Origin: Alphaproteobacteria bacterium LSUCC0684
GTDB taxonomy: Bacteria; Pseudomonadota; Alphaproteobacteria; Puniceispirillales; UBA1172
Assembly: GCA_041228335.1 (NCBI GenBank)
Contig: CP166130.1
Coordinates: 2,637,001 to 2,701,000 of the forward strand
DNA: 64,000 bases
Reading direction: 5' to 3'
Shown here: positions 1-64,000 of the stretch, piece by piece
Layout: each line of letters begins with the position of its first letter
Numbering within the stretch: position 1 is the stretch's first letter
The notes under the pieces: model-generated
Database searches by the model: none
Seen by the model: the letters and a program-made list of their open reading frames with translations, nothing else
What the model was told of the DNA's origin: nothing
Translations under genes and position numbers: made by a program

Positions 1-1
1 G

Positions 2-133
2 CTTTCCATCCGCGTGATGCCCACCAGTTTTCTGATATCCTCCACCGGGGTGATCCGCGGCAAGGTCGAAGGCCCGCTTGACTGGGGCAGGCGTGAGGTG
101 ATTTCCGCTGTCTCGGAAATCTTGCGGGGATAA
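2..133 (+). CDS. TlpA/thioredoxin-like protein, C-terminal fragment
   Basis: Only the last 43 codons lie in the window; the gene starts before it. The readable tail contains 'MPTSFLISSTGVIRG' followed by 'GPLDWGRREV', which resembles the cis-Pro-containing C-terminal half of TlpA/ResA-type thiol-disulfide oxidoreductases (a 'PTtFLID.dG.I' strand followed by 'G..DW'). These proteins act in the periplasm, often in cytochrome maturation. The catalytic CxxC would be upstream and cannot be seen. The stop is followed at once by a strong terminator hairpin. The call rests on a short segment. Confidence 0.5.
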   Translation, partial: LSIRVMPTSFLISSTGVIRGKVEGPLDWGRREVISAVSEILRG

Positions 134-162
134 AAAACCCCTGCGCCTGGCAGGGGTTTTTC
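133..162. terminator. Rho-independent terminator, probably bidirectional
   Basis: Perfect 12-bp stem AAAAACCCCTGC / GCAGGGGTTTTT with a 5-nt loop (145-149), flanked by A and T runs. It sits between the converging TlpA-like gene and etfA and can serve both strands. Confidence 0.9.
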
Positions 163-180
163 GCTTGATGAAAGGCTGGT

Positions 181-1113
181 CTAGTTCAACTGGCTTTCGA
201 GTTCCGGCACCGCGGTGAAGAGATCATCGACAAGCCCGTAATCGGCAACCTGGAAAATCGGTGCTTCCTCATCCTTGTTGATGGCGACGATGACCTTGCT
301 GTCCTTCATGCCGGCGAGGTGCTGAATCGCACCTGAAATTCCAACCGCGACATAGAGGTCCGGCGCGACCACCTTGCCGGTCTGGCCGACCTGGTAATCG
401 TTGGGCACGAAGCCCGCATCAACCGCGGCGCGGGAAGCCCCGACCGCGGCACCAAGTTTGTCGGCAACCTTTTCAAGCATGGCAAAGTTTGACCCATCCT
501 GCATGCCGCGGCCACCGGAGATGACGATCCTGGCGGATGTCAGTTCCGGCCGGTCTGATGAAGACAATTCGGATTTCACGAAACTTGTCTTGCCCGCATC
601 ACCGGTTGCGCTGACAGCCTCGATGCCGGCGCTGCCGCCTTCGGCCGAGGCCGCTTCAAAGGCCGTGGTGCGTACCGTGATGACCTTGAGCGATTCACCC
701 GATGTGACCGTGGCAAGCGCGTTGCCGGCATAGATCGGCCGCTGGAAGGTGCTGGCATCATCCACCCGGATGATGTCGGAGATCTGGGCAACATCCTTGA
801 GGGCGGCAACACCCGGCAGGATATTCTTGCCGTAGGTGGTGGCTGGCGCCATCAGGTGGCTGTAGCCATCGATCATGCCGAGAATGAGCGGGATGATGTT
901 TTCGGCAACACCGTTTTCATATTCGGCGCTGTCGGCCACCAGAACCTTGGCGACACCCGCCACGTTGGCGGCGGCATCCCCGACCGCAGCGCAGCCACTG
1001 CCGGCAACGAGAACATGAATGTCACCACCCACGGCACTGGCGGCAGAGATGGTATTCAAGGTTGCCGGGTTCAACTCGGCGTTGTTGTGTTCTGCTAGTA
1101 CAAGAATAGACAT
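181..1113 (-). CDS. etfA: Electron transfer flavoprotein subunit alpha
   Basis: 310 aa, normal EtfA length. EtfA carries the FAD of the ETF heterodimer, which collects electrons from acyl-CoA and other flavin dehydrogenases and passes them to ETF:quinone oxidoreductase. The N-terminal half has the ETF alpha/beta nucleotide-fold ('[19 protein letters not shown]'). The C-terminal FAD domain shows '[11 protein letters not shown]', '[19 protein letters not shown]' with '[20 protein letters not shown]', and '[20 protein letters not shown]', all diagnostic of the family. It starts 11 nt after the etfB stop, clearly in the same operon. An AAGGGG ribosome site precedes the ATG. Confidence 0.97.
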
Positions 1114-1124
1114 CGCTTTTCCCC

Positions 1125-1874
1125 TTAGATGACCTTGGCTTCGTTTTTCAGTTTTTCCACCAGTTCACCGACGGATCCGACGGTGATCCCGGCTTTGCGG
1201 GCGGGCGGCTCTTCGACCTTGACGGTGGTGAGGCGCGGGCTTGCATCGACCCCGAGGTCATCGAGGCTGATCTGGTCCAGCGGCTTTTTCTTGGCCTTCA
1301 TGATATTCGGCAAGGAGGCGTAACGCGGCTCATTAAGACGCAGATCAACGGTGATGACCGCGGGCAGGGACGAGGAGATATGCTCAAGCCCGCCATCGAC
1401 TTCACGGATGACTTTCAGCATATTTCCGTCGATCTCAACACCGGAGGCAAAGGTCGCCTGCGGCCAGCCCAGAAGAGCGGAGAGCATCTGTCCGGTCTGG
1501 TTGCTGTCATCATCGATCGCCTGCTTGCCGAGAATGACCAGGCCAGGCTCTTCGCGTTCCACCAGCGCTTTCAGCACCTTGGCGATGGCCAGCGGTTCGG
1601 TTTCATGAGCGGCCGGGACATGGATGCCGCGGTCAGCGCCCATGGCAAGGGCGGTGCGGATGGTCTCCTGCGACTGATCCGGGCCGATGGATACGGCAAT
1701 CACCTCAGATGCCGTGCCGGCTTCCTTGAGGCGGATCGCCTGTTCAACGGCAATTTCGTCAAAAGGATTCATGGCCATTTTGACATTGGCCAGTTCCACG
1801 CCGGTCTGATCGGCCTTGACCCGGACCTTGACGTTGTAATCAATAACCCGTTTTACTGGTACTAGGATTTTCAT
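1125..1874 (-). CDS. etfB: Electron transfer flavoprotein subunit beta
   Basis: 249 aa, usual length. EtfB is the AMP-binding partner of EtfA. Visible family marks are the start '[20 protein letters not shown]', '[17 protein letters not shown]' (the ETF-beta signature region), '[12 protein letters not shown]', '[19 protein letters not shown]' and '[20 protein letters not shown]'. A good AAGGAG ribosome site lies 9 nt before the ATG. The gene is between the cobalamin adenosyltransferase and etfA on the same strand, an arrangement common in alphaproteobacteria. Confidence 0.97.
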
Positions 1875-1909
1875 CAGCGGTTACTCCTTTCGCTGTAAAA
1901 TTCATTGCC

Positions 1910-2485
1910 TCAGGCGTTCAGGCCCGGTTTCCACAGGACATCGCTTCCATCCTGCTTGTTGATATACCGGGCGAGAACAAAAAGATGATCTGACAAACGG
2001 TTGATAAACTGCATGGCAGGTTCCCCCACCGCTTCCTGTGTTGCCAGCAGTGTCATTTCACGCTCGGCCCGGCGCGTCTGCGCCCGGGCCAGATGGATAT
2101 GGGCCGCCGCCGGGCTGCCCCCTGGCAGAACAAAGGAATTGAGTGGCTCGAGTTCGGCGTTCATGGCGTCGATCTCGCTTTCCAGCCGCTTGACCTGGCT
2201 CTCGCTGATGCGGAGGTCGTGCTTGCCGGGGGTGTCGGTGATCGGGGTGGCGAGATCCGCCCCGAGATCAAAGAGATCGTTCTGGATCCGCGCCAGCATG
2301 TCGTCAAAGCGCCGGTCTTCAAGCGCGCCGGTGTGAAGCCGGCATATTCCAAGGATGGAATTGACCTCATCCACCGCACCGAAGGCCGATGGCCGAAGCG
2401 AATGCTTGGAGACACGATGCCCGTTGACCAGACTCGTTTCCCCATCATCACCAGTGCGGGTGTAGATTTTATTCAGTTTGACCAT
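1910..2485 (-). CDS. Cob(I)alamin adenosyltransferase, PduO type
   Basis: 191 aa from the chosen start. The enzyme transfers adenosyl from ATP to cob(I)alamin, making coenzyme B12. The N-terminal ATP-binding signature 'KIYTRTGDDGETSLVNGHRV' and 'AFGAVDEVNSILGI' identify the PduO/MmaB family. The C-terminal helix bundle has 'FVLPGGSPAAAHIHLARAQT', 'RRAERE' and 'FINRLSDHLFVLARYIN'. I chose the ATG at 2485 rather than one at 2554: it has AGGA 5 nt upstream, begins just before the conserved motif, and avoids running into the upstream HIG1 gene. The link to etfBA is conserved synteny, perhaps reflecting propionate/methylmalonyl-CoA oxidation. Confidence 0.93.
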   Translation of the reverse strand: MVKLNKIYTRTGDDGETSLVNGHRVSKHSLRPSAFGAVDEVNSILGICRLHTGALEDRRFDDMLARIQNDLFDLGADLATPITDTPGKHDLRISESQVKRLESEIDAMNAELEPLNSFVLPGGSPAAAHIHLARAQTRRAEREMTLLATQEAVGEPAMQFINRLSDHLFVLARYINKQDGSDVLWKPGLNA

Positions 2486-2537
2486 AATTCCTGAATACCT
2501 CTTGACTGGATATCTGCTGGCTGGTTTCCACTGGGCT

Positions 2538-2741
2538 TCAGTCGCCTGTTCCAAGCAGCAGGAGCACCACGAAAATCACCAGCGCGATCGCCTGAAGCAC
2601 GACACGCCAGCGCATGATCGTGTTGGACCAGCGCACGTTGTATTCCCCGCCGCGTGCCATGGTGCCTATGCCCCAGAACAGCACCCCAAGAACGGAGAGC
2701 ATCGCGATGATCAGGAGAATGTACTGCCAGGCCATTGGCAT
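2538..2741 (-). CDS. HIG1-domain twin transmembrane protein
   Basis: 67 aa with two hydrophobic segments (about residues 5-24 and 46-63) separated by a basic, polar loop 'GTMARGGEYNVRWSNTIMRW'. The loop pattern (GxxxMARGGEYN..rSNkiMRwRV) matches the HIG_1_N family, the bacterial relatives of mitochondrial hypoxia-induced proteins that associate with respiratory complexes. It heads the block HIG1, PduO, etfB, etfA on the minus strand, 52 nt before the adenosyltransferase. Family assignment is by the loop motif; its role in bacteria is not established. Confidence 0.8.
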   Translation of the reverse strand: MPMAWQYILLIIAMLSVLGVLFWGIGTMARGGEYNVRWSNTIMRWRVVLQAIALVIFVVLLLLGTGD

Positions 2742-2822
2742 GTCCTCTTCTTGTATGACTTGTTATCATAGGCCGTCTATGTTCACATGAAGCGGCGTAA
2801 ATTGTCGCATCGTGCTGTCTTC

Positions 2823-3728
2823 TTAGCCTATTGACGCCGGAACTTCAACGCCGCGCCGCCGTGCCGCCGAGACCATCGTGTTGCGCAGAAGACAGGCGAT
2901 GGTCATCGGGCCGACGCCGCCGGGCACCGGGGTGATGGCGCCGGCCTTTGCCGTGGCCGTCCCAAACTCGACATCACCGGTTAGGCGATGCTTGCCCTCG
3001 CCACGTTCCGGGGCGGGAACCCGGTTGATGCCCACATCGATGACCACCGCGCCGTCGCCGATCCAGTCACCGGTGATCATTTCCGGTCGGCCTACCGCCG
3101 CCACCACGATATCGGCCGCGCGGCAGATATCGGGCAGATTCTTTGTCCGGGAATGGGCTATCGTCACCGTGCAGCTTTCCGCCAGCAGCAACTGGGCCAT
3201 GGGTTTGCCGACGATATTCGAGCGGCCAACAACCACCGCAGACCTGCCGCTGAGCTCGCCGCCGAAATGATCCCTGAGGAGCATCAGGCAGCCATAGGGC
3301 GTGCAGGGAACATGCGAAGGAAGCCCCACCGAAAGGCGGCCGACATTGATGACGTGGAAGCCATCGACATCCTTGTCGGGATCAATCGCGTTGATCACGG
3401 CATCGGCATTGATCTGGCGGGGCAAAGGCAACTGGACAAGGATACCGTCAATCTCGTCGTCCTGATTGAGGGAATGGATAAGTTCAAGCAGTTCTTCCTG
3501 GCTGGTGGAGGCATCGAGGCGGTGTTCGATCGAGCGCATGCCGGAGGCTTCGGTTGTTCTGATCTTGTTGCGCACATAAACCTGACTGGCCGGATCCTCG
3601 CCAACCAGCACCACGGCCAATCCGGGCCGGGGATGACCGGCGGACGTGAAATCGGCCACCGCTTCAGCGATGCGTCCGGTCAGTTTTTCGGCGAAAGCCT
3701 TGCCGTCAATGATTTTAGCGCTACTCAT
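2823..3728 (-). CDS. folD: Bifunctional methylene-THF dehydrogenase / methenyl-THF cyclohydrolase
   Basis: 301 aa. FolD oxidises 5,10-methylene-THF with NADP+ and hydrolyses methenyl-THF to 10-formyl-THF, linking serine/glycine C1 units to purine synthesis. Signatures are '[20 protein letters not shown]' (with the catalytic Lys in YVxxK), '[14 protein letters not shown]', '[15 protein letters not shown]', '[11 protein letters not shown]', '[17 protein letters not shown]' and '[18 protein letters not shown]'. Start chosen at the ATG at 3728, which has GGAG 6 nt upstream; upstream ATG/TTG codons at 3740/3743 lack one. Transcribed alone or with YggT upstream. Confidence 0.96.
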
Positions 3729-3836
3729 CTTCAACTCCATCAAGGTTTAAAGCATAGTCCTCAAAGATCGGCCGCCGGTCTTTTCTTGATCGCCGCTTAT
3801 TGCGTTCGATGCGACATCCTGAAGGCCCATCCCCGC

Positions 3837-4145
3837 TCAGGTCAGGAGAGAGATAAGGGCCGACCGGATCAGCGGGGCGATCAGAAACTCGACCACGATC
3901 AGCGCAACAACAGGCGAGAGATCAAGCCCGCCCAGATTTGGAATAAGCCGATACTGCCAGCGGCGGATCGGCTCAAGGATCGGGTCATGCAACGCCGACA
4001 GGGCCTGCATGATCATGCGAACGAAAGGCTGATAGGGATTGATGATGCGGAAGGCGATCAGCCAGCTTGAAAGTACATATGCCAGCATCGTCCAGACATA
4101 GAGACTGACCAGCAGATTGACCAGATTGAGAAGGTTGATAATCAT
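3837..4145 (-). CDS. YggT family integral membrane protein
   Basis: 102 aa with two hydrophobic stretches (about 8-30 and 72-100). The central segment 'PYQPFVRMIMQALSALHDPI' and 'LGGLDLSPVVALIVVEFL' is the YggT-family hallmark. YggT proteins are linked to cell envelope/division or ion homeostasis, but the molecular role is unsettled. The gene lies 108 nt upstream of folD on the same strand and is divergent from the next gene. Confidence 0.88.
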   Translation of the reverse strand: MIINLLNLVNLLVSLYVWTMLAYVLSSWLIAFRIINPYQPFVRMIMQALSALHDPILEPIRRWQYRLIPNLGGLDLSPVVALIVVEFLIAPLIRSALISLLT

Positions 4146-4315
4146 CTGTCACGCCATCGATTAAAAGAGGCCTGATCATAAACTCGCCCCGGCGTGATGT
4201 ATAGGCCCAAATCAAGGCCGGATTGCCGGATTGAATGAGGCCGGCGGCTTGACCTTTGGCAGATCCGCGCAATTTAAAGAAGTGCTTTTTGTTCAAAAGG
4301 AGAAGGGGGCTTTCG

Positions 4316-4780
4316 ATGCCGCGTTTCATCTTGATTTTCATCGCCGTCTTGATGCTGACCATGGAGGTCAGGGCGGCTCAAGACCTCATCACGCCGGACC
4401 CGTCCATCACGCCGGATCAGGTGGTGGCGATCCAGCTTCTTGCCCTCAAGGAGAACGACACCCCCGAGCCGGATCACGGTATCCGGCAGACCTGGGCTTT
4501 TGCGCATCCCGCAAACAGGGTGGTGACCGGCCCGCTCCCCAGATTTGCCTCCATGATCAAAGGCGCCAACTACAGGGATCTGATCAATCACCGCAGCCAT
4601 ACGATCACGCTCAAATACAAGACCGAAGACCGGGCGCAGTTCGACGTGCTGATGGAAGATGAAAAAGGCCGGGTGCTATCGTTTATCTGGGTGGTCAAGA
4701 AAGCCCGGCAAGCCCCTTTTGACAACTGCTGGATGACCTCGGCAGTTACTGCCCCGACCCTTGCGGGTCAGGGCAGTTGA
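4316..4780 (+). CDS. Secreted protein, DUF4864-like
   Basis: 154 aa from the ATG at 4316, which has an AAGGAG site about 11 nt upstream; an in-frame start at 4256 has none. Residues 1-21 form a signal peptide ending 'VRAAQ'. The mature part has 'QVVAIQLLALKENDTPEPDH' followed by 'TWAFAHPANRVVTGPLPRF' and ends 'DNCWMTSAVTAP', a pattern I associate with DUF4864 (a periplasmic SnoaL/NTF2-like fold). No function is known. The last codons form a strong hairpin in the mRNA. Confidence 0.65.
   Translation: MPRFILIFIAVLMLTMEVRAAQDLITPDPSITPDQVVAIQLLALKENDTPEPDHGIRQTWAFAHPANRVVTGPLPRFASMIKGANYRDLINHRSHTITLKYKTEDRAQFDVLMEDEKGRVLSFIWVVKKARQAPFDNCWMTSAVTAPTLAGQGS
4748..4777 (+). terminator. Stable hairpin overlapping the end of the DUF4864-like gene
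   Basis: ACTGCCCcGACCC / GGGTCaGGGCAGT, 13-nt arms with one mismatch and a 4-nt loop, directly before the stop codon. There is no T run after it, so it may protect the 3' end or be a weak terminator rather than a classical one. Confidence 0.4.
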
Positions 4781-4864
4781 TCGTATCGCCTGGCAAAAGG
4801 GGGAGGAAAAGCCAGAGCGATTGATATGTCCGGTGATGTTCATCACCAGACAGGCACCCCTTGA

Positions 4865-5095
4865 TCAAGCGGCGGTCTTGCCTTCGTTCTTGACAAAGTC
4901 ACGGGCAAAGCGCCGGATGTCGACACGGTTGACGCCAATGTCTTCAAGGGTACGATCATCGAGCTGTTCAAGCGAGCTCACGATGCCGCTGATCTTGATC
5001 CAGTGATAGATGTTCACAGCAAAGCTCATGGGCTTGATCTTGCTGGCATTGTCGTTGGACGCAACCAGCGAACGGTTGAGGATGTTCTTGGCCAT
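4865..5095 (-). CDS. DUF1127 small protein
   Basis: 76 aa. The C-terminal half 'LEQLDDRTLEDIGVNRVDIR' followed by 'RFARDF' is the DUF1127 (YjiS-like) motif. Short DUF1127 proteins in alphaproteobacteria have been tied to RNA turnover, phosphate/stress responses and C1 metabolism, but none of that can be read from this sequence. GGAG lies 5 nt before the ATG. A 17-bp palindrome occurs upstream in the promoter region. Confidence 0.85.
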   Translation of the reverse strand: MAKNILNRSLVASNDNASKIKPMSFAVNIYHWIKISGIVSSLEQLDDRTLEDIGVNRVDIRRFARDFVKNEGKTAA

Positions 5096-5457
5096 TTTTG
5101 GCTCCTGAATTCAATGTTGATGAGAATGTATATGGCCCCTATACGCCCGTTTTTCACGGTGAAAAAGATCGAAAATACGGGTGCAGGAAAGGGGTTGGGG
5201 AGGCGAGCAAGAAAGCGATGTTTTAAAGAGGTTTTTGGAATTTTTAGTACGTTTGTGACCTGCTCTGCGCAACAGGATTGCGCGGCGGCCTCATGCCTGC
5301 GTCACCCCGCCACAGCAGCGTGAGCCTCGCTTTCGCTCTTGTGTTACGCAATATCTTGTGGCCGGGCATCAGGCTTTGGACGCTTCCCTCTGGACATGCG
5401 AATCAATCCCCTTAGATCAAGGATGCGACCCCGGGTGCAAGATGAACAGAGGAAATC
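5096..5457. other. Non-coding region between DUF1127 and the photolyase genes
   Basis: About 360 nt with no convincing gene. It should hold the promoter of the minus-strand DUF1127 gene (candidate -10 elements TATAGG and TATACA on the minus strand near 5126-5143) and that of the plus-strand photolyase operon. A perfect palindrome lies at 5150-5166. Confidence 0.6.
5150..5166. repeat. 17-bp palindrome TTTTTCACGGTGAAAAA
   Basis: Perfect inverted repeat with 8-bp arms and a single central base, 55 nt upstream of the DUF1127 start and close to its putative promoter. It could be an operator; the binding protein is unknown. Confidence 0.45.
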
Positions 5458-6282
5458 ATGCCCATCCGTATTGAACCGCCCATTCGTATCGAACCGAAGG
5501 AATTTCATTCCCGCGAGGCACTGGCTGATCATGTCGCGGCGATTACGCCTGGCATCACCCGGACGCAAACAAGCCCGATTGCAGGACATCAGATGGTGCT
5601 GAAGGCGCGGCTTGATGCGCTTGATCCGGCAGGATATGGCCGCAGCCGAAATTTTTTTGATGGCAAGGTCAGCCGTCTTTCCTGTTTTATCCGGCATGGC
5701 ATGATATCGCTCAACCAGGTGCGCAACCTCGCGCTTGACCGGGTCGGCAAGCCGGATGAGGCGGAAAAGTTCATTCAGGAACTCGCCTGGCGGGATTACT
5801 GGCGCCGCGTCCAGCAGGCGCATCCTGACTGGATCTGGCATGATGTCGAAGCCTATAAAACCGGCTATACCCCTGCCGATTATGCCGATCATCTCGATGA
5901 CGATATCCGGGAGGGACGGAGCGGGGTTGCGGCGATTGATGATATCATCACGCTGTTGAAAACCACGGGCTATATCCACAACCATGCGCGCATGTATCTG
6001 GCCGCCTATATCGTGCATTGGCGGCGGATCAAATGGCAGGCTGGCGCCCGGTTCATGCTGGAATATCTCCTGGATGCGGATATGGCCTCGAACAATCTCT
6101 CCTGGCAATGGATCGCCAGCACCTTTTCCCGCAAGCCCTATATTTTCAACCTTGAGAACATGCGCAGATACGCCGGCAACCAGATCAATACAAGCGAGGA
6201 TCAGAACAGGCCGCTTGACGCCAGTTATGATGAGTTGACGGCGCGGCTCTTCCCGCATATCGGGGAGGCGGAAGATGCCTGA
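5458..6282 (+). CDS. Photolyase/cryptochrome FAD-binding domain, stand-alone
   Basis: 274 aa, only the C-terminal FAD-binding helical domain of the photolyase/cryptochrome family; full-length enzymes run 430-500 aa. Marks: 'KFIQELAWRDYWRRVQQAHP', 'TTGYIHNHARMYLAAYIVHW' and, at residues 206-218, 'DADMASNNLSWQWIAST', which carries the Asp/Asn FAD contacts and the first Trp of the usual electron-transfer chain; then 'RKPYIFNLENMRRY'. There is no N-terminal alpha/beta antenna domain and only a short N-terminal lead. An AGAGGA site precedes the ATG. The next gene overlaps it by 8 nt and looks like the missing antenna half. Function inferred: flavin-dependent DNA photorepair or light sensing. Confidence 0.85.
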   Translation: MPIRIEPPIRIEPKEFHSREALADHVAAITPGITRTQTSPIAGHQMVLKARLDALDPAGYGRSRNFFDGKVSRLSCFIRHGMISLNQVRNLALDRVGKPDEAEKFIQELAWRDYWRRVQQAHPDWIWHDVEAYKTGYTPADYADHLDDDIREGRSGVAAIDDIITLLKTTGYIHNHARMYLAAYIVHWRRIKWQAGARFMLEYLLDADMASNNLSWQWIASTFSRKPYIFNLENMRRYAGNQINTSEDQNRPLDASYDELTARLFPHIGEAEDA

Positions 6283-6715
6283 TATCAGGTGGATACATGA
6301 TGAGGCTTTGCGGGCCGATCACCCGGTTTTCACCAATGGGGATGAGGATTGCCGCTCGGTCTTTATCTGGGATGAGGCCTATTTCAAGGCCATGCATTAT
6401 GGATTTGCGCGTCTTGTCTTTGTCTATGAGGCGTTAGGCGAGTTGCCGGTGGATATCGTCAAAGGGGATACGGTCACCATCCTGACGGAACTCGCCACAG
6501 AGAATGGCCGGATCATCACCGCTGATACCCCGAGCCGGGAGCTGCTCCGGCGGATCGAGGCACTGCGGCAGATCATGCCGGTGAAACTTGTTCGTGAGGA
6601 GGATTTCGTCCGGTTCAATTCCCCGCCGGATCTGCGGCGGTTTTTCCGCTACTGGAACAAGGCCCGCAAATCTGCCATGCAATTTGGCGGCGGTATGCCA
6701 GACCTTTTTGACTGA
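6275..6715 (+). CDS. Photolyase N-terminal (antenna)-domain-like protein
   Basis: 146 aa. It resembles the alpha/beta photolyase domain: an opening 'IRWIHDEALRADHPVF' (compare W.RrDLRl.DnPaL), 'SVFIWDEAYF' (compare vFv.d...l), 'LVFVYEALGELPVDIVKGDT' (compare FL.esL..L...l.v..Gd), then 'ENGRIITADTPSRELLRRIE' and 'PVKLVREEDFV'. It ends 'LRRFFRYWNKARKSAM', like the linker that follows the antenna domain in full-length enzymes. GGGGAGG precedes the start. With the overlapping upstream gene it would add up to one photolyase with the halves in reverse gene order. The assignment is by pattern, not alignment. Confidence 0.6.
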   Translation: MPDIRWIHDEALRADHPVFTNGDEDCRSVFIWDEAYFKAMHYGFARLVFVYEALGELPVDIVKGDTVTILTELATENGRIITADTPSRELLRRIEALRQIMPVKLVREEDFVRFNSPPDLRRFFRYWNKARKSAMQFGGGMPDLFD

Positions 6716-6736
6716 TCAGTGATTTCGAGGTGCAAG

Positions 6737-7729
6737 ATGACCAGTTCCACCATGCCAAGATGCGCCATCATCGGTGCCGGTCTAGCCGGGGTTACATTGG
6801 CCCGGAGCCTTGAAGGGCTGGCCCGGGTCCGGATCTTCGAGAAATCACGGGGCCTCGGCGGGCGTATGTCCACCCGACGTCACGACGTCTTCACCTTCGA
6901 TCATGGGGCGCAGTATTTCACGGTGAAGGGAGAAGGTTTTCGCAAATTCCTTGAGCCGTATTTCCGTGATGGCACGGTCCGGCCTTGGCAGACAAGATTT
7001 GTCAGGATGGATGCGGATGGAAATCTTTCAGATCGCGCGATGACGTCAACGCCGTGGGTGGCCTGCCCGGGGATGACCGGTCTTGTCAAGGCCATGGCAT
7101 CAAGGCTGGACTGCCGGCATGAAATCACCATAAGCCGTATCAGAAAAAAAGGCGGCTTGTGGCAGTTGCTTGATGCAGAAGGGATGGTGCAAGGGGAGGC
7201 GGAATGGGTGATAACGGCCATCCCGGCACGGCAGGCAAGCGGCCTCCTGCCAGAGGAATTTCAAGGCAGATCCGCGCTTGAGCAAGTCCGGATGCTGGGA
7301 TGTTTCAGCCTGATGCTGGGGTTTGAAACGCCGCTGCCGCTGGATTTTGGTGCCTGCTTTGTTGAAGACCAGCCGGTTGGATTTATGGCCGAGAACGGGA
7401 CCAAACCTGGTGGCGAGCCTATGGGTTCGCTCACGGTTCAGGCCAGAAACGCCTGGGCGGAAGACATGCTGGAGGCACCGGAGGAAGCGGCTGCGATCAT
7501 GGCGGAATGGCTAAAGGAAAGGGTTGATATCCGGGTCAAGGATGCCGCCTGCAAGCGGTTTCACCGCTGGCGCTATGCCAGCGTCGACACACCGCTTGGT
7601 GCTGCATTTCTTCTGGATGAAGATCTTGGTCTTGGGGCCATCGGGGACTGGTGCATCCGGGGGCGGGTTGAATCCGCCTATGACAGTGCCGCCGCTCTCG
7701 GCGCAAGGATGAAAGAGATGCTGGACTGA
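6737..7729 (+). CDS. Renalase-like NAD(P)/FAD-dependent oxidoreductase
   Basis: 330 aa from the ATG at 6737 (GAGGTG 4 nt upstream). The N-terminal dinucleotide fold 'CAIIGAGLAGVTLARSL' is followed by 'IFEKSRGLGGRMSTRR' and 'FDHGAQYFTVKGEGF', the signature of the renalase/amine-oxidase-like group. The C-terminal FAD contact is 'LGLGAIGDWCIRGRVESAYD'. Such genes are frequently found beside photolyase genes in proteobacteria; the substrate is unknown. It follows the antenna-like gene by 21 nt and is likely co-transcribed. Confidence 0.82.
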   Translation: MTSSTMPRCAIIGAGLAGVTLARSLEGLARVRIFEKSRGLGGRMSTRRHDVFTFDHGAQYFTVKGEGFRKFLEPYFRDGTVRPWQTRFVRMDADGNLSDRAMTSTPWVACPGMTGLVKAMASRLDCRHEITISRIRKKGGLWQLLDAEGMVQGEAEWVITAIPARQASGLLPEEFQGRSALEQVRMLGCFSLMLGFETPLPLDFGACFVEDQPVGFMAENGTKPGGEPMGSLTVQARNAWAEDMLEAPEEAAAIMAEWLKERVDIRVKDAACKRFHRWRYASVDTPLGAAFLLDEDLGLGAIGDWCIRGRVESAYDSAAALGARMKEMLD

Positions 7730-7744
7730 TGAGATCAAGGGGTA

Positions 7745-7921
7745 TCAGTCGGTGATTTTCTCTGGCGCCGGATGATATCTCGAGCCGGTTTTCCTGCAGC
7801 GTTCGGAGCAGAAGCGGATATGTTCCCAGTCGCGCGCCCATTTCCGTCGCCAGGTGAAATCCAGCCCACAGGCAAGGCAGGTTTTACGGGGCAGATCCGC
7901 CTTTTTGCGCATTTTTGCCAT
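7745..7921 (-). CDS. DUF2256 zinc-ribbon-like small protein
   Basis: 58 aa from the ATG at 7921. Contains 'LPRKTCLACGLDFTWRRKWA' followed by 'W' and 'FCSERCR', i.e. CxxC...CxxxC with the fixed FTWRxKW core of DUF2256, probably zinc-binding. DUF2256 genes commonly sit beside photolyase/cryptochrome genes, which fits here: it converges on the photolyase operon with 15 nt between stops. No strong ribosome site is visible; an in-frame start at 7960 is possible. Confidence 0.82.
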   Translation of the reverse strand: MAKMRKKADLPRKTCLACGLDFTWRRKWARDWEHIRFCSERCRKTGSRYHPAPEKITD

Positions 7922-8004
7922 GGGAGACAAGCTCTTGCTGTTGACCGGCCGGGGAGGCATCCTATGATGATAGACCTAACCTTAATCACGAACGGATCAA
8001 GACC

Positions 8005-8382
8005 ATGAAATCAGCAAAGGATTTTCTTGCCGAAGCCAATGCGGTCGTGCCCCGCATCTCCGGCGAGGAGGCGATGGGCCATTACGGCAAGGATGAATCT
8101 GTCTTTATCGATGTCCGGGACAGCCAGGATATCGCCAAGACAGGAACGATCAGGGGAGCGCTGCGTATCCCCCGCGGGTTCATCGAATTCGCCGCCGATG
8201 ACACAACCCCCTTTCACCAGGAAGCGCTGAGCCGTGACAGGGAAATCTATCTTGTCTGTGCGGCTGGTGGCCAGGCGGCGCTCGCCGGCAAGACACTTGT
8301 CGATATGGGCTACAGCAAGGTGACGAATATCGGCGGTATCGGCGAGTGGAAAGAGGCCGGCGGCGCGATGGATGATGCCTGA
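8005..8382 (+). CDS. Single-domain rhodanese-like protein
   Basis: 125 aa. Rhodanese fold with 'VFIDVRDSQDIAKTGTIRGA' (the conserved D-R and G-H/R-I-x-G-A region), active-site loop 'YLVCAAGGQAALAGK' with the nucleophilic Cys, and 'LVDMGYSKVTNIGGIGEWKE'. Probably a cytoplasmic sulfur transferase. The loop is CAAGGQA rather than the common CxxGxRS. It overlaps the next gene by one base (TGATG), so the two are coupled. Confidence 0.88.
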   Translation: MKSAKDFLAEANAVVPRISGEEAMGHYGKDESVFIDVRDSQDIAKTGTIRGALRIPRGFIEFAADDTTPFHQEALSRDREIYLVCAAGGQAALAGKTLVDMGYSKVTNIGGIGEWKEAGGAMDDA

Positions 8383-8690
8383 TGCATGTCGTTATCTTTG
8401 AATTCACGCCGCATGAAGGAGCTGCTACGGACCGGTATTTCGAACTTGCCGGAGACCTGAGATCGGAAATAGAAAAACAGCCCGGTTTCATCTCTGTTCA
8501 GCGATTTGAGCATGTGCAGGAAAAAGGGCGTTTCGTCAGCATTTCCACCTGGGAAAGCGAGGCGGCTATCCGTGACTGGAAAGCCAATCTCACCCACCAG
8601 AAGGCCCAGAACGAGGGCAAGACAACACTGTTCAAGGACTACCGGATCCGGGTTGCGGAAGTCATTCGGGACTATACCCTCAAGGATTAA
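8382..8690 (+). CDS. Antibiotic biosynthesis monooxygenase (ABM) family protein
   Basis: 102 aa, dimeric ferredoxin-like ABM fold: 'HVVIFEFTPHEGAATDRYFE', 'QPGFISVQRFEHVQEKGRFV' with 'SISTWESEAAIRDWK', then a terminal 'YRIRVAEVIRDY'. ABM proteins are cofactor-free monooxygenases or heme-degrading enzymes, and many are of unknown role. Translationally coupled to the rhodanese gene. Confidence 0.8.
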   Translation: MHVVIFEFTPHEGAATDRYFELAGDLRSEIEKQPGFISVQRFEHVQEKGRFVSISTWESEAAIRDWKANLTHQKAQNEGKTTLFKDYRIRVAEVIRDYTLKD

Positions 8691-8720
8691 AAAAAACGGA
8701 GTGGCCTTAAGGCCACTCCG
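8691..8720 (-). terminator. Terminator with 24-bp perfect palindrome
   Basis: CGGAGTGGCCTT / AAGGCCACTCCG at 8697-8720. The A-run at 8689-8696 becomes a T-run on the minus strand, so this is best read as the terminator of the minus-strand oxidase gene. It may also stop readthrough from the ABM gene on the plus strand. Confidence 0.75.
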
Positions 8721-8860
8721 AGGTAGGGGAGGTTATACCCGGGATATGTGATGCTTTCCCCCAAAGTCAATATGAGGGGCGTGAAAAAACACGCATCATG
8801 TTGAAAGGGAAAAGTTTTCCACCCCAGATCAACGGCCCTGCCGGCGTTGCTGCCCCTGGA

Positions 8861-10159
8861 TCAATGCCCGTGCGCCGCAAGCCGGTCACGGAGCCGGTAA
8901 TACTCCATCGCCAGCGGCAGAAACCAGGGATTGCCGCTGTAGAAGGGAAGTGTTCGCATCGGCAAGGTGCTGAAAGCAGTTTCGGCATCCTGACCGAGAA
9001 TCATGAAGGCGGATTTCTGGCCGAGCCATCTTGCCCAGACCGTGCCGGACCCGCAGAAACCCGTTGGATAGATAATGCCATCATGAACGGCAAGTTTCGG
9101 GAGTTGATCAAAGGGAAAGGCGACAAAACCGGACCAGTAATGTTCAATCGCGGCATCAGCCAGTTCCGGGAAGATCGCGGCCAGCCCCTGATGAAGCCTG
9201 GCCTGGGCCTGATCATCTGCCCGGTGCATGCGCCGCCCGCCAAGCAGGATGCGGCTGCCATCGGGTGAAGGTCGGTAATAATGCCCGAGCGCCTTGTTCT
9301 CACCAAACATGTTCAGTTTCGGCATCAGTGCCCGGACCTGATTGGCGCCGAGGTGTTCGGTTGCAATCATCTCCGAGATCACCGGCACAAGCCGGCGCCT
9401 GAGCCAGGGCTGTGCCTTGTCGGTATAGGCGTTGGTGGCTGAGATCACATGCTCAGCCTCAACCTCTCCCTTGTCGGTGGCAAGGGTGAAGGTGGTGTGC
9501 TGGCGCCGGATGCTCTTGATGGCCGTCCCGGTGAAGATCCTGACCCCGGCCTCAAGGGCAATTCTGGCCATTTCATGGAGCAGTTTCGCGGGATGGATGC
9601 CGCCGATATCCGGGCGCAGGATGCCGCCCTTGTACTGGTGGGTTGATATATGCTCACCGAGATCATCGGGCTTGAGGTAGCGTGCCGCGATACCATGGCG
9701 CTCTTCAAACCGGTCACGATCCTTGCGGATGGAATCAGGGGAAAAACTGCCGCTCAACCCGACAACACGCCCCGAGAGCTGATAGGCGCAATCAAGCCCT
9801 TCTTCGGCAACAAAACGATTGAGATCAGCGCGCGCGGCGACGGCTTCATCCTCGAAGGCCTGGGCTTTCTCCGGGCCAAACCTGCGCTTGAGCTCATCAA
9901 AGGAATACCGGATATTGCCGCTGGTGATGCCGCCATTGCGGGTTGAGGCGCCCTCCCCGATCAACCCTTTTTCAAAAAGAACGACATGCCTGCCTGCCCG
10001 CGCCAGGGTAAGCGCCGCGGAAAGCCCGGCAAAACCTGCCCCGATCACGGCAATTTCGGCACGGGATTGCCATGGCGTCTCCGGCGCTGATCCTGGCGGC
10101 GCGTCCTGCCACCAGTAACAGCCAGCATTTTCGGTTTCGGGCATGGGGTGGGTGTTCAA
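8861..10159 (-). CDS. FAD-dependent oxidoreductase, DAO family (PuuB/OrdL-like)
   Basis: 432 aa. D-amino-acid-oxidase fold: 'IAVIGAGFAGLSAALTLARA' then 'VVLFEKGLIGEGASTRNGG', the GxGAStRNGG motif of gamma-glutamylputrescine oxidase-like enzymes. N-terminal 'GCYWWQDAPP' matches the usual 'SyW.dta' leader. The C-terminal part has 'LLGGRRMHRA', 'YWSGFVAFPFDQLPKLAVHD' and 'YPTGFCGSGTVWARWLGQK'. Likely oxidises a secondary amine or gamma-glutamyl polyamine, making H2O2. No polyamine partner genes are adjacent, so the substrate is open. Confidence 0.83.
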   Translation of the reverse strand: MNTHPMPETENAGCYWWQDAPPGSAPETPWQSRAEIAVIGAGFAGLSAALTLARAGRHVVLFEKGLIGEGASTRNGGITSGNIRYSFDELKRRFGPEKAQAFEDEAVAARADLNRFVAEEGLDCAYQLSGRVVGLSGSFSPDSIRKDRDRFEERHGIAARYLKPDDLGEHISTHQYKGGILRPDIGGIHPAKLLHEMARIALEAGVRIFTGTAIKSIRRQHTTFTLATDKGEVEAEHVISATNAYTDKAQPWLRRRLVPVISEMIATEHLGANQVRALMPKLNMFGENKALGHYYRPSPDGSRILLGGRRMHRADDQAQARLHQGLAAIFPELADAAIEHYWSGFVAFPFDQLPKLAVHDGIIYPTGFCGSGTVWARWLGQKSAFMILGQDAETAFSTLPMRTLPFYSGNPWFLPLAMEYYRLRDRLAAHGH

Positions 10160-10251
10160 AAACCTGATCTTTCTTGCGCGCTATTCAACTGAGTCCGTTC
10201 CGTCCCGGATGGAAAATCATGCCAGAAACTTAATGGTGCAGGCAAGAGATA

Positions 10252-10280
10252 ACCCGCACCGCGATGGTGGCGGCGCGGGT
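10252..10280 (-). terminator. GC-rich hairpin after the dienelactone hydrolase gene
   Basis: On the minus strand ACCCGCGCCGC / GCGGTGCGGGT (11 bp with one G-U pair, 7-nt loop), followed by only TTAT. Placed 27 nt past the stop of the hydrolase gene; a possible terminator with a weak U tract. Confidence 0.45.
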
Positions 10281-10306
10281 GTCGATATCGCGTGGGGCGA
10301 ATGGCC

Positions 10307-11047
10307 TCAATTCACCAGATGGGTGTTCAGGAAATCGGTGAAAGCCTGCCATGATTTTCGGTCAGCCACTTCCTGATACCGGGGCGAGCCAAACACCGTG
10401 AAGGCGTGGGGCGCGCCGGAATAGACCCCGATCTCATAGGTCAGGCCGGCGGCTTCCAGCTCTTCGGCAAGTGCCGCGACATCTGCCATGGGGATGGATG
10501 TATCCGCGCCGCCATGGGCGATCAGCAGAGGCGGGGTATCGGGGCTGTATGACTGCCCTTGAGGTGTCTTGAGCCCGCCATGGAAGGTCGCGAAGCCGGC
10601 AATGTTTTCGGCCTCCATGGACCGGGCAAGTTCCAGCACCGCCGCGCCGCCGAAACAATAGCCCATGATGACGGCTTTTCTGCCGGTCTCGCCACGGGCG
10701 GCGTCAAGACCGCCGAGGATGAGCTGCCTCATGCGGGCCCGGTCCTGATAGAGTCTGCCCGCCTCCGCTTTCTTGGCGGCGGTTTCCACGGGCCGGTTCC
10801 CGGCACCGTAGAGATCAACGGCAAATGCCTCATATCCCATGGCCGCCAGCATGTCCGCGCGGCGAATTTCGTAATCGGTCAGGCCGTCCCAGTCATGGAT
10901 GACCAGCACAAGGCCTCTGGATGGTGTCGAGGGGGCGGCGTGATATCCTTCAAAGGTTTCATCGCCGATTTTATAGGACTTGGGTTCCCCTGCAAATGCG
11001 GCGGCCGAGAAAAGGCAGATGAAACCAAGGATGAGCAAGTTCTTCAT
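10307..11047 (-). CDS. Secreted dienelactone hydrolase family protein
   Basis: 246 aa. Signal peptide (1-19, 'LFSAAAFAGEPK'). Alpha/beta hydrolase of the DLH type: 'VLVIHDWDGLTDYEIRRADM', 'GYEAFAVDLYGAG', nucleophile elbow 'GYCFGGAAVLELARS' (Cys nucleophile), Asp in 'LIAHGGADTSIPMAD' and His in 'YSGAPHAFTVFGSPRY'. The triad is complete. A periplasmic location is unusual relative to catabolic DLH, and no aromatic-degradation genes are nearby, so a general esterase role is more likely. Confidence 0.88.
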   Translation of the reverse strand: MKNLLILGFICLFSAAAFAGEPKSYKIGDETFEGYHAAPSTPSRGLVLVIHDWDGLTDYEIRRADMLAAMGYEAFAVDLYGAGNRPVETAAKKAEAGRLYQDRARMRQLILGGLDAARGETGRKAVIMGYCFGGAAVLELARSMEAENIAGFATFHGGLKTPQGQSYSPDTPPLLIAHGGADTSIPMADVAALAEELEAAGLTYEIGVYSGAPHAFTVFGSPRYQEVADRKSWQAFTDFLNTHLVN

Positions 11048-11137
11048 GGGTGTTCTCCGGGGAATGTTTACGAGATAGAAATATCCTGTTTTGCCGCAAA
11101 GGCAATCCGTGGAGAAAATCTGTCTTTAAGACCGGTT

Positions 11138-11668
11138 TCAAAGAAGCAGCCCCGATATCGCCGGGGGCCGGGAAATATTGCTTCCGTCCTTTGTCAAGGG
11201 TTGCCGGGATTCGGCAAATTTTTCAAAAAAGGCTTTCGCAAATCGCTTCACCTGGGCATCGAATAGGAGAAGGTTGACGGCCAGAAGCGATTTCTCCGCA
11301 TTGGGCAGAACCGTGTAGCCGGCGGCAAAGATCATCTCGCCATCATCCGATGCTTTAAGCAGTAAACTTTCCTGATTCCATTGATTGATAAATTTCACGG
11401 CGCCGTCACGGCTTTTGCCAATCGATGCTTCCATGGTGAAGAGGCAGAAAGTCCGGTTTTCCCAGACATAGAAAACATTGCCGGTTTTGTTGGTGATCGC
11501 CCAGTAATTGCTGCCCAGATATTCGGCGCTGAAATTGATATCGGCGCTGGCGTCTTCAAGACTGGGGCAGATCGGGGAGGCATTGGCCCTGTCGGCAATG
11601 GCGACCAGAGCCAGCCAGCCGAGAAGCACGGCCAGCATTCCCCAAGTTATTTTCATCAGATATATCAT
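11138..11668 (-). CDS. Secreted protein of unknown function, possibly YbjN-like
   Basis: 176 aa; AGGAGG 5 nt before the ATG at 11668 fixes the start. An N-terminal hydrophobic segment (about 8-27) ends at 'ADRANASP', a likely signal peptide. The centre 'KFINQWNQESLLLKASDDGE' followed by 'LLAVNLLLFDAQVKRFAKAF' has the rhythm of YbjN-type domains (FN.wN...r..ka..d.dG...), but I cannot confirm this. It lies 90 nt upstream of the dienelactone hydrolase on the same strand. Confidence 0.55.
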   Translation of the reverse strand: MIYLMKITWGMLAVLLGWLALVAIADRANASPICPSLEDASADINFSAEYLGSNYWAITNKTGNVFYVWENRTFCLFTMEASIGKSRDGAVKFINQWNQESLLLKASDDGEMIFAAGYTVLPNAEKSLLAVNLLLFDAQVKRFAKAFFEKFAESRQPLTKDGSNISRPPAISGLLL

Positions 11669-11772
11669 CAGACCCTCCTTCTATCCTCGTTGTTATGGAG
11701 GTCCAATGCGACCAGCTTATGGCTGAAATACGTTTAGGATATGTCACCGGGTGATCACGGGATGCGAAAAAA

Positions 11773-11790
11773 AATTGTCGGGTGACAATT
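11773..11790. promoter_or_regulatory. Candidate operator AATTGTC-N4-GACAATT
   Basis: Perfect 7-bp inverted repeat with 4-bp spacer in the AT-rich divergent region about 63 nt before the efflux adaptor gene. It looks like a dimeric repressor site (TetR or MarR size). No regulator gene is adjacent. Confidence 0.4.
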
Positions 11791-11852
11791 CAAATTGACT
11801 TGTCTCAACTTATATAGGCAATAGATTAAGTTGATTAATAACGGATGCCCCG

Positions 11853-13091
11853 ATGGGAATCGTTTTTCTGGCTGTTTTCTTGATGACAATGATAGTTCAG
11901 CATTTCCGCCACCGCATGCTGGCGCTTGCCCTGCTCATGGGGCTTGGCCTGATCCTGCCGGCCGCAGCACAGACCCAGCGTGATACCCTTGTCGAGGTTG
12001 ATGTCGCGGCCATGGAACATATCGCGCCGACCAGCCGCATCTATGCGCGGATTGTCACCCATCCTCCTGCCGCGGTGCTGGCATCAGTGGATGCCGTGAT
12101 GACCATGGCGGATCTCAAGATCGGGAAGTTCGTCAAGAAAGGTGAGCTGATCGCAACGCAGGATGATCGTGATCTTCGTCTCAAACTGGAGCTTTATCGT
12201 CTCAACCTCGATATGATCAGCCAGCGGATCGCCCAGTTAAATGATCAGATCAGGCAGGAAAGCAGGGTGCGCGATCTGCTCGAAAAACAGGTGACGCTGC
12301 TGATGGGGCGGGCGGAACGGCTCAGCCAGCTCATGAGCAATCAGGTGATCAAGAGAGATCAGTTCGAGGCGGTTGAAATCCAGCTCCTCACGGCCCAAAG
12401 GCAATATGCCGAAAGCACGGGCCGGATCATGAAACTGGAAACAGATCTCAGCCTCGAGCAGATCAAGCGTCGGCAGACCGAGGTTGAGAAGGATGAAATC
12501 AGCGCAGATCTCAAGGAAACAGAAATCCGCGCCCCGGTGGCAGGCCAGCTGATCGAAGTGCCGGCATCCCGCCAGCGGTTCATGCGGGAAGGCGACGTGC
12601 TGGCCCGGATCCTGAGCGGCGATGATTACGAAATCGAAGCGGATATTCCTGTCGGGGTTCTCGCGTATCTCAGGGGGCGTGAGAATATTGCCGGCATGGA
12701 CGCCGAAGGCCAGCCGGTCACCACCCGTTTCCGGGTTGAACTGCCGGAAGAAAACCAGAAAACGGCAACACGCCCGGTCCGTTTTGACATCACCTCCCCC
12801 CTGACTTCGGCCATGATGGCGGATGGTGCCCGGCTTCAGCTGGATATCCCGAAGGGATCACCGCGCCCCGCCATCACGGTGCCGGTGGATGCGATCATCT
12901 CCGATCAGGGTCAGGCGATTGTATTCGTGGCACAAGAAGGTGTGGCCAGCCGAAGGATTGTGCAGCTTGGTACGGCAACCGGTGCCCGGGTTGAAATCAG
13001 CGGCGGGCTTGCCGAAGGTGAGGCGGTCATCGTCAAGGGCAACGAGAACCTTCGCAATGGCGCCAAGATCAAGATCGTGAACGGCAAGTGA
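11853..13091 (+). CDS. RND efflux periplasmic adaptor subunit (HlyD/AcrA family)
   Basis: 412 aa. The N-terminal hydrophobic segment ends 'LILPAAAQTQRD' (signal peptide). Lipoyl/barrel-sandwich parts flank a long coiled-coil hairpin (about residues 105-205, e.g. 'LELYRLNLDMISQRIAQLND'). Then 'IRAPVAGQLIEVPASRQRFM', the beta-barrel region, and the membrane-proximal 'ITVPVDAIISDQGQAIVFVA' and 'GLAEGEAVIVKGNENLRNGA'. It joins the inner-membrane pump encoded 13 nt downstream to an outer-membrane channel, which is not in this window. The start is uncertain: no ribosome site at 11853 and several in-frame ATGs follow. Confidence 0.9.
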   Translation: MGIVFLAVFLMTMIVQHFRHRMLALALLMGLGLILPAAAQTQRDTLVEVDVAAMEHIAPTSRIYARIVTHPPAAVLASVDAVMTMADLKIGKFVKKGELIATQDDRDLRLKLELYRLNLDMISQRIAQLNDQIRQESRVRDLLEKQVTLLMGRAERLSQLMSNQVIKRDQFEAVEIQLLTAQRQYAESTGRIMKLETDLSLEQIKRRQTEVEKDEISADLKETEIRAPVAGQLIEVPASRQRFMREGDVLARILSGDDYEIEADIPVGVLAYLRGRENIAGMDAEGQPVTTRFRVELPEENQKTATRPVRFDITSPLTSAMMADGARLQLDIPKGSPRPAITVPVDAIISDQGQAIVFVAQEGVASRRIVQLGTATGARVEISGGLAEGEAVIVKGNENLRNGAKIKIVNGK

Positions 13092-13104
13092 AACCTGATC
13101 CATC

Positions 13105-16100
13105 ATGCAGCGACTGATCCAGTTTTCGATCCATAACCTGACGGCGGTCATCGCCCTGATGATCTTCATTCTGCTGTTCGGGCTGGTGGCGCTGTTCAAT
13201 GTGCCGATCCAGATGAGCCCTGATATCGAAAAGCCCATCCTGCAGGTGCGTGTCGCCTGGCCCGGGGCTTCGCCCCAGGATGTGGATCGGGAAATCATCA
13301 CCCGTCTTGAACGTGATCTTTCATCGCTCAACGGGGTGGAAAAGGCGGAGGCACGTTCCTTTGCCGGTCAGGCCAGGTTGTCGCTGACCTATGCTGTTAC
13401 GCAGGATATGGACAAGGCGCTGACCACCCTGCTTTCGGAGCTTTCAAGCATCAGCGATCTTCCCGGTGAAGCAAAGCAGCCCACCGTGCGGACCTCGAAT
13501 TCGGATGACAGCCCGATCGCGAGGGTTGCCCTTACCGCGCCCGGGAACGAACAGGGTGAGGCCGCCAAAGTCGATCTTGAAAACCTTGGCCGATTTCTCC
13601 AGACCAGCGTCATCGAGCCGCTGGTCCGGGTGCCGGGGATTGCCGAGGTCAGCACATTCGGCGGTGGCGACAAAGTCATGCGCATCACCGTTGATCTGGC
13701 CAAACTTGAAATCTATCGCCTTGATATGGCGGCGGTGCTCAACGCCCTGAGGCTGGCCACGGCCCAGCGATCGGTCGGGGATATCGAAGTCGGCAAGCGC
13801 AGCTACGCGATCCGGGTGGAAACGGAGAGTTTCACCCCCGAAATTGCCCGTGAAGTCATCATCCGCACCGGCCTTCAGAGCGATGGCGCAACAGAACCGG
13901 TGCGGCTTTCGGATATTGCCCGTATCGATATCGTGGGCGAGAAGCGTACCAGTTTCCGGCGGCTCAACGGCGATGATGCGGTGATCATCAATATCATCCG
14001 CGAGCAGGGCACAAACGTGGTCAAGACCATGGAGTTGCTGAAAGAGGTTATCGGCGAGATCAACAGGGATGTGCTGGAAGACCGGGGCATGCGCCTGAAA
14101 CTTGTCTATGATGAGACGGTCTATATTTCCTCGGCCATTTCGCTTGTGCAGCAGAATATCTTTTTCGGCGGCTTTCTGGCCCTTGTGATCCTGCTCTTGT
14201 TTCTGCGGTCGGTAATGCCGACGGTGGTTATATTTCTTGCCATCCCGATATCGGTGATCGGCACGTTTGTCGCCATTTCCGGGCTTGGCTTGTCGATCAA
14301 CGTGATCTCGCTTGCCGGGCTTGCCTTCGCGGTCGGCATGGTGGTTGATGCATCGATTGTCAGCCTTGAGAATATTTACCGGCTGCGGCAGGGCGGGATT
14401 GAGGCAAGGACAGCGGCGTATAACGGTGCCCGCCAGGTCTGGGCACCTATCCTTGGATCGGCCCTGACCACCGTGATCGTGTTTCTGCCCGTGGTGATCC
14501 TTAAAATTCCCGTGGGCCAGCTTTTCCGTGACATTGGCATTGCCATTTCGATCTCGGTACTGATTTCGGTGCTGATCTCGGTGACGATCATCCCGTCGAT
14601 TGCGGCTGTTCTGCTGAACCGGCGGGAATATTCCACCAGCCCGTCATGGCGGTTGCCGATCATTGATGATATCGCCCGGGTGTTCCGGGCGATGGTGATT
14701 TTCTATGCGAGGAAAGTCACGGCATCGAGCCGCAGTGGCCTTCTGCTCTGCCTTGGTCTCCTGACCGGGGTATCCTTTGCGGCGGTGGCCCTGATGCCGC
14801 AACTCGATTACCTGCCGGATGGTAACGCCAATTTTGTTTTTGGCCGGATTTCCACGCCGCCGGGATATTCCATTACCGAAACACGCAAGATTGCACAGAA
14901 AATGGAAGATCATGCCCGCCCGCTCTGGCAGGATGATGTTGCCGCGGACGGACCGCCCAAGATTGACCGGTTTTTCTTTGTCGCCTATGGCGGCGGGGCT
15001 TTTGCCGGGGCCTCCACCGAAGATCCCGCACGAATCCTTGAGCTGCGCAAGGTGCTGACGGAACCGTTGCGCGGCATTCCGGGGGTTTCGGTCTTTGTGC
15101 AGCAGTCATCTCTTTTCGGCCGTTCTGTCGGCGGTTCCCGATCGATCGAGATCGACGTGATGGGCAATGGATTTGATACGATCCTGCCTGCTGTTGAACG
15201 CATCAATGCGGAACTGAGGAAAAAATTTCCCGGCAAGTCCGGCAACCAGATCCGGATCCGGCCGGGCCTTGATAACAATTCCACCCAGATCCGTATATCG
15301 CCGGACGTTCTGGCAATCTCGCAGGCGGGATTGAGTATTGCGGATTTCGCCAATGCGGTTGATGTCTTCAACGACGGGATTGTCATCGGCCAGGTGACGT
15401 ATGACGGGGTGCTGATGGATCTGGATGTGACGGGAAGCAGCGTCGATACCATGACGTTCGAGCAGCTTGCCGAACTCCCCATCGTCACCCGCGAAGGTGA
15501 GATCCTCCGTCTTTCCAGTCTCGCGGAGATCAGTTTTGTCAATGCGCCGCAGGAGATCCGGCGGCTCGGCAGCCGGATGGTGATGACCATCATCCTTCGT
15601 CCCGAAGAAAGCCTGACTCTCGAAGACAGCATCCAGACCATCCAGAATGAGGTGCTGACCCCGCTTGCCGCTTCGTTCAGCGATGACCTCAGTATCGATG
15701 TCTCCGGCGCGGCAAGCGAGCTGAAAAACACCTGGGCGGCAATGCAGGCCAATGTGGCAACGGCACTGGTGGTGATCTATCTTCTGATGGCGGTTTTGCT
15801 GCGCAGTTTTGCCCTGCCCCTGATTATCCTGATGGTCGTGCCGGTGGCGGCGGCCGGCGGGCTGGCCGGGCTTGCCCTGCTTAACCTTTTTATCCGGCAG
15901 CCGCTTGATATGCTGACGATGCTGGGTTTCGTCATCCTCACCGGGGTGGTGGTCAACAACTCGATCCTGATGATCGAACAGACGGTGCTGCATATGCGAG
16001 AGGACGGGATGAGTATTGATGCGGCGATTGTCGAGGCAACGTCAAACCGGATCCGGCCGATCTTCATGTCGACGACAACCTCGCTTTTCGGGCTGTTGCC

Positions 16101-16266
16101 TCTGGTGATTTTCCCGGGTGCGGGATCCGAGCTCTACCGCGGGATCGGCGTGGTTGTTTTTGGCGGGCTGCTGCTTTCCACCTTCGCCACCCTGATCTTT
16201 ATCCCGCCCATGCTTTCCGCGTTTCGAAAGTTTGTCTCCATGACCGTCGAAAGCGGCCGGTCCTGA
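13105..16266 (+). CDS. RND efflux transporter permease (AcrB-like, HAE family)
   Basis: 1053 aa, full length. Proton-driven inner-membrane pump with 12 TM helices: one N-terminal, clusters near 345-545 and 890-1045, and two large periplasmic loops. The start 'IQFSIHNLTAVIALMIFILL', 'VPIQMSPDIEKPILQVRVAW', the TM4 motif 'AVGMVVDASIVSLENIYRLR' and TM10 'VVVNNSILMIEQTVLHMRED' are typical. Only the first Asp of the usual TM4 Asp-Asp pair is present (D415; the next residue is A416), and the TM10 Lys is Asn. Exported substrate unknown. Confidence 0.92.
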   Translation: MQRLIQFSIHNLTAVIALMIFILLFGLVALFNVPIQMSPDIEKPILQVRVAWPGASPQDVDREIITRLERDLSSLNGVEKAEARSFAGQARLSLTYAVTQDMDKALTTLLSELSSISDLPGEAKQPTVRTSNSDDSPIARVALTAPGNEQGEAAKVDLENLGRFLQTSVIEPLVRVPGIAEVSTFGGGDKVMRITVDLAKLEIYRLDMAAVLNALRLATAQRSVGDIEVGKRSYAIRVETESFTPEIAREVIIRTGLQSDGATEPVRLSDIARIDIVGEKRTSFRRLNGDDAVIINIIREQGTNVVKTMELLKEVIGEINRDVLEDRGMRLKLVYDETVYISSAISLVQQNIFFGGFLALVILLLFLRSVMPTVVIFLAIPISVIGTFVAISGLGLSINVISLAGLAFAVGMVVDASIVSLENIYRLRQGGIEARTAAYNGARQVWAPILGSALTTVIVFLPVVILKIPVGQLFRDIGIAISISVLISVLISVTIIPSIAAVLLNRREYSTSPSWRLPIIDDIARVFRAMVIFYARKVTASSRSGLLLCLGLLTGVSFAAVALMPQLDYLPDGNANFVFGRISTPPGYSITETRKIAQKMEDHARPLWQDDVAADGPPKIDRFFFVAYGGGAFAGASTEDPARILELRKVLTEPLRGIPGVSVFVQQSSLFGRSVGGSRSIEIDVMGNGFDTILPAVERINAELRKKFPGKSGNQIRIRPGLDNNSTQIRISPDVLAISQAGLSIADFANAVDVFNDGIVIGQVTYDGVLMDLDVTGSSVDTMTFEQLAELPIVTREGEILRLSSLAEISFVNAPQEIRRLGSRMVMTIILRPEESLTLEDSIQTIQNEVLTPLAASFSDDLSIDVSGAASELKNTWAAMQANVATALVVIYLLMAVLLRSFALPLIILMVVPVAAAGGLAGLALLNLFIRQPLDMLTMLGFVILTGVVVNNSILMIEQTVLHMREDGMSIDAAIVEATSNRIRPIFMSTTTSLFGLLPLVIFPGAGSELYRGIGVVVFGGLLLSTFATLIFIPPMLSAFRKFVSMTVESGRS

Positions 16267-16346
16267 GCATGAAATCACCCGCGCAGGAAGATTTTTTTAC
16301 ACAAAAAAGGAATATATCAATTTTATTTACTTTAGAATGAGTGTAA

Positions 16347-18527
<2,181 letters not shown>

Positions 18528-18580
18528 ATAAGCGTGCCGGAAAGAGAGGCCTGCCATCCGGCCTTTCCTCCAACGATTGG

Positions 18581-18613
18581 AAAAGAGACGCTTTCGAGCG
18601 TCTCTTTTTTGTT
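18581..18613 (+). terminator. Rho-independent terminator of katG
   Basis: AAAAGAGACGCT / AGCGTCTCTTTT (12 bp) with a TTCG tetraloop and a following T-run, 54 nt after the katG stop. Confidence 0.93.
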
Positions 18614-18686
18614 TTATGCTGGCCGGACAGGGTGTTTTAGTGAAGAACAGGGAAATGCCAGTGTCTTTTTTCAGGATCGAGTTTTC

Positions 18687-19997
18687 ATGAACCAGCATCC
18701 CCTGCGCCAGACCCTTGCCGATGAGCTGCACACACGACCTTTCCATGATTTTGAGGGCTCGGGCAGATTTCTCCGTTTTATCTATCTTCACGATCGGGGG
18801 GAGGATGCAATCCTTGAACCTGTCAACCGGTGGCTTGAGGAGAAAGGCCGCAGCCCCATTCGGGAAAGCGAGAAATTCCGGCGTGAGATTTTTGACGCAT
18901 TTACCCTCAGGGTTGAGCGGCATAGTGAATTTGTCACCATCGGCTTTGTCGTCACGAAGGAGAAATCAAGATCCGGGTTGCCGAAAGGGGCATTTGACCC
19001 TGCCGCTCATCCTGAACTGCCCCTTGATCTGATCGAGTCAATCGAGGCAGAAGTGTTTCATGCCATCTGGCTTGAAGTGGGGGCAAAGCCGCCCGCCGGG
19101 CTGACCCAGAGAAAAATCACCGATCTTCTTGACTGCCGAAGCGCGGCCTCAAGCCTGATCATGGATGGGATGGCGCAGGCGCATTTCAGTTTTGATATCG
19201 ATGCGGAGGGATATTCCCGCGTCATGCTGTTCAACGCATCTATTGACGGCAACCGGATGGGGCGAATTGTCCAGCGGCTCGTTGAACTTGAAACCTACCG
19301 GATGCTGGCGCTGCTCGGGCTGCCGCTTGTCCGTGATTACAGCCCTGAACTCGGGCAGGTGGAAAAGGATCTGCAGCGACTGACCCATGCCATCAGCCAG
19401 CATATCTCCTCGGAAAAGGATGATGTGGGACGGCACCTGCCGGTGCTCTCCGGCCTGGCGGCACAGATCGAGAACCTTACCTCGGCAACATCTTTCAGGC
19501 TTTCGGCGACCAAGGCTTACCGTGATATCTTTCTCAGCAGGCTTGAAAGCATCAATGCCTCCCGCCTCGACGGGCATCAGGAAATTGACGGGTTTCTGGA
19601 CCGCCGGATGATGCCGGCGATGCAGACCTGCGAAGCCTTCAGCACGCGGCTTGAAAGTCTTTCCAAACGTGTTGAACGCACCGGGGGGCTTCTGCAGACA
19701 CATACCGAATTCATCATCCAGCATCAGAATACGAGTCTCTTGAAATCGATGAACAGCCGCGCATCCGCCCAGTTCCGGCTGCAGAAGACCGTCGAGGGAC
19801 TTTCGGTCATTGCCGGGACATATTACGGGGTGGGGCTTGTTGGCATCATTGCGAAAATGCTGCCGCTGGAGAACTGGCATATCGGTCTTGACCTGATCAA
19901 GGCTGGCAGCACGCCCTTTGTGGCGCTGGCGATTTTCTGGATCATCCGCCGGGGCAGCACAGCTCTTGGCAAGGGCAGCGCACCAACCGAAACCTGA
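18687..19997 (+). CDS. DUF3422 family membrane-anchored protein
   Basis: 436 aa from the ATG at 18687; the open frame extends upstream through the katG terminator, so the longer start is unlikely. N-terminal 'LRQTLADELHTRPFHDFEGS' is the DUF3422 signature. The middle is helical and charged, and the C-terminus has two hydrophobic helices (about 370-390 and 400-420) with 'GTYYGVGLVGIIAKMLP' between or within them, a CorA-like end topology. The function of the family is unknown. Confidence 0.85.
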   Translation: MNQHPLRQTLADELHTRPFHDFEGSGRFLRFIYLHDRGEDAILEPVNRWLEEKGRSPIRESEKFRREIFDAFTLRVERHSEFVTIGFVVTKEKSRSGLPKGAFDPAAHPELPLDLIESIEAEVFHAIWLEVGAKPPAGLTQRKITDLLDCRSAASSLIMDGMAQAHFSFDIDAEGYSRVMLFNASIDGNRMGRIVQRLVELETYRMLALLGLPLVRDYSPELGQVEKDLQRLTHAISQHISSEKDDVGRHLPVLSGLAAQIENLTSATSFRLSATKAYRDIFLSRLESINASRLDGHQEIDGFLDRRMMPAMQTCEAFSTRLESLSKRVERTGGLLQTHTEFIIQHQNTSLLKSMNSRASAQFRLQKTVEGLSVIAGTYYGVGLVGIIAKMLPLENWHIGLDLIKAGSTPFVALAIFWIIRRGSTALGKGSAPTET

Positions 19998-20259
19998 AGG
20001 CGGCTGGCAGAAATCTTTCCGCCTTGCAAGTCGGTTCAGCATATTGTCAATTCACGAAAAAGTGATTGAATTCAATAGCATTAGACCTTTTGAATAGGTG
20101 CCGCAGATGATACTTTCACCCACAATATGGATGGGTTGACGCATTCATTTTTCGGCGGGAATTCCCTCGGCGATGGGAGGATCGGACTTTTCCGGCACCA
20201 GGGTGCGGGTGATGCGTCTCTGTGCCCTCAAGAAGAAGAGTTTGATTGAGGAGATGCCG
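19998..20259. other. Intergenic region before the O-antigen ligase gene
   Basis: About 260 nt without a supported gene. It contains an imperfect inverted repeat TCAATTCAC / GTGATTGA (20047-20069, one extra base in the left arm) in an AT-rich stretch that may carry the promoter for the plus-strand polysaccharide genes. Confidence 0.4.
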
Positions 20260-21543
20260 ATGATGTCCCATCTCGATACCTATCTTGAAACCGATGCGGA
20301 GAAGATGCGCATCCTGCCGGCGCTCAGGGCGATTATCCGTGACGCGCGGGACGCACTCGGCGAGTTGCCCCGCTGGGAGCGGGGATTTCATATCTTCTGG
20401 CTGCTCGGGCCGTTCATCCTTCTCATTGAGCGCACACCAGCCGATATCTGGCTCAGTCTTCTGGCGCTGACTTTCGTGATGCGCTCCATTATCAAACGCG
20501 AAGGCGACTGGCTGAAGCCGTTCTGGGTCAGGGCCGGGTTTCTTTTCTGGATCTGGTGCATCATCGCCGGCGCGATTTCCGATCATCCTGTCTATTCGAT
20601 GGGGGAGGCCTTCATCTGGTTCCGCTTCCCTCTCTTTGCCATGGCCACCGCCTTCTGGCTTGCGCGGGATAAGCGGCTTCTTTATGCGATGCTTCTTTCC
20701 ACCGCGCTGGGGCTGGTTGCGATGTGCGGGATCCTGACGGCGGAAATCATTATTGTCGGCCAGCAGGGGGGCAGGCTCTCCTGGCCTTACGGCGATCTGG
20801 TGCCGGGGAATTACGTTGCCAAGGTTGGGCTTCCGGCCTTCACGATCATGGTGGCGCTGGCGGTCTCGGTGAGGGGCCGCATTGCGGCACTGTCGGGCAT
20901 TATCGCGCTCTTTACGATGGTGATCTCGGTGATGACGGGTGAGCGGATCAATTTCCTGATCCGTGCCTGCGGCGGGATGCTGGCGGGGCTTGTGTGGAAG
21001 CCTAAGTGGGGGCGGTACCTCGGGCTTGTAGTTGCTGAGGTGCTGGCGGTGCTGGCGGTTTTTTCTGCCCTGCCGGAAATGGCGAGAAGATACACCGATG
21101 AATTTATTCAAGGCGCGACGGATTTTGAGACCAGCGGCTGGATACATGCGATAAACGGCGGCTTGGTGATCGCCCAGGATAATTCGGTTGCCGGTATTGG
21201 AACTGGTAATTTCAGGACTGTTGCGCCTGAAGCCCTCAAGGATGTGCCCTATACCCTGATCCAGCCCCATCCGCATAATTATTATGTGCAGATCCTCGCA
21301 GAGACAGGTATCATCGGTCTTGTTCTGGGCACGGTATTCCTCTGGTCCATCATCTGGACGTGCTTCCGGGCAAGTTTCAGGAACCGCGCCAATGTATTTG
21401 TTGCGACCGCATGGGTTATCCCTTTCGGGCTCTTCTGGCCCATCGCCACCAGCGCCGATTTCTTTGGCCAGTGGAACAACATCTTCATGTGGAGCGCGGT
21501 TGCACTTGCGGTGGCGGGATCGAAGCTGCCGCGGACGAAATAG
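20260..21543 (+). CDS. O-antigen ligase family protein (WaaL-like)
   Basis: 427 aa from the ATG at 20260 (GAGGAG 6 nt upstream). Polytopic: about ten hydrophobic helices from residue 40 to the end. The periplasmic Wzy_C region 'GTGNFRTVAPEALKDVPYTL' then 'PHPHNYYVQILAETGIIGLV' carries the H-x-H-N-x-Y/L-x2-L-x-E-x-G motif of ligases and polymerases that handle undecaprenyl-linked glycans. It would attach polymer to lipid A-core or act as a polymerase. The next gene, a core-type glycosyltransferase, follows after 2 nt, favouring the ligase role. Confidence 0.82.
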   Translation: MMSHLDTYLETDAEKMRILPALRAIIRDARDALGELPRWERGFHIFWLLGPFILLIERTPADIWLSLLALTFVMRSIIKREGDWLKPFWVRAGFLFWIWCIIAGAISDHPVYSMGEAFIWFRFPLFAMATAFWLARDKRLLYAMLLSTALGLVAMCGILTAEIIIVGQQGGRLSWPYGDLVPGNYVAKVGLPAFTIMVALAVSVRGRIAALSGIIALFTMVISVMTGERINFLIRACGGMLAGLVWKPKWGRYLGLVVAEVLAVLAVFSALPEMARRYTDEFIQGATDFETSGWIHAINGGLVIAQDNSVAGIGTGNFRTVAPEALKDVPYTLIQPHPHNYYVQILAETGIIGLVLGTVFLWSIIWTCFRASFRNRANVFVATAWVIPFGLFWPIATSADFFGQWNNIFMWSAVALAVAGSKLPRTK

Positions 21544-21545
21544 CG

Positions 21546-22433
21546 GTGCAGGTCCCCGGCACCATCACCGGTAAAACTTCCATCCACCCATGGAAAACCG
21601 CCGCCATCATCCTGACCAGAGATGAAGAGCTGCATATCGAAAGAGCGATCCGGTCAGTTGAGGGCAGGGTTGATGTAATCTATGTCATCGACAGCCTGTC
21701 CGTTGACCGGACGGTTGCCATTGCACAAGCCTCGGGCGCGAAGGTGCTGGAACATGAATGGATATCCTACGCAGATCAGATGAACTGGGCCATTGCGCAA
21801 CTGCCGGATGATATTGAATGGGTGCTGCGGCTTGATGCGGATGAGTATCTTTCAGGCGAGGTCGATTTCAAGGCGGAACGGGCGCGTCTTCTCGATGAGA
21901 ACAGTGACATTCAGGGTATCCTGTGCCGCCGCTCAATGGTGTTCACGGGGACGCTCCTCAGATTTGGCGGCATGTATAAAAAACCTGTACTCAGGCTTTT
22001 CAGGAAGAACAATGCTATCTGTGATGCGCGTCTGGTGGACGAACATATCCATGTTGATGGTCCCGTGGCCAAAGCGAATATCCATATCATTGACGATAAC
22101 CTGAAAGGGATCAGTTTCTGGATCGAGAAACACAACAGATACGCCGAACTTGAAGCGAGGCAGTATCTCAAAGAGCAAGCCTGCGTGCCAGCGCAAGCAA
22201 CGGCCCCGGCCCGGGGGCACGCACCCTCTTTGCAGAAAAGAAAGCGCGGGCTTTATTATCGCCTGCCGCCGGCTTTCAGGCCATTTGCATATTTTTTCTA
22301 TCGATATGTTCTGCTTGGGGGCTTTCTCGATGGATATGCCGGCTTCAGATATGGTTTTCTTCAGGCCTTCTGGTACCGGTTTCTTGTTGAGATCAGGATC
22401 CGCGAATACCGGTCAGAAAGACAGGATAAATAA
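21546..22433 (+). CDS. Glycosyltransferase family 2 (WaaE/KdtX-like)
   Basis: About 295 aa. GT-A fold: 'TAAIILTRDEELHIERAIRS', 'VIYVIDSLSVDRTVAIAQAS', 'YADQMNWAIAQLPDDIEWVL' with 'RLDADEYLSGE' (the DxD-like metal site). 'ILCRRSMVFTGTLLRFGGMY', 'PVLRLFRK' and 'VDEHIHVDG' are typical of LPS-core glucosyltransferase-like proteins, and the C-terminus has a membrane-associated stretch 'FAYFFYRYVLLGGFLDGYAG'. The start is uncertain: GTG at 21546 is the first plausible codon after the ligase stop, without a ribosome site; ATG/GTG codons inside the ligase gene are alternatives. Confidence 0.82.
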   Translation: MQVPGTITGKTSIHPWKTAAIILTRDEELHIERAIRSVEGRVDVIYVIDSLSVDRTVAIAQASGAKVLEHEWISYADQMNWAIAQLPDDIEWVLRLDADEYLSGEVDFKAERARLLDENSDIQGILCRRSMVFTGTLLRFGGMYKKPVLRLFRKNNAICDARLVDEHIHVDGPVAKANIHIIDDNLKGISFWIEKHNRYAELEARQYLKEQACVPAQATAPARGHAPSLQKRKRGLYYRLPPAFRPFAYFFYRYVLLGGFLDGYAGFRYGFLQAFWYRFLVEIRIREYRSERQDK

Positions 22434-22466
22434 CCGCCACGCGAGTACATGGCCGGAGGTATGTTT

Positions 22467-24215
22467 TCACGAACGGGGTTTGCGAACGATATACCGGCCG
22501 ATGACCAGGCTGTCCATATCAGTACGCATGAAGCAGGCAACCGCCTGTTCGGGCCGGTCCACGATGGGTTCGTTTTCATTGAAACTGGTGTTGAGCACCA
22601 TGCCGACGCCGGTACGTTTCTTCAGGGCTGAAATCAGGCGGTAATATCGCGGGTTGCTCTCCGCATCGACGGTCTGGAGACGGCCTGTTCCATCCACATG
22701 GGTGACCGAGGGAATCTTTTCCTGCCATTCAGGCCTGACCCTGACCACATGCATCATGAAGGGCGAGTTGACCTGCTGGCAGAAATAGGTGCCTGTATCT
22801 TCTTTCAGCACGCTCGGAGCAAAAGGGCGGAAACTTTCCCGGCGCTTGATCTTCGCGTTGATGGTTGCCTTCATGTCCGGCAGGCAGGGATTGGCCAGGA
22901 TCGATCTGTTGCCCAGCGCCCGCGGGCCCCATTCACTCCGGCCCTGATACCAGCCGGTGACATGCCCTGCCGCGATCAGGTCAGCGGTGGTGTTGACGAG
23001 CTCATCTTCACTGGCGCATTCGGTGATATCAAGATGTGTTTTCTCGATCGCCTTGCGGTGGTCCTGGTCGGAATATTCCGGCCCCCAGAAGGCGTGCTTC
23101 ATGTGAAACCGCTCGGTCCGGCCGAGGGTGTTATGCCAGACCCAGAGTGCCGCCCCAAGGCAGGTGCCGTCATCGGATGCCGCCGCCTGAAGGTAAGGTG
23201 TGCTGAAGGCGGTCTCGCGAAGGATGCGCGCATTGGCAACGCCGTTCAGCGCGCACCCGCCAGCCATGACCAGTTGGCTACTGGGCACCTTTCTGTGCAA
23301 TCGTTCAAGAAAGTGCAGAGCCGCTTCTTCAAAACGGACCTGCGTTGAGCGGGCCAGATCCTTTTCGCGCCGGGTCAGCTCACCACGTTGGGCAGGAGGG
23401 CCGAAGAGACGGGTCATCCTGCGGGTATAAAGCTGATCCATCACAAGCCTGCTGCTTTTGTCCACGGCGCCACTCTGGCCGCCGCCATGCATGCCGAAAT
23501 ATCCAGGTGCCAGCCGATACCAGCCATTTTCGGGAAGATGAAGGAGCTTTTCCATTTCTTCATGAAAACTGTCCTCGCCATAGGGGGCGAGCCCCATGAC
23601 CTTGTATTCCTCGCCAAAGGCATCGAAGCCGATAAACTGACAGATGGCCGTGTAAAAGAAGCCTAGACTGTCGGGCAGAAGGACTCGGTCCATGATCCTG
23701 ATGCGTGTCCCTTCACAGGCAGCCGCCATGGCCGAGGCGAAATCCCCCGAGGCATCATAGGAAAAACCAGCCGTCAGACTGTCAAAGGGTGAGCAATAAT
23801 AGGAACTGGCAATATGGGCGAGGTGATGTTCGACCGGCACGGTTTCAAATCTGGCATCGGCGGGATCGGTGCCGCAAATCATGGCCAGTTCTGCGATGAG
23901 TGACCGTGTTTGCCTGGCTCTTGCAAAATGTTCCAGCGCAGAAGGGATGCCGGTCAGGGGATGTTTCAGCACATGGGCAATTTTTGAATGCCGGTTTGCA
24001 GATGTGTCCCGCGGGATGGCAACATGGGTTATGTCTTTCAGCCCCAGCCCGTTATCTTCAAGAAGCCAGCGGATCGCATGGGCAGGAAAGGCCGATGAAT
24101 GCTTTTCACGCGGCCCCAGGCGTTCTTCGGCAACAGCGCCCGCAAGTTTGCCATCTATCAGAAGGCACGCCGCCGAGTCGGCGTGGAAGGCGTTTAATCC
24201 GAGAATAGCTGTCAT
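22467..24215 (-). CDS. Carbamoyltransferase (NodU/TobZ family)
   Basis: 582 aa. Transfers carbamoyl from carbamoyl phosphate, via carbamoyl-AMP, to a hydroxyl group of a sugar. N-terminal Kae1-like domain: 'ILGLNAFHADSAACLLIDGK', the metal-binding 'VEHHLAHIASSYYCSPFD' and 'VMAGGCALNGVANARIL'. C-terminal YrdC-like part: 'GWYQGRSEWGPRALGNRSIL', 'RRESFRPFAPSVLKED' and 'NTSFNENEPIVDRPEQAVAC'. It is the last gene of the minus-strand polysaccharide operon and overlaps the upstream glycosyltransferase by 4 nt (ATGA). It implies a carbamoylated glycan. Confidence 0.92.
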   Translation of the reverse strand: MTAILGLNAFHADSAACLLIDGKLAGAVAEERLGPREKHSSAFPAHAIRWLLEDNGLGLKDITHVAIPRDTSANRHSKIAHVLKHPLTGIPSALEHFARARQTRSLIAELAMICGTDPADARFETVPVEHHLAHIASSYYCSPFDSLTAGFSYDASGDFASAMAAACEGTRIRIMDRVLLPDSLGFFYTAICQFIGFDAFGEEYKVMGLAPYGEDSFHEEMEKLLHLPENGWYRLAPGYFGMHGGGQSGAVDKSSRLVMDQLYTRRMTRLFGPPAQRGELTRREKDLARSTQVRFEEAALHFLERLHRKVPSSQLVMAGGCALNGVANARILRETAFSTPYLQAAASDDGTCLGAALWVWHNTLGRTERFHMKHAFWGPEYSDQDHRKAIEKTHLDITECASEDELVNTTADLIAAGHVTGWYQGRSEWGPRALGNRSILANPCLPDMKATINAKIKRRESFRPFAPSVLKEDTGTYFCQQVNSPFMMHVVRVRPEWQEKIPSVTHVDGTGRLQTVDAESNPRYYRLISALKKRTGVGMVLNTSFNENEPIVDRPEQAVACFMRTDMDSLVIGRYIVRKPRS

Positions 24216-25390
24216 GATTTGATTTCCTCAACGGCGCCGCTGCATTGCACCGTCTGATGATAGAAAGCCGCCATTGCCGTTGAGATGACCGAACGATCAA
24301 AGCAGGTTGCAACATGCTGCCGGGCTCTGGCGGTGAAAGACGAGGTTTTCCATTCTCTTGCCAGCAACATGCCGGCGGCAATGGACCGGGGTGACGTGCC
24401 GACAGGGATGGCGAGTTCGGCCCGCACAAGATCTTCCGCGGTTGCCACATATCGGCTCAAGACACAAGGAAGACCGGAGGAAAGCGCTTCGATCGCCGCC
24501 ATGCCGAAACTTTCCGAAAACGAAGGCTGAACAAGCATATCGGATGAAGCAAAGACATCAGCTTTCCCGGGTCCGCTGACAAATCCAAGCCAGGTCACTT
24601 TCTTTTCAATTCCGAGGCGCCGTACCCGATCCTTGAGGCGGGCGGCATATTGAGGGCTGCCCTCCCCGCATACAAGAAGATGGAAATTTTCAAGACGGGG
24701 CATTGCCAGTGCCTCCAGCAGCCCCTCCAGATTTTTTATCGGATCAAGACGACCGATGAAAAGACAGATCGTGTCGGAAGATTTCACCGACGGCAGATGC
24801 CGGTATGCAGCAGGATCACCCTGCGGCACGGGCGTCGCCGCAAGCGGGATCATCTTCACTTTTGTTGTGATCGAGAGGTCGGCGAAATCGCGCTCTTCCC
24901 CCCGGCTGGTGAGGTGGATCGCGCTGGCCTGTTCGAGCAGCGCCTGTTCCATCAATCTGAAGGCGATGAATTTTCTGATCGGCTTGTGCCGCATCCCGTA
25001 TCGGTTGGCCATCCCGTGGGGGGTAACGATATAGGGAATGCCGCGCTTTCTTGCGCATCGTCCGGCGAGGCTGTTGACATGGCTGAAGAGGCCGTGGATA
25101 TGCACAAGGTCATAGCTGGCAACATTAGCCTTGAGCCATGGCGTCATATCAGGGGTAAAGGTATAGATATCCGACCGCTTGGGGAAATAATGCCGGCCGG
25201 CAATCCTTCGCGCCGCGGCATCGCGGGGAAGTCGCTGCCCCGGCCCGTCATCATCGGAAAGGGCCACATCGCAACTGATCCCGCGCTCGACCAGCCCGTC
25301 GATCATTTCCAGCACCGATGAGGTTGTGCCGCCATGTATCCCGGCAAGGGACGGGATGACATGCAGAACATGCAGATTTTTTCCGGTCAT
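24212..25390 (-). CDS. Glycosyltransferase family 4 (GT-B)
   Basis: 392 aa. N-terminal 'LHVLHVIPSLAGIHGGTTSS' with the Gly-rich acceptor loop, 'HGLFSHVNSLAGRCARKRGI' and 'VTPHGMA'. The C-terminal donor domain has 'CLFIGRLDPIKNLEGLLEAL', 'LLVCGEGSPQ' and the E-x7-E element 'SFSESFGMAAIEALSSGLPC'. A cytoplasmic sugar transferase building the lipid-linked repeat unit; sugar specificity cannot be read. Overlaps both neighbours by 4 nt. Confidence 0.9.
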   Translation of the reverse strand: MTGKNLHVLHVIPSLAGIHGGTTSSVLEMIDGLVERGISCDVALSDDDGPGQRLPRDAAARRIAGRHYFPKRSDIYTFTPDMTPWLKANVASYDLVHIHGLFSHVNSLAGRCARKRGIPYIVTPHGMANRYGMRHKPIRKFIAFRLMEQALLEQASAIHLTSRGEERDFADLSITTKVKMIPLAATPVPQGDPAAYRHLPSVKSSDTICLFIGRLDPIKNLEGLLEALAMPRLENFHLLVCGEGSPQYAARLKDRVRRLGIEKKVTWLGFVSGPGKADVFASSDMLVQPSFSESFGMAAIEALSSGLPCVLSRYVATAEDLVRAELAIPVGTSPRSIAAGMLLAREWKTSSFTARARQHVATCFDRSVISTAMAAFYHQTVQCSGAVEEIKS

Positions 25391-26457
25391 GATTTCCTTT
25401 CCGCAAAATGTTTCACCATCGCCTCGACACCGGCGGCAAAGATCTCGGGCCCGAAGTTTTCAGCCAATCTGCGTGATGCGTGCTCAGCTTCGCGCCAGGC
25501 ATCATCACTCCAGGAGGCGAGCTCTTCGAGGTTCAGCAGAATCGCGCCGGTCTTGCCGGCCGGGTGGATCCGCGTATTCGTCAAGGTGGCCAGATCAGCC
25601 GCGGCGCCAATCCGGTCCGAAAGGACAAGCGCGCATCCGCTCAGCGCCGCTTCATGCACGACAAGCCCCCAGTGCTCCCTTGATGAGGGAAGAACAAGAC
25701 AGCGGCTATGGCGCATGAGTTCGGCCAGCCCGGCAGGCTGAACAAAGCGGCGGCGTGAGATCTGCGGATGCGGCTTTATCCTGTCTTCAAGCGGGCCGGT
25801 GCCGCATAGAACAAGCTGCCAGTCGGGATGGGTTTCCGAAAACCGGCAAAACGCCTCAACAAGGCCGAGGACATTCTTCCTTTCGATGAACTGGCCTGCA
25901 TAGATCAGGGTTTTCGGTCGTTGGCTTAAGGGGAGCCCGCCATGAAAAAGGGCAGGATCAGCCCCGTAGAGCCCGCCCCAGATCACGTCCTCGGCATAGC
26001 CGCATCGCCGCGCCAGCTGCCGTCCGGATTTCCCTGGCACGAAGATGCCGTCATAGCTGCGCCGCCGCATGATCCGGTGCCGCAGCGGGGTAAGGGCGCG
26101 CTCGCCAATGGAACAGGGCCAGTTATTGTCAGCCATGAGGATGACATGCCCGCCCCCTTGCCTGACCTGTTGCGCCAGTCTGTTGAATGCGGGTGTTGCA
26201 TATCCTCCGGCAAAAAGAATATCCGGCATATCGAGTTCAAGCGAAGACCAGGACAGATCGTCTCTGTCCCCGTCAATCCACGTCACGGGCTGGCCAAGTG
26301 ATTTCTCCACATCTTCGAGGGGGATGCCGGGGCGTGTCGCCACCACGGATATTGCCGCAAGGTTGCGGTCGATTGCGGCCCTGATGCAGCGGGATGCGTA
26401 TTCCGGCAGGCCGGGCCAGGCAAAGGCGATTTTCCATTCATGCGCCATCTCTTTCAT
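25387..26457 (-). CDS. Glycosyltransferase family 4-like
   Basis: 356 aa. GT-B fold with the C-terminal donor site 'LIYAGQFIERKNVLGLVEAF', 'LVLCGTGPLEDRI', 'FVQPAGLAELMRHSRCLVLP' and the E-x7-E motif in 'SSREHWGLVVHEAALSGCAL'. The N-terminal half is less conserved: 'DILFAGGYATPAFNRLAQQV' and 'DGIFVPGKSGRQLARRCGY'. Start at 26457, with a second in-frame ATG at 26448. About 140 nt separate it from the upstream GT2 gene, the widest gap in this part of the operon. Confidence 0.86.
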   Translation of the reverse strand: MKEMAHEWKIAFAWPGLPEYASRCIRAAIDRNLAAISVVATRPGIPLEDVEKSLGQPVTWIDGDRDDLSWSSLELDMPDILFAGGYATPAFNRLAQQVRQGGGHVILMADNNWPCSIGERALTPLRHRIMRRRSYDGIFVPGKSGRQLARRCGYAEDVIWGGLYGADPALFHGGLPLSQRPKTLIYAGQFIERKNVLGLVEAFCRFSETHPDWQLVLCGTGPLEDRIKPHPQISRRRFVQPAGLAELMRHSRCLVLPSSREHWGLVVHEAALSGCALVLSDRIGAAADLATLTNTRIHPAGKTGAILLNLEELASWSDDAWREAEHASRRLAENFGPEIFAAGVEAMVKHFAERKS

Positions 26458-26596
26458 CCCCCGGTATAATGCTGATGGATGCGTGTTTTCACCCAGGCGT
26501 TGCGACAGGCGTATTGCGGCCGAAGCATGGGGGTATCGTGGTCAAGGGGCGGCCACTCCCCCGTGGTGCGGGCATGGAATCTGCGCAAGTGAGGGC

Positions 26597-27475
26597 TCAT
26601 TTCACCTCCCTCTGCTTGTGGGCAGATGATGACAGGGAGCGAATATCCCTTGCCCATGCGCGGGTGATCTTGTGGCGCAGAATCTTGTCGTGCAAAATAT
26701 AGGGAATGATTTCCGGTGTTCGCAGATATTTCTCGCACCGGGCCAGCAAGCCCAGATCACGGCCCGGAACATGTGACTTTCCCGGTCTCATTTTGTCGTG
26801 GATTCGCGCAAGATCACGGGCATATCTTTCCGCCATTTCGGGGCCGTAATGGCCACTTGAAATACTCGTGTCATGCATCCTGAATGCGGCTACCCGTGCC
26901 GTGCTGATGACGGGCTTTGCCCCCGCGATCGTGAGATCAACCAGCAGTTCATGATCCCAGCAGGTGTGATTGTCGGTGTTGAACCCGCCCACCTCTTCAA
27001 CCAGCTCCCGCCGGATGATCATGCCTGGCTGAAACATTGATGATCCATGATTGACCAGCCCCTTTGGCGTATACCGGGACGAAAACATCCGCCGTCTTGG
27101 CTCGCCCCTGCCGTTGACAAGCCAGCCGCCGCATAAAAGGATTTCCGGAAAAGATGATGCGCTCAATAGAGAGAAAATTTTCTCCAAAGCGAAGGGCAGC
27201 AGAAAATCATCGGCATTGATGGTAATCAGATATCGGCCGGTGGCGGCCTGAAACCCGTTGTTGAGCCCATCCGCAGGGCCATTATCCGGCTCAAGGAGGA
27301 TCGTGTCTATTTCCCCTGCATAACGTGAGATGATCTCACGGCTGCCATCGGTTGAACCTGGATCAACCACGATATATTCGAAACTGGCCCCCGTCTGGCC
27401 GAGCACGGATGTGATGCATTTCTCCAGATAGATTGCCTGGTTGAACGATATGGTGACGATGGAAAAATCAGGCAT
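26597..27475 (-). CDS. Glycosyltransferase family 2
   Basis: 292 aa. 'FSIVTISFNQAIYLEKCITS', 'FEYIVVDPGSTDGSREIISR', 'EPDNGPADGLNNGFQAATGR' and 'INADDFLLP' (metal-binding DxD equivalent) define a WcaA-like GT2 enzyme. The segment 'GGFNTDNHTCWDHELLVDLT' gives the acceptor-side Asp. It follows the flippase gene by 15 nt on the minus strand. Confidence 0.9.
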   Translation of the reverse strand: MPDFSIVTISFNQAIYLEKCITSVLGQTGASFEYIVVDPGSTDGSREIISRYAGEIDTILLEPDNGPADGLNNGFQAATGRYLITINADDFLLPFALEKIFSLLSASSFPEILLCGGWLVNGRGEPRRRMFSSRYTPKGLVNHGSSMFQPGMIIRRELVEEVGGFNTDNHTCWDHELLVDLTIAGAKPVISTARVAAFRMHDTSISSGHYGPEMAERYARDLARIHDKMRPGKSHVPGRDLGLLARCEKYLRTPEIIPYILHDKILRHKITRAWARDIRSLSSSAHKQREVK

Positions 27476-27490
27476 GAATTTCTATCTCCT

Positions 27491-29047
27491 CTATGGCTTC
27501 AGGGCGCGAATGGCCATAGTCAAATCATCCAGGCGGCCGAACCTTGCTACCAGAATAAAGGTGCCCACCGGCCCGATCAGATAAAGGACAATATCGACAA
27601 GAGGCAGTGTAGTTCTGGGGTGAAAAGCAGTTGCGCCCTTCATGATCCAGATCATGACAACACAAAAAGCCCAGGCAAGCGGCAGAACCGAAGACGTGAG
27701 GCCCGCGACGTTCTTCAGGACAAGAAAGACAGGCTGGTGGATTTTTGCGGCAGCCTTCCCGAAGAGATAAAACGAAGACAGAATAAAGCCGAGCATTACG
27801 GCGGCAAGGAACCCGCCAGCCCCGAAGGCGTGGCCAAGCATCAGCCCGCAACCTGCAATCATGCCCGCGCGGATGAGTTCAGCGATGAAGAGCGGCCTTG
27901 CCTGCCGCATCGCGACCAGCAGAAAATATCCGCTCGAAACCATGGAATTCACCAGCCATCCAGCCCCGAAGACAAGAAGAAGCACCGGAAAGAGCCGGGC
28001 GCCGGGAGCCTGAGCACTGGCCATGAAAAACACCCATTCCACCAGCGGAGCAAAGCTGAAGAGCAGGGCGAAGGCCAAGACCGAACCGCCGATGATGATC
28101 CGGGAAACATGATAGAATTCAGCGGTGATCCTGTCGTCTTCGGCGCCGTTCTTCTGACCGCAGATCCGGGCAAAATAGGTGATCACAACCTGACCTGTTG
28201 AAAGGATCAGCCCGCGCACCCCCTGGATCAGGCGCAACGCCAGTTCAAGCACGGCCACCGCCGGAAGCCCGGCATACTGGCCGATCAGGAATTTGATCAG
28301 GGGGTCGCTTGCGGACTGCACGGCGCTGACGGCCAGAAGCCTGGCGCCGAACCGGATGAGCGGATCAAGTTTTCGGCGGTCCCAGAACGTATGCCTGATT
28401 GGGCGGACAACATATCCAAAATAGATCATGGACCCGAAACCCAGCATCGCCGCGCCCTGGGCAATCTGGATATGGAAAATCGACACGAGGCCGCCTTCGG
28501 TGGGATAGACCGCCGTGCCGATGAGGAAAATAAGTGATCCCGAAATGCGCTGGATCGCCGAGAATACGGGGAGGCCGAAGCCGATAAAGGCCTGACGGAA
28601 ATTGCCTGAACTCGCAATCAGCCAGTTGGCCATCACCAGAAGATGGAGATTTGCCCGGATAATCCCCTCCTGATCTTCGCCGAAGAGATAGGGGGATGCA
28701 TGGAACAGCACCATGCCGGTTGCGGCCATCAGGATGAAATATCCTGCGGCCCCGGTCATGATGGCGGTGGAGGCATATGAGGCGGCGGCATCAGGCCTGC
28801 CGCGACCACGTTCTTCCCCCATGAAGCTGAGTAGACCTTTGGACCAGATATCCCCCACATGCGCATAGTTCAACATGGCCATAAGCAGGACCCATAATCC
28901 TGCCATATCGAGCCCGAACCGCCGGAACAGGACCATATAGGCAACCATCATCAGCAAGGTGCTGACGATATGCTCGGTCATGCTCACCCCGGCAGGAGAG
29001 ATCAGCAACGCGCGGATGGTGCCGAGATACTGGCGGATACTCTTCAT
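27491..29047 (-). CDS. Wzx-type polysaccharide flippase (MATE/MOP superfamily)
   Basis: 518 aa, some 12-14 hydrophobic helices along the whole length and no soluble domain. The N-terminal layout ('STLLMMVAYMVLFRRFGLDM', 'AGLWVLLMAMLNYAHVGDIW') and the gene position between a polymerase and glycosyltransferases support a lipid-linked oligosaccharide flippase. Sequence conservation in this family is low, so the call rests on topology and context. Its start overlaps the stop of the polymerase gene by 4 nt. Confidence 0.8.
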   Translation of the reverse strand: MKSIRQYLGTIRALLISPAGVSMTEHIVSTLLMMVAYMVLFRRFGLDMAGLWVLLMAMLNYAHVGDIWSKGLLSFMGEERGRGRPDAAASYASTAIMTGAAGYFILMAATGMVLFHASPYLFGEDQEGIIRANLHLLVMANWLIASSGNFRQAFIGFGLPVFSAIQRISGSLIFLIGTAVYPTEGGLVSIFHIQIAQGAAMLGFGSMIYFGYVVRPIRHTFWDRRKLDPLIRFGARLLAVSAVQSASDPLIKFLIGQYAGLPAVAVLELALRLIQGVRGLILSTGQVVITYFARICGQKNGAEDDRITAEFYHVSRIIIGGSVLAFALLFSFAPLVEWVFFMASAQAPGARLFPVLLLVFGAGWLVNSMVSSGYFLLVAMRQARPLFIAELIRAGMIAGCGLMLGHAFGAGGFLAAVMLGFILSSFYLFGKAAAKIHQPVFLVLKNVAGLTSSVLPLAWAFCVVMIWIMKGATAFHPRTTLPLVDIVLYLIGPVGTFILVARFGRLDDLTMAIRALKP

Positions 29048-30405
29048 GACAATATGCCTCGGCCGGGATGATCATGACGGCCTTGGGGACCAGATCCATC
29101 GCCGGATTGCTGATATCGCCGTGCTATCAGGAACAGCGTCGCCAGCCCAAGGCTTAATTCCACCCGGTTCGGCCCGGGCGAAAACACCACATCCCACATC
29201 GTCGAAAGCGAGAGGAATATGGCCAGCGGGGTGAAAGGGTCTCGATAAAAGGATGCGGTTGCCAGCATCCGGATACAGAAGATCAGCACGAAGATCCAAC
29301 TGATTGCAGCAAGGAAACCGGCATCGAGCCAGGCACCGAAAAGATGACTGTGGCTGGGCGATGAAACCATTTCATGTTTTTTTGAATATGTTTCGTTATA
29401 GGCGGATTTACTCCCGCCGGAAGCAAATCGGGCGTAGTTTTCGAAAACCTCGTCATCCACCATGCCTGACCCATATCCGGTCATCGGGTATTTGGAGATA
29501 CCGACTATACTTGCCAGAACATCAGGTCGGGCGGCAGCAATCAGCCCATATTCGGTATTCATCTGGCCGATGACCTTTTGCGACATCCGCTCGGGGATCA
29601 GATCTTTTGAAAGAAGAGCGAAGAAAGTGAAGATGATGACAATAACGCCGACACCAGTAACCCTTGTAATGCGCCCCAATTTTCGCCAGGTGAATTCGGC
29701 CGGGTCGGATGAACCAACCCGGCGGCTGAAATAGACGAGCAGCAGGGTGATGAAGGTCACCAGCAGAAGATTCCGTGAGCCGAGGTGAAAATGGGCGAAG
29801 AGGACAAACCACGCACCGCCTGTAAAAAACATGCTGAAACGCGGCAAAAACGCTATCAGCACCAGGGGCAGAAGGGTGATCCCTTCCCCCAGCCCGACGA
29901 GCCATGGATTGCTATGAAAGTTATTGTTGGGAATTTGAAGGCCGAAAACCGTGACAACGGCAAATGAAATCGCAAACCCCGAGAGAGCGGCAAAGATGCG
30001 ATGCTCGTTTTTTCCGGTCAGCCAGGTGATGATCAGAAAAACAACACTGAGGATGGAATAGGTTCCCACCTTTTTCAGCGTTGTGAGCATGATCCCATGA
30101 TTAATGAAATCAAAGACGAGGTAGCAAAGAGCGGAAAAGAGAAACAGGCCGGCGAAGAACAGCTCATTTCTGCCTGCCGATCGCCAGACTTTTCTGAAAT
30201 TAAGACCGCCCAAAACAAGCAGGAAAATTTCCGTCCAGCGCAACTGGCCGATCAGCCCAACACTTGGCCCGTAGGAGGCGAAGAGCAGAAATATAAACAC
30301 CGGATGATGAATTAAAGATGTCTTTTTTTCAGTCTTATGGAGATTTCCAAGGGATGGGGTGCTCCCGGCCTGATCAGATCTTGTCTTTTTGGGGTATTTG
30401 TTCAA
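29044..30405 (-). CDS. O-antigen polymerase/ligase family protein (Wzy-like)
   Basis: 453 aa with about ten TM helices. The large periplasmic loop contains 'YPMTGYGSGMVDDEVFENYA' and 'VSSPSHSHLFGAWLDAGFLA', the Wzy_C-type H-x-H/S pattern before a TM helix. Placed directly before the flippase in the operon, it is the likely polymerase. Apparent TTG start at 30405 (AGGG upstream); the frame overlaps the end of the GT2 gene by 32 nt. Confidence 0.78.
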   Translation of the reverse strand: MNKYPKKTRSDQAGSTPSLGNLHKTEKKTSLIHHPVFIFLLFASYGPSVGLIGQLRWTEIFLLVLGGLNFRKVWRSAGRNELFFAGLFLFSALCYLVFDFINHGIMLTTLKKVGTYSILSVVFLIITWLTGKNEHRIFAALSGFAISFAVVTVFGLQIPNNNFHSNPWLVGLGEGITLLPLVLIAFLPRFSMFFTGGAWFVLFAHFHLGSRNLLLVTFITLLLVYFSRRVGSSDPAEFTWRKLGRITRVTGVGVIVIIFTFFALLSKDLIPERMSQKVIGQMNTEYGLIAAARPDVLASIVGISKYPMTGYGSGMVDDEVFENYARFASGGSKSAYNETYSKKHEMVSSPSHSHLFGAWLDAGFLAAISWIFVLIFCIRMLATASFYRDPFTPLAIFLSLSTMWDVVFSPGPNRVELSLGLATLFLIARRYQQSGDGSGPQGRHDHPGRGILS

Positions 30406-31168
30406 TGTTCAATTCCCTGGAACGAAAAAACTGCGGGATCTTTGAGAAATTCTTTCCCAGCAAGGTGAAAATGCCGCCGACGTTGTTGCGCCGGATCGCG
30501 AAGTAGTCCTCCTTCATTTTTGTTATCAATTTCCTTGAACTCGTTCCGCCTGAACGCATTTTGTAAAAGGATTGAGGCAGATAGATCACCCGGCCATGTG
30601 TCCGGGAAAGAAAGCGGAGGATAAAGTCATAATCGGCTGAAACCTGGAAGCGTGTGTCAAAGCCTCCGAATTCTTGATAAACAGACTTGCGGATATACAG
30701 TGTCGGGTGGGGCGGCATCCAGCCACGCCTGAGATTGCCGGGGGCAAAATGACCTGACGTCCAGTGGCGGATAATCCGTTGCGGGTTGCGTCGTGAAACA
30801 TAGTCAAGATCACTATAGACGCCGATAACGCGCCTGTCGGTGAAGGTATGGACAATTTTTCGGATGGCATCGGCGTCGGCGAGAAAATCATCGCTATGGA
30901 CAATGCCGATGATATTACCTGTTGAAAGAGCTATCCCTTTGTTCAGGGCATCATAAATGCCGTGATCAGGATCGCTGACGATTTTCAGGCCTGAGGATGC
31001 GTGAGCTCTGATCACGTCAAGCGACCGGTCAGTTGACCGCCCGTCGATGATAATATGTTCGATATTATCATAGGTCTGGGCCTTGACGCTCATGATGGTC
31101 TCTTCGATTGTTTCCTCGGCGTTGAAGACAGGGGTGATGATGGAGACCTTTGGCGATGTCATCGGCAT
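30374..31168 (-). CDS. Glycosyltransferase family 2
   Basis: 264 aa from the ATG at 31168, one base after the stop of the upstream gene; a longer in-frame start at 31216 would overlap it. GT-A signatures are 'KVSIITPVFNAEETIEETIM', 'IEHIIIDGRSTDRSLDVIRA', 'DPDHGIYDALNKGIALSTGN' and 'HSDDFLAD' (DxD equivalent), with acceptor region 'GWMPPHPTLYIRKSVYQEFG' and 'FQVSADYDFILRF'. This resembles WcaE/colanic-acid type transferases that act early in repeat-unit assembly. Confidence 0.9.
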   Translation of the reverse strand: MPMTSPKVSIITPVFNAEETIEETIMSVKAQTYDNIEHIIIDGRSTDRSLDVIRAHASSGLKIVSDPDHGIYDALNKGIALSTGNIIGIVHSDDFLADADAIRKIVHTFTDRRVIGVYSDLDYVSRRNPQRIIRHWTSGHFAPGNLRRGWMPPHPTLYIRKSVYQEFGGFDTRFQVSADYDFILRFLSRTHGRVIYLPQSFYKMRSGGTSSRKLITKMKEDYFAIRRNNVGGIFTLLGKNFSKIPQFFRSRELNIEQIPQKDKI

Positions 31169-31169
31169 G

Positions 31170-32219
31170 CTAGGACCTTTTTTCCAGCCGCCATGGCGGG
31201 CTGGCCTTTCCTGCAATGCGAACAGTCAGCAATGAAAAAAGAACAAAGAGGCCAAGAGAGACGGCATCACCCAGAAAACGGGTGCCCATTCCCAGCCCCA
31301 GTCCAATGATTGAAATACCAATGGAGATCAGCAGGACCCCGGATGGAGACCAGCCCATGGACATGAGTTGATGATGAAAATGATACTGGTCGGGGACGAA
31401 AATATGCTGTCTTTTGCGGGCGCGCCGGAAAATCGTGTTGAATGTTTCAATGATCGGGATCGGGGCCAGCCACAAAACGATGGATGGGTCGATCGAGGAT
31501 TGCTGATCATGGGCAAGAGCGATCAGAAGCCAGGAGACAAGAAACCCGATTGTCTGACTTCCGGCATCGCCCAGAAAAACCTTCCGCCCCGCTTCGGGGT
31601 GCAGATTGAAACTCAGATACATGAGAAGGGCGAGGATGAAAGAGGCAAGGTACAGATCCAGCCCTGCGATACTCCCGCCGCCAAGCAAAAATATCCCGGC
31701 AAGGGAAATGATGGATATGCTTCCGCAAAGCCCGTCAATACCGTCAACAAGATTGAAGGCGTTGGTCAATCCAATCACGGCGAATATGGTGAAGGGGATC
31801 GCGAATCCGCCCAGAAATACATCGCCGATCACGGGATAGGTGCCAAGCGAGACAATGCTCATCCCTGTGGACCAGATCACCCCGATTGAGGCGGTGATCT
31901 GTGCAAGGAGCCGCCAAGTCCAGGCCAGTGAAAATCGGTCATCGATCAGCCCGGCAATAAAGACGAGGCTGACCCATCCGGTGATATGAGCCAGAAATCC
32001 CGTAACTTCATGCCCAAGAGCAAGGGTCAGCAGCAGTGCTGAATAAATGCCGATACCGCCCACCAGCGGGATATCGCCGATATGTGATTTGCGACCGCCG
32101 GGTTTGTCAATCAATCCCCAGCGAGCGGCAAAATGCTTTGAAATTAAAATGGAGATATAACCAAAAGCCAGCGACAGCGTAATGATTGTAAATCCATCAA
32201 AAAGATAACCTTGTCCCAA
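31170..32219 (-). CDS. WecA/MraY-family undecaprenyl-phosphate sugar-1-phosphate transferase
   Basis: 349 aa, about ten TM helices. It starts glycan synthesis by moving HexNAc-1-P onto undecaprenyl phosphate. Conserved family points are 'KPGGRKSHIGDIPLVGGIGI', 'VFIAGLIDDRFSLAW', 'NAFNLVDGIDGLCGSISIIS' (catalytic Asp cluster), 'FLGDAGSQTIGFLVSW' and the cytoplasmic 'FVPDQYHFHHQLMSMG' (WecA HIHH-like loop). Apparent TTG start at 32219. First gene after the intergenic scar and probably the initiating transferase of the locus. Confidence 0.9.
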   Translation of the reverse strand: MGQGYLFDGFTIITLSLAFGYISILISKHFAARWGLIDKPGGRKSHIGDIPLVGGIGIYSALLLTLALGHEVTGFLAHITGWVSLVFIAGLIDDRFSLAWTWRLLAQITASIGVIWSTGMSIVSLGTYPVIGDVFLGGFAIPFTIFAVIGLTNAFNLVDGIDGLCGSISIISLAGIFLLGGGSIAGLDLYLASFILALLMYLSFNLHPEAGRKVFLGDAGSQTIGFLVSWLLIALAHDQQSSIDPSIVLWLAPIPIIETFNTIFRRARKRQHIFVPDQYHFHHQLMSMGWSPSGVLLISIGISIIGLGLGMGTRFLGDAVSLGLFVLFSLLTVRIAGKASPPWRLEKRS

Positions 32220-32269
32220 TATCTTTCACCATTCTAATGGCGAAAAACGTCACGGATCCGGGTAAAAAA

Positions 32270-32371
32270 CTATCTTGAGGTAAACTGCTCTTGAATCGCG
32301 ATATGCTTTTCGTACCAGTCAAATGTTCCTTTCATGTTGTTCCTGAGATTTCCTTTACACCCCCACCTCAT
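32270..32371 (-). pseudogene. Possible C-terminal remnant of a nucleotide-sugar epimerase
   Basis: A 33-codon frame ending '...NLRNNMKGTFDWYEKHIA' plus a short tail. The 'L...M..TFDWY.KH' pattern is like the last helix of sugar-nucleotide epimerases/dehydratases, where this helix closes the protein. It lacks the rest of any enzyme and is cut off by stops upstream. It could equally be a chance small ORF. Confidence 0.3.
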
Positions 32372-32541
32372 TTTTGAAAATCACCTCACTATAAGTTGAA
32401 AAGGTTAAAAAATGATTTACGGCGGCCAGATTTATGGGAAGAGACCCTGAATAACCGCGTTAGGTGAAACGTTATTTTTCTGATCCATCTGACCTTTAGG
32501 GTCAGGAAATGGCGCGTTCGGTGCTTTGGGATGGCAAGAAA

Positions 32542-32563
32542 TGCGTGGCCCATGCGTGGCCCA
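32542..32563. repeat. 11-bp tandem duplication TGCGTGGCCCA x2
   Basis: Two adjacent exact copies (32542-32552 and 32553-32563) in the non-coding region; consistent with replication slippage. Confidence 0.8.
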
Positions 32564-32700
32564 CACCAAATCAGTTGCTGCATATCAACAAGAATGCACC
32601 CTCCCCGGATGAACGGGATTGTAGAAGTCAGGTGGATATGTGCCTGGGGGCCGGGAAGACCGGGTTTCTTGTCAGAACAAGGGGAGCGGGTATCAATACC

Positions 32701-33663
32701 TTATTGATTGATACGAATTTCATGCCGGAAATAATCGATGGTCTTTTCAAGCCCTTCTTCGAGCATCACTTTCGGCTCCCAGCCGAGTTTTTCACCGGCG
32801 AGGGAAATGTCTGGCTTTCGCTGGAGAGGGTCATCGGAAGGGAGAGGCTTGAGCACAATCTGGCTCCGGCTTTCGGGGATCTTCTCAAGAACAAGTTCGG
32901 CCAGCTCCCGGATGGAAAACTCCACCGGATTGCCGAGATTGACCGGGCCGATGAAATTCTCCGAATTATCCATCATCCGCCGCATCCCGAGAACAAGGTC
33001 ATCGATGAACTGGAAACTTCTTGTCTGGGAGCCATCCCCATATATGGTAATATCCTGATGCGTCAGGGCCTGGACGATGAAATTTGAAACAACACGGCCA
33101 TCATCAGGGTGCATTCTGGGGCCGTAGGTGTTGAAAATCCGAACCACCCTTATATCCAGATTGTTCTGCCTCATGTAATCAAAAAACAGTGTCTCCGCGC
33201 AGCGTTTGCCCTCATCATAGCAGGACCTGATACCGGTGGGATTGACATGCCCCCAATAGCTTTCCGGCTGGGGGTGGATTTCAGGGTCACCATAGACTTC
33301 GCTTGTGGATGCCTGAAGAATTCTGGCTTTGACGCGCTTGGCAAGGCCCAGCATGTTTATCGCGCCGATGACATTCGTCTTGGTGGTCTGGACCGGATCA
33401 CGCTGATAATGAACAGGCGAAGCAGGACAGGCCAGATTGTAAATTTCATCAACTTCAACATAGAGAGGAAAATTCACATCATGGCGGATGAGCTCAAATC
33501 TCGGGTTATCCATGAGGCTGAAGATATTTTTCCGATCACAGCTATAGAAGTTGTCCACGCAGATGACATGGCATCCATCTTTCAGCAAGGCTTCGCAAAG
33601 ATGCGAGCCGATAAACCCAGCCCCGCCGGTAACCAGAATTCGTTTTGTGCTGAAACTGTGCAT
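32701..33663 (-). CDS. uxs: UDP-glucuronate decarboxylase (UDP-xylose synthase)
   Basis: 320 aa, SDR-family. Converts UDP-glucuronate to UDP-xylose through a bound 4-keto intermediate. NAD site '[20 protein letters not shown]', '[20 protein letters not shown]' with '[20 protein letters not shown]' (the UXS-specific region), catalytic Ser/Thr '[20 protein letters not shown]', Y-x3-K in '[17 protein letters not shown]', and '[20 protein letters not shown]'. The match to UXS, rather than a 4-epimerase, is clear. It points to xylose (or a derived sugar) in the glycan. First gene of the minus-strand locus. Confidence 0.93.
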
Positions 33664-33999
33664 CTTGAAGTGCCTTTTAAGAAGATCGTTTGGTTAACAT
33701 AATCAAAAGAGCGAGAAAAAACCACTGAAACCCGGTTTGGAAAAATCGCGCCGTCATGGGGTTACCGGAGCCGGAAAAGACCGGCCGACAACATCGCCCC
33801 TGTTTTCATCAAGATATTTGGCGACAGGTGATAGATTGATGGGTAATCTACATGATAGATCTGGACAGATGGTCCCGGTTGATCTGTAATGGCTGGAGTT
33901 AATTTAGACCTAACAGGAAGGCAGATGCCAATAGACCATGCGCAAGGGCTCAATGGGTGTTGATGCACAAGCCTGGCGGGCAGGTCAAAGGAGAAAGCA
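33664..33999. other. Divergent promoter region between uxs and the Liv transporter
   Basis: 336 nt without a supported gene. It must contain the promoters of the polysaccharide operon (minus strand, AT-rich part 33675-33730) and of the ABC transporter (plus strand). An AAGGAG ribosome site ends it at about 33990. Confidence 0.55.
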
Positions 34000-35154
34000 A
34001 TGAAAAAAACCCTTATGTCACTGGCCGCAACGGCCATGCTCGGTGTATCGGCGGCCCAGGCTGAAACCGTCAAAGTCGGCTATATGACCACCCTTTCCGG
34101 GGGGGCCGGTATCATCGGCAGCCAGATGCAGAATGCGGTCAATCTTGCCATGGATCATCTTGGCGGCAAGCTTGGCGGCATGGATGCCGAGATCATCTTC
34201 GTTGATGATCAGCGCAAGCCTGATGTGGCAAAGCAGCTGGCAAACCGGCTTATCAAATCCGACAAGGTTGATGTCGTGGCCGGGGTGATCTGGTCCAATC
34301 TCTTGATGGCGATCCACAAGCCGGTGACACGCGCGGATATATTGCTGATCAGTTCAAATGCCGGTCCATCGCCGGTAGCCGGATCAGACTGCCATGAAAA
34401 TTTCTTCTCCATGTCCTGGCAGAATGACCAGACACCCGCTGCCATGGGGAAATACATGCAGGAAACCGGGGTCAAGTCCGTCTACCTGATCGCCCCGAAC
34501 TATCAGGCCGGAAAGGACATGCTTTCAGGCTTCAAGAGCGAGTACAAGGGCGAGGTTGCCGGCGAAGTCTATACCAAGCTCGGGCAGACGGATTTTCAGG
34601 CAGAGCTTTCCGCGCTTCGTGCCGTCAAGCCTGAAGCGACGATGATCTTCCAGCCAGGCGGCATGGGCATCAACTTTATCAAGCAGTGGAAGCAGAGCGG
34701 GATGGACAGCGTTTCCAATTTCTATTCGGTCTTCACGGTCGACGCGGTCAGCCTGCCGGCGCTCAAGGATGGGGCCCTTGGTATCCGTTCTACCCAGACA
34801 TGGTCCCCTGATCTCGATAACCCGATCAATACCAAGTTTGTGGCCGACTACAAGGCCGAGTTCGGCGGCTATCCCTCGTTCTATGCGGCCCAGGCCTATG
34901 ACACGATTCTTGCGATCGATTACGCCATCCGCAAATCCGGCAGCAAAGAGACAAGCGCCATGCGGGCGGCACTCGCCGCTGGCGGGATTCCCTCGACGCG
35001 CGGGACGATCAACATGAACACCAATCACTTCCCGATCCAGAATATCTACCTGCGTGAAGTTGTCATGGATGAGGACGGGGTGGCAACAACCAAGGTGATC
35101 TCAACGGTGTTCGAGAATCATCAGGACGCCTATGCCAAGGATTGCAAATTCTAG
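34000..35154 (+). CDS. Branched-chain amino acid-type ABC transporter substrate-binding protein
   Basis: 384 aa with signal peptide (1-21, 'MLGVSAAQAETV'). Periplasmic-binding fold of the LivJ class: 'VKVGYMTTLSGGAGIIGSQM', 'FVDDQRKPDVAKQLANRLIK', 'VDVVAGVIWSNLLMAIHKPV', 'AGPSPVAGSDCHENFFSMSW' and 'PNYQAGKDMLSGFKSEYKGE'. The ligand may be an amino acid, amide, urea or aromatic acid; context does not decide. An AAGGAG site precedes the ATG. A hairpin separates it from the permease genes, which is usual for an abundant binding protein. Confidence 0.92.
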   Translation: MKKTLMSLAATAMLGVSAAQAETVKVGYMTTLSGGAGIIGSQMQNAVNLAMDHLGGKLGGMDAEIIFVDDQRKPDVAKQLANRLIKSDKVDVVAGVIWSNLLMAIHKPVTRADILLISSNAGPSPVAGSDCHENFFSMSWQNDQTPAAMGKYMQETGVKSVYLIAPNYQAGKDMLSGFKSEYKGEVAGEVYTKLGQTDFQAELSALRAVKPEATMIFQPGGMGINFIKQWKQSGMDSVSNFYSVFTVDAVSLPALKDGALGIRSTQTWSPDLDNPINTKFVADYKAEFGGYPSFYAAQAYDTILAIDYAIRKSGSKETSAMRAALAAGGIPSTRGTINMNTNHFPIQNIYLREVVMDEDGVATTKVISTVFENHQDAYAKDCKF

Positions 35155-35219
35155 GAAAGAACGCGTCTAGAACATGGGGCATTCGGGCTGAATTTTCCCC
35201 ATGACAATATTTTCATGAT

Positions 35220-35256
35220 GCCGGGGCTCATTTTCATGGCTCCGGCTCTTTTCTTT
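35220..35256 (+). terminator. Intra-operon hairpin after the binding-protein gene
   Basis: GCCGGGGCTCAT / ATGGCTCCGGC with a TTTC loop (one bulge, G-U pairs), followed by T-rich CTCTTTTCTTT. A partial terminator or mRNA stabiliser 65 nt past the stop. A second stem, CATGGGG / CCCCATG, occurs at 35173-35203. Confidence 0.6.
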
Positions 35257-35277
35257 CGGAAGGTTTTCAGGGTATAG

Positions 35278-36207
35278 ATGGCCGCCATGACACTGACCCT
35301 TTTTCTCGAACAGTTGTTCAACGGTCTTCAGGCCGGGGTGACGCTTTTCCTGATCGCCGCCGGACTGACCCTTATCCTCGGAATCATGGATTTCGTCTTT
35401 CTGGCCCATGGCAGCCAGGTGATGGTCGGGGCCTATGCCGGGGCTGCAATCACCAGCTGGACGGGCAATTTCTACCTTGGCCTTGTGCTGGCGATACCGG
35501 TGACCTTTGCCAGCGGCTACCTGATCGAATATCTCCTCATCCGGCATCTCTACCGGCGTGATCATATGGAACAGGTGCTGGCAACATTCGGGCTGATACT
35601 CTTTTTCAATGAGCTTGTCCGGATCGGTTTTGGGCCGGCGGCGCTTTTCTCTGACCTGCCGCCATCGCTTGGTCATTTTGTTGAAATTCTCCCGGATACT
35701 CCCTATCCGGTCTTCCGGCTGGTGGTGATCGGCGTGGGTCTTGCCTGCGCCCTCGGGATACATCTTTTTGTCTCGCGGACAAAGACAGGTGCCATGGTCC
35801 GCGCCGGGGCCAATAATCCTGAAATGACGGCGGCACTCGGCGTGAATATCACGCTGCTTTTCCGGATGATCTTTGCTGCCGGTGCGGCTTTTGCCGGGCT
35901 TGCCGGGACCCTTCTCGGCCCGCTCACTTCGGTGGAGCCGGGTATGGGCGAACCCTTACTGATCCTGTCGCTTGTGGTGATCATTATTGGCGGGATCGGT
36001 TCGGTCCGCGGGGCATTCATCGCCGCCATCATCATCGGGATTGTGGATACATTGGGCCGGATCTTCCTGCCGATGCTCCTGCGGCAGATCCTTGATGGTT
36101 CGGCGGCGGATGGCGCGGGGCCGGCGCTCGCCTCGATGCTGGTCTATATCCTGATGGCGGTGGTGCTGGTCTTCCGGCCCCAGGGCCTGTTTCCGCCGCG
36201 AGGTTAG
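35278..36207 (+). CDS. Branched-chain amino acid-type ABC transporter permease (LivH-like)
   Basis: 309 aa, about eight TM helices. 'LFNGLQAGVTLFLIAAGLTL', 'GIMDFVFLAHGSQVMVGAYA', 'TGAMVRAGANNPEMTAALGV' (EAA-like loop) and 'GIGSVRGAFIAAIIIGIVDT' are LivH hallmarks. It pairs with the LivM-like permease encoded 3 nt downstream. Confidence 0.93.
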   Translation: MAAMTLTLFLEQLFNGLQAGVTLFLIAAGLTLILGIMDFVFLAHGSQVMVGAYAGAAITSWTGNFYLGLVLAIPVTFASGYLIEYLLIRHLYRRDHMEQVLATFGLILFFNELVRIGFGPAALFSDLPPSLGHFVEILPDTPYPVFRLVVIGVGLACALGIHLFVSRTKTGAMVRAGANNPEMTAALGVNITLLFRMIFAAGAAFAGLAGTLLGPLTSVEPGMGEPLLILSLVVIIIGGIGSVRGAFIAAIIIGIVDTLGRIFLPMLLRQILDGSAADGAGPALASMLVYILMAVVLVFRPQGLFPPRG

Positions 36208-36210
36208 GCG

Positions 36211-37224
36211 ATGCGCGGTATTGTTGAGATCATCAGGCTGATCCGGGACGGGGCGATGGAAAACCGGCTCTTCTTCCTTCTGCTGGCCGGGTTTGCGTTT
36301 TTCCCTCTTTATACCGGCATGGCTGATCTGCCGTTCTGGGAAGATGTGGCCATGCGGATCATGCTGCTTGGAATGGCAGCGATGGGGCTCAATCTTGTGC
36401 TGGGCTATGGCGGGATGGTGTCGTTCGGGCATGCCGCCTTCCTCGGTGTCGGCGCGTATTGTGTCGGTATCAGCCAGTCTTTCGGGCTGATGAACGGCTG
36501 GGTGCATCTCCTGATCAGCATCGGGGTCTGCGGCGGGCTTGGGCTGGTGATCGGGTATCTGGCGCTGCGGACAAGCGGGATTTACTTCATCATGATCACG
36601 CTGGCTTTTGCCCAGATGCTGTTCTTCCTTTTTGTCAGCCTCGAGATGTTCGGCGGCGATGACGGGATGAGCATCGACCGGGCCGAGTTTCTGCCGTTTG
36701 ATCTCTATGAGCCGCTCCGGCTCTATTTTCTGATCTGGGCCATGCTGGTGCTGGTTTCGGTTGCGCTGATGCTGGTGGTGCGGTCACGTTTCGGGGTGAC
36801 GCTCCGGGCGATTCGTAATAATGCCTCCCGCGTGGAAGCGATGGGGCTTGAACCGCTTGGTTTCCGGATGACGGGATATGTCATCTCGGCGGTGATCTGC
36901 GGTCTGGCCGGGGCGCTTTTTGCGAGCTGGCAGGAATATGTCTCCCCTGATATCATGCACTGGTCGCGTTCAGGTGAGCTGATGATCATCATCGTGCTGG
37001 GCGGGCTGGGCACGCTGGCAGGTCCGCTGCTCGGCGCGATCGTCTTTCTCCTGCTCGAAGAATTCCTGCCTGAATTTCTCTATCTCGTTGCGCCAGCCTA
37101 TGCCGAAAACTGGATGATCATCTTTGGCCCGCTGCTGATCGCGGTGGTGCTTTTCGGCCGTGGCGGGCTCATGGGCATGGTTGGAAAACTGCGCGCCGGA
37201 AGGCGAGATGGAGACGGATCATGA
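36211..37224 (+). CDS. Branched-chain amino acid-type ABC transporter permease (LivM-like)
   Basis: 337 aa. 'MAAMGLNLVLGYGGMVSFGH' then 'AAFLGVGAYCVGI' and 'FGVTLRAIRNNASRVEAMGL', followed by 'VLGGLGTLAGPLLGAIVFLL', are the LivM permease motifs. The last 4 nt overlap the start of the ATPase gene (ATGA). Confidence 0.93.
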   Translation: MRGIVEIIRLIRDGAMENRLFFLLLAGFAFFPLYTGMADLPFWEDVAMRIMLLGMAAMGLNLVLGYGGMVSFGHAAFLGVGAYCVGISQSFGLMNGWVHLLISIGVCGGLGLVIGYLALRTSGIYFIMITLAFAQMLFFLFVSLEMFGGDDGMSIDRAEFLPFDLYEPLRLYFLIWAMLVLVSVALMLVVRSRFGVTLRAIRNNASRVEAMGLEPLGFRMTGYVISAVICGLAGALFASWQEYVSPDIMHWSRSGELMIIIVLGGLGTLAGPLLGAIVFLLLEEFLPEFLYLVAPAYAENWMIIFGPLLIAVVLFGRGGLMGMVGKLRAGRRDGDGS

Positions 37225-37970
37225 CGGCCCCGGTGCTGGAGTTGCAGGGGGTGAGCAAGTCCTTTGGGGCGCTCAAGGCCACGGATAATGTGTCTCTTGA
37301 TGTCCGGGCTGGGGAAATTCATGCACTGATCGGCCCCAATGGCGCAGGCAAGACAACACTGGTGCAGCAGATCTACGGCGCAATCCCGCCGGACAAGGGG
37401 GAGATCTGGCTCGATGGCGTGAATATTACGAGGTTTTCCATAGCGGAACGGGTGCGCGAAGGAATAGGCCGTTCCTTCCAGATCAGCAATGTGCTCACCG
37501 ATTTCACGGTGCTGGAAAACAGCATCATTGCCGAACAGGCGCGGCGCGGCGAAGCGTTCCGCTTTCTGCGGCCGGCGTTTTCCGATCCTGATCTTGTTAT
37601 CGGAGCGATGCATATTCTTGAAAGGGTCGGGATCACGGATCTTGCGGATCGCAAGGTGGACACCCTTGCCCATGGCCAGCGGCGAATGCTGGAACTTGCC
37701 CTTGCCATGGCGGCAACGCCAAGCCTTCTTCTTCTCGATGAACCCATGGCCGGTGCCGGGCCGGAAGACAGCCAGATCATGACCGAAATCATCGCCAGGC
37801 TGAAGAGCAAGGCCGCGGTGCTTCTGATCGAACATGACATGGATGCGGTCTTCCGGTTGGCGGACCGCATAACAGTACTGGTGGAGGGGGCGATCCTCGC
37901 GACGGGAACACCGGATGAGATCAGCGGCAATGAAAAGGTGCGCGCGGCCTATCTGGGTGAGGGGGCATAA
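37221..37970 (+). CDS. Branched-chain amino acid-type ABC transporter ATPase (LivG-like)
   Basis: 249 aa. Walker A 'IGPNGAGKTTLVQQIYG', Q-loop 'GRSFQISNVLTDFTVLENSI', signature 'LAHGQRRMLELALAMA' (LAHGQ in place of LSGGQ, as is common in LivG), Walker B 'LLLLDEPMAG' and H-loop 'LIEHDMDAVFRLADRITVL'. Energises uptake together with the LivF-like protein. Confidence 0.94.
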   Translation: MTAPVLELQGVSKSFGALKATDNVSLDVRAGEIHALIGPNGAGKTTLVQQIYGAIPPDKGEIWLDGVNITRFSIAERVREGIGRSFQISNVLTDFTVLENSIIAEQARRGEAFRFLRPAFSDPDLVIGAMHILERVGITDLADRKVDTLAHGQRRMLELALAMAATPSLLLLDEPMAGAGPEDSQIMTEIIARLKSKAAVLLIEHDMDAVFRLADRITVLVEGAILATGTPDEISGNEKVRAAYLGEGA

Positions 37971-37971
37971 G

Positions 37972-38673
37972 ATGCTGGAACTTGACCGGATTGAGGCAGG
38001 TTACGGCACAGCCCAGGTTCTTTTCGGGGTATCGCTCAAGGTCGATGCCGGCGCCTGCGTGTCGTTGATGGGGCGAAACGGCATGGGCAAGACGACAACA
38101 GTTCGCGCGATCATGGGCCAGATCCCGCTCATGGGCGGGGGCATATCACGCATCGGGAACAGCGCGGCGGTCACGCCGCATCAGATTTCCCGCATGGGGT
38201 TCGGGCTGGTGCCGGAAGGCAGGCAGATTTTCACCAATCTCAATGTGCGGGAAAACCTTGAGACATTCTCACGCCCGGCTGAAGATGCGGGGCGGTCAGC
38301 CTGGACGGTTGAGCGGGTGCTTGATCTGTTCCCCCGTCTTGCCGAGCGTCTTGATCATGCCGGCAATCATCTTTCAGGCGGCGAGCAACAGATGCTGGCC
38401 ATTGGCCGGGCGCTGATGACAAATCCGCGGCTGCTCATTCTCGATGAAGCCACCGAAGGGCTGGCACCGATCATCCGGGAACAGATCTGGTCCTGCCTCA
38501 CCAGGCTCAAGGCCGAAGGTCAGGCAATCCTCATCATCGACAAGAATGTCGGCGCCATCGCGCAACTGGCCGATCATCACTATATTCTCGATAAGGGCAC
38601 CGTTGCCTGGGAAGGGGATACAGCGGCCCTGCTCAAGGATCCGGCGCTAAAATCCCGCTATCTCGGGGTATAG
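37972..38673 (+). CDS. Branched-chain amino acid-type ABC transporter ATPase (LivF-like)
   Basis: 233 aa from the ATG at 37972, one base after the LivG-like stop. Walker A 'MGRNGMGKTTTVRAIMG', 'GFGLVPEGRQIFTNLNVREN', signature 'HLSGGEQQMLAIGRALMTNP', Walker B 'LLILDEATEGLAPIIREQIW'. In the H-loop the usual His is replaced: 'LIIDKNVGAIAQLADHHYIL' carries Lys-Asn where LivF proteins often have E-Q-N/H. Confidence 0.94.
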   Translation: MLELDRIEAGYGTAQVLFGVSLKVDAGACVSLMGRNGMGKTTTVRAIMGQIPLMGGGISRIGNSAAVTPHQISRMGFGLVPEGRQIFTNLNVRENLETFSRPAEDAGRSAWTVERVLDLFPRLAERLDHAGNHLSGGEQQMLAIGRALMTNPRLLILDEATEGLAPIIREQIWSCLTRLKAEGQAILIIDKNVGAIAQLADHHYILDKGTVAWEGDTAALLKDPALKSRYLGV

Positions 38674-38702
38674 TCTCGACGCACCCGGATGAGGCGGGAA
38701 GA

Positions 38703-39044
38703 TCACGCCCCTCCAAGAGCATCACATTTCGCGGCCATGATGAAGTCGTTTTCATGCAGGCCGTTGATCTTGTGCGACCACCACTCCACCCTGACACGGC
38801 CCCATTCCACCAGGAGGGCCGGGTGATGGCCTTCGGCCTCGGAAATCTCCCCGATCTGGTTGGCAAAGGCCAGCGCCTCGACAAAATTCGGGAAAGTGTA
38901 GGTCTGGACCAGCTTCGGGATGCCGTCCTGTTCCTGCAGGGCCCAGTTCGGGTGACGCTGAAGGAAGGCCTCGGTTGCTTCAGGGGAAGCCAGGGGCGCA
39001 TCGGCGCGGCAGGCTTCGCAATGTTGTTCGGTATAATCGGACAT
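38703..39044 (-). CDS. phhB: 4a-hydroxytetrahydrobiopterin dehydratase (pterin-4-alpha-carbinolamine dehydratase)
   Basis: 113 aa, family length. 'LVQTYTFPNFVEALAFANQI', 'EAEGHHPALLVEWGRVRVEW' (catalytic His pair) and 'SHKINGLHENDFIMAAKCDA' are diagnostic. It recycles the pterin cofactor of aromatic amino acid hydroxylases; no hydroxylase is in the window. It can also bind moco-related pterins in organisms lacking hydroxylases. Confidence 0.93.
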   Translation of the reverse strand: MSDYTEQHCEACRADAPLASPEATEAFLQRHPNWALQEQDGIPKLVQTYTFPNFVEALAFANQIGEISEAEGHHPALLVEWGRVRVEWWSHKINGLHENDFIMAAKCDALGGA

Positions 39045-39056
39045 GGGCGGATTTCT

Positions 39057-39344
39057 TCAGATACCTTCGACAACGCGGAAATCGCGATCACAGTCACCAA
39101 GGGCGGCAACCGCCTCTTGATAGGCGTCACTTTCATAGGCGGCGATGGCGGCATCGGTACTGTCAAATTCCGCGACAATCGTCCGTTCGGCAAGACCGTT
39201 TTCAAAAACCCGGACAGGCGCACCTCTCAGGATGAAGCGGCCGCCAGCGCCTTCAATGGCAGCCTTGGCCAATGGCGCGTAAACGGCCATCCGGTCAGGA
39301 TCCGGCGCGGCGCGGTAGGTTACGACAAGATATCCTTTGCTCAT
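39057..39344 (-). CDS. DUF1330 family protein
   Basis: 95 aa from an ATG with a perfect GGAGGAG ribosome site; the frame runs further upstream but only as antisense to the aconitase X gene. 'GYLVVTYRAAPDPDRMAVYA', 'GGRFILRGAPVRVFENG' and 'ERTIVAEFDSTDAAIAAYES' match DUF1330, a dimeric ferredoxin-like fold of unknown function. 12 nt upstream of the pterin dehydratase and co-oriented. Confidence 0.88.
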   Translation of the reverse strand: MSKGYLVVTYRAAPDPDRMAVYAPLAKAAIEGAGGRFILRGAPVRVFENGLAERTIVAEFDSTDAAIAAYESDAYQEAVAALGDCDRDFRVVEGI

Positions 39345-39467
39345 GATGGTCTCCTCCTTCAGGTCTGGGTGATCCAGTATACGCATCTTCCGGCGGTGGT
39401 GGAAAGCACCCCTTGATGATTGAGACCATTTTTGCCTATGCTTGCAGATATAGATGGGGAGGACGGG

Positions 39468-40700
39468 ATGCAGCTCAGCGACAGGGATCAGGCGATGCTT
39501 GCCGGAGAGATGGGCCCGGCGCTGAAATGGGCGCTCGGGCATCAGCTCGCGGTTGGCCGGATGTTTGATGCGGCTGACATGGTGGATGTCTCGCAGGCGC
39601 ATATGATGGCTGATCCGGAATCCCTCGGCGAGGCCGGGGTCGCCTTTGCAGAAGAACTGGCGCATGACGGCGCGCGCGTCTCCATCCCCATGATCACCGA
39701 TCCGCGCGGGGTTGATCTCAAGTGTTATGAGCCGCTGGGCCAGACCGAAGAGATGGCTGATCTTGAACGGCGGTTTATCCGCGCCTGCCGGAAGATGGGT
39801 ATCATGATGACCGATACCTGCATCAACTACCAGACGATCATGCCGCCTGTTTTCGGGGATCATGTGGCCTATGGTGATACCGGCGTGGTGATCTATTCCA
39901 ATTCGGTCTGCGGGGCGAGGTCGAATTTCGAGGGCGGGCCCTCCGCGCTTGCCGCCGGCCTGACCGGGCGCACGCCGCGGTATGGGCTGCATCTTGATTC
40001 CCACCGCCAGGCGACACGACGTTTTGAAGTGACCACAAAACCCTCCGGGCTGGACGAATGGGGGGTGCTCGGCGCCACCATTGGCCGGATGGCGGGCAGC
40101 TATTGGGAAGTACCGGTGATCGAGGGGATCGAGACATCACCCACCTCGGATGAGATCAAGCATATGGGCGCGGCGATGGCGAGTTATGGATCAACGCCAT
40201 TGTTCCATCTGGTCGGTATCACGCCGGAATGCGGGCGGATTGAGGATGTCGGTGGCCAGAAGCTTGCGCGGGAAGTCGTCAGCGAAGAAGATCTGGCTGC
40301 CCTGCGCGCGCCTTTCGGAGCAAGGGGGGAAGAGGTCGATGTGGTGGTGTTTGCCGCGCCGCAGCTCAGCCTTGTTGAAATGCAGGCCCTTGCCTCGCTT
40401 TGCCATGGGCGCCATCGGGCAGCAAACTGTGATGTGATTGTCTGCACCTCGGCCAGTGTTCATGCCGATGCCAGCCGCATGGGATATGTCGAGGCAATTG
40501 AAGCTTTCGGCGGGCGGGTGCTGGTGGGCACCTGTTTCTATCAGCAATACGCGCGTGAAATCGGGGAGGCAAACGGCTGGCGGCGACTGCTGAGCAACTC
40601 GGCCAAGATCGTCAATATACTGGGTGGATATGGTTACCTGCCAGCGCTGGCATCGATGGAAGACTGCATTGCTTCTGCTGAGAAGGGAAAGGTTGTGTAA
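39468..40700 (+). CDS. Aconitase X, catalytic (large) subunit
   Basis: 410 aa from the ATG at 39468 (GGGAGG 5 nt upstream); an earlier in-frame start at 39420 lacks such a site. AcnX (DUF521) proteins are Fe-S hydro-lyases. Known bacterial members dehydrate cis-3-hydroxy-L-proline, archaeal ones mevalonate 5-phosphate. Visible: 'MLAGEMGPALKWALGHQLAV', 'TDTCINYQTIMPPVFGDHVA', 'SNSVCGARSNFEGGPSALAA' (cluster Cys region), 'TGRTPRYGLHLDSHRQATRR' and 'HLVGITPECGRIEDVGG'. The swivel subunit is a separate gene overlapping by one base. No pyrroline-2-carboxylate reductase is nearby, so the substrate is unproven. Confidence 0.88.
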   Translation: MQLSDRDQAMLAGEMGPALKWALGHQLAVGRMFDAADMVDVSQAHMMADPESLGEAGVAFAEELAHDGARVSIPMITDPRGVDLKCYEPLGQTEEMADLERRFIRACRKMGIMMTDTCINYQTIMPPVFGDHVAYGDTGVVIYSNSVCGARSNFEGGPSALAAGLTGRTPRYGLHLDSHRQATRRFEVTTKPSGLDEWGVLGATIGRMAGSYWEVPVIEGIETSPTSDEIKHMGAAMASYGSTPLFHLVGITPECGRIEDVGGQKLAREVVSEEDLAALRAPFGARGEEVDVVVFAAPQLSLVEMQALASLCHGRHRAANCDVIVCTSASVHADASRMGYVEAIEAFGGRVLVGTCFYQQYAREIGEANGWRRLLSNSAKIVNILGGYGYLPALASMEDCIASAEKGKVV

Positions 40701-41116
40701 TGCCGATCGTGCTTTCCTGTCATGCGGGGATCGGACCCGGGGTCACCGGTGAGGCGCTGGTGGCCGATGACAATTTTTCCGCCCGCTATGATCTTGACCG
40801 TATCCGCGGGGTGTTTTCACGCCCCGAACATAAACTGGCAGGCGAAAGCTACCGCGACAAGGTGCTGGTGCTCAATACCGCCAAAGGCGGGGTGGCAACG
40901 GCGTGGATGCTTTATGAGATGGTCTCCCGCGGGGTCGCGCCGAAAGCCATCCTCTTCAATACTGCCAACACGATCCTTGCCCAGGGCGCGGCGCTGGCCA
41001 ATATGACGATGTGCGACCGTTTCAGCACAGGAGATGTGACAAAACTTATCCAGACCGGCGATATGCTTGATATTGACCCCGGGGCTGGGCAGGTGGTGAT
41101 CCTCAACCGGGATTAG
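40700..41116 (+). CDS. Aconitase X, swivel (small) subunit (DUF126)
   Basis: 138 aa. 'GIGPGVTGEALVADDNFSAR', 'YRDKVLVLNTAKGGVATAWM' and 'FNTANTILAQGAALANMTMC' are the DUF126 swivelling-domain motifs. It starts within the stop of the catalytic subunit (TAATG), so the two are made together as a type II (two-subunit) AcnX. Confidence 0.9.
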   Translation: MPIVLSCHAGIGPGVTGEALVADDNFSARYDLDRIRGVFSRPEHKLAGESYRDKVLVLNTAKGGVATAWMLYEMVSRGVAPKAILFNTANTILAQGAALANMTMCDRFSTGDVTKLIQTGDMLDIDPGAGQVVILNRD

Positions 41117-41130
41117 CAACAAATTAGGCC

Positions 41131-41164
41131 AAAAAGGCCCCGCCAGGGAGAGATATGGCGGGGC
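41131..41164 (-). terminator. Terminator of the aminotransferase gene (convergent region)
   Basis: GCCCCGCCA / TGGCGGGGC stem (41137-41145 with 41156-41164), 10-nt loop. The adjacent AAAAA (41131-41135) gives a T-run on the minus strand. Lies 16 nt past the minus-strand aminotransferase stop and 20 nt past the AcnX stop. Confidence 0.75.
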
Positions 41165-41180
41165 AGTCTTGGGGAAACGA

Positions 41181-42371
41181 TTATTCGGCAGCGGCGCGGG
41201 TTTCTACTCGATTATCCGAATAATAGCGAACCGCTGCCCCGACACCTGAGCCGGGCTCGAACGCGATACCGCTGTCCCGCATGGCAAGTTCAACACCGCC
41301 AAGGGCCTGGAGCACCATGGTTTCATTGAGCCAGCCCAGATGGCCGATGCGGAAAACCTTGCCGTTCAGTATATTCAGCCCAGCACCGAGAGAGAGTTTA
41401 TAGCCGTAATATGCCCGGCGAATCACCTCATTGGCATCATTGCCTTCACCGACCATCACGGCGGTAACGGTGTCCGAGTACCATTCCGGTGCCTTTGCGC
41501 ATGTCCGGAGCCCCCATGCGGCCACGGCCTGACGGACGCCTTCAGCCAATCGATAATGACGCTGATGGATGGCATCAAGGCCTTCTTCAAGAAGCATGTC
41601 GATCGATGCGCGAAGACCATGCAGCAGGGTTGCGGCAGGTGTATAGGGGAAATATCCATCGGCGTTGGTCTTGATCATGTCGCCGAAATCAAAGAAGCAG
41701 ACAGGAATATTCGAGGTGTTGCGACGCGCCAGCGCTTTCTGGCTGACCCCGACAATGGCAAGGCCGGTCGGCATCATGAACCCTTTCTGGGATCCGCTCA
41801 CGGCAACATCAACGCCCCATTCCTCCATGCGGAACTCAAGACTGCCGACAGAACTCACGCCATCAACAAAAAGCAGGGCCGGATGACCGAGATCATCAAG
41901 GATCTGGCGAACGGCTGCAACATTGCTGGTGACGCCGGTGGCGGTTTCGTTATGACAAACCAGAACCGCCTTGATGGTATGGCTCCTGTCGTCTTTCAGC
42001 GCCTTGCGGTAGGCATCAAGCGGCACGCCGCGGCCCCATTCGACCTCAATGGCGTCAACGTTAAGACCGAACCGCTGGCACATATCCACCCAAAGATGCG
42101 AGAACTGGCCGAAAACCGAAGCCAGCACGGTATCACCGGCGTTCAAGGTGTTGGCAATGGCGGATTCCCAGCCGCCGGTACCGGAGCCGGGGAAAATAAA
42201 CACCTGGCCGGTTTCCGTGCGGAAGATTTTCTTAAGATCGGCAAAAATCGGCAGCGTGAAATCGGGGAAATCAGGGGCGCGATGATCTTCAAGAGGCACC
42301 TCCATCGCCTGCCTGATCCTGAACGGCATGTTGGTGGGGCCGGGAATGGCAAGACAGGTGTATCCGGTCAT
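41181..42371 (-). CDS. Class V aminotransferase, serine/alanine-glyoxylate type
   Basis: 396 aa PLP enzyme. 'LAIPGPTNMPFRIRQAMEVP', 'FIFPGSGTGGWESAIANTLN', 'VCHNETATGVTSNVAAVRQI', PLP Asp in 'LLFVDGVSSVGSLEFRMEEW' and Schiff-base Lys in 'VDVAVSGSQKGFMMPTGLAI', then 'GYFPYTPAATLLHGLRASID' and 'KVFRIGHLGWLNE'. It transfers an amino group to glyoxylate; the donor may be serine, alanine or aspartate. A paralogue occurs at 62826-63998. It is divergent from an ScfR-type regulator gene, which may control it. Confidence 0.88.
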   Translation of the reverse strand: MTGYTCLAIPGPTNMPFRIRQAMEVPLEDHRAPDFPDFTLPIFADLKKIFRTETGQVFIFPGSGTGGWESAIANTLNAGDTVLASVFGQFSHLWVDMCQRFGLNVDAIEVEWGRGVPLDAYRKALKDDRSHTIKAVLVCHNETATGVTSNVAAVRQILDDLGHPALLFVDGVSSVGSLEFRMEEWGVDVAVSGSQKGFMMPTGLAIVGVSQKALARRNTSNIPVCFFDFGDMIKTNADGYFPYTPAATLLHGLRASIDMLLEEGLDAIHQRHYRLAEGVRQAVAAWGLRTCAKAPEWYSDTVTAVMVGEGNDANEVIRRAYYGYKLSLGAGLNILNGKVFRIGHLGWLNETMVLQALGGVELAMRDSGIAFEPGSGVGAAVRYYSDNRVETRAAAE

Positions 42372-42533
42372 GGGTCTCTCTCCTCTCAGGAAAATTCTGT
42401 TCTCAAAGATCAGCGTAGGGCTATGTCGGCCGGATGCACGGAAAAAAGTGTAAATGTGTTTTATGTTGACAAAACAAATAAATATTTTGTTAATATGTTA
42501 ATAAAATGAATTTGCCCCTGCAAGGACAGCTCG
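42372..42533. promoter_or_regulatory. Divergent promoter/operator region of scfR-like gene and aminotransferase
   Basis: 162 nt, strongly AT-rich compared with its surroundings. TTGACA (42466-42471) and TTAATA (42490-42495), 18 bp apart, make a plausible plus-strand promoter. Overlapping it are ACAAAA / TTTTGT arms (42469-42474, 42485-42490) and a direct repeat TGTTAATA-TGTTAATA (42488-42503). These could be sites for the autoregulated ScfR-type protein. Confidence 0.55.
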
Positions 42534-43937
42534 ATGAAAACATTTGTCGGCCCAAGGCTTCGTCTGCTCCGGCGTGAACATGGCCATACCCAGGCTGAAA
42601 TGGCCGAGCGCCTAGGGGTCAGCGCCGCCTATATCAATCTGATCGAGCATAATCAGCGCAGCCTTTCGGTGCGGGTTCTCGTTGGCCTGCTGGAACATTA
42701 CGGGGTGGACTGGCAGGATATCCTCAGCGAGGGTGAAGACAGGATGCTGGCGGAGCTCAGATCTGCCTTGCGTGACCCCATATTCGAGGAAAAGCATCTT
42801 GACGCCCGGGAGCTTCAGGCGGCGGCGGAAAGCACCCCCAATCTGGCGTCAAACTTCCTCAAACTCTATGCGGATTACCGGCAGATGGTGGAGACCATGA
42901 TGCGGCTTGGCAGCGAAGGCATGCCATCGGATCTTGTGTCGATCTCACCTGAAGCGGTCATTCATGATTTTTTCCGGGATAACCTGAATTATTTTCCCCG
43001 TCTTGAGGAGGCCGCCGCGCGTCTTATAGGTGACATGCCGGCGGAAGTGGAAGCCCGATATGGTTTCATGCGCGACCGGCTGCTGAAAAGGCATGGCATC
43101 ACGGTGCAGATCCTGCCCGTGGAAGACATGGATGAAATCCTGCGAATCTATGACAGCCAGGCCCGGACCATCTCCCTTTCCGAGGCTTTTGACAGTATCA
43201 ACCGAACCTTCCAGCTTGCCCATCTTTTATGCTTTATCGAAGAAGAGGAACTGCTCGCGGATATCACCAGCCGGCTTGAAGATCAGCGCCCGATGGTGAT
43301 CAGCCGGTGCCGGGTGGAACTCGCCAACTATTTTGCCGCCGCGGTGCTGATGCCCTATGATGCCTTTCTTGTGCTGGCCGAGGCGACGGCCTATGATATT
43401 GACCGGCTGGCCGCACGTTTCGGCGTGTCGGTTGAACAGGTCTGCCACCGGCTCACAACGCTGCAGAAGGAAGGGAAAAGCGGTATCCCGTTTTTCTTCC
43501 TGCGCGTCGACAAGGCCGGTAACGTGACCAAGCGTTTCAACGCAACCTCGTTTCAGATCGCCCAGTACGGGGGGTCATGCCCGGTCTGGAACATGCATAC
43601 CGCGTTCCGTACGCCGGGTGTCATCATCCCGCAATTTGTGGAACTGCCCGATGGCGAGAAGTTCTTTACCTTGAGCCGGACAACCGAGCGCCCCGCCTTC
43701 AGCCGTGATACCCAGGACAGGCGGCTGGTCATGTCCCTTGGCTGCAGCATCGAACATGCGGAAAAGGTTGCCTATGCCCAGCCTCTTGCCCTCGGCGATA
43801 AACGTGCTTTTGCCAAGATAGGGATCAACTGCCATCTTTGCCCGAGAGAAGGATGCTCCCAGCGTGCGCATCAGCCCATCATCATGGAGCTCAAACTTGA
43901 TCCGTCGCGGCGCGGCAATACCCGCTATGACGGCTAG
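42534..43937 (+). CDS. XRE/ScfR-type short-chain acyl-responsive transcriptional regulator
   Basis: 467 aa. N-terminal HTH_3: 'RLRLLRREHGHTQAEMAERL', 'GVSAAYINLIEHNQRSLSVR' (residues 8-62). The middle part is an ImmA/IrrE-like domain ('TFQLAHLLCFIEEEELLADI' then 'RVELANYFAAAVLMPYDAFL'), where the metallopeptidase HExxH is not preserved. The C-terminal DUF2083 domain has 'GINCHLCPREGCSQRAHQPI', a Cys cluster. This is the RamB/ScfR architecture, known for regulating acetate/propionate and glyoxylate-cycle genes in response to acyl-CoA. Here it faces an aminotransferase gene and precedes SDR and acyl-CoA ligase genes. Confidence 0.9.
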   Translation: MKTFVGPRLRLLRREHGHTQAEMAERLGVSAAYINLIEHNQRSLSVRVLVGLLEHYGVDWQDILSEGEDRMLAELRSALRDPIFEEKHLDARELQAAAESTPNLASNFLKLYADYRQMVETMMRLGSEGMPSDLVSISPEAVIHDFFRDNLNYFPRLEEAAARLIGDMPAEVEARYGFMRDRLLKRHGITVQILPVEDMDEILRIYDSQARTISLSEAFDSINRTFQLAHLLCFIEEEELLADITSRLEDQRPMVISRCRVELANYFAAAVLMPYDAFLVLAEATAYDIDRLAARFGVSVEQVCHRLTTLQKEGKSGIPFFFLRVDKAGNVTKRFNATSFQIAQYGGSCPVWNMHTAFRTPGVIIPQFVELPDGEKFFTLSRTTERPAFSRDTQDRRLVMSLGCSIEHAEKVAYAQPLALGDKRAFAKIGINCHLCPREGCSQRAHQPIIMELKLDPSRRGNTRYDG

Positions 43938-43998
43938 AGGATGTTGAAACCCCTCCGCTGATGAGGCAGGATCAAATCTCACCCGGAAGGATATGCCC

Positions 43999-44766
43999 AT
44001 GACTGATATTCCCTATTTTGATCTTCGCGGAAAAGTCGCCCTGGTGACGGGGGCATCCTCCGGCCTGGGGCGGCATTTTGCCAAGACACTGGCGCGTGCC
44101 GGGGCCGAGGTGGGTATCGCGGCCCGCCGTCGTGACCGGCTTGAGGCGCTGGCCCGGGATGCCGAAGGAAGGATGATCCCGGTTAAAATGGACGTAACCG
44201 ATCCGGGGTCGGTTGCAGCCGGGCTTGATGAGATTGAAGGTGAAACCGGTCTTCCCGTTTCCATCCTTGTCAATAACGCGGGGATTGCCGATGCGACGGG
44301 ATTTCTCAAAGCGGAACGCGAAAACACCGAGGTTGTGTTCGCAACCAACCAGATGGCGGTCTTCGAACTGGCCCAGGCAGTCAGTCGGCGGCTTGTGGAT
44401 AAGGGGATCGGCGGCAGTATCATCAATATCGCCTCGATAGCGGGGCTGAGAGCCATGGGCGGGGCGGCTGCCTATGCGGCGAGCAAGGCGGCGGTGGCGC
44501 ATCTGACCCGGGTACAGGCGCTGGAACTGGCCCGATACGGTATCCGCGCCAATGCCATCGCGCCTGGATATGTTGAAACCGAGATCAATCAGGCATTCCT
44601 CAGGAGCGAGACGGGCCAGGCCCTCATTCAGCGGATACCGATGCGGCGGACAGGTGAAGTCGATGAACTCGACGCGCTGTTGCTGCTGCTGGCATCGGAC
44701 CGGGGATCATATATCACCGGCGCTGTCATACCGGTGGATGGAGGGCATCTGACCTCATCGCTCTAG
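43999..44766 (+). CDS. SDR-family NAD(P)-dependent oxidoreductase
   Basis: 255 aa from the ATG at 43999, with GGAAGG 8 nt upstream (the ATG at 43993 is too close to it). 'KVALVTGASSGLGRHFAKTL' (TGxxxGxG), 'ILVNNAGIAD', catalytic Ser 'SIINIASIAGLRAMGGAAAY' with Tyr-x3-Lys 'YAASKAAVAHLTRVQALELA', and 'GIRANAIAPGYVETEINQAF'. A classical SDR such as 3-oxoacyl or 3-hydroxyacyl dehydrogenase; the substrate is probably an acyl intermediate given the downstream CoA ligase. Confidence 0.9.
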   Translation: MTDIPYFDLRGKVALVTGASSGLGRHFAKTLARAGAEVGIAARRRDRLEALARDAEGRMIPVKMDVTDPGSVAAGLDEIEGETGLPVSILVNNAGIADATGFLKAERENTEVVFATNQMAVFELAQAVSRRLVDKGIGGSIINIASIAGLRAMGGAAAYAASKAAVAHLTRVQALELARYGIRANAIAPGYVETEINQAFLRSETGQALIQRIPMRRTGEVDELDALLLLLASDRGSYITGAVIPVDGGHLTSSL

Positions 44767-44830
44767 CCCTTGAGGTCAACAAGGCGGGGGGAGAGATGGC
44801 CGAAACAGGAAATAGCAGTGGACCCGGAGA

Positions 44831-46363
44831 ATGAACCAGGCAGAATGGCTCGCCCGAACAGCTCAAAACTATCCTGAACTTGCTGCCACCGCGCTTGGCG
44901 GGGAGGTGATCCATCGCTATCAGGACCTTGCGGGTGGCGCGGCACGGATGGCAACAGGCCTCCGCAGGCTTGGATTGAATCCCGGGGACCGGATCGGGAT
45001 TTTTGCCGCCAATGACCCTGAATATATCGAGGCATTATATGCGATATGGTGGGCCGGGATGGTGGCAGTGCCAATCAACGCCAAACTCCACCCGGGCGAG
45101 CTTGCCTATATTATGGGAAGTGCCGGTATCCGGATGGTGCTGGCAAGTTCCGGCACCGTTGCCGATGTTCAGATAGCCGGGGAGATCGCCGCGCATGAGA
45201 CTGGAGATGTGATCAGATGTGTTGGTGTTGGCAGCGATGAGTACGCGGCCCTGAAAGAAGACCCGGCACCGCTGGCGGAAGTTTCGCCTGAAGATCTGGC
45301 CTGGCTTTTCTACACGTCAGGGACCACCGGCCGCCCGAAAGGTGCGATGCTGACCCACCGCAACCTGGCCGCCATGAGCCTTCAGTATCTCAGCACGGTC
45401 AGCGATATACGGCCGGGGGATGCGATCCTCCATGCCGCCCCCATGAGCCATGGCTCGGGGCTTTATATTCTGCCGCATGTGCTGAAAGGGGCCTGCCAGG
45501 TCATACCGGAAAGCCGGGGTTTTGATCCGGCAGAGATTGCCGGGTTGCTAGACCGATGGAGCGGGGTTTCCATGTTCGCGGCACCAACGATGGTCTCTCG
45601 TCTGGTGCGGGCAGATGTCGATCTGAACGAGGAACGGCTTGAACGGCTCAAGGTGATCGTCTATGGCGGTGCGCCGATGTATAAGGAAGACGCCGCGGCG
45701 GCGCTCGAGCGGCTGGGGCCGCGTCTTGCCCAGATCTACGGTCAGGGGGAGACGCCGATGACCATCACCTGCCTTTCCCGTGACATTCTTGCCAATAAAA
45801 ACGACAAGGACTGGGAGCGGCGCCTTGCCTCGGTCGGGATGGCGTTTCCGATGATCGAACTTAAAGTGGTGGATGAAAATGGCGTCGCGATGCCCAAGGG
45901 CGGGTCGGGTGAAGTGGTGGTGCGAGGCGAGACGGTCATGAAAGGCTACTGGCAGCAACCCGAGGCCAGCGCGGAGACGATAAGGGATGGCTGGCTCTAT
46001 ACAGGTGATATCGGCCGTCTTGATGAAGATGGTTGCCTGACCCTCATGGACCGGTCAAAGGACCTGATCATTTCCGGCGGCTCGAATATCTATCCGCGCG
46101 AAGTTGAAGAGGTGCTTCTTCTGCATCCCGATCTGGAGGAGGTATCGGTTATCGGACGTCCTGATCCCGATTGGGGCGAGGTGGTCGTGGCCTATATCGT
46201 CGGCCGTGCCGATATCGAAAGCCTGGACGCGCTCTGTCTCCGGAATATTGCGCGATTCAAGCGGCCCAAAGCCTATGTTCGTTGCGAATCCCTGCCCAAA
46301 AGTGCCTATGGCAAAGTGCTCAAATCCGAGCTTCGACGGATTGATGCTGAAAGCCGGAACTAG
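44831..46363 (+). CDS. AMP-dependent acyl-CoA synthetase/ligase
   Basis: 510 aa. P-loop 'FYTSGTTGRPKGAMLTHRNL', 'MSHGSGLYILPHVLKGACQV', 'IYGQGETPMTITCLSRDI', 'YTGDIGRLDEDGCLTLMDRS', hinge 'KDLIISGGSNIYPREVEEVL' and the catalytic Lys in 'SAYGKVLKSELR'. Activates an unknown carboxylic acid to its CoA ester. The Q-G-E-T-P acceptor region differs from fatty-acid ligases and resembles short-chain or aromatic acid ligases. 64 nt after the SDR gene; likely the same operon. Confidence 0.9.
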   Translation: MNQAEWLARTAQNYPELAATALGGEVIHRYQDLAGGAARMATGLRRLGLNPGDRIGIFAANDPEYIEALYAIWWAGMVAVPINAKLHPGELAYIMGSAGIRMVLASSGTVADVQIAGEIAAHETGDVIRCVGVGSDEYAALKEDPAPLAEVSPEDLAWLFYTSGTTGRPKGAMLTHRNLAAMSLQYLSTVSDIRPGDAILHAAPMSHGSGLYILPHVLKGACQVIPESRGFDPAEIAGLLDRWSGVSMFAAPTMVSRLVRADVDLNEERLERLKVIVYGGAPMYKEDAAAALERLGPRLAQIYGQGETPMTITCLSRDILANKNDKDWERRLASVGMAFPMIELKVVDENGVAMPKGGSGEVVVRGETVMKGYWQQPEASAETIRDGWLYTGDIGRLDEDGCLTLMDRSKDLIISGGSNIYPREVEEVLLLHPDLEEVSVIGRPDPDWGEVVVAYIVGRADIESLDALCLRNIARFKRPKAYVRCESLPKSAYGKVLKSELRRIDAESRN

Positions 46364-46386
46364 AGTTTCCGGCTTTCAGCTTCGGC

Positions 46387-47397
46387 TTAGCTAAGCGCGC
46401 CCTCGGAAAGAATGATGAGCGGATTTTCAGGCGGGTTCGGCTCTTTCATCAGCGCCGCAAGTCCGGCCGCACCCGAAGGGGTGGATGGCATGCCATCGCT
46501 CGTGATGCGATCGGCGGCGGCGGTGGCTTCCTCATCGCTGACGGTGACGAAATCATCGGCGGCATCTTTCAGAATCGCAAAGGCCAGCAACGAGGCTTCC
46601 TTGCAGTCAAGACGCCCCATATTCGATTCAGGACCGGTGACAGGGGTAAGCCTGCCTTTTTGAACACTTTCCTTAAGGCAGGGAGCGGCAACAGGCTCGA
46701 CCACGGTGATGCGGGGCTGAACCGCCCAGTTCTTTCGGATCATGGCGGCAACGCCGGCGGCAAGCCCGCCTACCCCTGCCTGCAGGTAGACATGATCCGG
46801 CCAGTTGCCGTTTTGTTCCATTTCAAGACGCATTTCTTCCGCCATGACGGTATATCCTTCAAGGATCAGCGTTGGGAAATCGGTGTATCCCGGCCAGGAG
46901 CCATCGGCGAGGTGAATGCCGCCGGTTTCGTCGGCGTCTTTCATCGCGGCGATAAGGCTGTCTTCATAGGTTGCGCCGGAACGGACAACCTCGGCACCCT
47001 TGGACCGAAGTCGGTCGGTGAAAGCAAGGGGCACGGTTTCGGCCAGATGTATCCGTGCCCTGGCCCCGAAAAGGCGTGCCCCGGCAGCCACCGCCATGCC
47101 GTGATTGCCGGCGCTGGCGCAGATGAATGTCATTGAACCGGCGGCTGTCTTTACTTTCTCCCCCATCATATCTTCAGGGGAAGATACCCCTGCCTTGTCG
47201 GCGATCAATCTCGCCACCGCATAGACACCGCCAAGGGCCTTGAATGCCCCAAGACCCATGCGCTGGCTTTCATCCTTGATCAGCATCGACTGGTCACCAA
47301 TCCGGTGCTGGCGAAGCGGCGTCGGTGCATAGGCCGGGCAGAATGCCAGCATCGCAAGTGGCCTTGCCGGATCAAGTTCAGGCTTATTGAAGGTCAT
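46387..47397 (-). CDS. Diaminopropionate ammonia-lyase-like PLP enzyme (fold type II)
   Basis: 336 aa from the ATG at 47397 (AAGGA about 7 nt upstream; an in-frame start at 47433 lies deeper in the amidase gene). 'DESQRMGLGAFKALGGVYAV' has the PLP Lys in the DpaL-type context. 'CASAGNHGMAVAAGARLFGA' is the phosphate/substrate loop, 'ADGSWPGYTDFPTLILEGYT' with 'VMAEEM' is DpaL-like, and 'YLQAGVGGLAAGVAAMIRKN' is the Gly-rich loop. E. coli DpaL has Asp in the T-D-G-N-H-G loop (Asp120, from memory); here it is Ala (S-A-G-N-H-G), as in serine/threonine dehydratases. So it is probably an ammonia-lyase or dehydratase of a related L-amino acid. Overlaps the amidase by 14 nt. Confidence 0.8.
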   Translation of the reverse strand: MTFNKPELDPARPLAMLAFCPAYAPTPLRQHRIGDQSMLIKDESQRMGLGAFKALGGVYAVARLIADKAGVSSPEDMMGEKVKTAAGSMTFICASAGNHGMAVAAGARLFGARARIHLAETVPLAFTDRLRSKGAEVVRSGATYEDSLIAAMKDADETGGIHLADGSWPGYTDFPTLILEGYTVMAEEMRLEMEQNGNWPDHVYLQAGVGGLAAGVAAMIRKNWAVQPRITVVEPVAAPCLKESVQKGRLTPVTGPESNMGRLDCKEASLLAFAILKDAADDFVTVSDEEATAAADRITSDGMPSTPSGAAGLAALMKEPNPPENPLIILSEGALS

Positions 47398-48766
47398 CGG
47401 GTTTCCTTTCCCAGAAAGAATAATGCCGCTCAAGCGCGCGGGCGCAGCGCAGCAACATCATTTCGCTGAACGGCCGCCCAACCAGTTGCACGGCGAGCGG
47501 CAGGCCGTTCCGATCCAGCCCCACCGGCACGGATACCGCCGGCAGGCCGAGGAAATTAAACGGCCGCGTGTTATGCCCGATCCACTGAACAAGGGGCGCT
47601 GCATCGGGATTGGCGCCGGTATCGCTGGCCTCAATCGTCGGGATGAGGATTGGCCAGACCGGGGTGATCAGAATATCGATCTTCTCAAAAAGGGCGGCGA
47701 TGGTTTGCCTTGCATATTGCGCCCGATGGGCCAGCAGTTTGCGGTATTCGGCGTCGGTCGTGAAAAGACCGGCGAGGATTCGCATGACCGTCTGCTCGTT
47801 CATGAGGTGATGCGAGGTCAGGACCGTGTCGAGGTGGATATGCGCCGCCTCGGTTGCGATGATGAGGAAATTCAATGCGTTCGTCGTCTCAATCCCGGGG
47901 ATGGAGGTTGAGATGATCTGCCCGCCCATCTTTTCCGTCTCGCCGATGACCTGATCGGCAACGTCGGCAACCACCGCATCGCTGCCATCAAGAAAATATT
48001 TCTCAGATCGTCCGATCCGGAGCCCGTCGATGCCATCGTCGAGCCCGGCAAGATCAAGATTGAGCGGGGTATCAAGGCTTTCGATGTCGGCGTTGTCGCC
48101 GCCATGGATGGTCATGAGAAGACGGCAGGCATCTTCGGTGGACCGGGCCAGCGGGCCGATTGTATCAAGTGAGCCCGAGAGCGGAAACACCCCGTTCCGG
48201 CTGACAAATCCCTGACTTGGCTTTACCCCGACCAGGCCGCAAGCCGCCGCGGGCAGGCGGATGGAGCCGCCCGTATCACTGCCCAGCGCCGCGGGCACGA
48301 TCCCTGCCGCGACGACAGCCGCCGAGCCGGAGGAAGATCCGCCGCAAACATAGGACCTGTTCCATGGATTTTTAGGTGTTCCGGCATAGGCGTTATGCCC
48401 GGTTACGCCAAGGGCGAATTCCACCGAGACAAGACGCCCGCAATCAATGGCGCCTGCCTTGTCGATCTTCTGGATGACCGTGGCTGTCTCATGCGCAAGC
48501 CTCCCCTGATGCGATCTGGACCCGCCCTCATCGGGCCAGCCTTCACGACGGAACAGCTCCTTATGTGCCAGCGGGACGCCGGTCAGGTCACCATCGATCG
48601 CCACGGAGTTTGCTGCCTGCGACAGGGTGAATTCCCGATCAAGATGGGTGACGGCGTCAAGTTTCCGTCCGATCGTGTCCAGATCATTCAGTACCGATTC
48701 CGCCTGGGCGCGAGCTGTGCCTGCGTCATGAGTCCTGAGCTCGGAGATGCTGCGGTATCTGGTCAC
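47384..48766 (-). CDS. Amidase signature family enzyme
   Basis: 460 aa. Ser-cisSer-Lys triad: Lys in 'LTGVPLAHKELFRREG', cis-Ser and nucleophile Ser in 'GGSSSGSAAVVAAGIVPAAL' and 'GSDTGGSIRLPAAACGLVGV'. The C-terminus 'TRPFNFLGLPAVSVPVGLDR' then 'LPLAVQLVGRPFSEMMLLRC' is usual. Hydrolyses an amide to acid and ammonia. Its divergent neighbour is nitrile hydratase, whose product is an amide, so it likely performs the second step. A small gene overlaps its start by 4 nt, as AtzG/GatC-like subunits do. Confidence 0.92.
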   Translation of the reverse strand: MTRYRSISELRTHDAGTARAQAESVLNDLDTIGRKLDAVTHLDREFTLSQAANSVAIDGDLTGVPLAHKELFRREGWPDEGGSRSHQGRLAHETATVIQKIDKAGAIDCGRLVSVEFALGVTGHNAYAGTPKNPWNRSYVCGGSSSGSAAVVAAGIVPAALGSDTGGSIRLPAAACGLVGVKPSQGFVSRNGVFPLSGSLDTIGPLARSTEDACRLLMTIHGGDNADIESLDTPLNLDLAGLDDGIDGLRIGRSEKYFLDGSDAVVADVADQVIGETEKMGGQIISTSIPGIETTNALNFLIIATEAAHIHLDTVLTSHHLMNEQTVMRILAGLFTTDAEYRKLLAHRAQYARQTIAALFEKIDILITPVWPILIPTIEASDTGANPDAAPLVQWIGHNTRPFNFLGLPAVSVPVGLDRNGLPLAVQLVGRPFSEMMLLRCARALERHYSFWERKPDDLQ

Positions 48767-48942
48767 GATGATTTTTCGCTTTCGTAGATATCGCGAAGGC
48801 GCAGCCCGCCTGTATCTTCAGGCAGATCCTGCACCAGTGCGCGTAGATCCGTACTTGTTTTCAGCGCGAGGCTGATCTGCTCTTCCGTCAGGCCGGCTTC
48901 CGCCAGCCTTTCTCTGGTTGTTGTGGATATGGTCTCAGTCAT
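48763..48942 (-). CDS. Small helical protein coupled to the amidase, possible GatC/AtzG-like subunit
   Basis: 59 aa from the ATG at 48942 (TTG at 48948 is an alternative). No recognised family. Predicted all-helical: 'TTTRERLAEAGLTEEQISLA' and 'TSTDLRALVQDLP'. Its end overlaps the amidase start by 4 nt (ATGA), which argues for linked translation. Some amidases work with a short GatC-like partner (AtzG with AtzE; GatC with GatA), which inspires the suggestion. No ribosome site is evident. Confidence 0.55.
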   Translation of the reverse strand: MTETISTTTRERLAEAGLTEEQISLALKTSTDLRALVQDLPEDTGGLRLRDIYESEKSS

Positions 48943-49030
48943 GCGCAAAGACTAATCAACACCGGCAAGGGAAACAACCCACAAACCGCACAGGCATGGA
49001 CTTTTCCTCGCCATCTGTTACGCTCCCTCC
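48943..49030. promoter_or_regulatory. Divergent promoter region of the amidase and nitrile hydratase operons
   Basis: 88 nt between divergently started genes. Both starts lack a Shine-Dalgarno sequence here, so leaderless or short-leader transcripts are possible. I see no clear -35/-10 pair or palindrome. Confidence 0.4.
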
Positions 49031-49669
49031 ATGCCACATGATCACGATCCGGACGAATCCCACGCCCTTCTGCCGCCTGAACCTGTGTTGCGGCTGAAAG
49101 CACTTGAGACCATTCTTACCCGCAAGGGGCTGATTGATCCGGCCGCCATCGATGCCATCATCGACACCTATGAAAACAGGATCGGGCCACGTATCGGCGC
49201 CGGGATCATCGCCCGGGCCTGGGTGGAGCCGTCCTTTCGTGCGGCGCTGCTCGACGATGCCGAGACGGTGTTGCAGAAGATGGGACTGGCCGGACGTCAA
49301 GGGGAGCATGTGCGGGTTGTTGAGAATACCGAAGCGGTGCATAACATGGTGGTCTGCACCTTGTGCAGCTGTTATCCCTGGCCGCTCCTTGGGATACCGC
49401 CATCGTGGTACAAATCCGATGCCTATCGACGTCGGGCGGTACGAGAACCACGGGCGGTGCTGAAGGAATTCAGCCTCGATCTGCCTGAAAATACGGCGAT
49501 ACGAGTCTGGGATTCCACCGCCGAGATCAGATATCTTGTATTGCCGATGCAGCCCCAAGAAAGCCTTGGCCTTGATCGGGATGAACTGGCGGCGTGGGTG
49601 ACAAGAGACGCCATGATCGGCACCGGCCTGCCGTGCCCGCCCGCCCGTTCCGATGGAGCCGGGGCATGA
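49031..49669 (+). CDS. nthA: Nitrile hydratase, alpha subunit (cobalt type)
   Basis: 212 aa. Hydrates nitriles to amides. Metal claw 'VVCTLCSCYPWPLLGIPPSW' gives C109-T-L-C112-S-C114; Thr in the second position is typical of cobalt enzymes (iron enzymes have Ser). Supporting motifs are 'LRLKALETILTRKGLIDPAA', 'RAWVEPSFRAALLDDAETVL', 'YKSDAYRRRAVREPRAVLKE' and 'IRVWDSTAEIRYLVLPMQP'. Overlaps the beta-subunit gene by 4 nt. Substrate unknown. Confidence 0.95.
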   Translation: MPHDHDPDESHALLPPEPVLRLKALETILTRKGLIDPAAIDAIIDTYENRIGPRIGAGIIARAWVEPSFRAALLDDAETVLQKMGLAGRQGEHVRVVENTEAVHNMVVCTLCSCYPWPLLGIPPSWYKSDAYRRRAVREPRAVLKEFSLDLPENTAIRVWDSTAEIRYLVLPMQPQESLGLDRDELAAWVTRDAMIGTGLPCPPARSDGAGA

Positions 49670-50352
49670 CGGGAGGCGGTGAGAGAAAACGCGTGCATGA
49701 TATGGGCGGTGAGGCAGATGGCCCGGTCTTGCCCGAAGACCAGTCCGCGCTTGTTTTTTCAGCCCCCTGGCATGGCCGGGCGCTTGCCATCACGCTTCTT
49801 GCCGCGGCCCATGGAAAATGGAATCTCGATGCGTCACGTCATGCACGGGAAACCTTGCCGGCAGAAGACTATCGGCGATTTTCCTATTATGAAAAATGGA
49901 TGGCCGGGCTTGCCAATCTGCTGGTTCGCCATGATCTCGTTACGGCGGATGATCTGCTGGGCTGGGAAGAGGTGGTGCTCAATCCGCTCAAAGATACCGC
50001 GCTCAGGGCCGATCAGGTTGCGGCGGTGCTGGCGAAAGGCGGGCCAACACGGCGGCGGGCCGAAAAGACACCAAGGTTTTCCCCGGGGGACCGGGTTCAG
50101 GCAAAAACACCTGATCAAACCGCAAGAGTGAAGGATGGGCATACCCGGCTTCCGGGGTATATTGCCGGCAAATCCGGCACGGTGCTGCTTTGCCATGGCA
50201 GCCATGTTCTGCCCGACAGTAATGCCCATTTTCTTGGCGAGGCGCCGGAGATGCTGTATGCGATTGAATTCAGCGCCGCCGATCTCTGGGGCCGGGGCGC
50301 AGGAGAACGCGACAGCGTCATCGTCGACTGCTGGGAAAGCTATCTTGAATGA
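49666..50352 (+). CDS. nthB: Nitrile hydratase, beta subunit
   Basis: 228 aa from the ATG at 49666 (ATGA overlap with nthA). N-terminal 'MTGGGERKRVHDMGGEADGP' with the family HDMGG motif, 'FSAPWHGRALAITLLAAAHG', 'ETLPAEDYRRFSYYEKWMAG' and the SH3-like C-terminal domain 'FSPGDRVQAKTPDQTARVKD', 'HTRLPGYIAGKSGTVLLCHG' and 'YAIEFSAADLWG'. Forms the active site with the alpha subunit. It is complete. Confidence 0.95.
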   Translation: MTGGGERKRVHDMGGEADGPVLPEDQSALVFSAPWHGRALAITLLAAAHGKWNLDASRHARETLPAEDYRRFSYYEKWMAGLANLLVRHDLVTADDLLGWEEVVLNPLKDTALRADQVAAVLAKGGPTRRRAEKTPRFSPGDRVQAKTPDQTARVKDGHTRLPGYIAGKSGTVLLCHGSHVLPDSNAHFLGEAPEMLYAIEFSAADLWGRGAGERDSVIVDCWESYLE

Positions 50353-50693
50353 TGCCGGATCAGCCTGTTCCCCCCGATGATCCCGAACAGAAGTTTGAAG
50401 AGGCCTGGCATGCCCAGGTCTTTGCGCTGACCCTTCATCTTCATGAGGCGGGGATCGTCAATTGGCCGGAATGGACGGCACATTTTGGCCGGGCTCTTGC
50501 CGAAGCCGGCGAGGTGAGCGCGCTTGATGGCGGGAATGACTATTACCTGATCTGGGTTGATGCTCTTGCCCGTCTTCTGGTAAAGAAAGGTCATGCGGAT
50601 GATGAAACCCTTGCCCGGATTTCAGAAGAATGGGCGTTGGCGTATCTTGAGACGCCGCATGGCAGGCCTGTTCGTCTTCCGGGCGCTGGCTGA
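50349..50693 (+). CDS. Nitrile hydratase accessory protein (activator/metallochaperone)
   Basis: 114 aa. Shares the beta-subunit N-terminal fold: 'EEAWHAQVFALTLHLHEAGI', 'NWPEWTAHFGRALAEAG' and 'DYYLIWVDALARLLVKKG' followed by a short 'ARISEEWALAYLETPHGRPV'. This family (P14K/NhlE type) carries cobalt or iron into the alpha subunit. Overlaps nthB by 4 nt, and the three genes make one operon. Confidence 0.9.
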   Translation: MMPDQPVPPDDPEQKFEEAWHAQVFALTLHLHEAGIVNWPEWTAHFGRALAEAGEVSALDGGNDYYLIWVDALARLLVKKGHADDETLARISEEWALAYLETPHGRPVRLPGAG

Positions 50694-50725
50694 CGCCAAA
50701 TCTCCGGCCTTTCAATGCAACATGA

Positions 50726-50769
50726 CTGAAACCTCGGGGTAATATTTCTGTAATATTGGTTTTCTATCG
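50726..50769 (+). promoter_or_regulatory. Pho box (three half-sites) and promoter of phoR
   Basis: Three 7-bp direct repeats at an exact 11-bp period: CTGAAAC (50726), GGGTAAT (50737) and CTGTAAT (50748), followed by TATCGA (50764) as a possible -10. The period and half-site match the PhoB binding consensus CTGTNAN. Lies 143 nt before the phoR start. Confidence 0.7.
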
Positions 50770-50896
50770 ATCTCATAGACTTCGCGGCGAAGAGGCTACG
50801 CATGTCAACCCGAAGGGAGAAGGGTTGAGCATGGGTCATGGTGCTGGTCGCCTAAAAGGTGGATATAGGATATGATCTATCCGCAACAGAAGTGAA

Positions 50897-51970
50897 ATGC
50901 CGACTGACAACATCATGAAGGACCCCATGACGAGCCCTGTGGACACAACCTCCCTCAATCAGCTTGGCCGTCTTCTGGATGATGGCCTGCTGCTGGTGGA
51001 CGGGGAGCGGCGGATCACGATGGCCAATACCGCGGCTATCCGGTTTCTCGGGGATAATCTTGTCGGCCGCAATCTGGGCGACTTGCTGAGTTATAAGGAT
51101 ATCATGCAGGAGTTCCGCTCCTGCATTGATACGAACGGGCCGGTGGAGTTTGTCTCCGGGACAAGCCGTGATCATATCCGGCAGTTCCGTGTCCGGATGC
51201 ACCCCGTGGAAGCCGATATGGTTGCGATCCTGCTCATGGATATGACGCTTCTGCATAATCTTGAAAAAGTCCGGCGCGATTTCGTCGCCAATGTCAGTCA
51301 TGAGTTGCGGTCCCCCCTGACCTCCCTCATCGGTTTCATCGAAACCATGCAGGCATCGCCGGATCTGGATGCGGCGGCGCAACGTCGTTTCCTCAGGATC
51401 ATGGATGAAGAATCAAAGCGCATGTCACGCCTGATCAATGATCTGATGTCGCTCTCACGGGTCGAGACAGATGAACATATCCCCCCTACCGAAATCATGT
51501 ATGTGGACAGCGTGGCGAAATCGGTCATCGCGTCCCTTGCCGACAGGGCGGAACGTGCGGGGTGTTCCATCCTGTTTTCCGATCAGCGCAAATCAAGAGT
51601 TGAAGGTGTCCGGATTCAGGGGGAGACCGACGAGATCATGGAGGTTTTCCACAACCTTCTCGATAACGCGATCAAATATGGCCACCGGGGCCGGGATGTC
51701 TTTGTTCGCATGGCCGAAAACAACCAGGGGATGATTATCTTTGATGTGGTGAATATAGGTGACGGGATTCCGGAAAAATATATCCCGCGCCTGACCGAAC
51801 GGTTTTTCCGGGTGGATAAAGGCCGGTCAAGACAGATGGGGGGTACCGGGCTCGGGCTTGCCATTGTCAAGCATATCATCAATCGCCATCGCGGGTATCT
51901 GAATATCAAAAGTGAGCCCGGGGGGGAAACCGTATTCTCTGTGGCGTTGCCGATGGTGGCGTCTGAATAG
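50897..51970 (+). CDS. phoR: Phosphate-regulon sensor histidine kinase, soluble form
   Basis: 357 aa. Residues 20-120 are a PAS domain ('LLDDGLLLVDGERRITMANT'), 121-190 HisKA with phospho-acceptor His135 in 'VRRDFVANVSHELRSPLTSL', then HATPase_c with N-box 'VFHNLLDNAIKYGHRGRDVF', 'DGIPEKYIPRLTERFFRVDK' and 'GGTGLGLAIVKHIINRHRGY'. Its place before phoB and pst, plus the Pho box, names it PhoR. Unlike most PhoR proteins it shows no membrane helices at the N-terminus, and an in-frame stop just upstream excludes a simple extension. Confidence 0.9.
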   Translation: MPTDNIMKDPMTSPVDTTSLNQLGRLLDDGLLLVDGERRITMANTAAIRFLGDNLVGRNLGDLLSYKDIMQEFRSCIDTNGPVEFVSGTSRDHIRQFRVRMHPVEADMVAILLMDMTLLHNLEKVRRDFVANVSHELRSPLTSLIGFIETMQASPDLDAAAQRRFLRIMDEESKRMSRLINDLMSLSRVETDEHIPPTEIMYVDSVAKSVIASLADRAERAGCSILFSDQRKSRVEGVRIQGETDEIMEVFHNLLDNAIKYGHRGRDVFVRMAENNQGMIIFDVVNIGDGIPEKYIPRLTERFFRVDKGRSRQMGGTGLGLAIVKHIINRHRGYLNIKSEPGGETVFSVALPMVASE

Positions 51971-51975
51971 CAATT

Positions 51976-52009
51976 CTGTCACATGACTGTAACAGTGTTC
52001 ATCTAATAT
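51976..52009 (+). promoter_or_regulatory. Pho box and promoter of phoB
   Basis: CTGTCAC-ATGA-CTGTAAC (51976-51993), two half-sites 11 bp apart, then 10 nt, then TAATAT (52004-52009) as -10. The same layout as the site before pstS. Confidence 0.88.
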
Positions 52010-52075
52010 ACCGATACGATTATATGTTTATAATGGTATCACCTGATGGAACAGATCAATATCGAATCAAGGCTC

Positions 52076-52777
52076 ATGACGATACGAATCCTGATCGCCG
52101 ATGATGAAGCAAACCAGTTGGAGCTGTTGTCCTTCAATCTGACGCAGGCCGGGTTTTCCGTCACCAAGGCGATGGATGGGCAGGCTGCTCTTGATCTGGC
52201 CGAGGAGCTTCGGCCGGATATCGTCATACTTGACTGGATGATGCCCAGTCTTTCAGGGATAGAAGTCTGCCGTATGCTTCGCGCCATGCCGGAGACACGC
52301 ATGATCCCCATTATCATGTTGAGCGCACGGGGCGAAGAAGGTGACCGCACGCTCGGCCTTGACGTCGGCGCGGATGACTATATCACCAAACCGTTTTCCC
52401 CGCGTGAGCTTGTTTCCCGTGTTCGGGCGGTGCTGAGGCGTTCGCGTCCGGCGTTGCTCAGTGAAGTGCTCGAGTTTGAAGATCTCAAACTTTACCCGGG
52501 CAGCAAGACCGTCGAACGTGCCGGGGTGCGTATAAATCTCGGGCCCAAGGAATTTCGCATCCTGTCGCTGCTGATGGAACGCCCGGGGCAGGTATTCAGC
52601 CGCGCCCAGGTGCTTGATCATGTCTGGGGGCATGGTGTCTATATCGAAGACCGGACGGTTGACGTGCATCTCAGCCGGTTGCGAAAAGCCTTGAACAGGG
52701 GAAAATCCGGAAAACCCGATCTGCCGGATTTGATCCGGACCGTGCGGGGCAGCGGCTACGCCATGTCAGCGCCGTAA
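52076..52777 (+). CDS. phoB: Phosphate regulon response regulator
   Basis: 233 aa from the ATG at 52076, which gives the usual PhoB N-terminus 'MTIRILIADDEANQLELLSF'; an upstream ATG at 52046 would add ten residues. Receiver domain with acidic pocket and phospho-Asp in 'DIVILDWMMPSLSGIEVCRM', Thr/Ser 'IMLSARGEEGDRTLGLDVGA', Lys 'DDYITKPFSPRELVSRVRAV'. The C-terminal winged helix has 'LGPKEFRILSLLMERPGQVF', 'RAQVLDHVWGHGVYIEDRTV' and 'DVHLSRLRKAL'. Binds Pho boxes, including its own. Confidence 0.95.
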   Translation: MTIRILIADDEANQLELLSFNLTQAGFSVTKAMDGQAALDLAEELRPDIVILDWMMPSLSGIEVCRMLRAMPETRMIPIIMLSARGEEGDRTLGLDVGADDYITKPFSPRELVSRVRAVLRRSRPALLSEVLEFEDLKLYPGSKTVERAGVRINLGPKEFRILSLLMERPGQVFSRAQVLDHVWGHGVYIEDRTVDVHLSRLRKALNRGKSGKPDLPDLIRTVRGSGYAMSAP

Positions 52778-52793
52778 CCAAAGCGCAAACTTC

Positions 52794-52827
52794 CTGTCAC
52801 ACGACTGTAACATATCCTGCGTATAGG
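52794..52827 (+). promoter_or_regulatory. Pho box and promoter of pstSCAB-phoU
   Basis: CTGTCAC-ACGA-CTGTAAC (52794-52811), then 10 nt, then TATAGG (52822-52827). The two half-sites are identical to those before phoB; only two of the four spacer bases differ. Confidence 0.9.
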
Positions 52828-52863
52828 GTCCTTTATCAATAACCCCATTTGAGGAGCAGTATC

Positions 52864-53880
52864 ATGCGTATTACCCCCGTTATTGCCGGTCTCGCCATGT
52901 CTGTTGCACTTGTCGGTGCAGCCCAGGCGCGTGACCAGATCTCGATCGTCGGATCTTCAACCGTCTACCCATTTGCCACCATCGTGGCGGAGAAGTTTGG
53001 TCAGTCCAGCGGCTTCAAGACGCCGGTGATCGAATCCACCGGGACCGGCGGCGGCATGAAGCTGTTCTGCGCCGGTATCGGCCTTGAGCATCCGGATATC
53101 ACCAACGCTTCCCGCGCGATGAAGTCCAAGGAAGCTGAATTGTGCAAAAGCAATGGTATTGATTTCCAGGAATTCGTTGTTGGCAATGACGGCCTTGCGT
53201 TTTCTAACTCCAATCAGGCCCAGCAGTTCAAGATTTCTATCGCACATATCGCGGCGGCGCTGGCAGCTGAATTGCCTGGCGGCGGCGTATCCGACAGCGA
53301 AAGCATGTCCAAGAACGAGATGAAGACGTGGGATCAGGTTGACGCATTTGTTGCATCTCGCGGTGGTGAAAAAGCAGGTCTGCCCAGCCAGCCGATTTCC
53401 ATCATGGTGCCTCCTCCAACCTCAGGCACACGCGATGCCATGGAAAGCCTGTTCATGAAAGCCGGGATCAAGAAGCTTGGTTTCAAGGCAGGCGAGGAGT
53501 TGCGCGAAGATGGCTTTGCCATCGAAATGGGTGAAAACGACACCTTGATTATTGAAAAGCTGGCGGCGGACCCAACCATGTTCGGTATCTTCGGCTATTC
53601 CTTCTATGACCAGAACCGCGACAAGGTGCAGGCGTCGATTGTTGATGGCGTCGAGCTGAATTTCGACAATATCGCTTCCTATGACTACCCGGGTGCACGT
53701 CCGCTCTTCTTCTACGTCAAGAAGCAGCATGTTGGTGTTATCCCGGGCCTCAAGGAATTCGTTAATTCCTTCGTTTCCGAAGAAGCGATGGGCTTGGATG
53801 GCTATCTCTTCCCGGCCGGGCTTGTTCCATTGTCGGAAGAAGATTTTGACAAGCAGATGTCCGCGCTCGGCAATCTTTAA
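52864..53880 (+). CDS. pstS: Phosphate ABC transporter substrate-binding protein
   Basis: 338 aa from the ATG at 52864 (GAGGAG 7 nt upstream). Signal peptide 1-21 ('LVGAAQARDQ'). 'ISIVGSSTVYPFATIVAEKF' and 'VIESTGTGGGMKLFCAGIGL' form the phosphate-binding P-loop-like region, and 'IMVPPPTSGTRDAMESLFMK' supplies further ligands. This is the long PstS type typical of alphaproteobacteria. First gene of the Pho-box-controlled pst operon. Confidence 0.95.
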   Translation: MRITPVIAGLAMSVALVGAAQARDQISIVGSSTVYPFATIVAEKFGQSSGFKTPVIESTGTGGGMKLFCAGIGLEHPDITNASRAMKSKEAELCKSNGIDFQEFVVGNDGLAFSNSNQAQQFKISIAHIAAALAAELPGGGVSDSESMSKNEMKTWDQVDAFVASRGGEKAGLPSQPISIMVPPPTSGTRDAMESLFMKAGIKKLGFKAGEELREDGFAIEMGENDTLIIEKLAADPTMFGIFGYSFYDQNRDKVQASIVDGVELNFDNIASYDYPGARPLFFYVKKQHVGVIPGLKEFVNSFVSEEAMGLDGYLFPAGLVPLSEEDFDKQMSALGNL

Positions 53881-53893
53881 TATTGCATATGAG

Positions 53894-53922
53894 GAGGTGC
53901 TGCCCTAGGTTGGCGGCACCTC
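53894..53922 (+). other. Stem-loop between pstS and pstC
   Basis: GAGGTGCTGCC / GGCGGCACCTC (11 bp, one G-U pair, 7-nt loop) 14 nt after the pstS stop, without a T-run. Probably a transcript-stabilising or processing element that keeps PstS more abundant than the permease. Confidence 0.6.
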
Positions 53923-53943
53923 GTCACAAGATTGAATAATTCC

Positions 53944-55338
53944 ATGGTCGACTCATTTGGTTACATTGCGCTAACGCTGATCGTTATCACGGTTGCTTCT
54001 TTTTTTGTTTCCAAAAATCGCATATCGAGCCTTTCCTCAAAACATAAAACCAAGTCACATTCGCTGGCTTATTATTATGGCCTCTACGCCGCGATCTGGA
54101 CATTCGTGCCGGCGATTATCCTTCTTCTTCTTTTTGCGGTCTATGCCAATCAATATCTTGAAACCATCCTTGTTTCTTCACTGCGCGAGGCGCTACCGGA
54201 ATTGCCCGCCTCATTTCTTGATCTGAAAGCCGCGCAGGTCAAAAACATCGCAAACGGTGTTCTTGAGGCAGAGGACGCGGTGATGGCAGAAGTTGCGCGG
54301 GAATATGAGGTGGCGCGCGGGCAGGTCATGAATATTCGTTTTGCTTCGGTGATGCTGGTGGGGCTTGCCGGGTTCGGGTATGCCTATTTTAGCATTGCGC
54401 CAGCCCTTGAAAGCCGGATCATTTTTGAGAATTTTCTCCGCAATTTATTTTTTGTCGCGGCGGCCGTCGCGGTGCTGACCACGATCGGGATTATCTCCTC
54501 GCTCCTGTTTGAAGCTTTCCGCTTTTTTTCAGCCTATCCGTTTCTGGATTTCTTCTTCGGCACGCATTGGGCGCCGAATGCGGCGTTCAAAGCTGCCGGT
54601 GACGCGGCAACCGGCGAGGTGTTGGGCTCGTTCGGCATGCTGCCGGTCATGGCCGGGACCTTGCTGATCGCCCTGATTGCCATGCTTGTTGCTGTGCCGA
54701 TCGGCCTTTTTGCCGCGATCTACATGGCGGAGTTCGCCTCCCGGCGCGTGCGGGATCTCGTCAAGCCAACGCTTGAGATTCTGGCGGGTATTCCAACAGT
54801 CGTGTATGGCTTCTTCGCGGCCCTGACCGCGGCGCCGTTCTTCCGCTCCATCGGCCTTAATCTGGGCATGGATGTGTCTTCCCAGAGCGCGCTTGCTGCA
54901 GGCGGCGTGATGGGGATCATGATCATTCCATTTATCTCCTCTCTTTCCGATGACGTGATCACCGCCGTGCCGCAATCCCTGCGCAACGGGGCCTATGGCC
55001 TCGGCAGCACCAAAGGCGAGACCGTGACCAGGGTTGTTCTTCCCGCGGCCCTGCCGGGGTTGATCGGCGCTTTTCTCCTGGGAATAAGCCGGGCCATTGG
55101 TGAGACCATGATCGTGGTAATGGCGGCGGGGGTATCGGCCAATCTTACGGCAAACCCGCTTGAGAGCGTGACCACCGTCACCGTGCAGATCGTCATGCTG
55201 CTGACCGGCGATACGGTGTTCGACTCGCCCAAGACGCTTTCAGCTTTTGCCCTTGGGATTACGCTTTTCCTTGCCACCCTGATGCTGAATATCGCGGCGC
55301 TTTCGGCCGCACGTCGTCTGGGAGAAAAATATGACTGA
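53944..55338 (+). CDS. pstC: Phosphate ABC transporter permease
   Basis: 464 aa from the ATG at 53944 (a TTG at 53932 is also open; neither has a good ribosome site). An extended N-terminal part with TM helices and a periplasmic segment ('QYLETILVSSLREALPELPA') precedes the permease core, making it longer than the ~320-aa enterobacterial PstC, as usual in alphaproteobacteria. Core: 'GSFGMLPVMAGTLLIALIAM', 'VKPTLEILAGIPTVVYGFFA' and 'GLGSTKGETVTRVVLPAALP' (EAA loop). Overlaps pstA by 8 nt. Confidence 0.93.
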   Translation: MVDSFGYIALTLIVITVASFFVSKNRISSLSSKHKTKSHSLAYYYGLYAAIWTFVPAIILLLLFAVYANQYLETILVSSLREALPELPASFLDLKAAQVKNIANGVLEAEDAVMAEVAREYEVARGQVMNIRFASVMLVGLAGFGYAYFSIAPALESRIIFENFLRNLFFVAAAVAVLTTIGIISSLLFEAFRFFSAYPFLDFFFGTHWAPNAAFKAAGDAATGEVLGSFGMLPVMAGTLLIALIAMLVAVPIGLFAAIYMAEFASRRVRDLVKPTLEILAGIPTVVYGFFAALTAAPFFRSIGLNLGMDVSSQSALAAGGVMGIMIIPFISSLSDDVITAVPQSLRNGAYGLGSTKGETVTRVVLPAALPGLIGAFLLGISRAIGETMIVVMAAGVSANLTANPLESVTTVTVQIVMLLTGDTVFDSPKTLSAFALGITLFLATLMLNIAALSAARRLGEKYD

Positions 55339-56635
55339 TTTTTCCTCGCTTAGCCCGGCGCAGCGTCAGGCCCATATTCAGGCTTCGCTGAAGAAACGCC
55401 ACGCCGCGGAAAGACGTCTCAAATTCTTCGGGATTTCCGCGATCACGCTTGCGCTTTCATTCCTTGCGATCCTTCTTTTTACCGTGGTCAGCAATGGGTA
55501 TACCGCCTTGCAACAGACGGAAACACGGGTTCAATTATCTCTGCCGGTTGAGAAACTTGTTGATGAAGAGGGCAAGATCGATCTTGAAAAATCAGCTGCG
55601 TTCAACTGGAGCGGGCTCGTCAAGAAAGCGTTTCGCGCCCAGTTCCCTGATGTCAAGGGGATGTCAGACCGGCGGGCATTGACAGATCTGATTTCAGCCA
55701 ATGCCGGATATGAGCTCAGGCAGGAGATCGAAAAGAAGGGAAGCATTGACCTTCCGGCAGGGGAATACTGGATCAAGACTTCAGATGATGTCGACATGCT
55801 GATGAAAGGTCGGATGAGCCGGGATATTCCTGAAAACCAGCGGCGCCTCAAGGATCAGCAGATCGCCTGGCTGGATGAGCTGATCGAGCAGGACAATGTG
55901 CGGCTTGTTTTCAACAAGGCCTTCTTCACCAAGGCAGATTCCCGTGAGCCGGAAAGTTCAGGTATTCTGGGCGCGGTTGTCGGCTCGGCCATGGCGCTTG
56001 TGGTCACGGTCATTCTGGCGCTGCCGCTTGCGGTCATGGCGGCGGTCTATCTTGAATATTTCGCGCGCCCCGGGAGGCTCACGGATTTTATCGAGGTGAA
56101 TATCAACAATCTCGCCGCCGTGCCTTCTATCGTATTCGGGCTTCTGGGGCTGGCGGTGTTCCTCGGTTTCTTCGGCATGCCGAGATCAGCGCCGCTGGTG
56201 GGCGGCATGGTGCTGGCGCTGATGACCCTGCCGACGATCATCATTGCGACACGGGCATCGATCAGGGCCGTGCCACCATCGATCAGGGATGCCGCCCTGG
56301 GTGTTGGTGCATCGCCGATGCAGGCTGCGCTTGATCATGTGCTGCCGCTGGCAGGGCCGGGCATTCTCACAGGAACAATCATCGGGGTAGCCCAGGCACT
56401 TGGCGAAACCGCACCGCTTATCATGATCGGGATGGTGGCATTCATCGTTGATGTGCCGACATCGATCACCTCGCCCGCGACCGCCTTGCCGGTGCAGATT
56501 TTCATCTGGTCGGACAGCGCCGAGCGCGCGTTTTATGAGAGATCATCCCTTGCCATTGTGTTTCTGTTGATGTTTCTCATTTTGATGAACCTGTCTGCTG
56601 TGCTGCTGCGGCGGAAACTTGAAAAGAAGTGGTAG
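55331..56635 (+). CDS. pstA: Phosphate ABC transporter permease
   Basis: 434 aa. An N-terminal TM helix (about 34-55) and a large periplasmic insertion (about 56-205) precede the permease core: '[20 protein letters not shown]', '[20 protein letters not shown]', '[20 protein letters not shown]' (EAA loop), '[20 protein letters not shown]'-like helix. The insertion has no known role. Followed after 4 nt by pstB. Confidence 0.93.
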
Positions 56636-56639
56636 GCCG

Positions 56640-57416
56640 ATGACCCGAGCTGAAGAAAACCCCGTCAAGATCAAGGCACGTGATGTCAGTGTCTTTTACG
56701 ATGATAAAAAAGCGCTGAAAAATGTGTCTCTGGATATCAGTGAAAATACGGTGACCGCGTTTATCGGGCCTTCCGGTTGCGGCAAGTCAACCTTTCTGCG
56801 GTGTTTCAACCGAATGAACGACGTCATCCCGAGTGCCCGGGTAGAGGGGTCGATCCTGATGGGGGATCTTGACCTGAACAGCAAGGATATTGATCCGGTC
56901 CTGCTCCGTGCCCAGGTCGGGATGGTATTCCAGAAACCGAACCCCTTCCCCAAATCGATTTATGAAAACGTTGCCTATGGCCCGCGAATCCATGGTCTGG
57001 CCTCAAGCCGGGATGAAATGGATCATATCGTCGAAGACAGCCTCAAGAAGGCCGGGCTCTGGCAGGAAGTGGCAGACCGCCTCCATGACAAGGCAACCGG
57101 TCTTTCCGGTGGCCAGCAGCAGCGGCTCTGCATCGCCCGGGCCATTGCCATCAACCCGAGCGTTCTTCTGATGGATGAGCCGTGCTCGGCTCTTGACCCC
57201 ATCGCCACCGCCGTCATCGAAGAGCTGATACATAACCTCCGGCAGCGCTACAGTATCATCATTGTGACTCATTCCATGCAGCAGGCGGCGCGGGTTTCAC
57301 AGAAAACAGCCTATTTTCATCTTGGCGAACTCATCGAACATGGAGATACTAGAAGGATCTTCATGAATCCTGAACACGAGCAGACAGAAGCCTATATTTC
57401 AGGCAAGATCGGATAG
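56640..57416 (+). CDS. pstB: Phosphate ABC transporter ATP-binding protein
   Basis: 258 aa from the ATG at 56640. Walker A '[20 protein letters not shown]', Q-loop '[20 protein letters not shown]', signature '[20 protein letters not shown]', Walker B '[20 protein letters not shown]' and H-loop '[20 protein letters not shown]'. Every PstB hallmark is present. Confidence 0.97.
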
Positions 57417-57434
57417 AAAAGGATACCCTTACCG

Positions 57435-58130
57435 ATGGAACGAGAGCATATCAGCAGTGCATTTGATGAAGAGCTTTCCGAGCTTAACCAGCTTGTATAT
57501 TCTCTTGGCGGCATGGTCCTTTCGCAAGTGCAGGGGGTCGTTGCGCTTCTCGGGGACGGGGATGAGAAGGCCCTTCAAAGCCTCATCAAAAACGATGAGA
57601 AACTCGATGAGCTTGATGCGGAAATCAACATCAAAGCCTATGAGATCATTGCGGTCCGCTCACCGATAGCCGAAGATCTGCGCAAGGTTATCGTTGCGCT
57701 CAAAATGTCAGGCATGCTGGAGCGGGTGGGTGATTTTGCCGCCAATATCGCCAAACGCGGGCTGATCATCTCCGAAAGTGAACGTGCCGCCCTCTTCATG
57801 GACATGATCCGCAGCCTCGGGGAGGAAGTATCTACCACCCTGATTGAAGTGATTGATGCCTATCGACATGGTGATATCAAGAAAGCCATGGCGGTCTGGT
57901 CGGGTGATGTGGAGATCGATGCCCGCTATATGGAGTTTTACAAGGAAATCATCCTGGCCATGGAAAAGGATTCAGGCCTCATTACGGCGGGAACCCATGC
58001 GCATTTCGCGCTCAAGAATTTCGAACGCATCGGTGATTACGCCACCGGCATTGCCGAGCTTGTCTATTTTCTCAATACAGGCGGGTATCCGGAAGACGAC
58101 AGGCCCAAGGCCAGCCTGGGTGAAGACTAG
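57435..58130 (+). CDS. phoU: Phosphate signalling protein
   Basis: 231 aa. Two three-helix PhoU repeats with the metal-binding E/DxxxD pattern: 'DELDAEINIKAYEIIAVRSP' plus 'LKMSGMLERVGDFAANIAKR' in the first half and 'FALKNFERIGDYATGIAELV' in the second. It relays Pst status to PhoR and keeps the regulon off under phosphate sufficiency. With a soluble PhoR this contact may be especially direct. Last gene of the pst operon. Confidence 0.95.
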   Translation: MEREHISSAFDEELSELNQLVYSLGGMVLSQVQGVVALLGDGDEKALQSLIKNDEKLDELDAEINIKAYEIIAVRSPIAEDLRKVIVALKMSGMLERVGDFAANIAKRGLIISESERAALFMDMIRSLGEEVSTTLIEVIDAYRHGDIKKAMAVWSGDVEIDARYMEFYKEIILAMEKDSGLITAGTHAHFALKNFERIGDYATGIAELVYFLNTGGYPEDDRPKASLGED

Positions 58131-58279
58131 TTCCGGCAGGTCAATCGCGCCATGTTTATGCGCGCCGGCCATGGTGCCGCCGCCCACGCGTTTTTCATCT
58201 CCCGGATTGATCGGGGGAAATTTCACCTTATGATGAAACCACGTTTTGTTTGTTCATCCCGAGGGCCTTTATACCGATC

Positions 58280-59788
58280 ATGACCGATAACCATCTCTAC
58301 GATTTGATTTTTGCCCGCCATGAAGAAAACGCCTCGCCTTTTCTCCGGACCGAAAAGGACGTCTATTCACGCGCGGATTTCACCGCTCTCGTCAATCGTC
58401 TGGGGAATACGCTGATCGATGCCGGGCTCGCGCCGGGCGGGCGGGTTGCGATGCAGGTGGAAAAATCCGTGCCTGCTTTTGCGCTTTATGCCGCCACCAT
58501 CAAGGCTGGCGGAGTATTTCTGCCGCTCAATACCGGATACACTACTTCGGAGCTTGAATATTTCATCGGGGATGCCACCCCGACGGTGCTGGTTGCAGGG
58601 CCTGAAGATGCGGCAAAGCTTACCCCGCTTGCCGAAGCTGTTGATGCGAGGCTGTTCACGCTTGACGCCGAAGGCAGGGGAAGTCTTGCCGATGCGGCGG
58701 CGGCGGCAAACCCCGACATGGATAGCATCCCGCGAGGGGCAGATGATCTGGCAGCCATTCTCTATACATCCGGGACAACCGGCCGCTCCAAAGGGGCGAT
58801 GCTGACCCATCGCAATCTCAGCTCGAACACCGAAGCGCTGGCAGAGACATGGAAGTTCACCGAGGATGATATCCTGCTTCATGCACTGCCCATCTATCAC
58901 ACCCATGGGCTTTTTGTTGCCGGCAATCTTCTGGCCATGACCGGCGGGCAGATGATCTACCTTTCCCGGTTTCAGATAGACACGGTGCTGGGCCATCTTG
59001 CCAGGGCGACCACGATGATGGGCGTGCCGACCTTTTACACCCGGCTTCTGGCGGATGGCCGGTTTTCCCGCGCCATGGTGGCGCATATGCGGCTCTTTAT
59101 TTCTGGCTCGGCGCCATTGCTGGCGGAAACACATCTTGAGTTTGAACGCCGCACCGGCCGACGTATTCTTGAACGCTACGGGATGACGGAAACAGGCATG
59201 AACACATCCAATCCCTATGAAGGGGAACGCCGTGCCGGCACGGTGGGGATGGCGCTACCCGGGGTGTCGGTCCGGATTGTCGATGCCGAGAGCACCGCGA
59301 TCGTGCCAAAGGGAGAGATCGGCATTATCGAGGTGAAGGGAGACAACGTCTTTTCCGGGTATTGGCAGATGCCGGATAAAACGGCGGAATCCTTTCGTGA
59401 AGATGGCTATTTCATCACCGGCGATATGGGGATGGAGGATGCGGATGGCTATATCACCATTGTTGGCCGCGACAAGGACCTCATCATCTCCGGCGGGCTG
59501 AATGTTTATCCCAAGGAAGTCGAGGAAGCGATCAATGCGCTGCCCGGGGTGACGGAAACGGCGGTCATCGGGGTGCCGCATCCCGATTTCGGCGAAGGTG
59601 TCGTCGCGGTGGTGGTTCGGGACGGCGCCATCGAGGCGGATGATATCAAACGCGGGCTCGTTGACACCCTGGCGGCGTTCAAACAGCCCAAACATGTCAT
59701 TTTCATGGATGCGCTGCCCCGCAACAGCATGGGCAAGATAAAGAAGGCCGATCTCAGAAAGACCCATGAAAACCTGTTCAAGAGCTAG
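58280..59788 (+). CDS. matB: Malonyl-CoA synthetase
   Basis: 502 aa from the ATG at 58280; the longer frame begins at a non-ATG codon at 58250. 'ILYTSGTTGRSKGAMLTHRN', 'ALPIYHTHGLFVAGNLLAMT', 'ERYGMTETGMNTSNPYEGER', 'GDMGMEDADGYITIVGRDKD', 'LIISGGLNVYPKEVEEAINA' and 'ALPRNSMGKIKKADLRKTHE'. The 'GMTETGMNTSNPYEGERRAG' stretch and 'IYHTHGLF' are shared with MatB rather than other ligases. Makes malonyl-CoA from malonate; no malonate carrier or decarboxylase is adjacent. Ends 4 nt inside the convergent dehydrogenase gene. Confidence 0.88.
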   Translation: MTDNHLYDLIFARHEENASPFLRTEKDVYSRADFTALVNRLGNTLIDAGLAPGGRVAMQVEKSVPAFALYAATIKAGGVFLPLNTGYTTSELEYFIGDATPTVLVAGPEDAAKLTPLAEAVDARLFTLDAEGRGSLADAAAAANPDMDSIPRGADDLAAILYTSGTTGRSKGAMLTHRNLSSNTEALAETWKFTEDDILLHALPIYHTHGLFVAGNLLAMTGGQMIYLSRFQIDTVLGHLARATTMMGVPTFYTRLLADGRFSRAMVAHMRLFISGSAPLLAETHLEFERRTGRRILERYGMTETGMNTSNPYEGERRAGTVGMALPGVSVRIVDAESTAIVPKGEIGIIEVKGDNVFSGYWQMPDKTAESFREDGYFITGDMGMEDADGYITIVGRDKDLIISGGLNVYPKEVEEAINALPGVTETAVIGVPHPDFGEGVVAVVVRDGAIEADDIKRGLVDTLAAFKQPKHVIFMDALPRNSMGKIKKADLRKTHENLFKS

Positions 59789-62706
59789 GATTTGAGCTGC
59801 TGCGCCAGAAGGCGGGCGACATGCAGCGCTTTGCGGCCCGTGCCATCGCTGATCTGGCAGCGGCAGGATGTGCCATCCGCGAGCAGGATGGTTGCCGCCG
59901 CCGCTTCCCTGATCCGGGGCAGCAGCTTTTCTTCGGCCATGGCCATGGAGATATCATAACTCTCCGCGCCATAGCCGAATGCTCCGGCCATGCCGCAACA
60001 ACTGGTCTCAATGGTTTCAACCGACAGCCCCTCGATCCAGCCGAGCACCTCTTCAACCGGCCGCATGACATTGAACGCCTTCTGGTGGCAATGCCCATGC
60101 AGAAGGGCCGTTGCTTCAAGAGGGGCAAGTGGCAGGGGCGGCGCATCGGCGGCCAGCAGTTCTTCAAACATTACCGCCGCCCGGGCCAGGGCTTCCGCAT
60201 CCTTGCCCGGAAGAAGGGACGGCACTTCATCCTTGAGGGCCATGAGGCAGGAAGGTTCAAGCCCGACAATGGGGATTCCGGCGGCCGCATAAGGGGCGTA
60301 GGTTTCGATCAGCCTCCTTGCTTCTTCGCGTGCCTTGTCCAGCATGCCGACAGACACATAAGTCCGGCCACAGCAGAGCGGCCGACTGCTGGCATCTGAT
60401 GGGACCGGGGCAAAGATCTGATAGCCGGCGGCATTGAGCACGCGAACAGCATCGCGAAGGTTTTCCGGCTCAAAATAACGGCTGAAGGTATCGGCGAAGA
60501 GTATAACAGGTTTCCGGCTTTCGGGGTTGCCGGGAAGTTCACGGTCACGGAAGATGTCGCGGCGCCATCGGGGCAGCGCCCGGCGGGAAGCAAATCCGGC
60601 AATTTTCTCCGACAGGAAAGCAAGGCCGGGCAATCTGTCTCGCAGGTTTAAAACTGGTGCCAGCCGGGCCGCCAATGGTGCATAGCGCGGCAGATGACCG
60701 ATGAGGTGATCGCGAAAGGAAAAGCCCTTGTTGCGGGCACGCAGCGCGGTGATTTCAATCTTCATTCGAGCCATATCCACCCCGGTCGGGCATTCACGGC
60801 GGCAAGCCTTGCAGGAAACGCAAAGGCTCATCGTCTCTGCCATCGCATCGCTGGCAAGGGCATCCGGCCCGAGTTGTCCCGACATGGCAAGCCTGAGTGA
60901 ATTGGCGCGGCCGCGGGTTGTATCACGTTCATCCCGCGTGACCCGGAAGGATGGGCACATGACGCCGCCTTCAAGTTTGCGGCAGGCACCGTTATTGTTG
61001 CACATTTCAACCGCACCCTGGAATCCGCCCGCCGCACCCGGCCAGGCGGACCAGTCAAGCTGGGTTGGAAAATCTTTCACATGATACCCCGGCGCAAAGC
61101 GGAAAAGAGACCGGTCATCCATCCGGGGGGCGTCGACAATCTTCCCCGGGTTGAAGATACCAGCCGGATCAAAGAGGGTTTTGACCTCGTGGAAGAGGTT
61201 GATCATGGTATCGCCGAACATCTCCTGATGAAATTCGGACCGGACGATGCCATCGCCATGCTCACCGGAATGCGATCCCTTGAGGCGGCGCACAAGGGCA
61301 AAAGCCTCCCCGGCAATGGCACGCATCGTGGCGACATCGTCGGCGATTTTCATGTTCAGGACGGGCCGGACATGCAGGCATCCCACCGAGGCATGGGCAT
61401 ACCAGGTGCCTCTGGTGCCGTATTTTTCGAAAATCGAAGTGAGCCCTGCGGTGTATTCCGCCAGATCTTCGAGCCGGACCGAACAGTCCTCGACAAAAGA
61501 CACCGGCTTGGCCTCATCCTTCATGGACATCATGATATTGAGCCCGGATTTGCGCATTTCGGTAATTCTGGCCTGATCCCCGGTATTTTCGAGGATAACC
61601 ACGCCGCCCCTGTGTTCGGCCGGCTTGTCCCAGGCAAAGCCGAGATCGCCCATCATTGTTTCAAGGGCGTCCATGCGCCGGCGGTTTTCCTCAAGGCTGT
61701 CCTCGGCAAATTCAACCACCAGAAGTGCCGCCGGGTCTCCCCTGACGAAATCCCTGACCGTCTCATGGAAAAGCGGGATTGATCTTGCCAGACGGATCAT
61801 CGTGTCATCGATGAGTTCAACGGCAATCGGGTCCAGTTTGACAAGGTGCTGGGCGGCATCCATGGCTTTGTAGAAACTTGGGAAATGACAGACCCCCATG
61901 ATCTTGCGTCCGGGCAGGGGCGAGAGTTTCAGCTCAATCGCGGTGGAATAGGCAAGCGTGCCTTCGGAGCCGACCAGAAGATGGGCAAGATTGATCCCGT
62001 CCCCTTTTCTGCCGCCGGGGCGCATCGCCATGGCGTCAGGGATGAGCGCGTCGATATTATAGCCGCCAACCCGGCGCAGCAGGTCAGGAAACGTATCAAG
62101 AATATGTGCCGCGTTATCCGCGCCAAGACGCAGCAAGGCGGGCAGGAAATCATCAATGCCGGAAGTGCCGAGATCGAGGGCGCCGAAACGGGCCTGCCTT
62201 CCATCGGCAAGGATCGCCTCGATGGCGGTCACGTTATCGCGCATGATCCCGTAACGGATGGATCTGCCGCCGCAGGAATTATTCCCGGCCATGCCGCCTA
62301 TGGTGGCCCGGCTCGAGGTTGAAACATCCACCGGAAACCAGAGTCCATGCGGCTTCAACTGGCGGTTTAGCGTATCAAGGACGATGCCGGGTTCAACAAG
62401 GCATCGCCTGTTCTCAACGTCGAGTTCAAGAATTCGGTTAAGGTATTTCGTGTTATCCAGCACAAGAGCTTCGTTCACCGTCTGCCCGCATTGGGAGGTG
62501 CCGCCGCCCCGGGGCAGGATCGCCATTCCCCTGGTGCGGGCAAAATCAATGACCGCCGCGATATCCTCAACACTTTTCGGGATCACCACCCCCTGGGGCA
62601 TCATCTGATAAATCGAGGCATCGGTGGCGTAGCGTCCACGATTGAAGGCATCATCAAAGACGTCTCCTTCAAGGGCGCGATCAAGGGTGTTGAGATCATG
62701 AACCAT
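59785..62706 (-). CDS. FAD-linked oxidase / Fe-S D-2-hydroxyacid dehydrogenase fusion (YdiJ-like)
   Basis: 973 aa from the ATG at 62706 (the frame opens at 62781). N-terminal FAD_binding_4: 'AILPRGGGTSQCGQTVNEAL' and 'NNSCGGRSIRYGIMRDNVTA'; FAD-oxidase C domain with 'SGEHGDGIVRSEFHQEMFGD'. Then an Fe-S segment 'SLCVSCKACRRECPTGVDMA' and a CCG domain ending 'HGHCHQKAFNVMRPVEEVLG' and 'ETSCCGMAGAFGYG'. This is GlcD plus GlpC in one chain. Substrates of relatives are D-lactate, glycolate or D-2-hydroxyglutarate. Divergent from an aminotransferase that would use glyoxylate. Confidence 0.87.
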   Translation of the reverse strand: MVHDLNTLDRALEGDVFDDAFNRGRYATDASIYQMMPQGVVIPKSVEDIAAVIDFARTRGMAILPRGGGTSQCGQTVNEALVLDNTKYLNRILELDVENRRCLVEPGIVLDTLNRQLKPHGLWFPVDVSTSSRATIGGMAGNNSCGGRSIRYGIMRDNVTAIEAILADGRQARFGALDLGTSGIDDFLPALLRLGADNAAHILDTFPDLLRRVGGYNIDALIPDAMAMRPGGRKGDGINLAHLLVGSEGTLAYSTAIELKLSPLPGRKIMGVCHFPSFYKAMDAAQHLVKLDPIAVELIDDTMIRLARSIPLFHETVRDFVRGDPAALLVVEFAEDSLEENRRRMDALETMMGDLGFAWDKPAEHRGGVVILENTGDQARITEMRKSGLNIMMSMKDEAKPVSFVEDCSVRLEDLAEYTAGLTSIFEKYGTRGTWYAHASVGCLHVRPVLNMKIADDVATMRAIAGEAFALVRRLKGSHSGEHGDGIVRSEFHQEMFGDTMINLFHEVKTLFDPAGIFNPGKIVDAPRMDDRSLFRFAPGYHVKDFPTQLDWSAWPGAAGGFQGAVEMCNNNGACRKLEGGVMCPSFRVTRDERDTTRGRANSLRLAMSGQLGPDALASDAMAETMSLCVSCKACRRECPTGVDMARMKIEITALRARNKGFSFRDHLIGHLPRYAPLAARLAPVLNLRDRLPGLAFLSEKIAGFASRRALPRWRRDIFRDRELPGNPESRKPVILFADTFSRYFEPENLRDAVRVLNAAGYQIFAPVPSDASSRPLCCGRTYVSVGMLDKAREEARRLIETYAPYAAAGIPIVGLEPSCLMALKDEVPSLLPGKDAEALARAAVMFEELLAADAPPLPLAPLEATALLHGHCHQKAFNVMRPVEEVLGWIEGLSVETIETSCCGMAGAFGYGAESYDISMAMAEEKLLPRIREAAAATILLADGTSCRCQISDGTGRKALHVARLLAQQLKS

Positions 62707-62825
62707 TTGCGAAACCCTTTGGCCGGGACAGGCTTGAAACCCGGAATGATTACAATCTATACTCTGACCCGAAATACGCAATGCCCGATTTCAGCGGCAA
62801 TCCACATCCAAAGGAGATCATCTCA
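62707..62825. promoter_or_regulatory. Divergent promoter region of the dehydrogenase and aminotransferase
   Basis: 119 nt shared by two divergent starts; an AAAGGAG ribosome site for the plus-strand gene lies at about 62810. No clear operator was found. Confidence 0.4.
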
Positions 62826-63998
62826 ATGGTCGAGCGCTACACCCCTGGCCGCCATTTTCTGCAAATCCCCGGGCCGACCAATGTGCCGGACCGTATTCTT
62901 CGGGCCATGGACAATCCCACCATTGATCATCGCGGGCCCGCTTTTGCCGAGATCGGCAGGGCCTGTCTTGACGGCATGAAGACCATTTTCAGGACCGATG
63001 CCCATGTGGTGATTTTCCCTGCCTCGGGAACCGGTGCCTGGGAGGCGGCGCTGGTCAATACCCTGCGGGAGGGGGATCTCGTGCTGATGGTGGAAACCGG
63101 GCATTTCGCAAGCCTCTGGAACAAGATGGCAACCCGCCTCGGGATCAAGACTGAATTCCTTGAAACCGACTGGCGCCGGGGTGTTGTGCCGGAGGCGATC
63201 GAAGAACGGCTCAGGGCAGATGCTGCGGGCAGGATCAAGGCGGTCTGTGTGGTGCATAACGAAACCTCAACCGGGGCGACGTCGCGGATCGCTGACGTGC
63301 GGGCCGCGATGGATGCGGCGGGCCATGATGCCCTGTTGATGGTGGATACGATTTCATCTCTTGCGTCGATCGATTACCGCCACGATGAATGGGGTGTTGA
63401 TGTGACGGTCGCCGGCTCCCAGAAAGGGCTGATGCTGCCGCCGGGGCTGTCGTTCAATGCGGTTTCGGCGCGGGCCATGGACATCGCATCTGGAGGCGGG
63501 ATGCGAAGGTCTTACTGGGACTGGGAAGACCAGATTGCCGCCAATCAATCCGGGGCTTTTCCCTATACGCCTGCAACCAATCTTCTTTATGGGCTGAAAG
63601 AGGCCATCACCATGCTGCATGAGGAAGGGCTGGAGGCGGTTTTCGCCCGCCATGATCGTCACGCCGAAGCCACCCGGCGCGCGGTCCAGGCCTGGGGGCT
63701 TGAAGTCCTGTGTCAGGAGCCGAGGGATTATTCGAGTTCGCTTACGGCCGTTCTGCTGCCGGAGGGCCATGACGCCGATGCGTTCAGGGGGCTGGTGCTC
63801 AACCATTTCAACATGTCGCTTGGCAATGGTCTGTCAAAACTTGCGGGGCGCGTGTTCCGTATCGGCCATCTTGGGGATTTCAATGATCTCATGCTGCTCG
63901 GCACGCTGAGCGGGGTGGAGATGGGCCTTGATCTGGCGAGTATTCCGCATCAGAAAGGCGGGGTTGATGCGGCGATGCAGTATCTCAAATCTGCCTGA
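62826..63998 (+). CDS. Class V aminotransferase, serine/aspartate-glyoxylate type
   Basis: 390 aa from the ATG at 62826 (AAAGGAG 9 nt upstream). 'FLQIPGPTNVPDRILRAMDN', 'TIDHRGPAFAEIGRACLDGM', 'VIFPASGTGAWEAALVNTLR', 'VVHNETSTGATSRIADVRAA', PLP Asp 'LLMVDTISSLASIDYRHDEW', Schiff-base Lys 'VDVTVAGSQKGLMLPPGLSF' and 'RVFRIGHLGDFNDLMLLGTL'. This close SgaA-type sequence family includes both serine-glyoxylate aminotransferase and BhcA (aspartate-glyoxylate) of the beta-hydroxyaspartate cycle; the next genes, which would decide, lie outside the window. Confidence 0.9.
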   Translation: MVERYTPGRHFLQIPGPTNVPDRILRAMDNPTIDHRGPAFAEIGRACLDGMKTIFRTDAHVVIFPASGTGAWEAALVNTLREGDLVLMVETGHFASLWNKMATRLGIKTEFLETDWRRGVVPEAIEERLRADAAGRIKAVCVVHNETSTGATSRIADVRAAMDAAGHDALLMVDTISSLASIDYRHDEWGVDVTVAGSQKGLMLPPGLSFNAVSARAMDIASGGGMRRSYWDWEDQIAANQSGAFPYTPATNLLYGLKEAITMLHEEGLEAVFARHDRHAEATRRAVQAWGLEVLCQEPRDYSSSLTAVLLPEGHDADAFRGLVLNHFNMSLGNGLSKLAGRVFRIGHLGDFNDLMLLGTLSGVEMGLDLASIPHQKGGVDAAMQYLKSA

Positions 63999-64000
63999 GC

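Follow-up and report, generated by a model that had tools for sequence, protein, structure and literature searches.

The window, the whole 64,000-nucleotide stretch of the Alphaproteobacteria bacterium LSUCC0684 genome that was analysed, contains two overlapping genes that probably encode a heteromeric photolyase, in which a catalytic FAD chain would be joined by a separate antenna-fold chain and which would fill the niche of the NewPHL enzymes. Photolyases and cryptochromes are normally single polypeptides that begin with the antenna domain. Here the halves are found in reverse order, with the FAD domain (PF03441) in the first gene and the antenna fold in the second, and two overlapping open reading frames were found as originally predicted. 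The features of the locus are as follows:

5458..6282, + strand: gene for the catalytic (FAD-domain) photolyase subunit, 274 aa, assigned from PF03441, PDB photolyase matches and same-type relatives in many phyla
6264..6268, + strand: Shine-Dalgarno-like GGAGG within the large gene, 6 nt upstream of the small gene's ATG
6275..6282, + strand: 8-nt overlap ATGCCTGA, where the small gene (in the +1 frame relative to the large one) starts and the large gene stops
6275..6715, + strand: gene for the predicted antenna-fold subunit, 146 aa, assigned from an AlphaFold2 model, VIA-align to 1iqr and the family profile

Both open reading frames start with ATG. Like the classical class I enzymes (1iqr and 1dnp), the pair comprises both domains with a total of about 420 aa (1iqr has 420 aa), but in the classical enzymes a single chain carries them, beginning with the antenna domain, whereas the window has two genes with the FAD domain first. 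NewPHL shares the FAD-first order but is a single chain, whereas the window has two genes in different frames. The layout that the pair does match is that of Phr4/Phr5, a FAD gene followed by a separate antenna-domain gene. At the 5' end of the FAD gene, an imperfect tandem repeat (5458-5493) codes for PIRIEP twice, and the true start may be located downstream. Directly after the pair, at 6719-7729 (+), lies an NAD(P)/FAD-dependent oxidoreductase gene (PF13450, PF01593), relatives of which are found just downstream of the pair in loci L015-L017, L023, L026, L028, L029, L033-L035 and L064, and upstream of it in L030.

The large protein had been predicted to contain the FAD-binding photolyase domain only. 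A Pfam search identified FAD_binding_7 (PF03441) at residues 105-231 with an E-value of 4e-23 and 82.3 bits (cut-off 27), which places the protein in this family, and did not find PF00875, in line with the prediction. The PDB sequences matched are photolyases, with 1dnp as the best match (E 9.9e-19). The PF03441 match spans only 128 of the 203 profile positions, which counts against reading the pair as a heteromeric photolyase. Of the 13 flavin-contact positions given in PMC9426592 and compared by eye on alignments, 9 are identical; this speaks for the FAD domain but, being only 9, also counts against that reading.

The identity of the 146-aa protein as an N-terminal antenna domain, also part of the original prediction, was not recovered by profile search with the single sequence but was recovered at the level of its family. 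Alone, the protein gave a weak PF00875 match that stays below the curated cut-off (E 0.094), had no Pfam match at E ≤ 0.05 and no NCBIfam match, and phmmer against the PDB returned designed TIM barrels only. Within the family, on the other hand, 14 of 43 members matched PF00875 at E ≤ 0.05, with a best value of 3.6e-6. A whole-genome search with the family profile retrieved the family first and then the N-termini of open reading frames of 485-489 aa, which are classical photolyases (E 5.7e-8, 1.9e-6 and 9.2e-6). In the PDB, the profile matched 31 sequences at E ≤ 1, of which 30 belong to photolyases or cryptochromes (best E 4.2e-4). Alignment of the small-family profile with 31 classical N-domains in hhalign gave a probability of 96.3 over 130 columns and a score of 60.8, whereas no score above 23.6 was reached in 100 controls with shuffled columns.

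An AlphaFold2 model of the small protein, built from 34 sequences, had a mean pLDDT of 90.9 and superimposed in VIA-align on residues 2-123 of 1iqr with a Z-score of 12.3 and an rmsd of 2.0 over 106 aligned positions; among the matches listed, 50 of 50 were photolyases or cryptochromes. Foldseek also placed photolyases first, albeit weakly (best E 1.7e-3, none ≤ 0.001, TMq about 0.46), and from rank 24 onwards its list also contained phosphopantetheine adenylyltransferases, which VIA-align separated from the photolyases. The fold match and the profile matches thus assign an alpha/beta antenna-type domain to the second gene. The small protein is predicted to fold as a photolyase N-terminal antenna domain, and the model did not show a different fold, the outcome that would have spoken against a split enzyme. 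Its identity is considered settled because the evidence at family level comes from PF00875, the profile, the PDB and the fold.

The best PDB sequence matches of the small-family profile are cryptochromes, and photoreceptor functions are found across the superfamily, which raises the question whether the pair is a cryptochrome-like photoreceptor and not a repair enzyme. This appears quite improbable: the catalytic half is photolyase-like in sequence and matches E. coli photolyase best in the PDB, a domain search found no sensor or output domain in either protein, and UV survival is affected by phr4/phr5 (PMC9426592).

To which extent the two genes belong together can be judged from their relatives. 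When genome contigs were scanned with the FAD protein, 53 loci encoding a relative were obtained, and in 39 of these the small gene lies downstream on the same strand; because of this conservation, chance pairing is excluded. The 39 split loci are labelled Alpha- and Gammaproteobacteria, Oligoflexales, Obscuribacterales, Chlamydiae, Lentisphaerales, Chloroflexi, Verrucomicrobia and others, where many of the genomes are MAGs and some taxon labels may be binning errors. The small gene is not beside the FAD gene in the other 14 loci. Eleven of them (L053-L056, L059, L061-L063 and L065-L067) are longer inverted single chains in which the FAD domain is followed by about 140-170 aa, two cyanobacterial loci (L038 and L039) have the small gene elsewhere in the genome, and for the last one (L058) no small gene was found within its 4.2-kb contig. 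The 388-aa betaproteobacterial inverted chains of L053-L056 adjoin a divergent 515-520-aa gene with a weak FAD-domain match. In L019, a second, 62-aa fragment matching the end of the small family is located at 8136-8321 (+), with the intact copy about 3 kb away.

A survey of co-occurrence, suggested together with the original prediction, linked the two genes at the level of genomes as well. The small gene is present in 13 of 61 relatives, and a FAD match at E ≤ 7.9e-106 in the same 13. In 242 cyanobacterial genomes the small gene was found in 53 and a FAD match at E ≤ 1e-40 in 53, with both in 52. One of the two exceptions, G141, has the small gene without a FAD match; the other, G177, has a weak FAD match (5e-41) in a 394-aa frame without a small gene, and this frame is taken to be of the fused type. 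Two further cyanobacterial genomes, G242 and G276, have FAD matches with one in-frame TAG each. Among the 52 cyanobacterial pairs, the two genes are adjacent in 35, with the FAD gene first, and 1.7-1.9 kb apart in 2; in 9 they share a contig at a distance of at least 89 kb, and in 6 they are on different contigs. Both genes are therefore kept when unlinked, which points to a partnership in trans and speaks against programmed frameshifting as the mechanism in general.

These data also bear on the possibility that the FAD protein acts by itself, the small protein being a remnant in decay. The small protein does diverge faster, with 57% for the closest relative in its family alignment compared with 66% for the FAD protein. 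Yet the small gene is intact in 13 of 13 relatives with the FAD gene, it is kept even when unlinked, and its motif RFFxYWNKAxK is strongly conserved, which leaves the idea of a remnant hardly credible.

A programmed frameshift that joins both frames into one inverted chain has been suggested as a possibility for phr4/phr5 in PMC9426592. Overlapping or abutting genes in most loci would be compatible with such a shift, and natural inverted single chains exist, both as phr6 in two Cyanobium strains (in the same source) and as the 388-aa proteins of L053-L056. However, the junctions vary among loci: some genes overlap by 8, 4 or 1 nt and others are separated by short gaps, with outliers of +60 in L031 and +126 in L060. 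In the junction table of 52 rows, 49 distinct loci remain after dropping 3 duplicate rows, and the relative frames of the two genes are distributed 30, 16 and 3 over these 49. The relative frame hence differs among homologues, and therefore no one shift would serve. Shine-Dalgarno-like matches of at least 4 nt to the anti-Shine-Dalgarno complement were found at 27 of 49 small-gene starts compared with 190 of 960 random upstream-DNA windows (20%), and the two genes are at least 89 kb apart in the 9 cyanobacterial genomes mentioned above. A joining frameshift is accordingly very improbable. In L031, the 3' end of the FAD gene (ORF 1778-2509) looks frameshifted relative to its near relative L032, by error or decay.

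Co-occurrence, varied reading frames and unlinked pairs instead support two separate paired polypeptides. Intact pairs, varied frames and a photolyase-like catalytic half set the pseudogene, programmed frameshift and light-sensor readings lower than a heteromeric photolyase. In such an enzyme, one message would give rise to two proteins, with translation possibly coupled by the 8-nt overlap and the internal Shine-Dalgarno site. The antenna-fold subunit would pack on the FAD subunit in the manner of the N-terminal domain of classical photolyases, and the two-chain enzyme would repair UV lesions using light. A model of the fused chain had a mean pLDDT of 72.8, with residues 131-246 mostly below 60; this counts against the heteromeric reading, and no interface is claimed because the model is too poor to read.

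The original prediction implied that the split, reversed layout is novel, which does not hold: it is already known, because the phr4/phr5 pair described in PMC9426592 has the same FAD-first split order. According to that study, marine Synechococcus carry phr4 (a FAD domain with four Fe-S cysteines) and phr5 (a photolyase domain) in reversed order, in all strains studied, and two Cyanobium strains carry a fused phr6. Loss of phr4/phr5 lowers UV-C survival in marine Synechococcus (PMC9426592). The split type was not found described outside cyanobacteria in the open-licence literature searched. The window pair resembles Phr4/Phr5 in its two adjacent genes, FAD domain first and antenna-type domain second, and the cyanobacterial pairs found here adjoin the group of the window protein in the FAD tree; these cyanobacterial loci were equated with Phr4/Phr5 by layout and identical CxxCx5C spacing, not by the RS9916 sequence. 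The junctions differ, with seven G-C base pairs between the genes in the Synechococcus pair described there compared with the 8-nt overlap in the window.

A second difference concerns the iron-sulfur site. Phr4 has the Fe-S cysteines C169, C254, C257 and C263 (PMC9426592), whereas the FAD protein of the window has a single cysteine, C76, and lacks all four. Rows with the Fe-S motif are found in cyanobacteria, in Verrucomicrobia and in one Chloroflexi row, where the label was assigned by motif and misses truncated rows such as L119 and odd spacing in L060. Two trees of FAD domains were compared, a quick tree of 99 rows thinned from 132 and a careful tree of 73 of those 99 rows, from which L037_511 and L059_374 were left out because of long branches. 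The window protein is placed with other split FAD proteins in a group free of Fe-S cysteines (support 90/83), and the split group as a whole has a support of 87/54 in the careful tree. The Fe-S state changes once among the split rows of the quick tree, a pattern that fits one loss in the lineage of the window, with two gains as the alternative.

The Fe-S site is relevant for the question of which lesion is repaired. The authors of the Synechococcus study predicted phr4/phr5 to be a (6-4) photolyase and not a CPD photolyase, from the Fe-S cysteines and the UV-C phenotype (PMC9426592). As this is the nearest studied pair, the prediction counts against a NewPHL niche for the window pair and for a two-subunit photolyase specific for (6-4) photoproducts. 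The window protein, however, has no such cysteines and belongs to a group free of them, although Fe-S presence alone is no proof of lesion type. With the Fe-S bacterial photolyases (PF04244, FeS-BCP), the pair shares the FAD-domain superfamily and the antenna fold (3zxs, Z 12.0), but these enzymes are single chains with an Fe-S cluster. The genome of the window encodes such an enzyme separately (519 aa, PF04244, with a CxxC...C motif of the Fe-S type), and it also has a class I-like gene of 487 aa. As both of these genes are present, the (6-4) role seems to be occupied already, and (6-4) specificity of the window pair is considered unlikely.

NewPHL enzymes (Emmerich et al. 2020) are described as CPD photolyases of single-stranded DNA (PMC9426592, PMC13274461). 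Proteins are here called NewPHL-like by architecture, with the FAD domain first and a C-terminal domain second, and not by a published NewPHL sequence. Genes of this type (E ≤ 2e-57) are found in 29 of the 61 relatives, classed by E-value alone, and the split pair in 13; no genome has both, where 6.2 would be expected. This non-overlap has a P value of 5e-5 by genome and 0.007 by genus (17 genera); the distribution is clumped by genus, which, like the classing by E-value, counts against the reading as a heteromeric photolyase in the NewPHL niche. Because of the non-overlap and the other photolyase genes of the genome, the NewPHL niche is the likeliest one, and the pair most likely fills it, with CPD in single-stranded DNA as the candidate substrate rather than (6-4) photoproducts.

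Relationships between the domains were examined with regard to ancestry. In the careful tree, the NewPHL-like, fused betaproteobacterial and split FAD domains fall on the same side of a branch supported by 100/100. The small-family profile aligned in hhalign weakly with the C-domain of 20 alphaproteobacterial NewPHL-like proteins (probability 65.0, 130 columns, score 34.5, compared with at most 21.5 in 100 shuffles), and weakly with 5 other fused proteins (probability 26.4, only 38 columns). The classical N-domains matched the 20 NewPHL-like C-domains with a probability of 7.5, in contrast to 96.3 for the small subunit, which is thus nearer the classical antenna domain than the NewPHL-like C-domain is. 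These comparisons suggest, on the basis of sequence profiles, that the NewPHL-like C-terminal domain is a degenerate antenna domain. A tentative scenario, to which we give somewhat less than an even chance, is that the split pair represents a living intermediate in which the antenna domain was freed after the catalytic gene, that the NewPHL C-domain is its later, degenerate and re-fused descendant, and that the two types replace one another in the same niche. Two observations count against this ancestry: the match to the NewPHL-like C-domain fell from a probability of 88.3 with 11 mixed sequences to 65.0 with the 20 alphaproteobacterial ones and to 26.4 with the other 5, and in the careful tree, which is unrooted, the classical rows do not form one group, long branches meet and the split group reaches a support of only 87/54.

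The discoverers of NewPHL reportedly proposed that it lies close to the origin of the superfamily; if the scenario were true, NewPHL would be derived and not close to this origin. The small subunit links the classical antenna domain and the NewPHL-like C-domain, which have no clear direct match to each other, and this makes the origin of inverted photolyases testable. The relatives found here extend a little-studied layout from cyanobacteria, to which the literature found had assigned it, to many bacterial phyla, and they indicate that it consists really of two proteins. The pair may thereby offer a natural system for studying the contribution of the antenna domain to the catalytic half, and for finding out if this domain can serve as a removable subunit.
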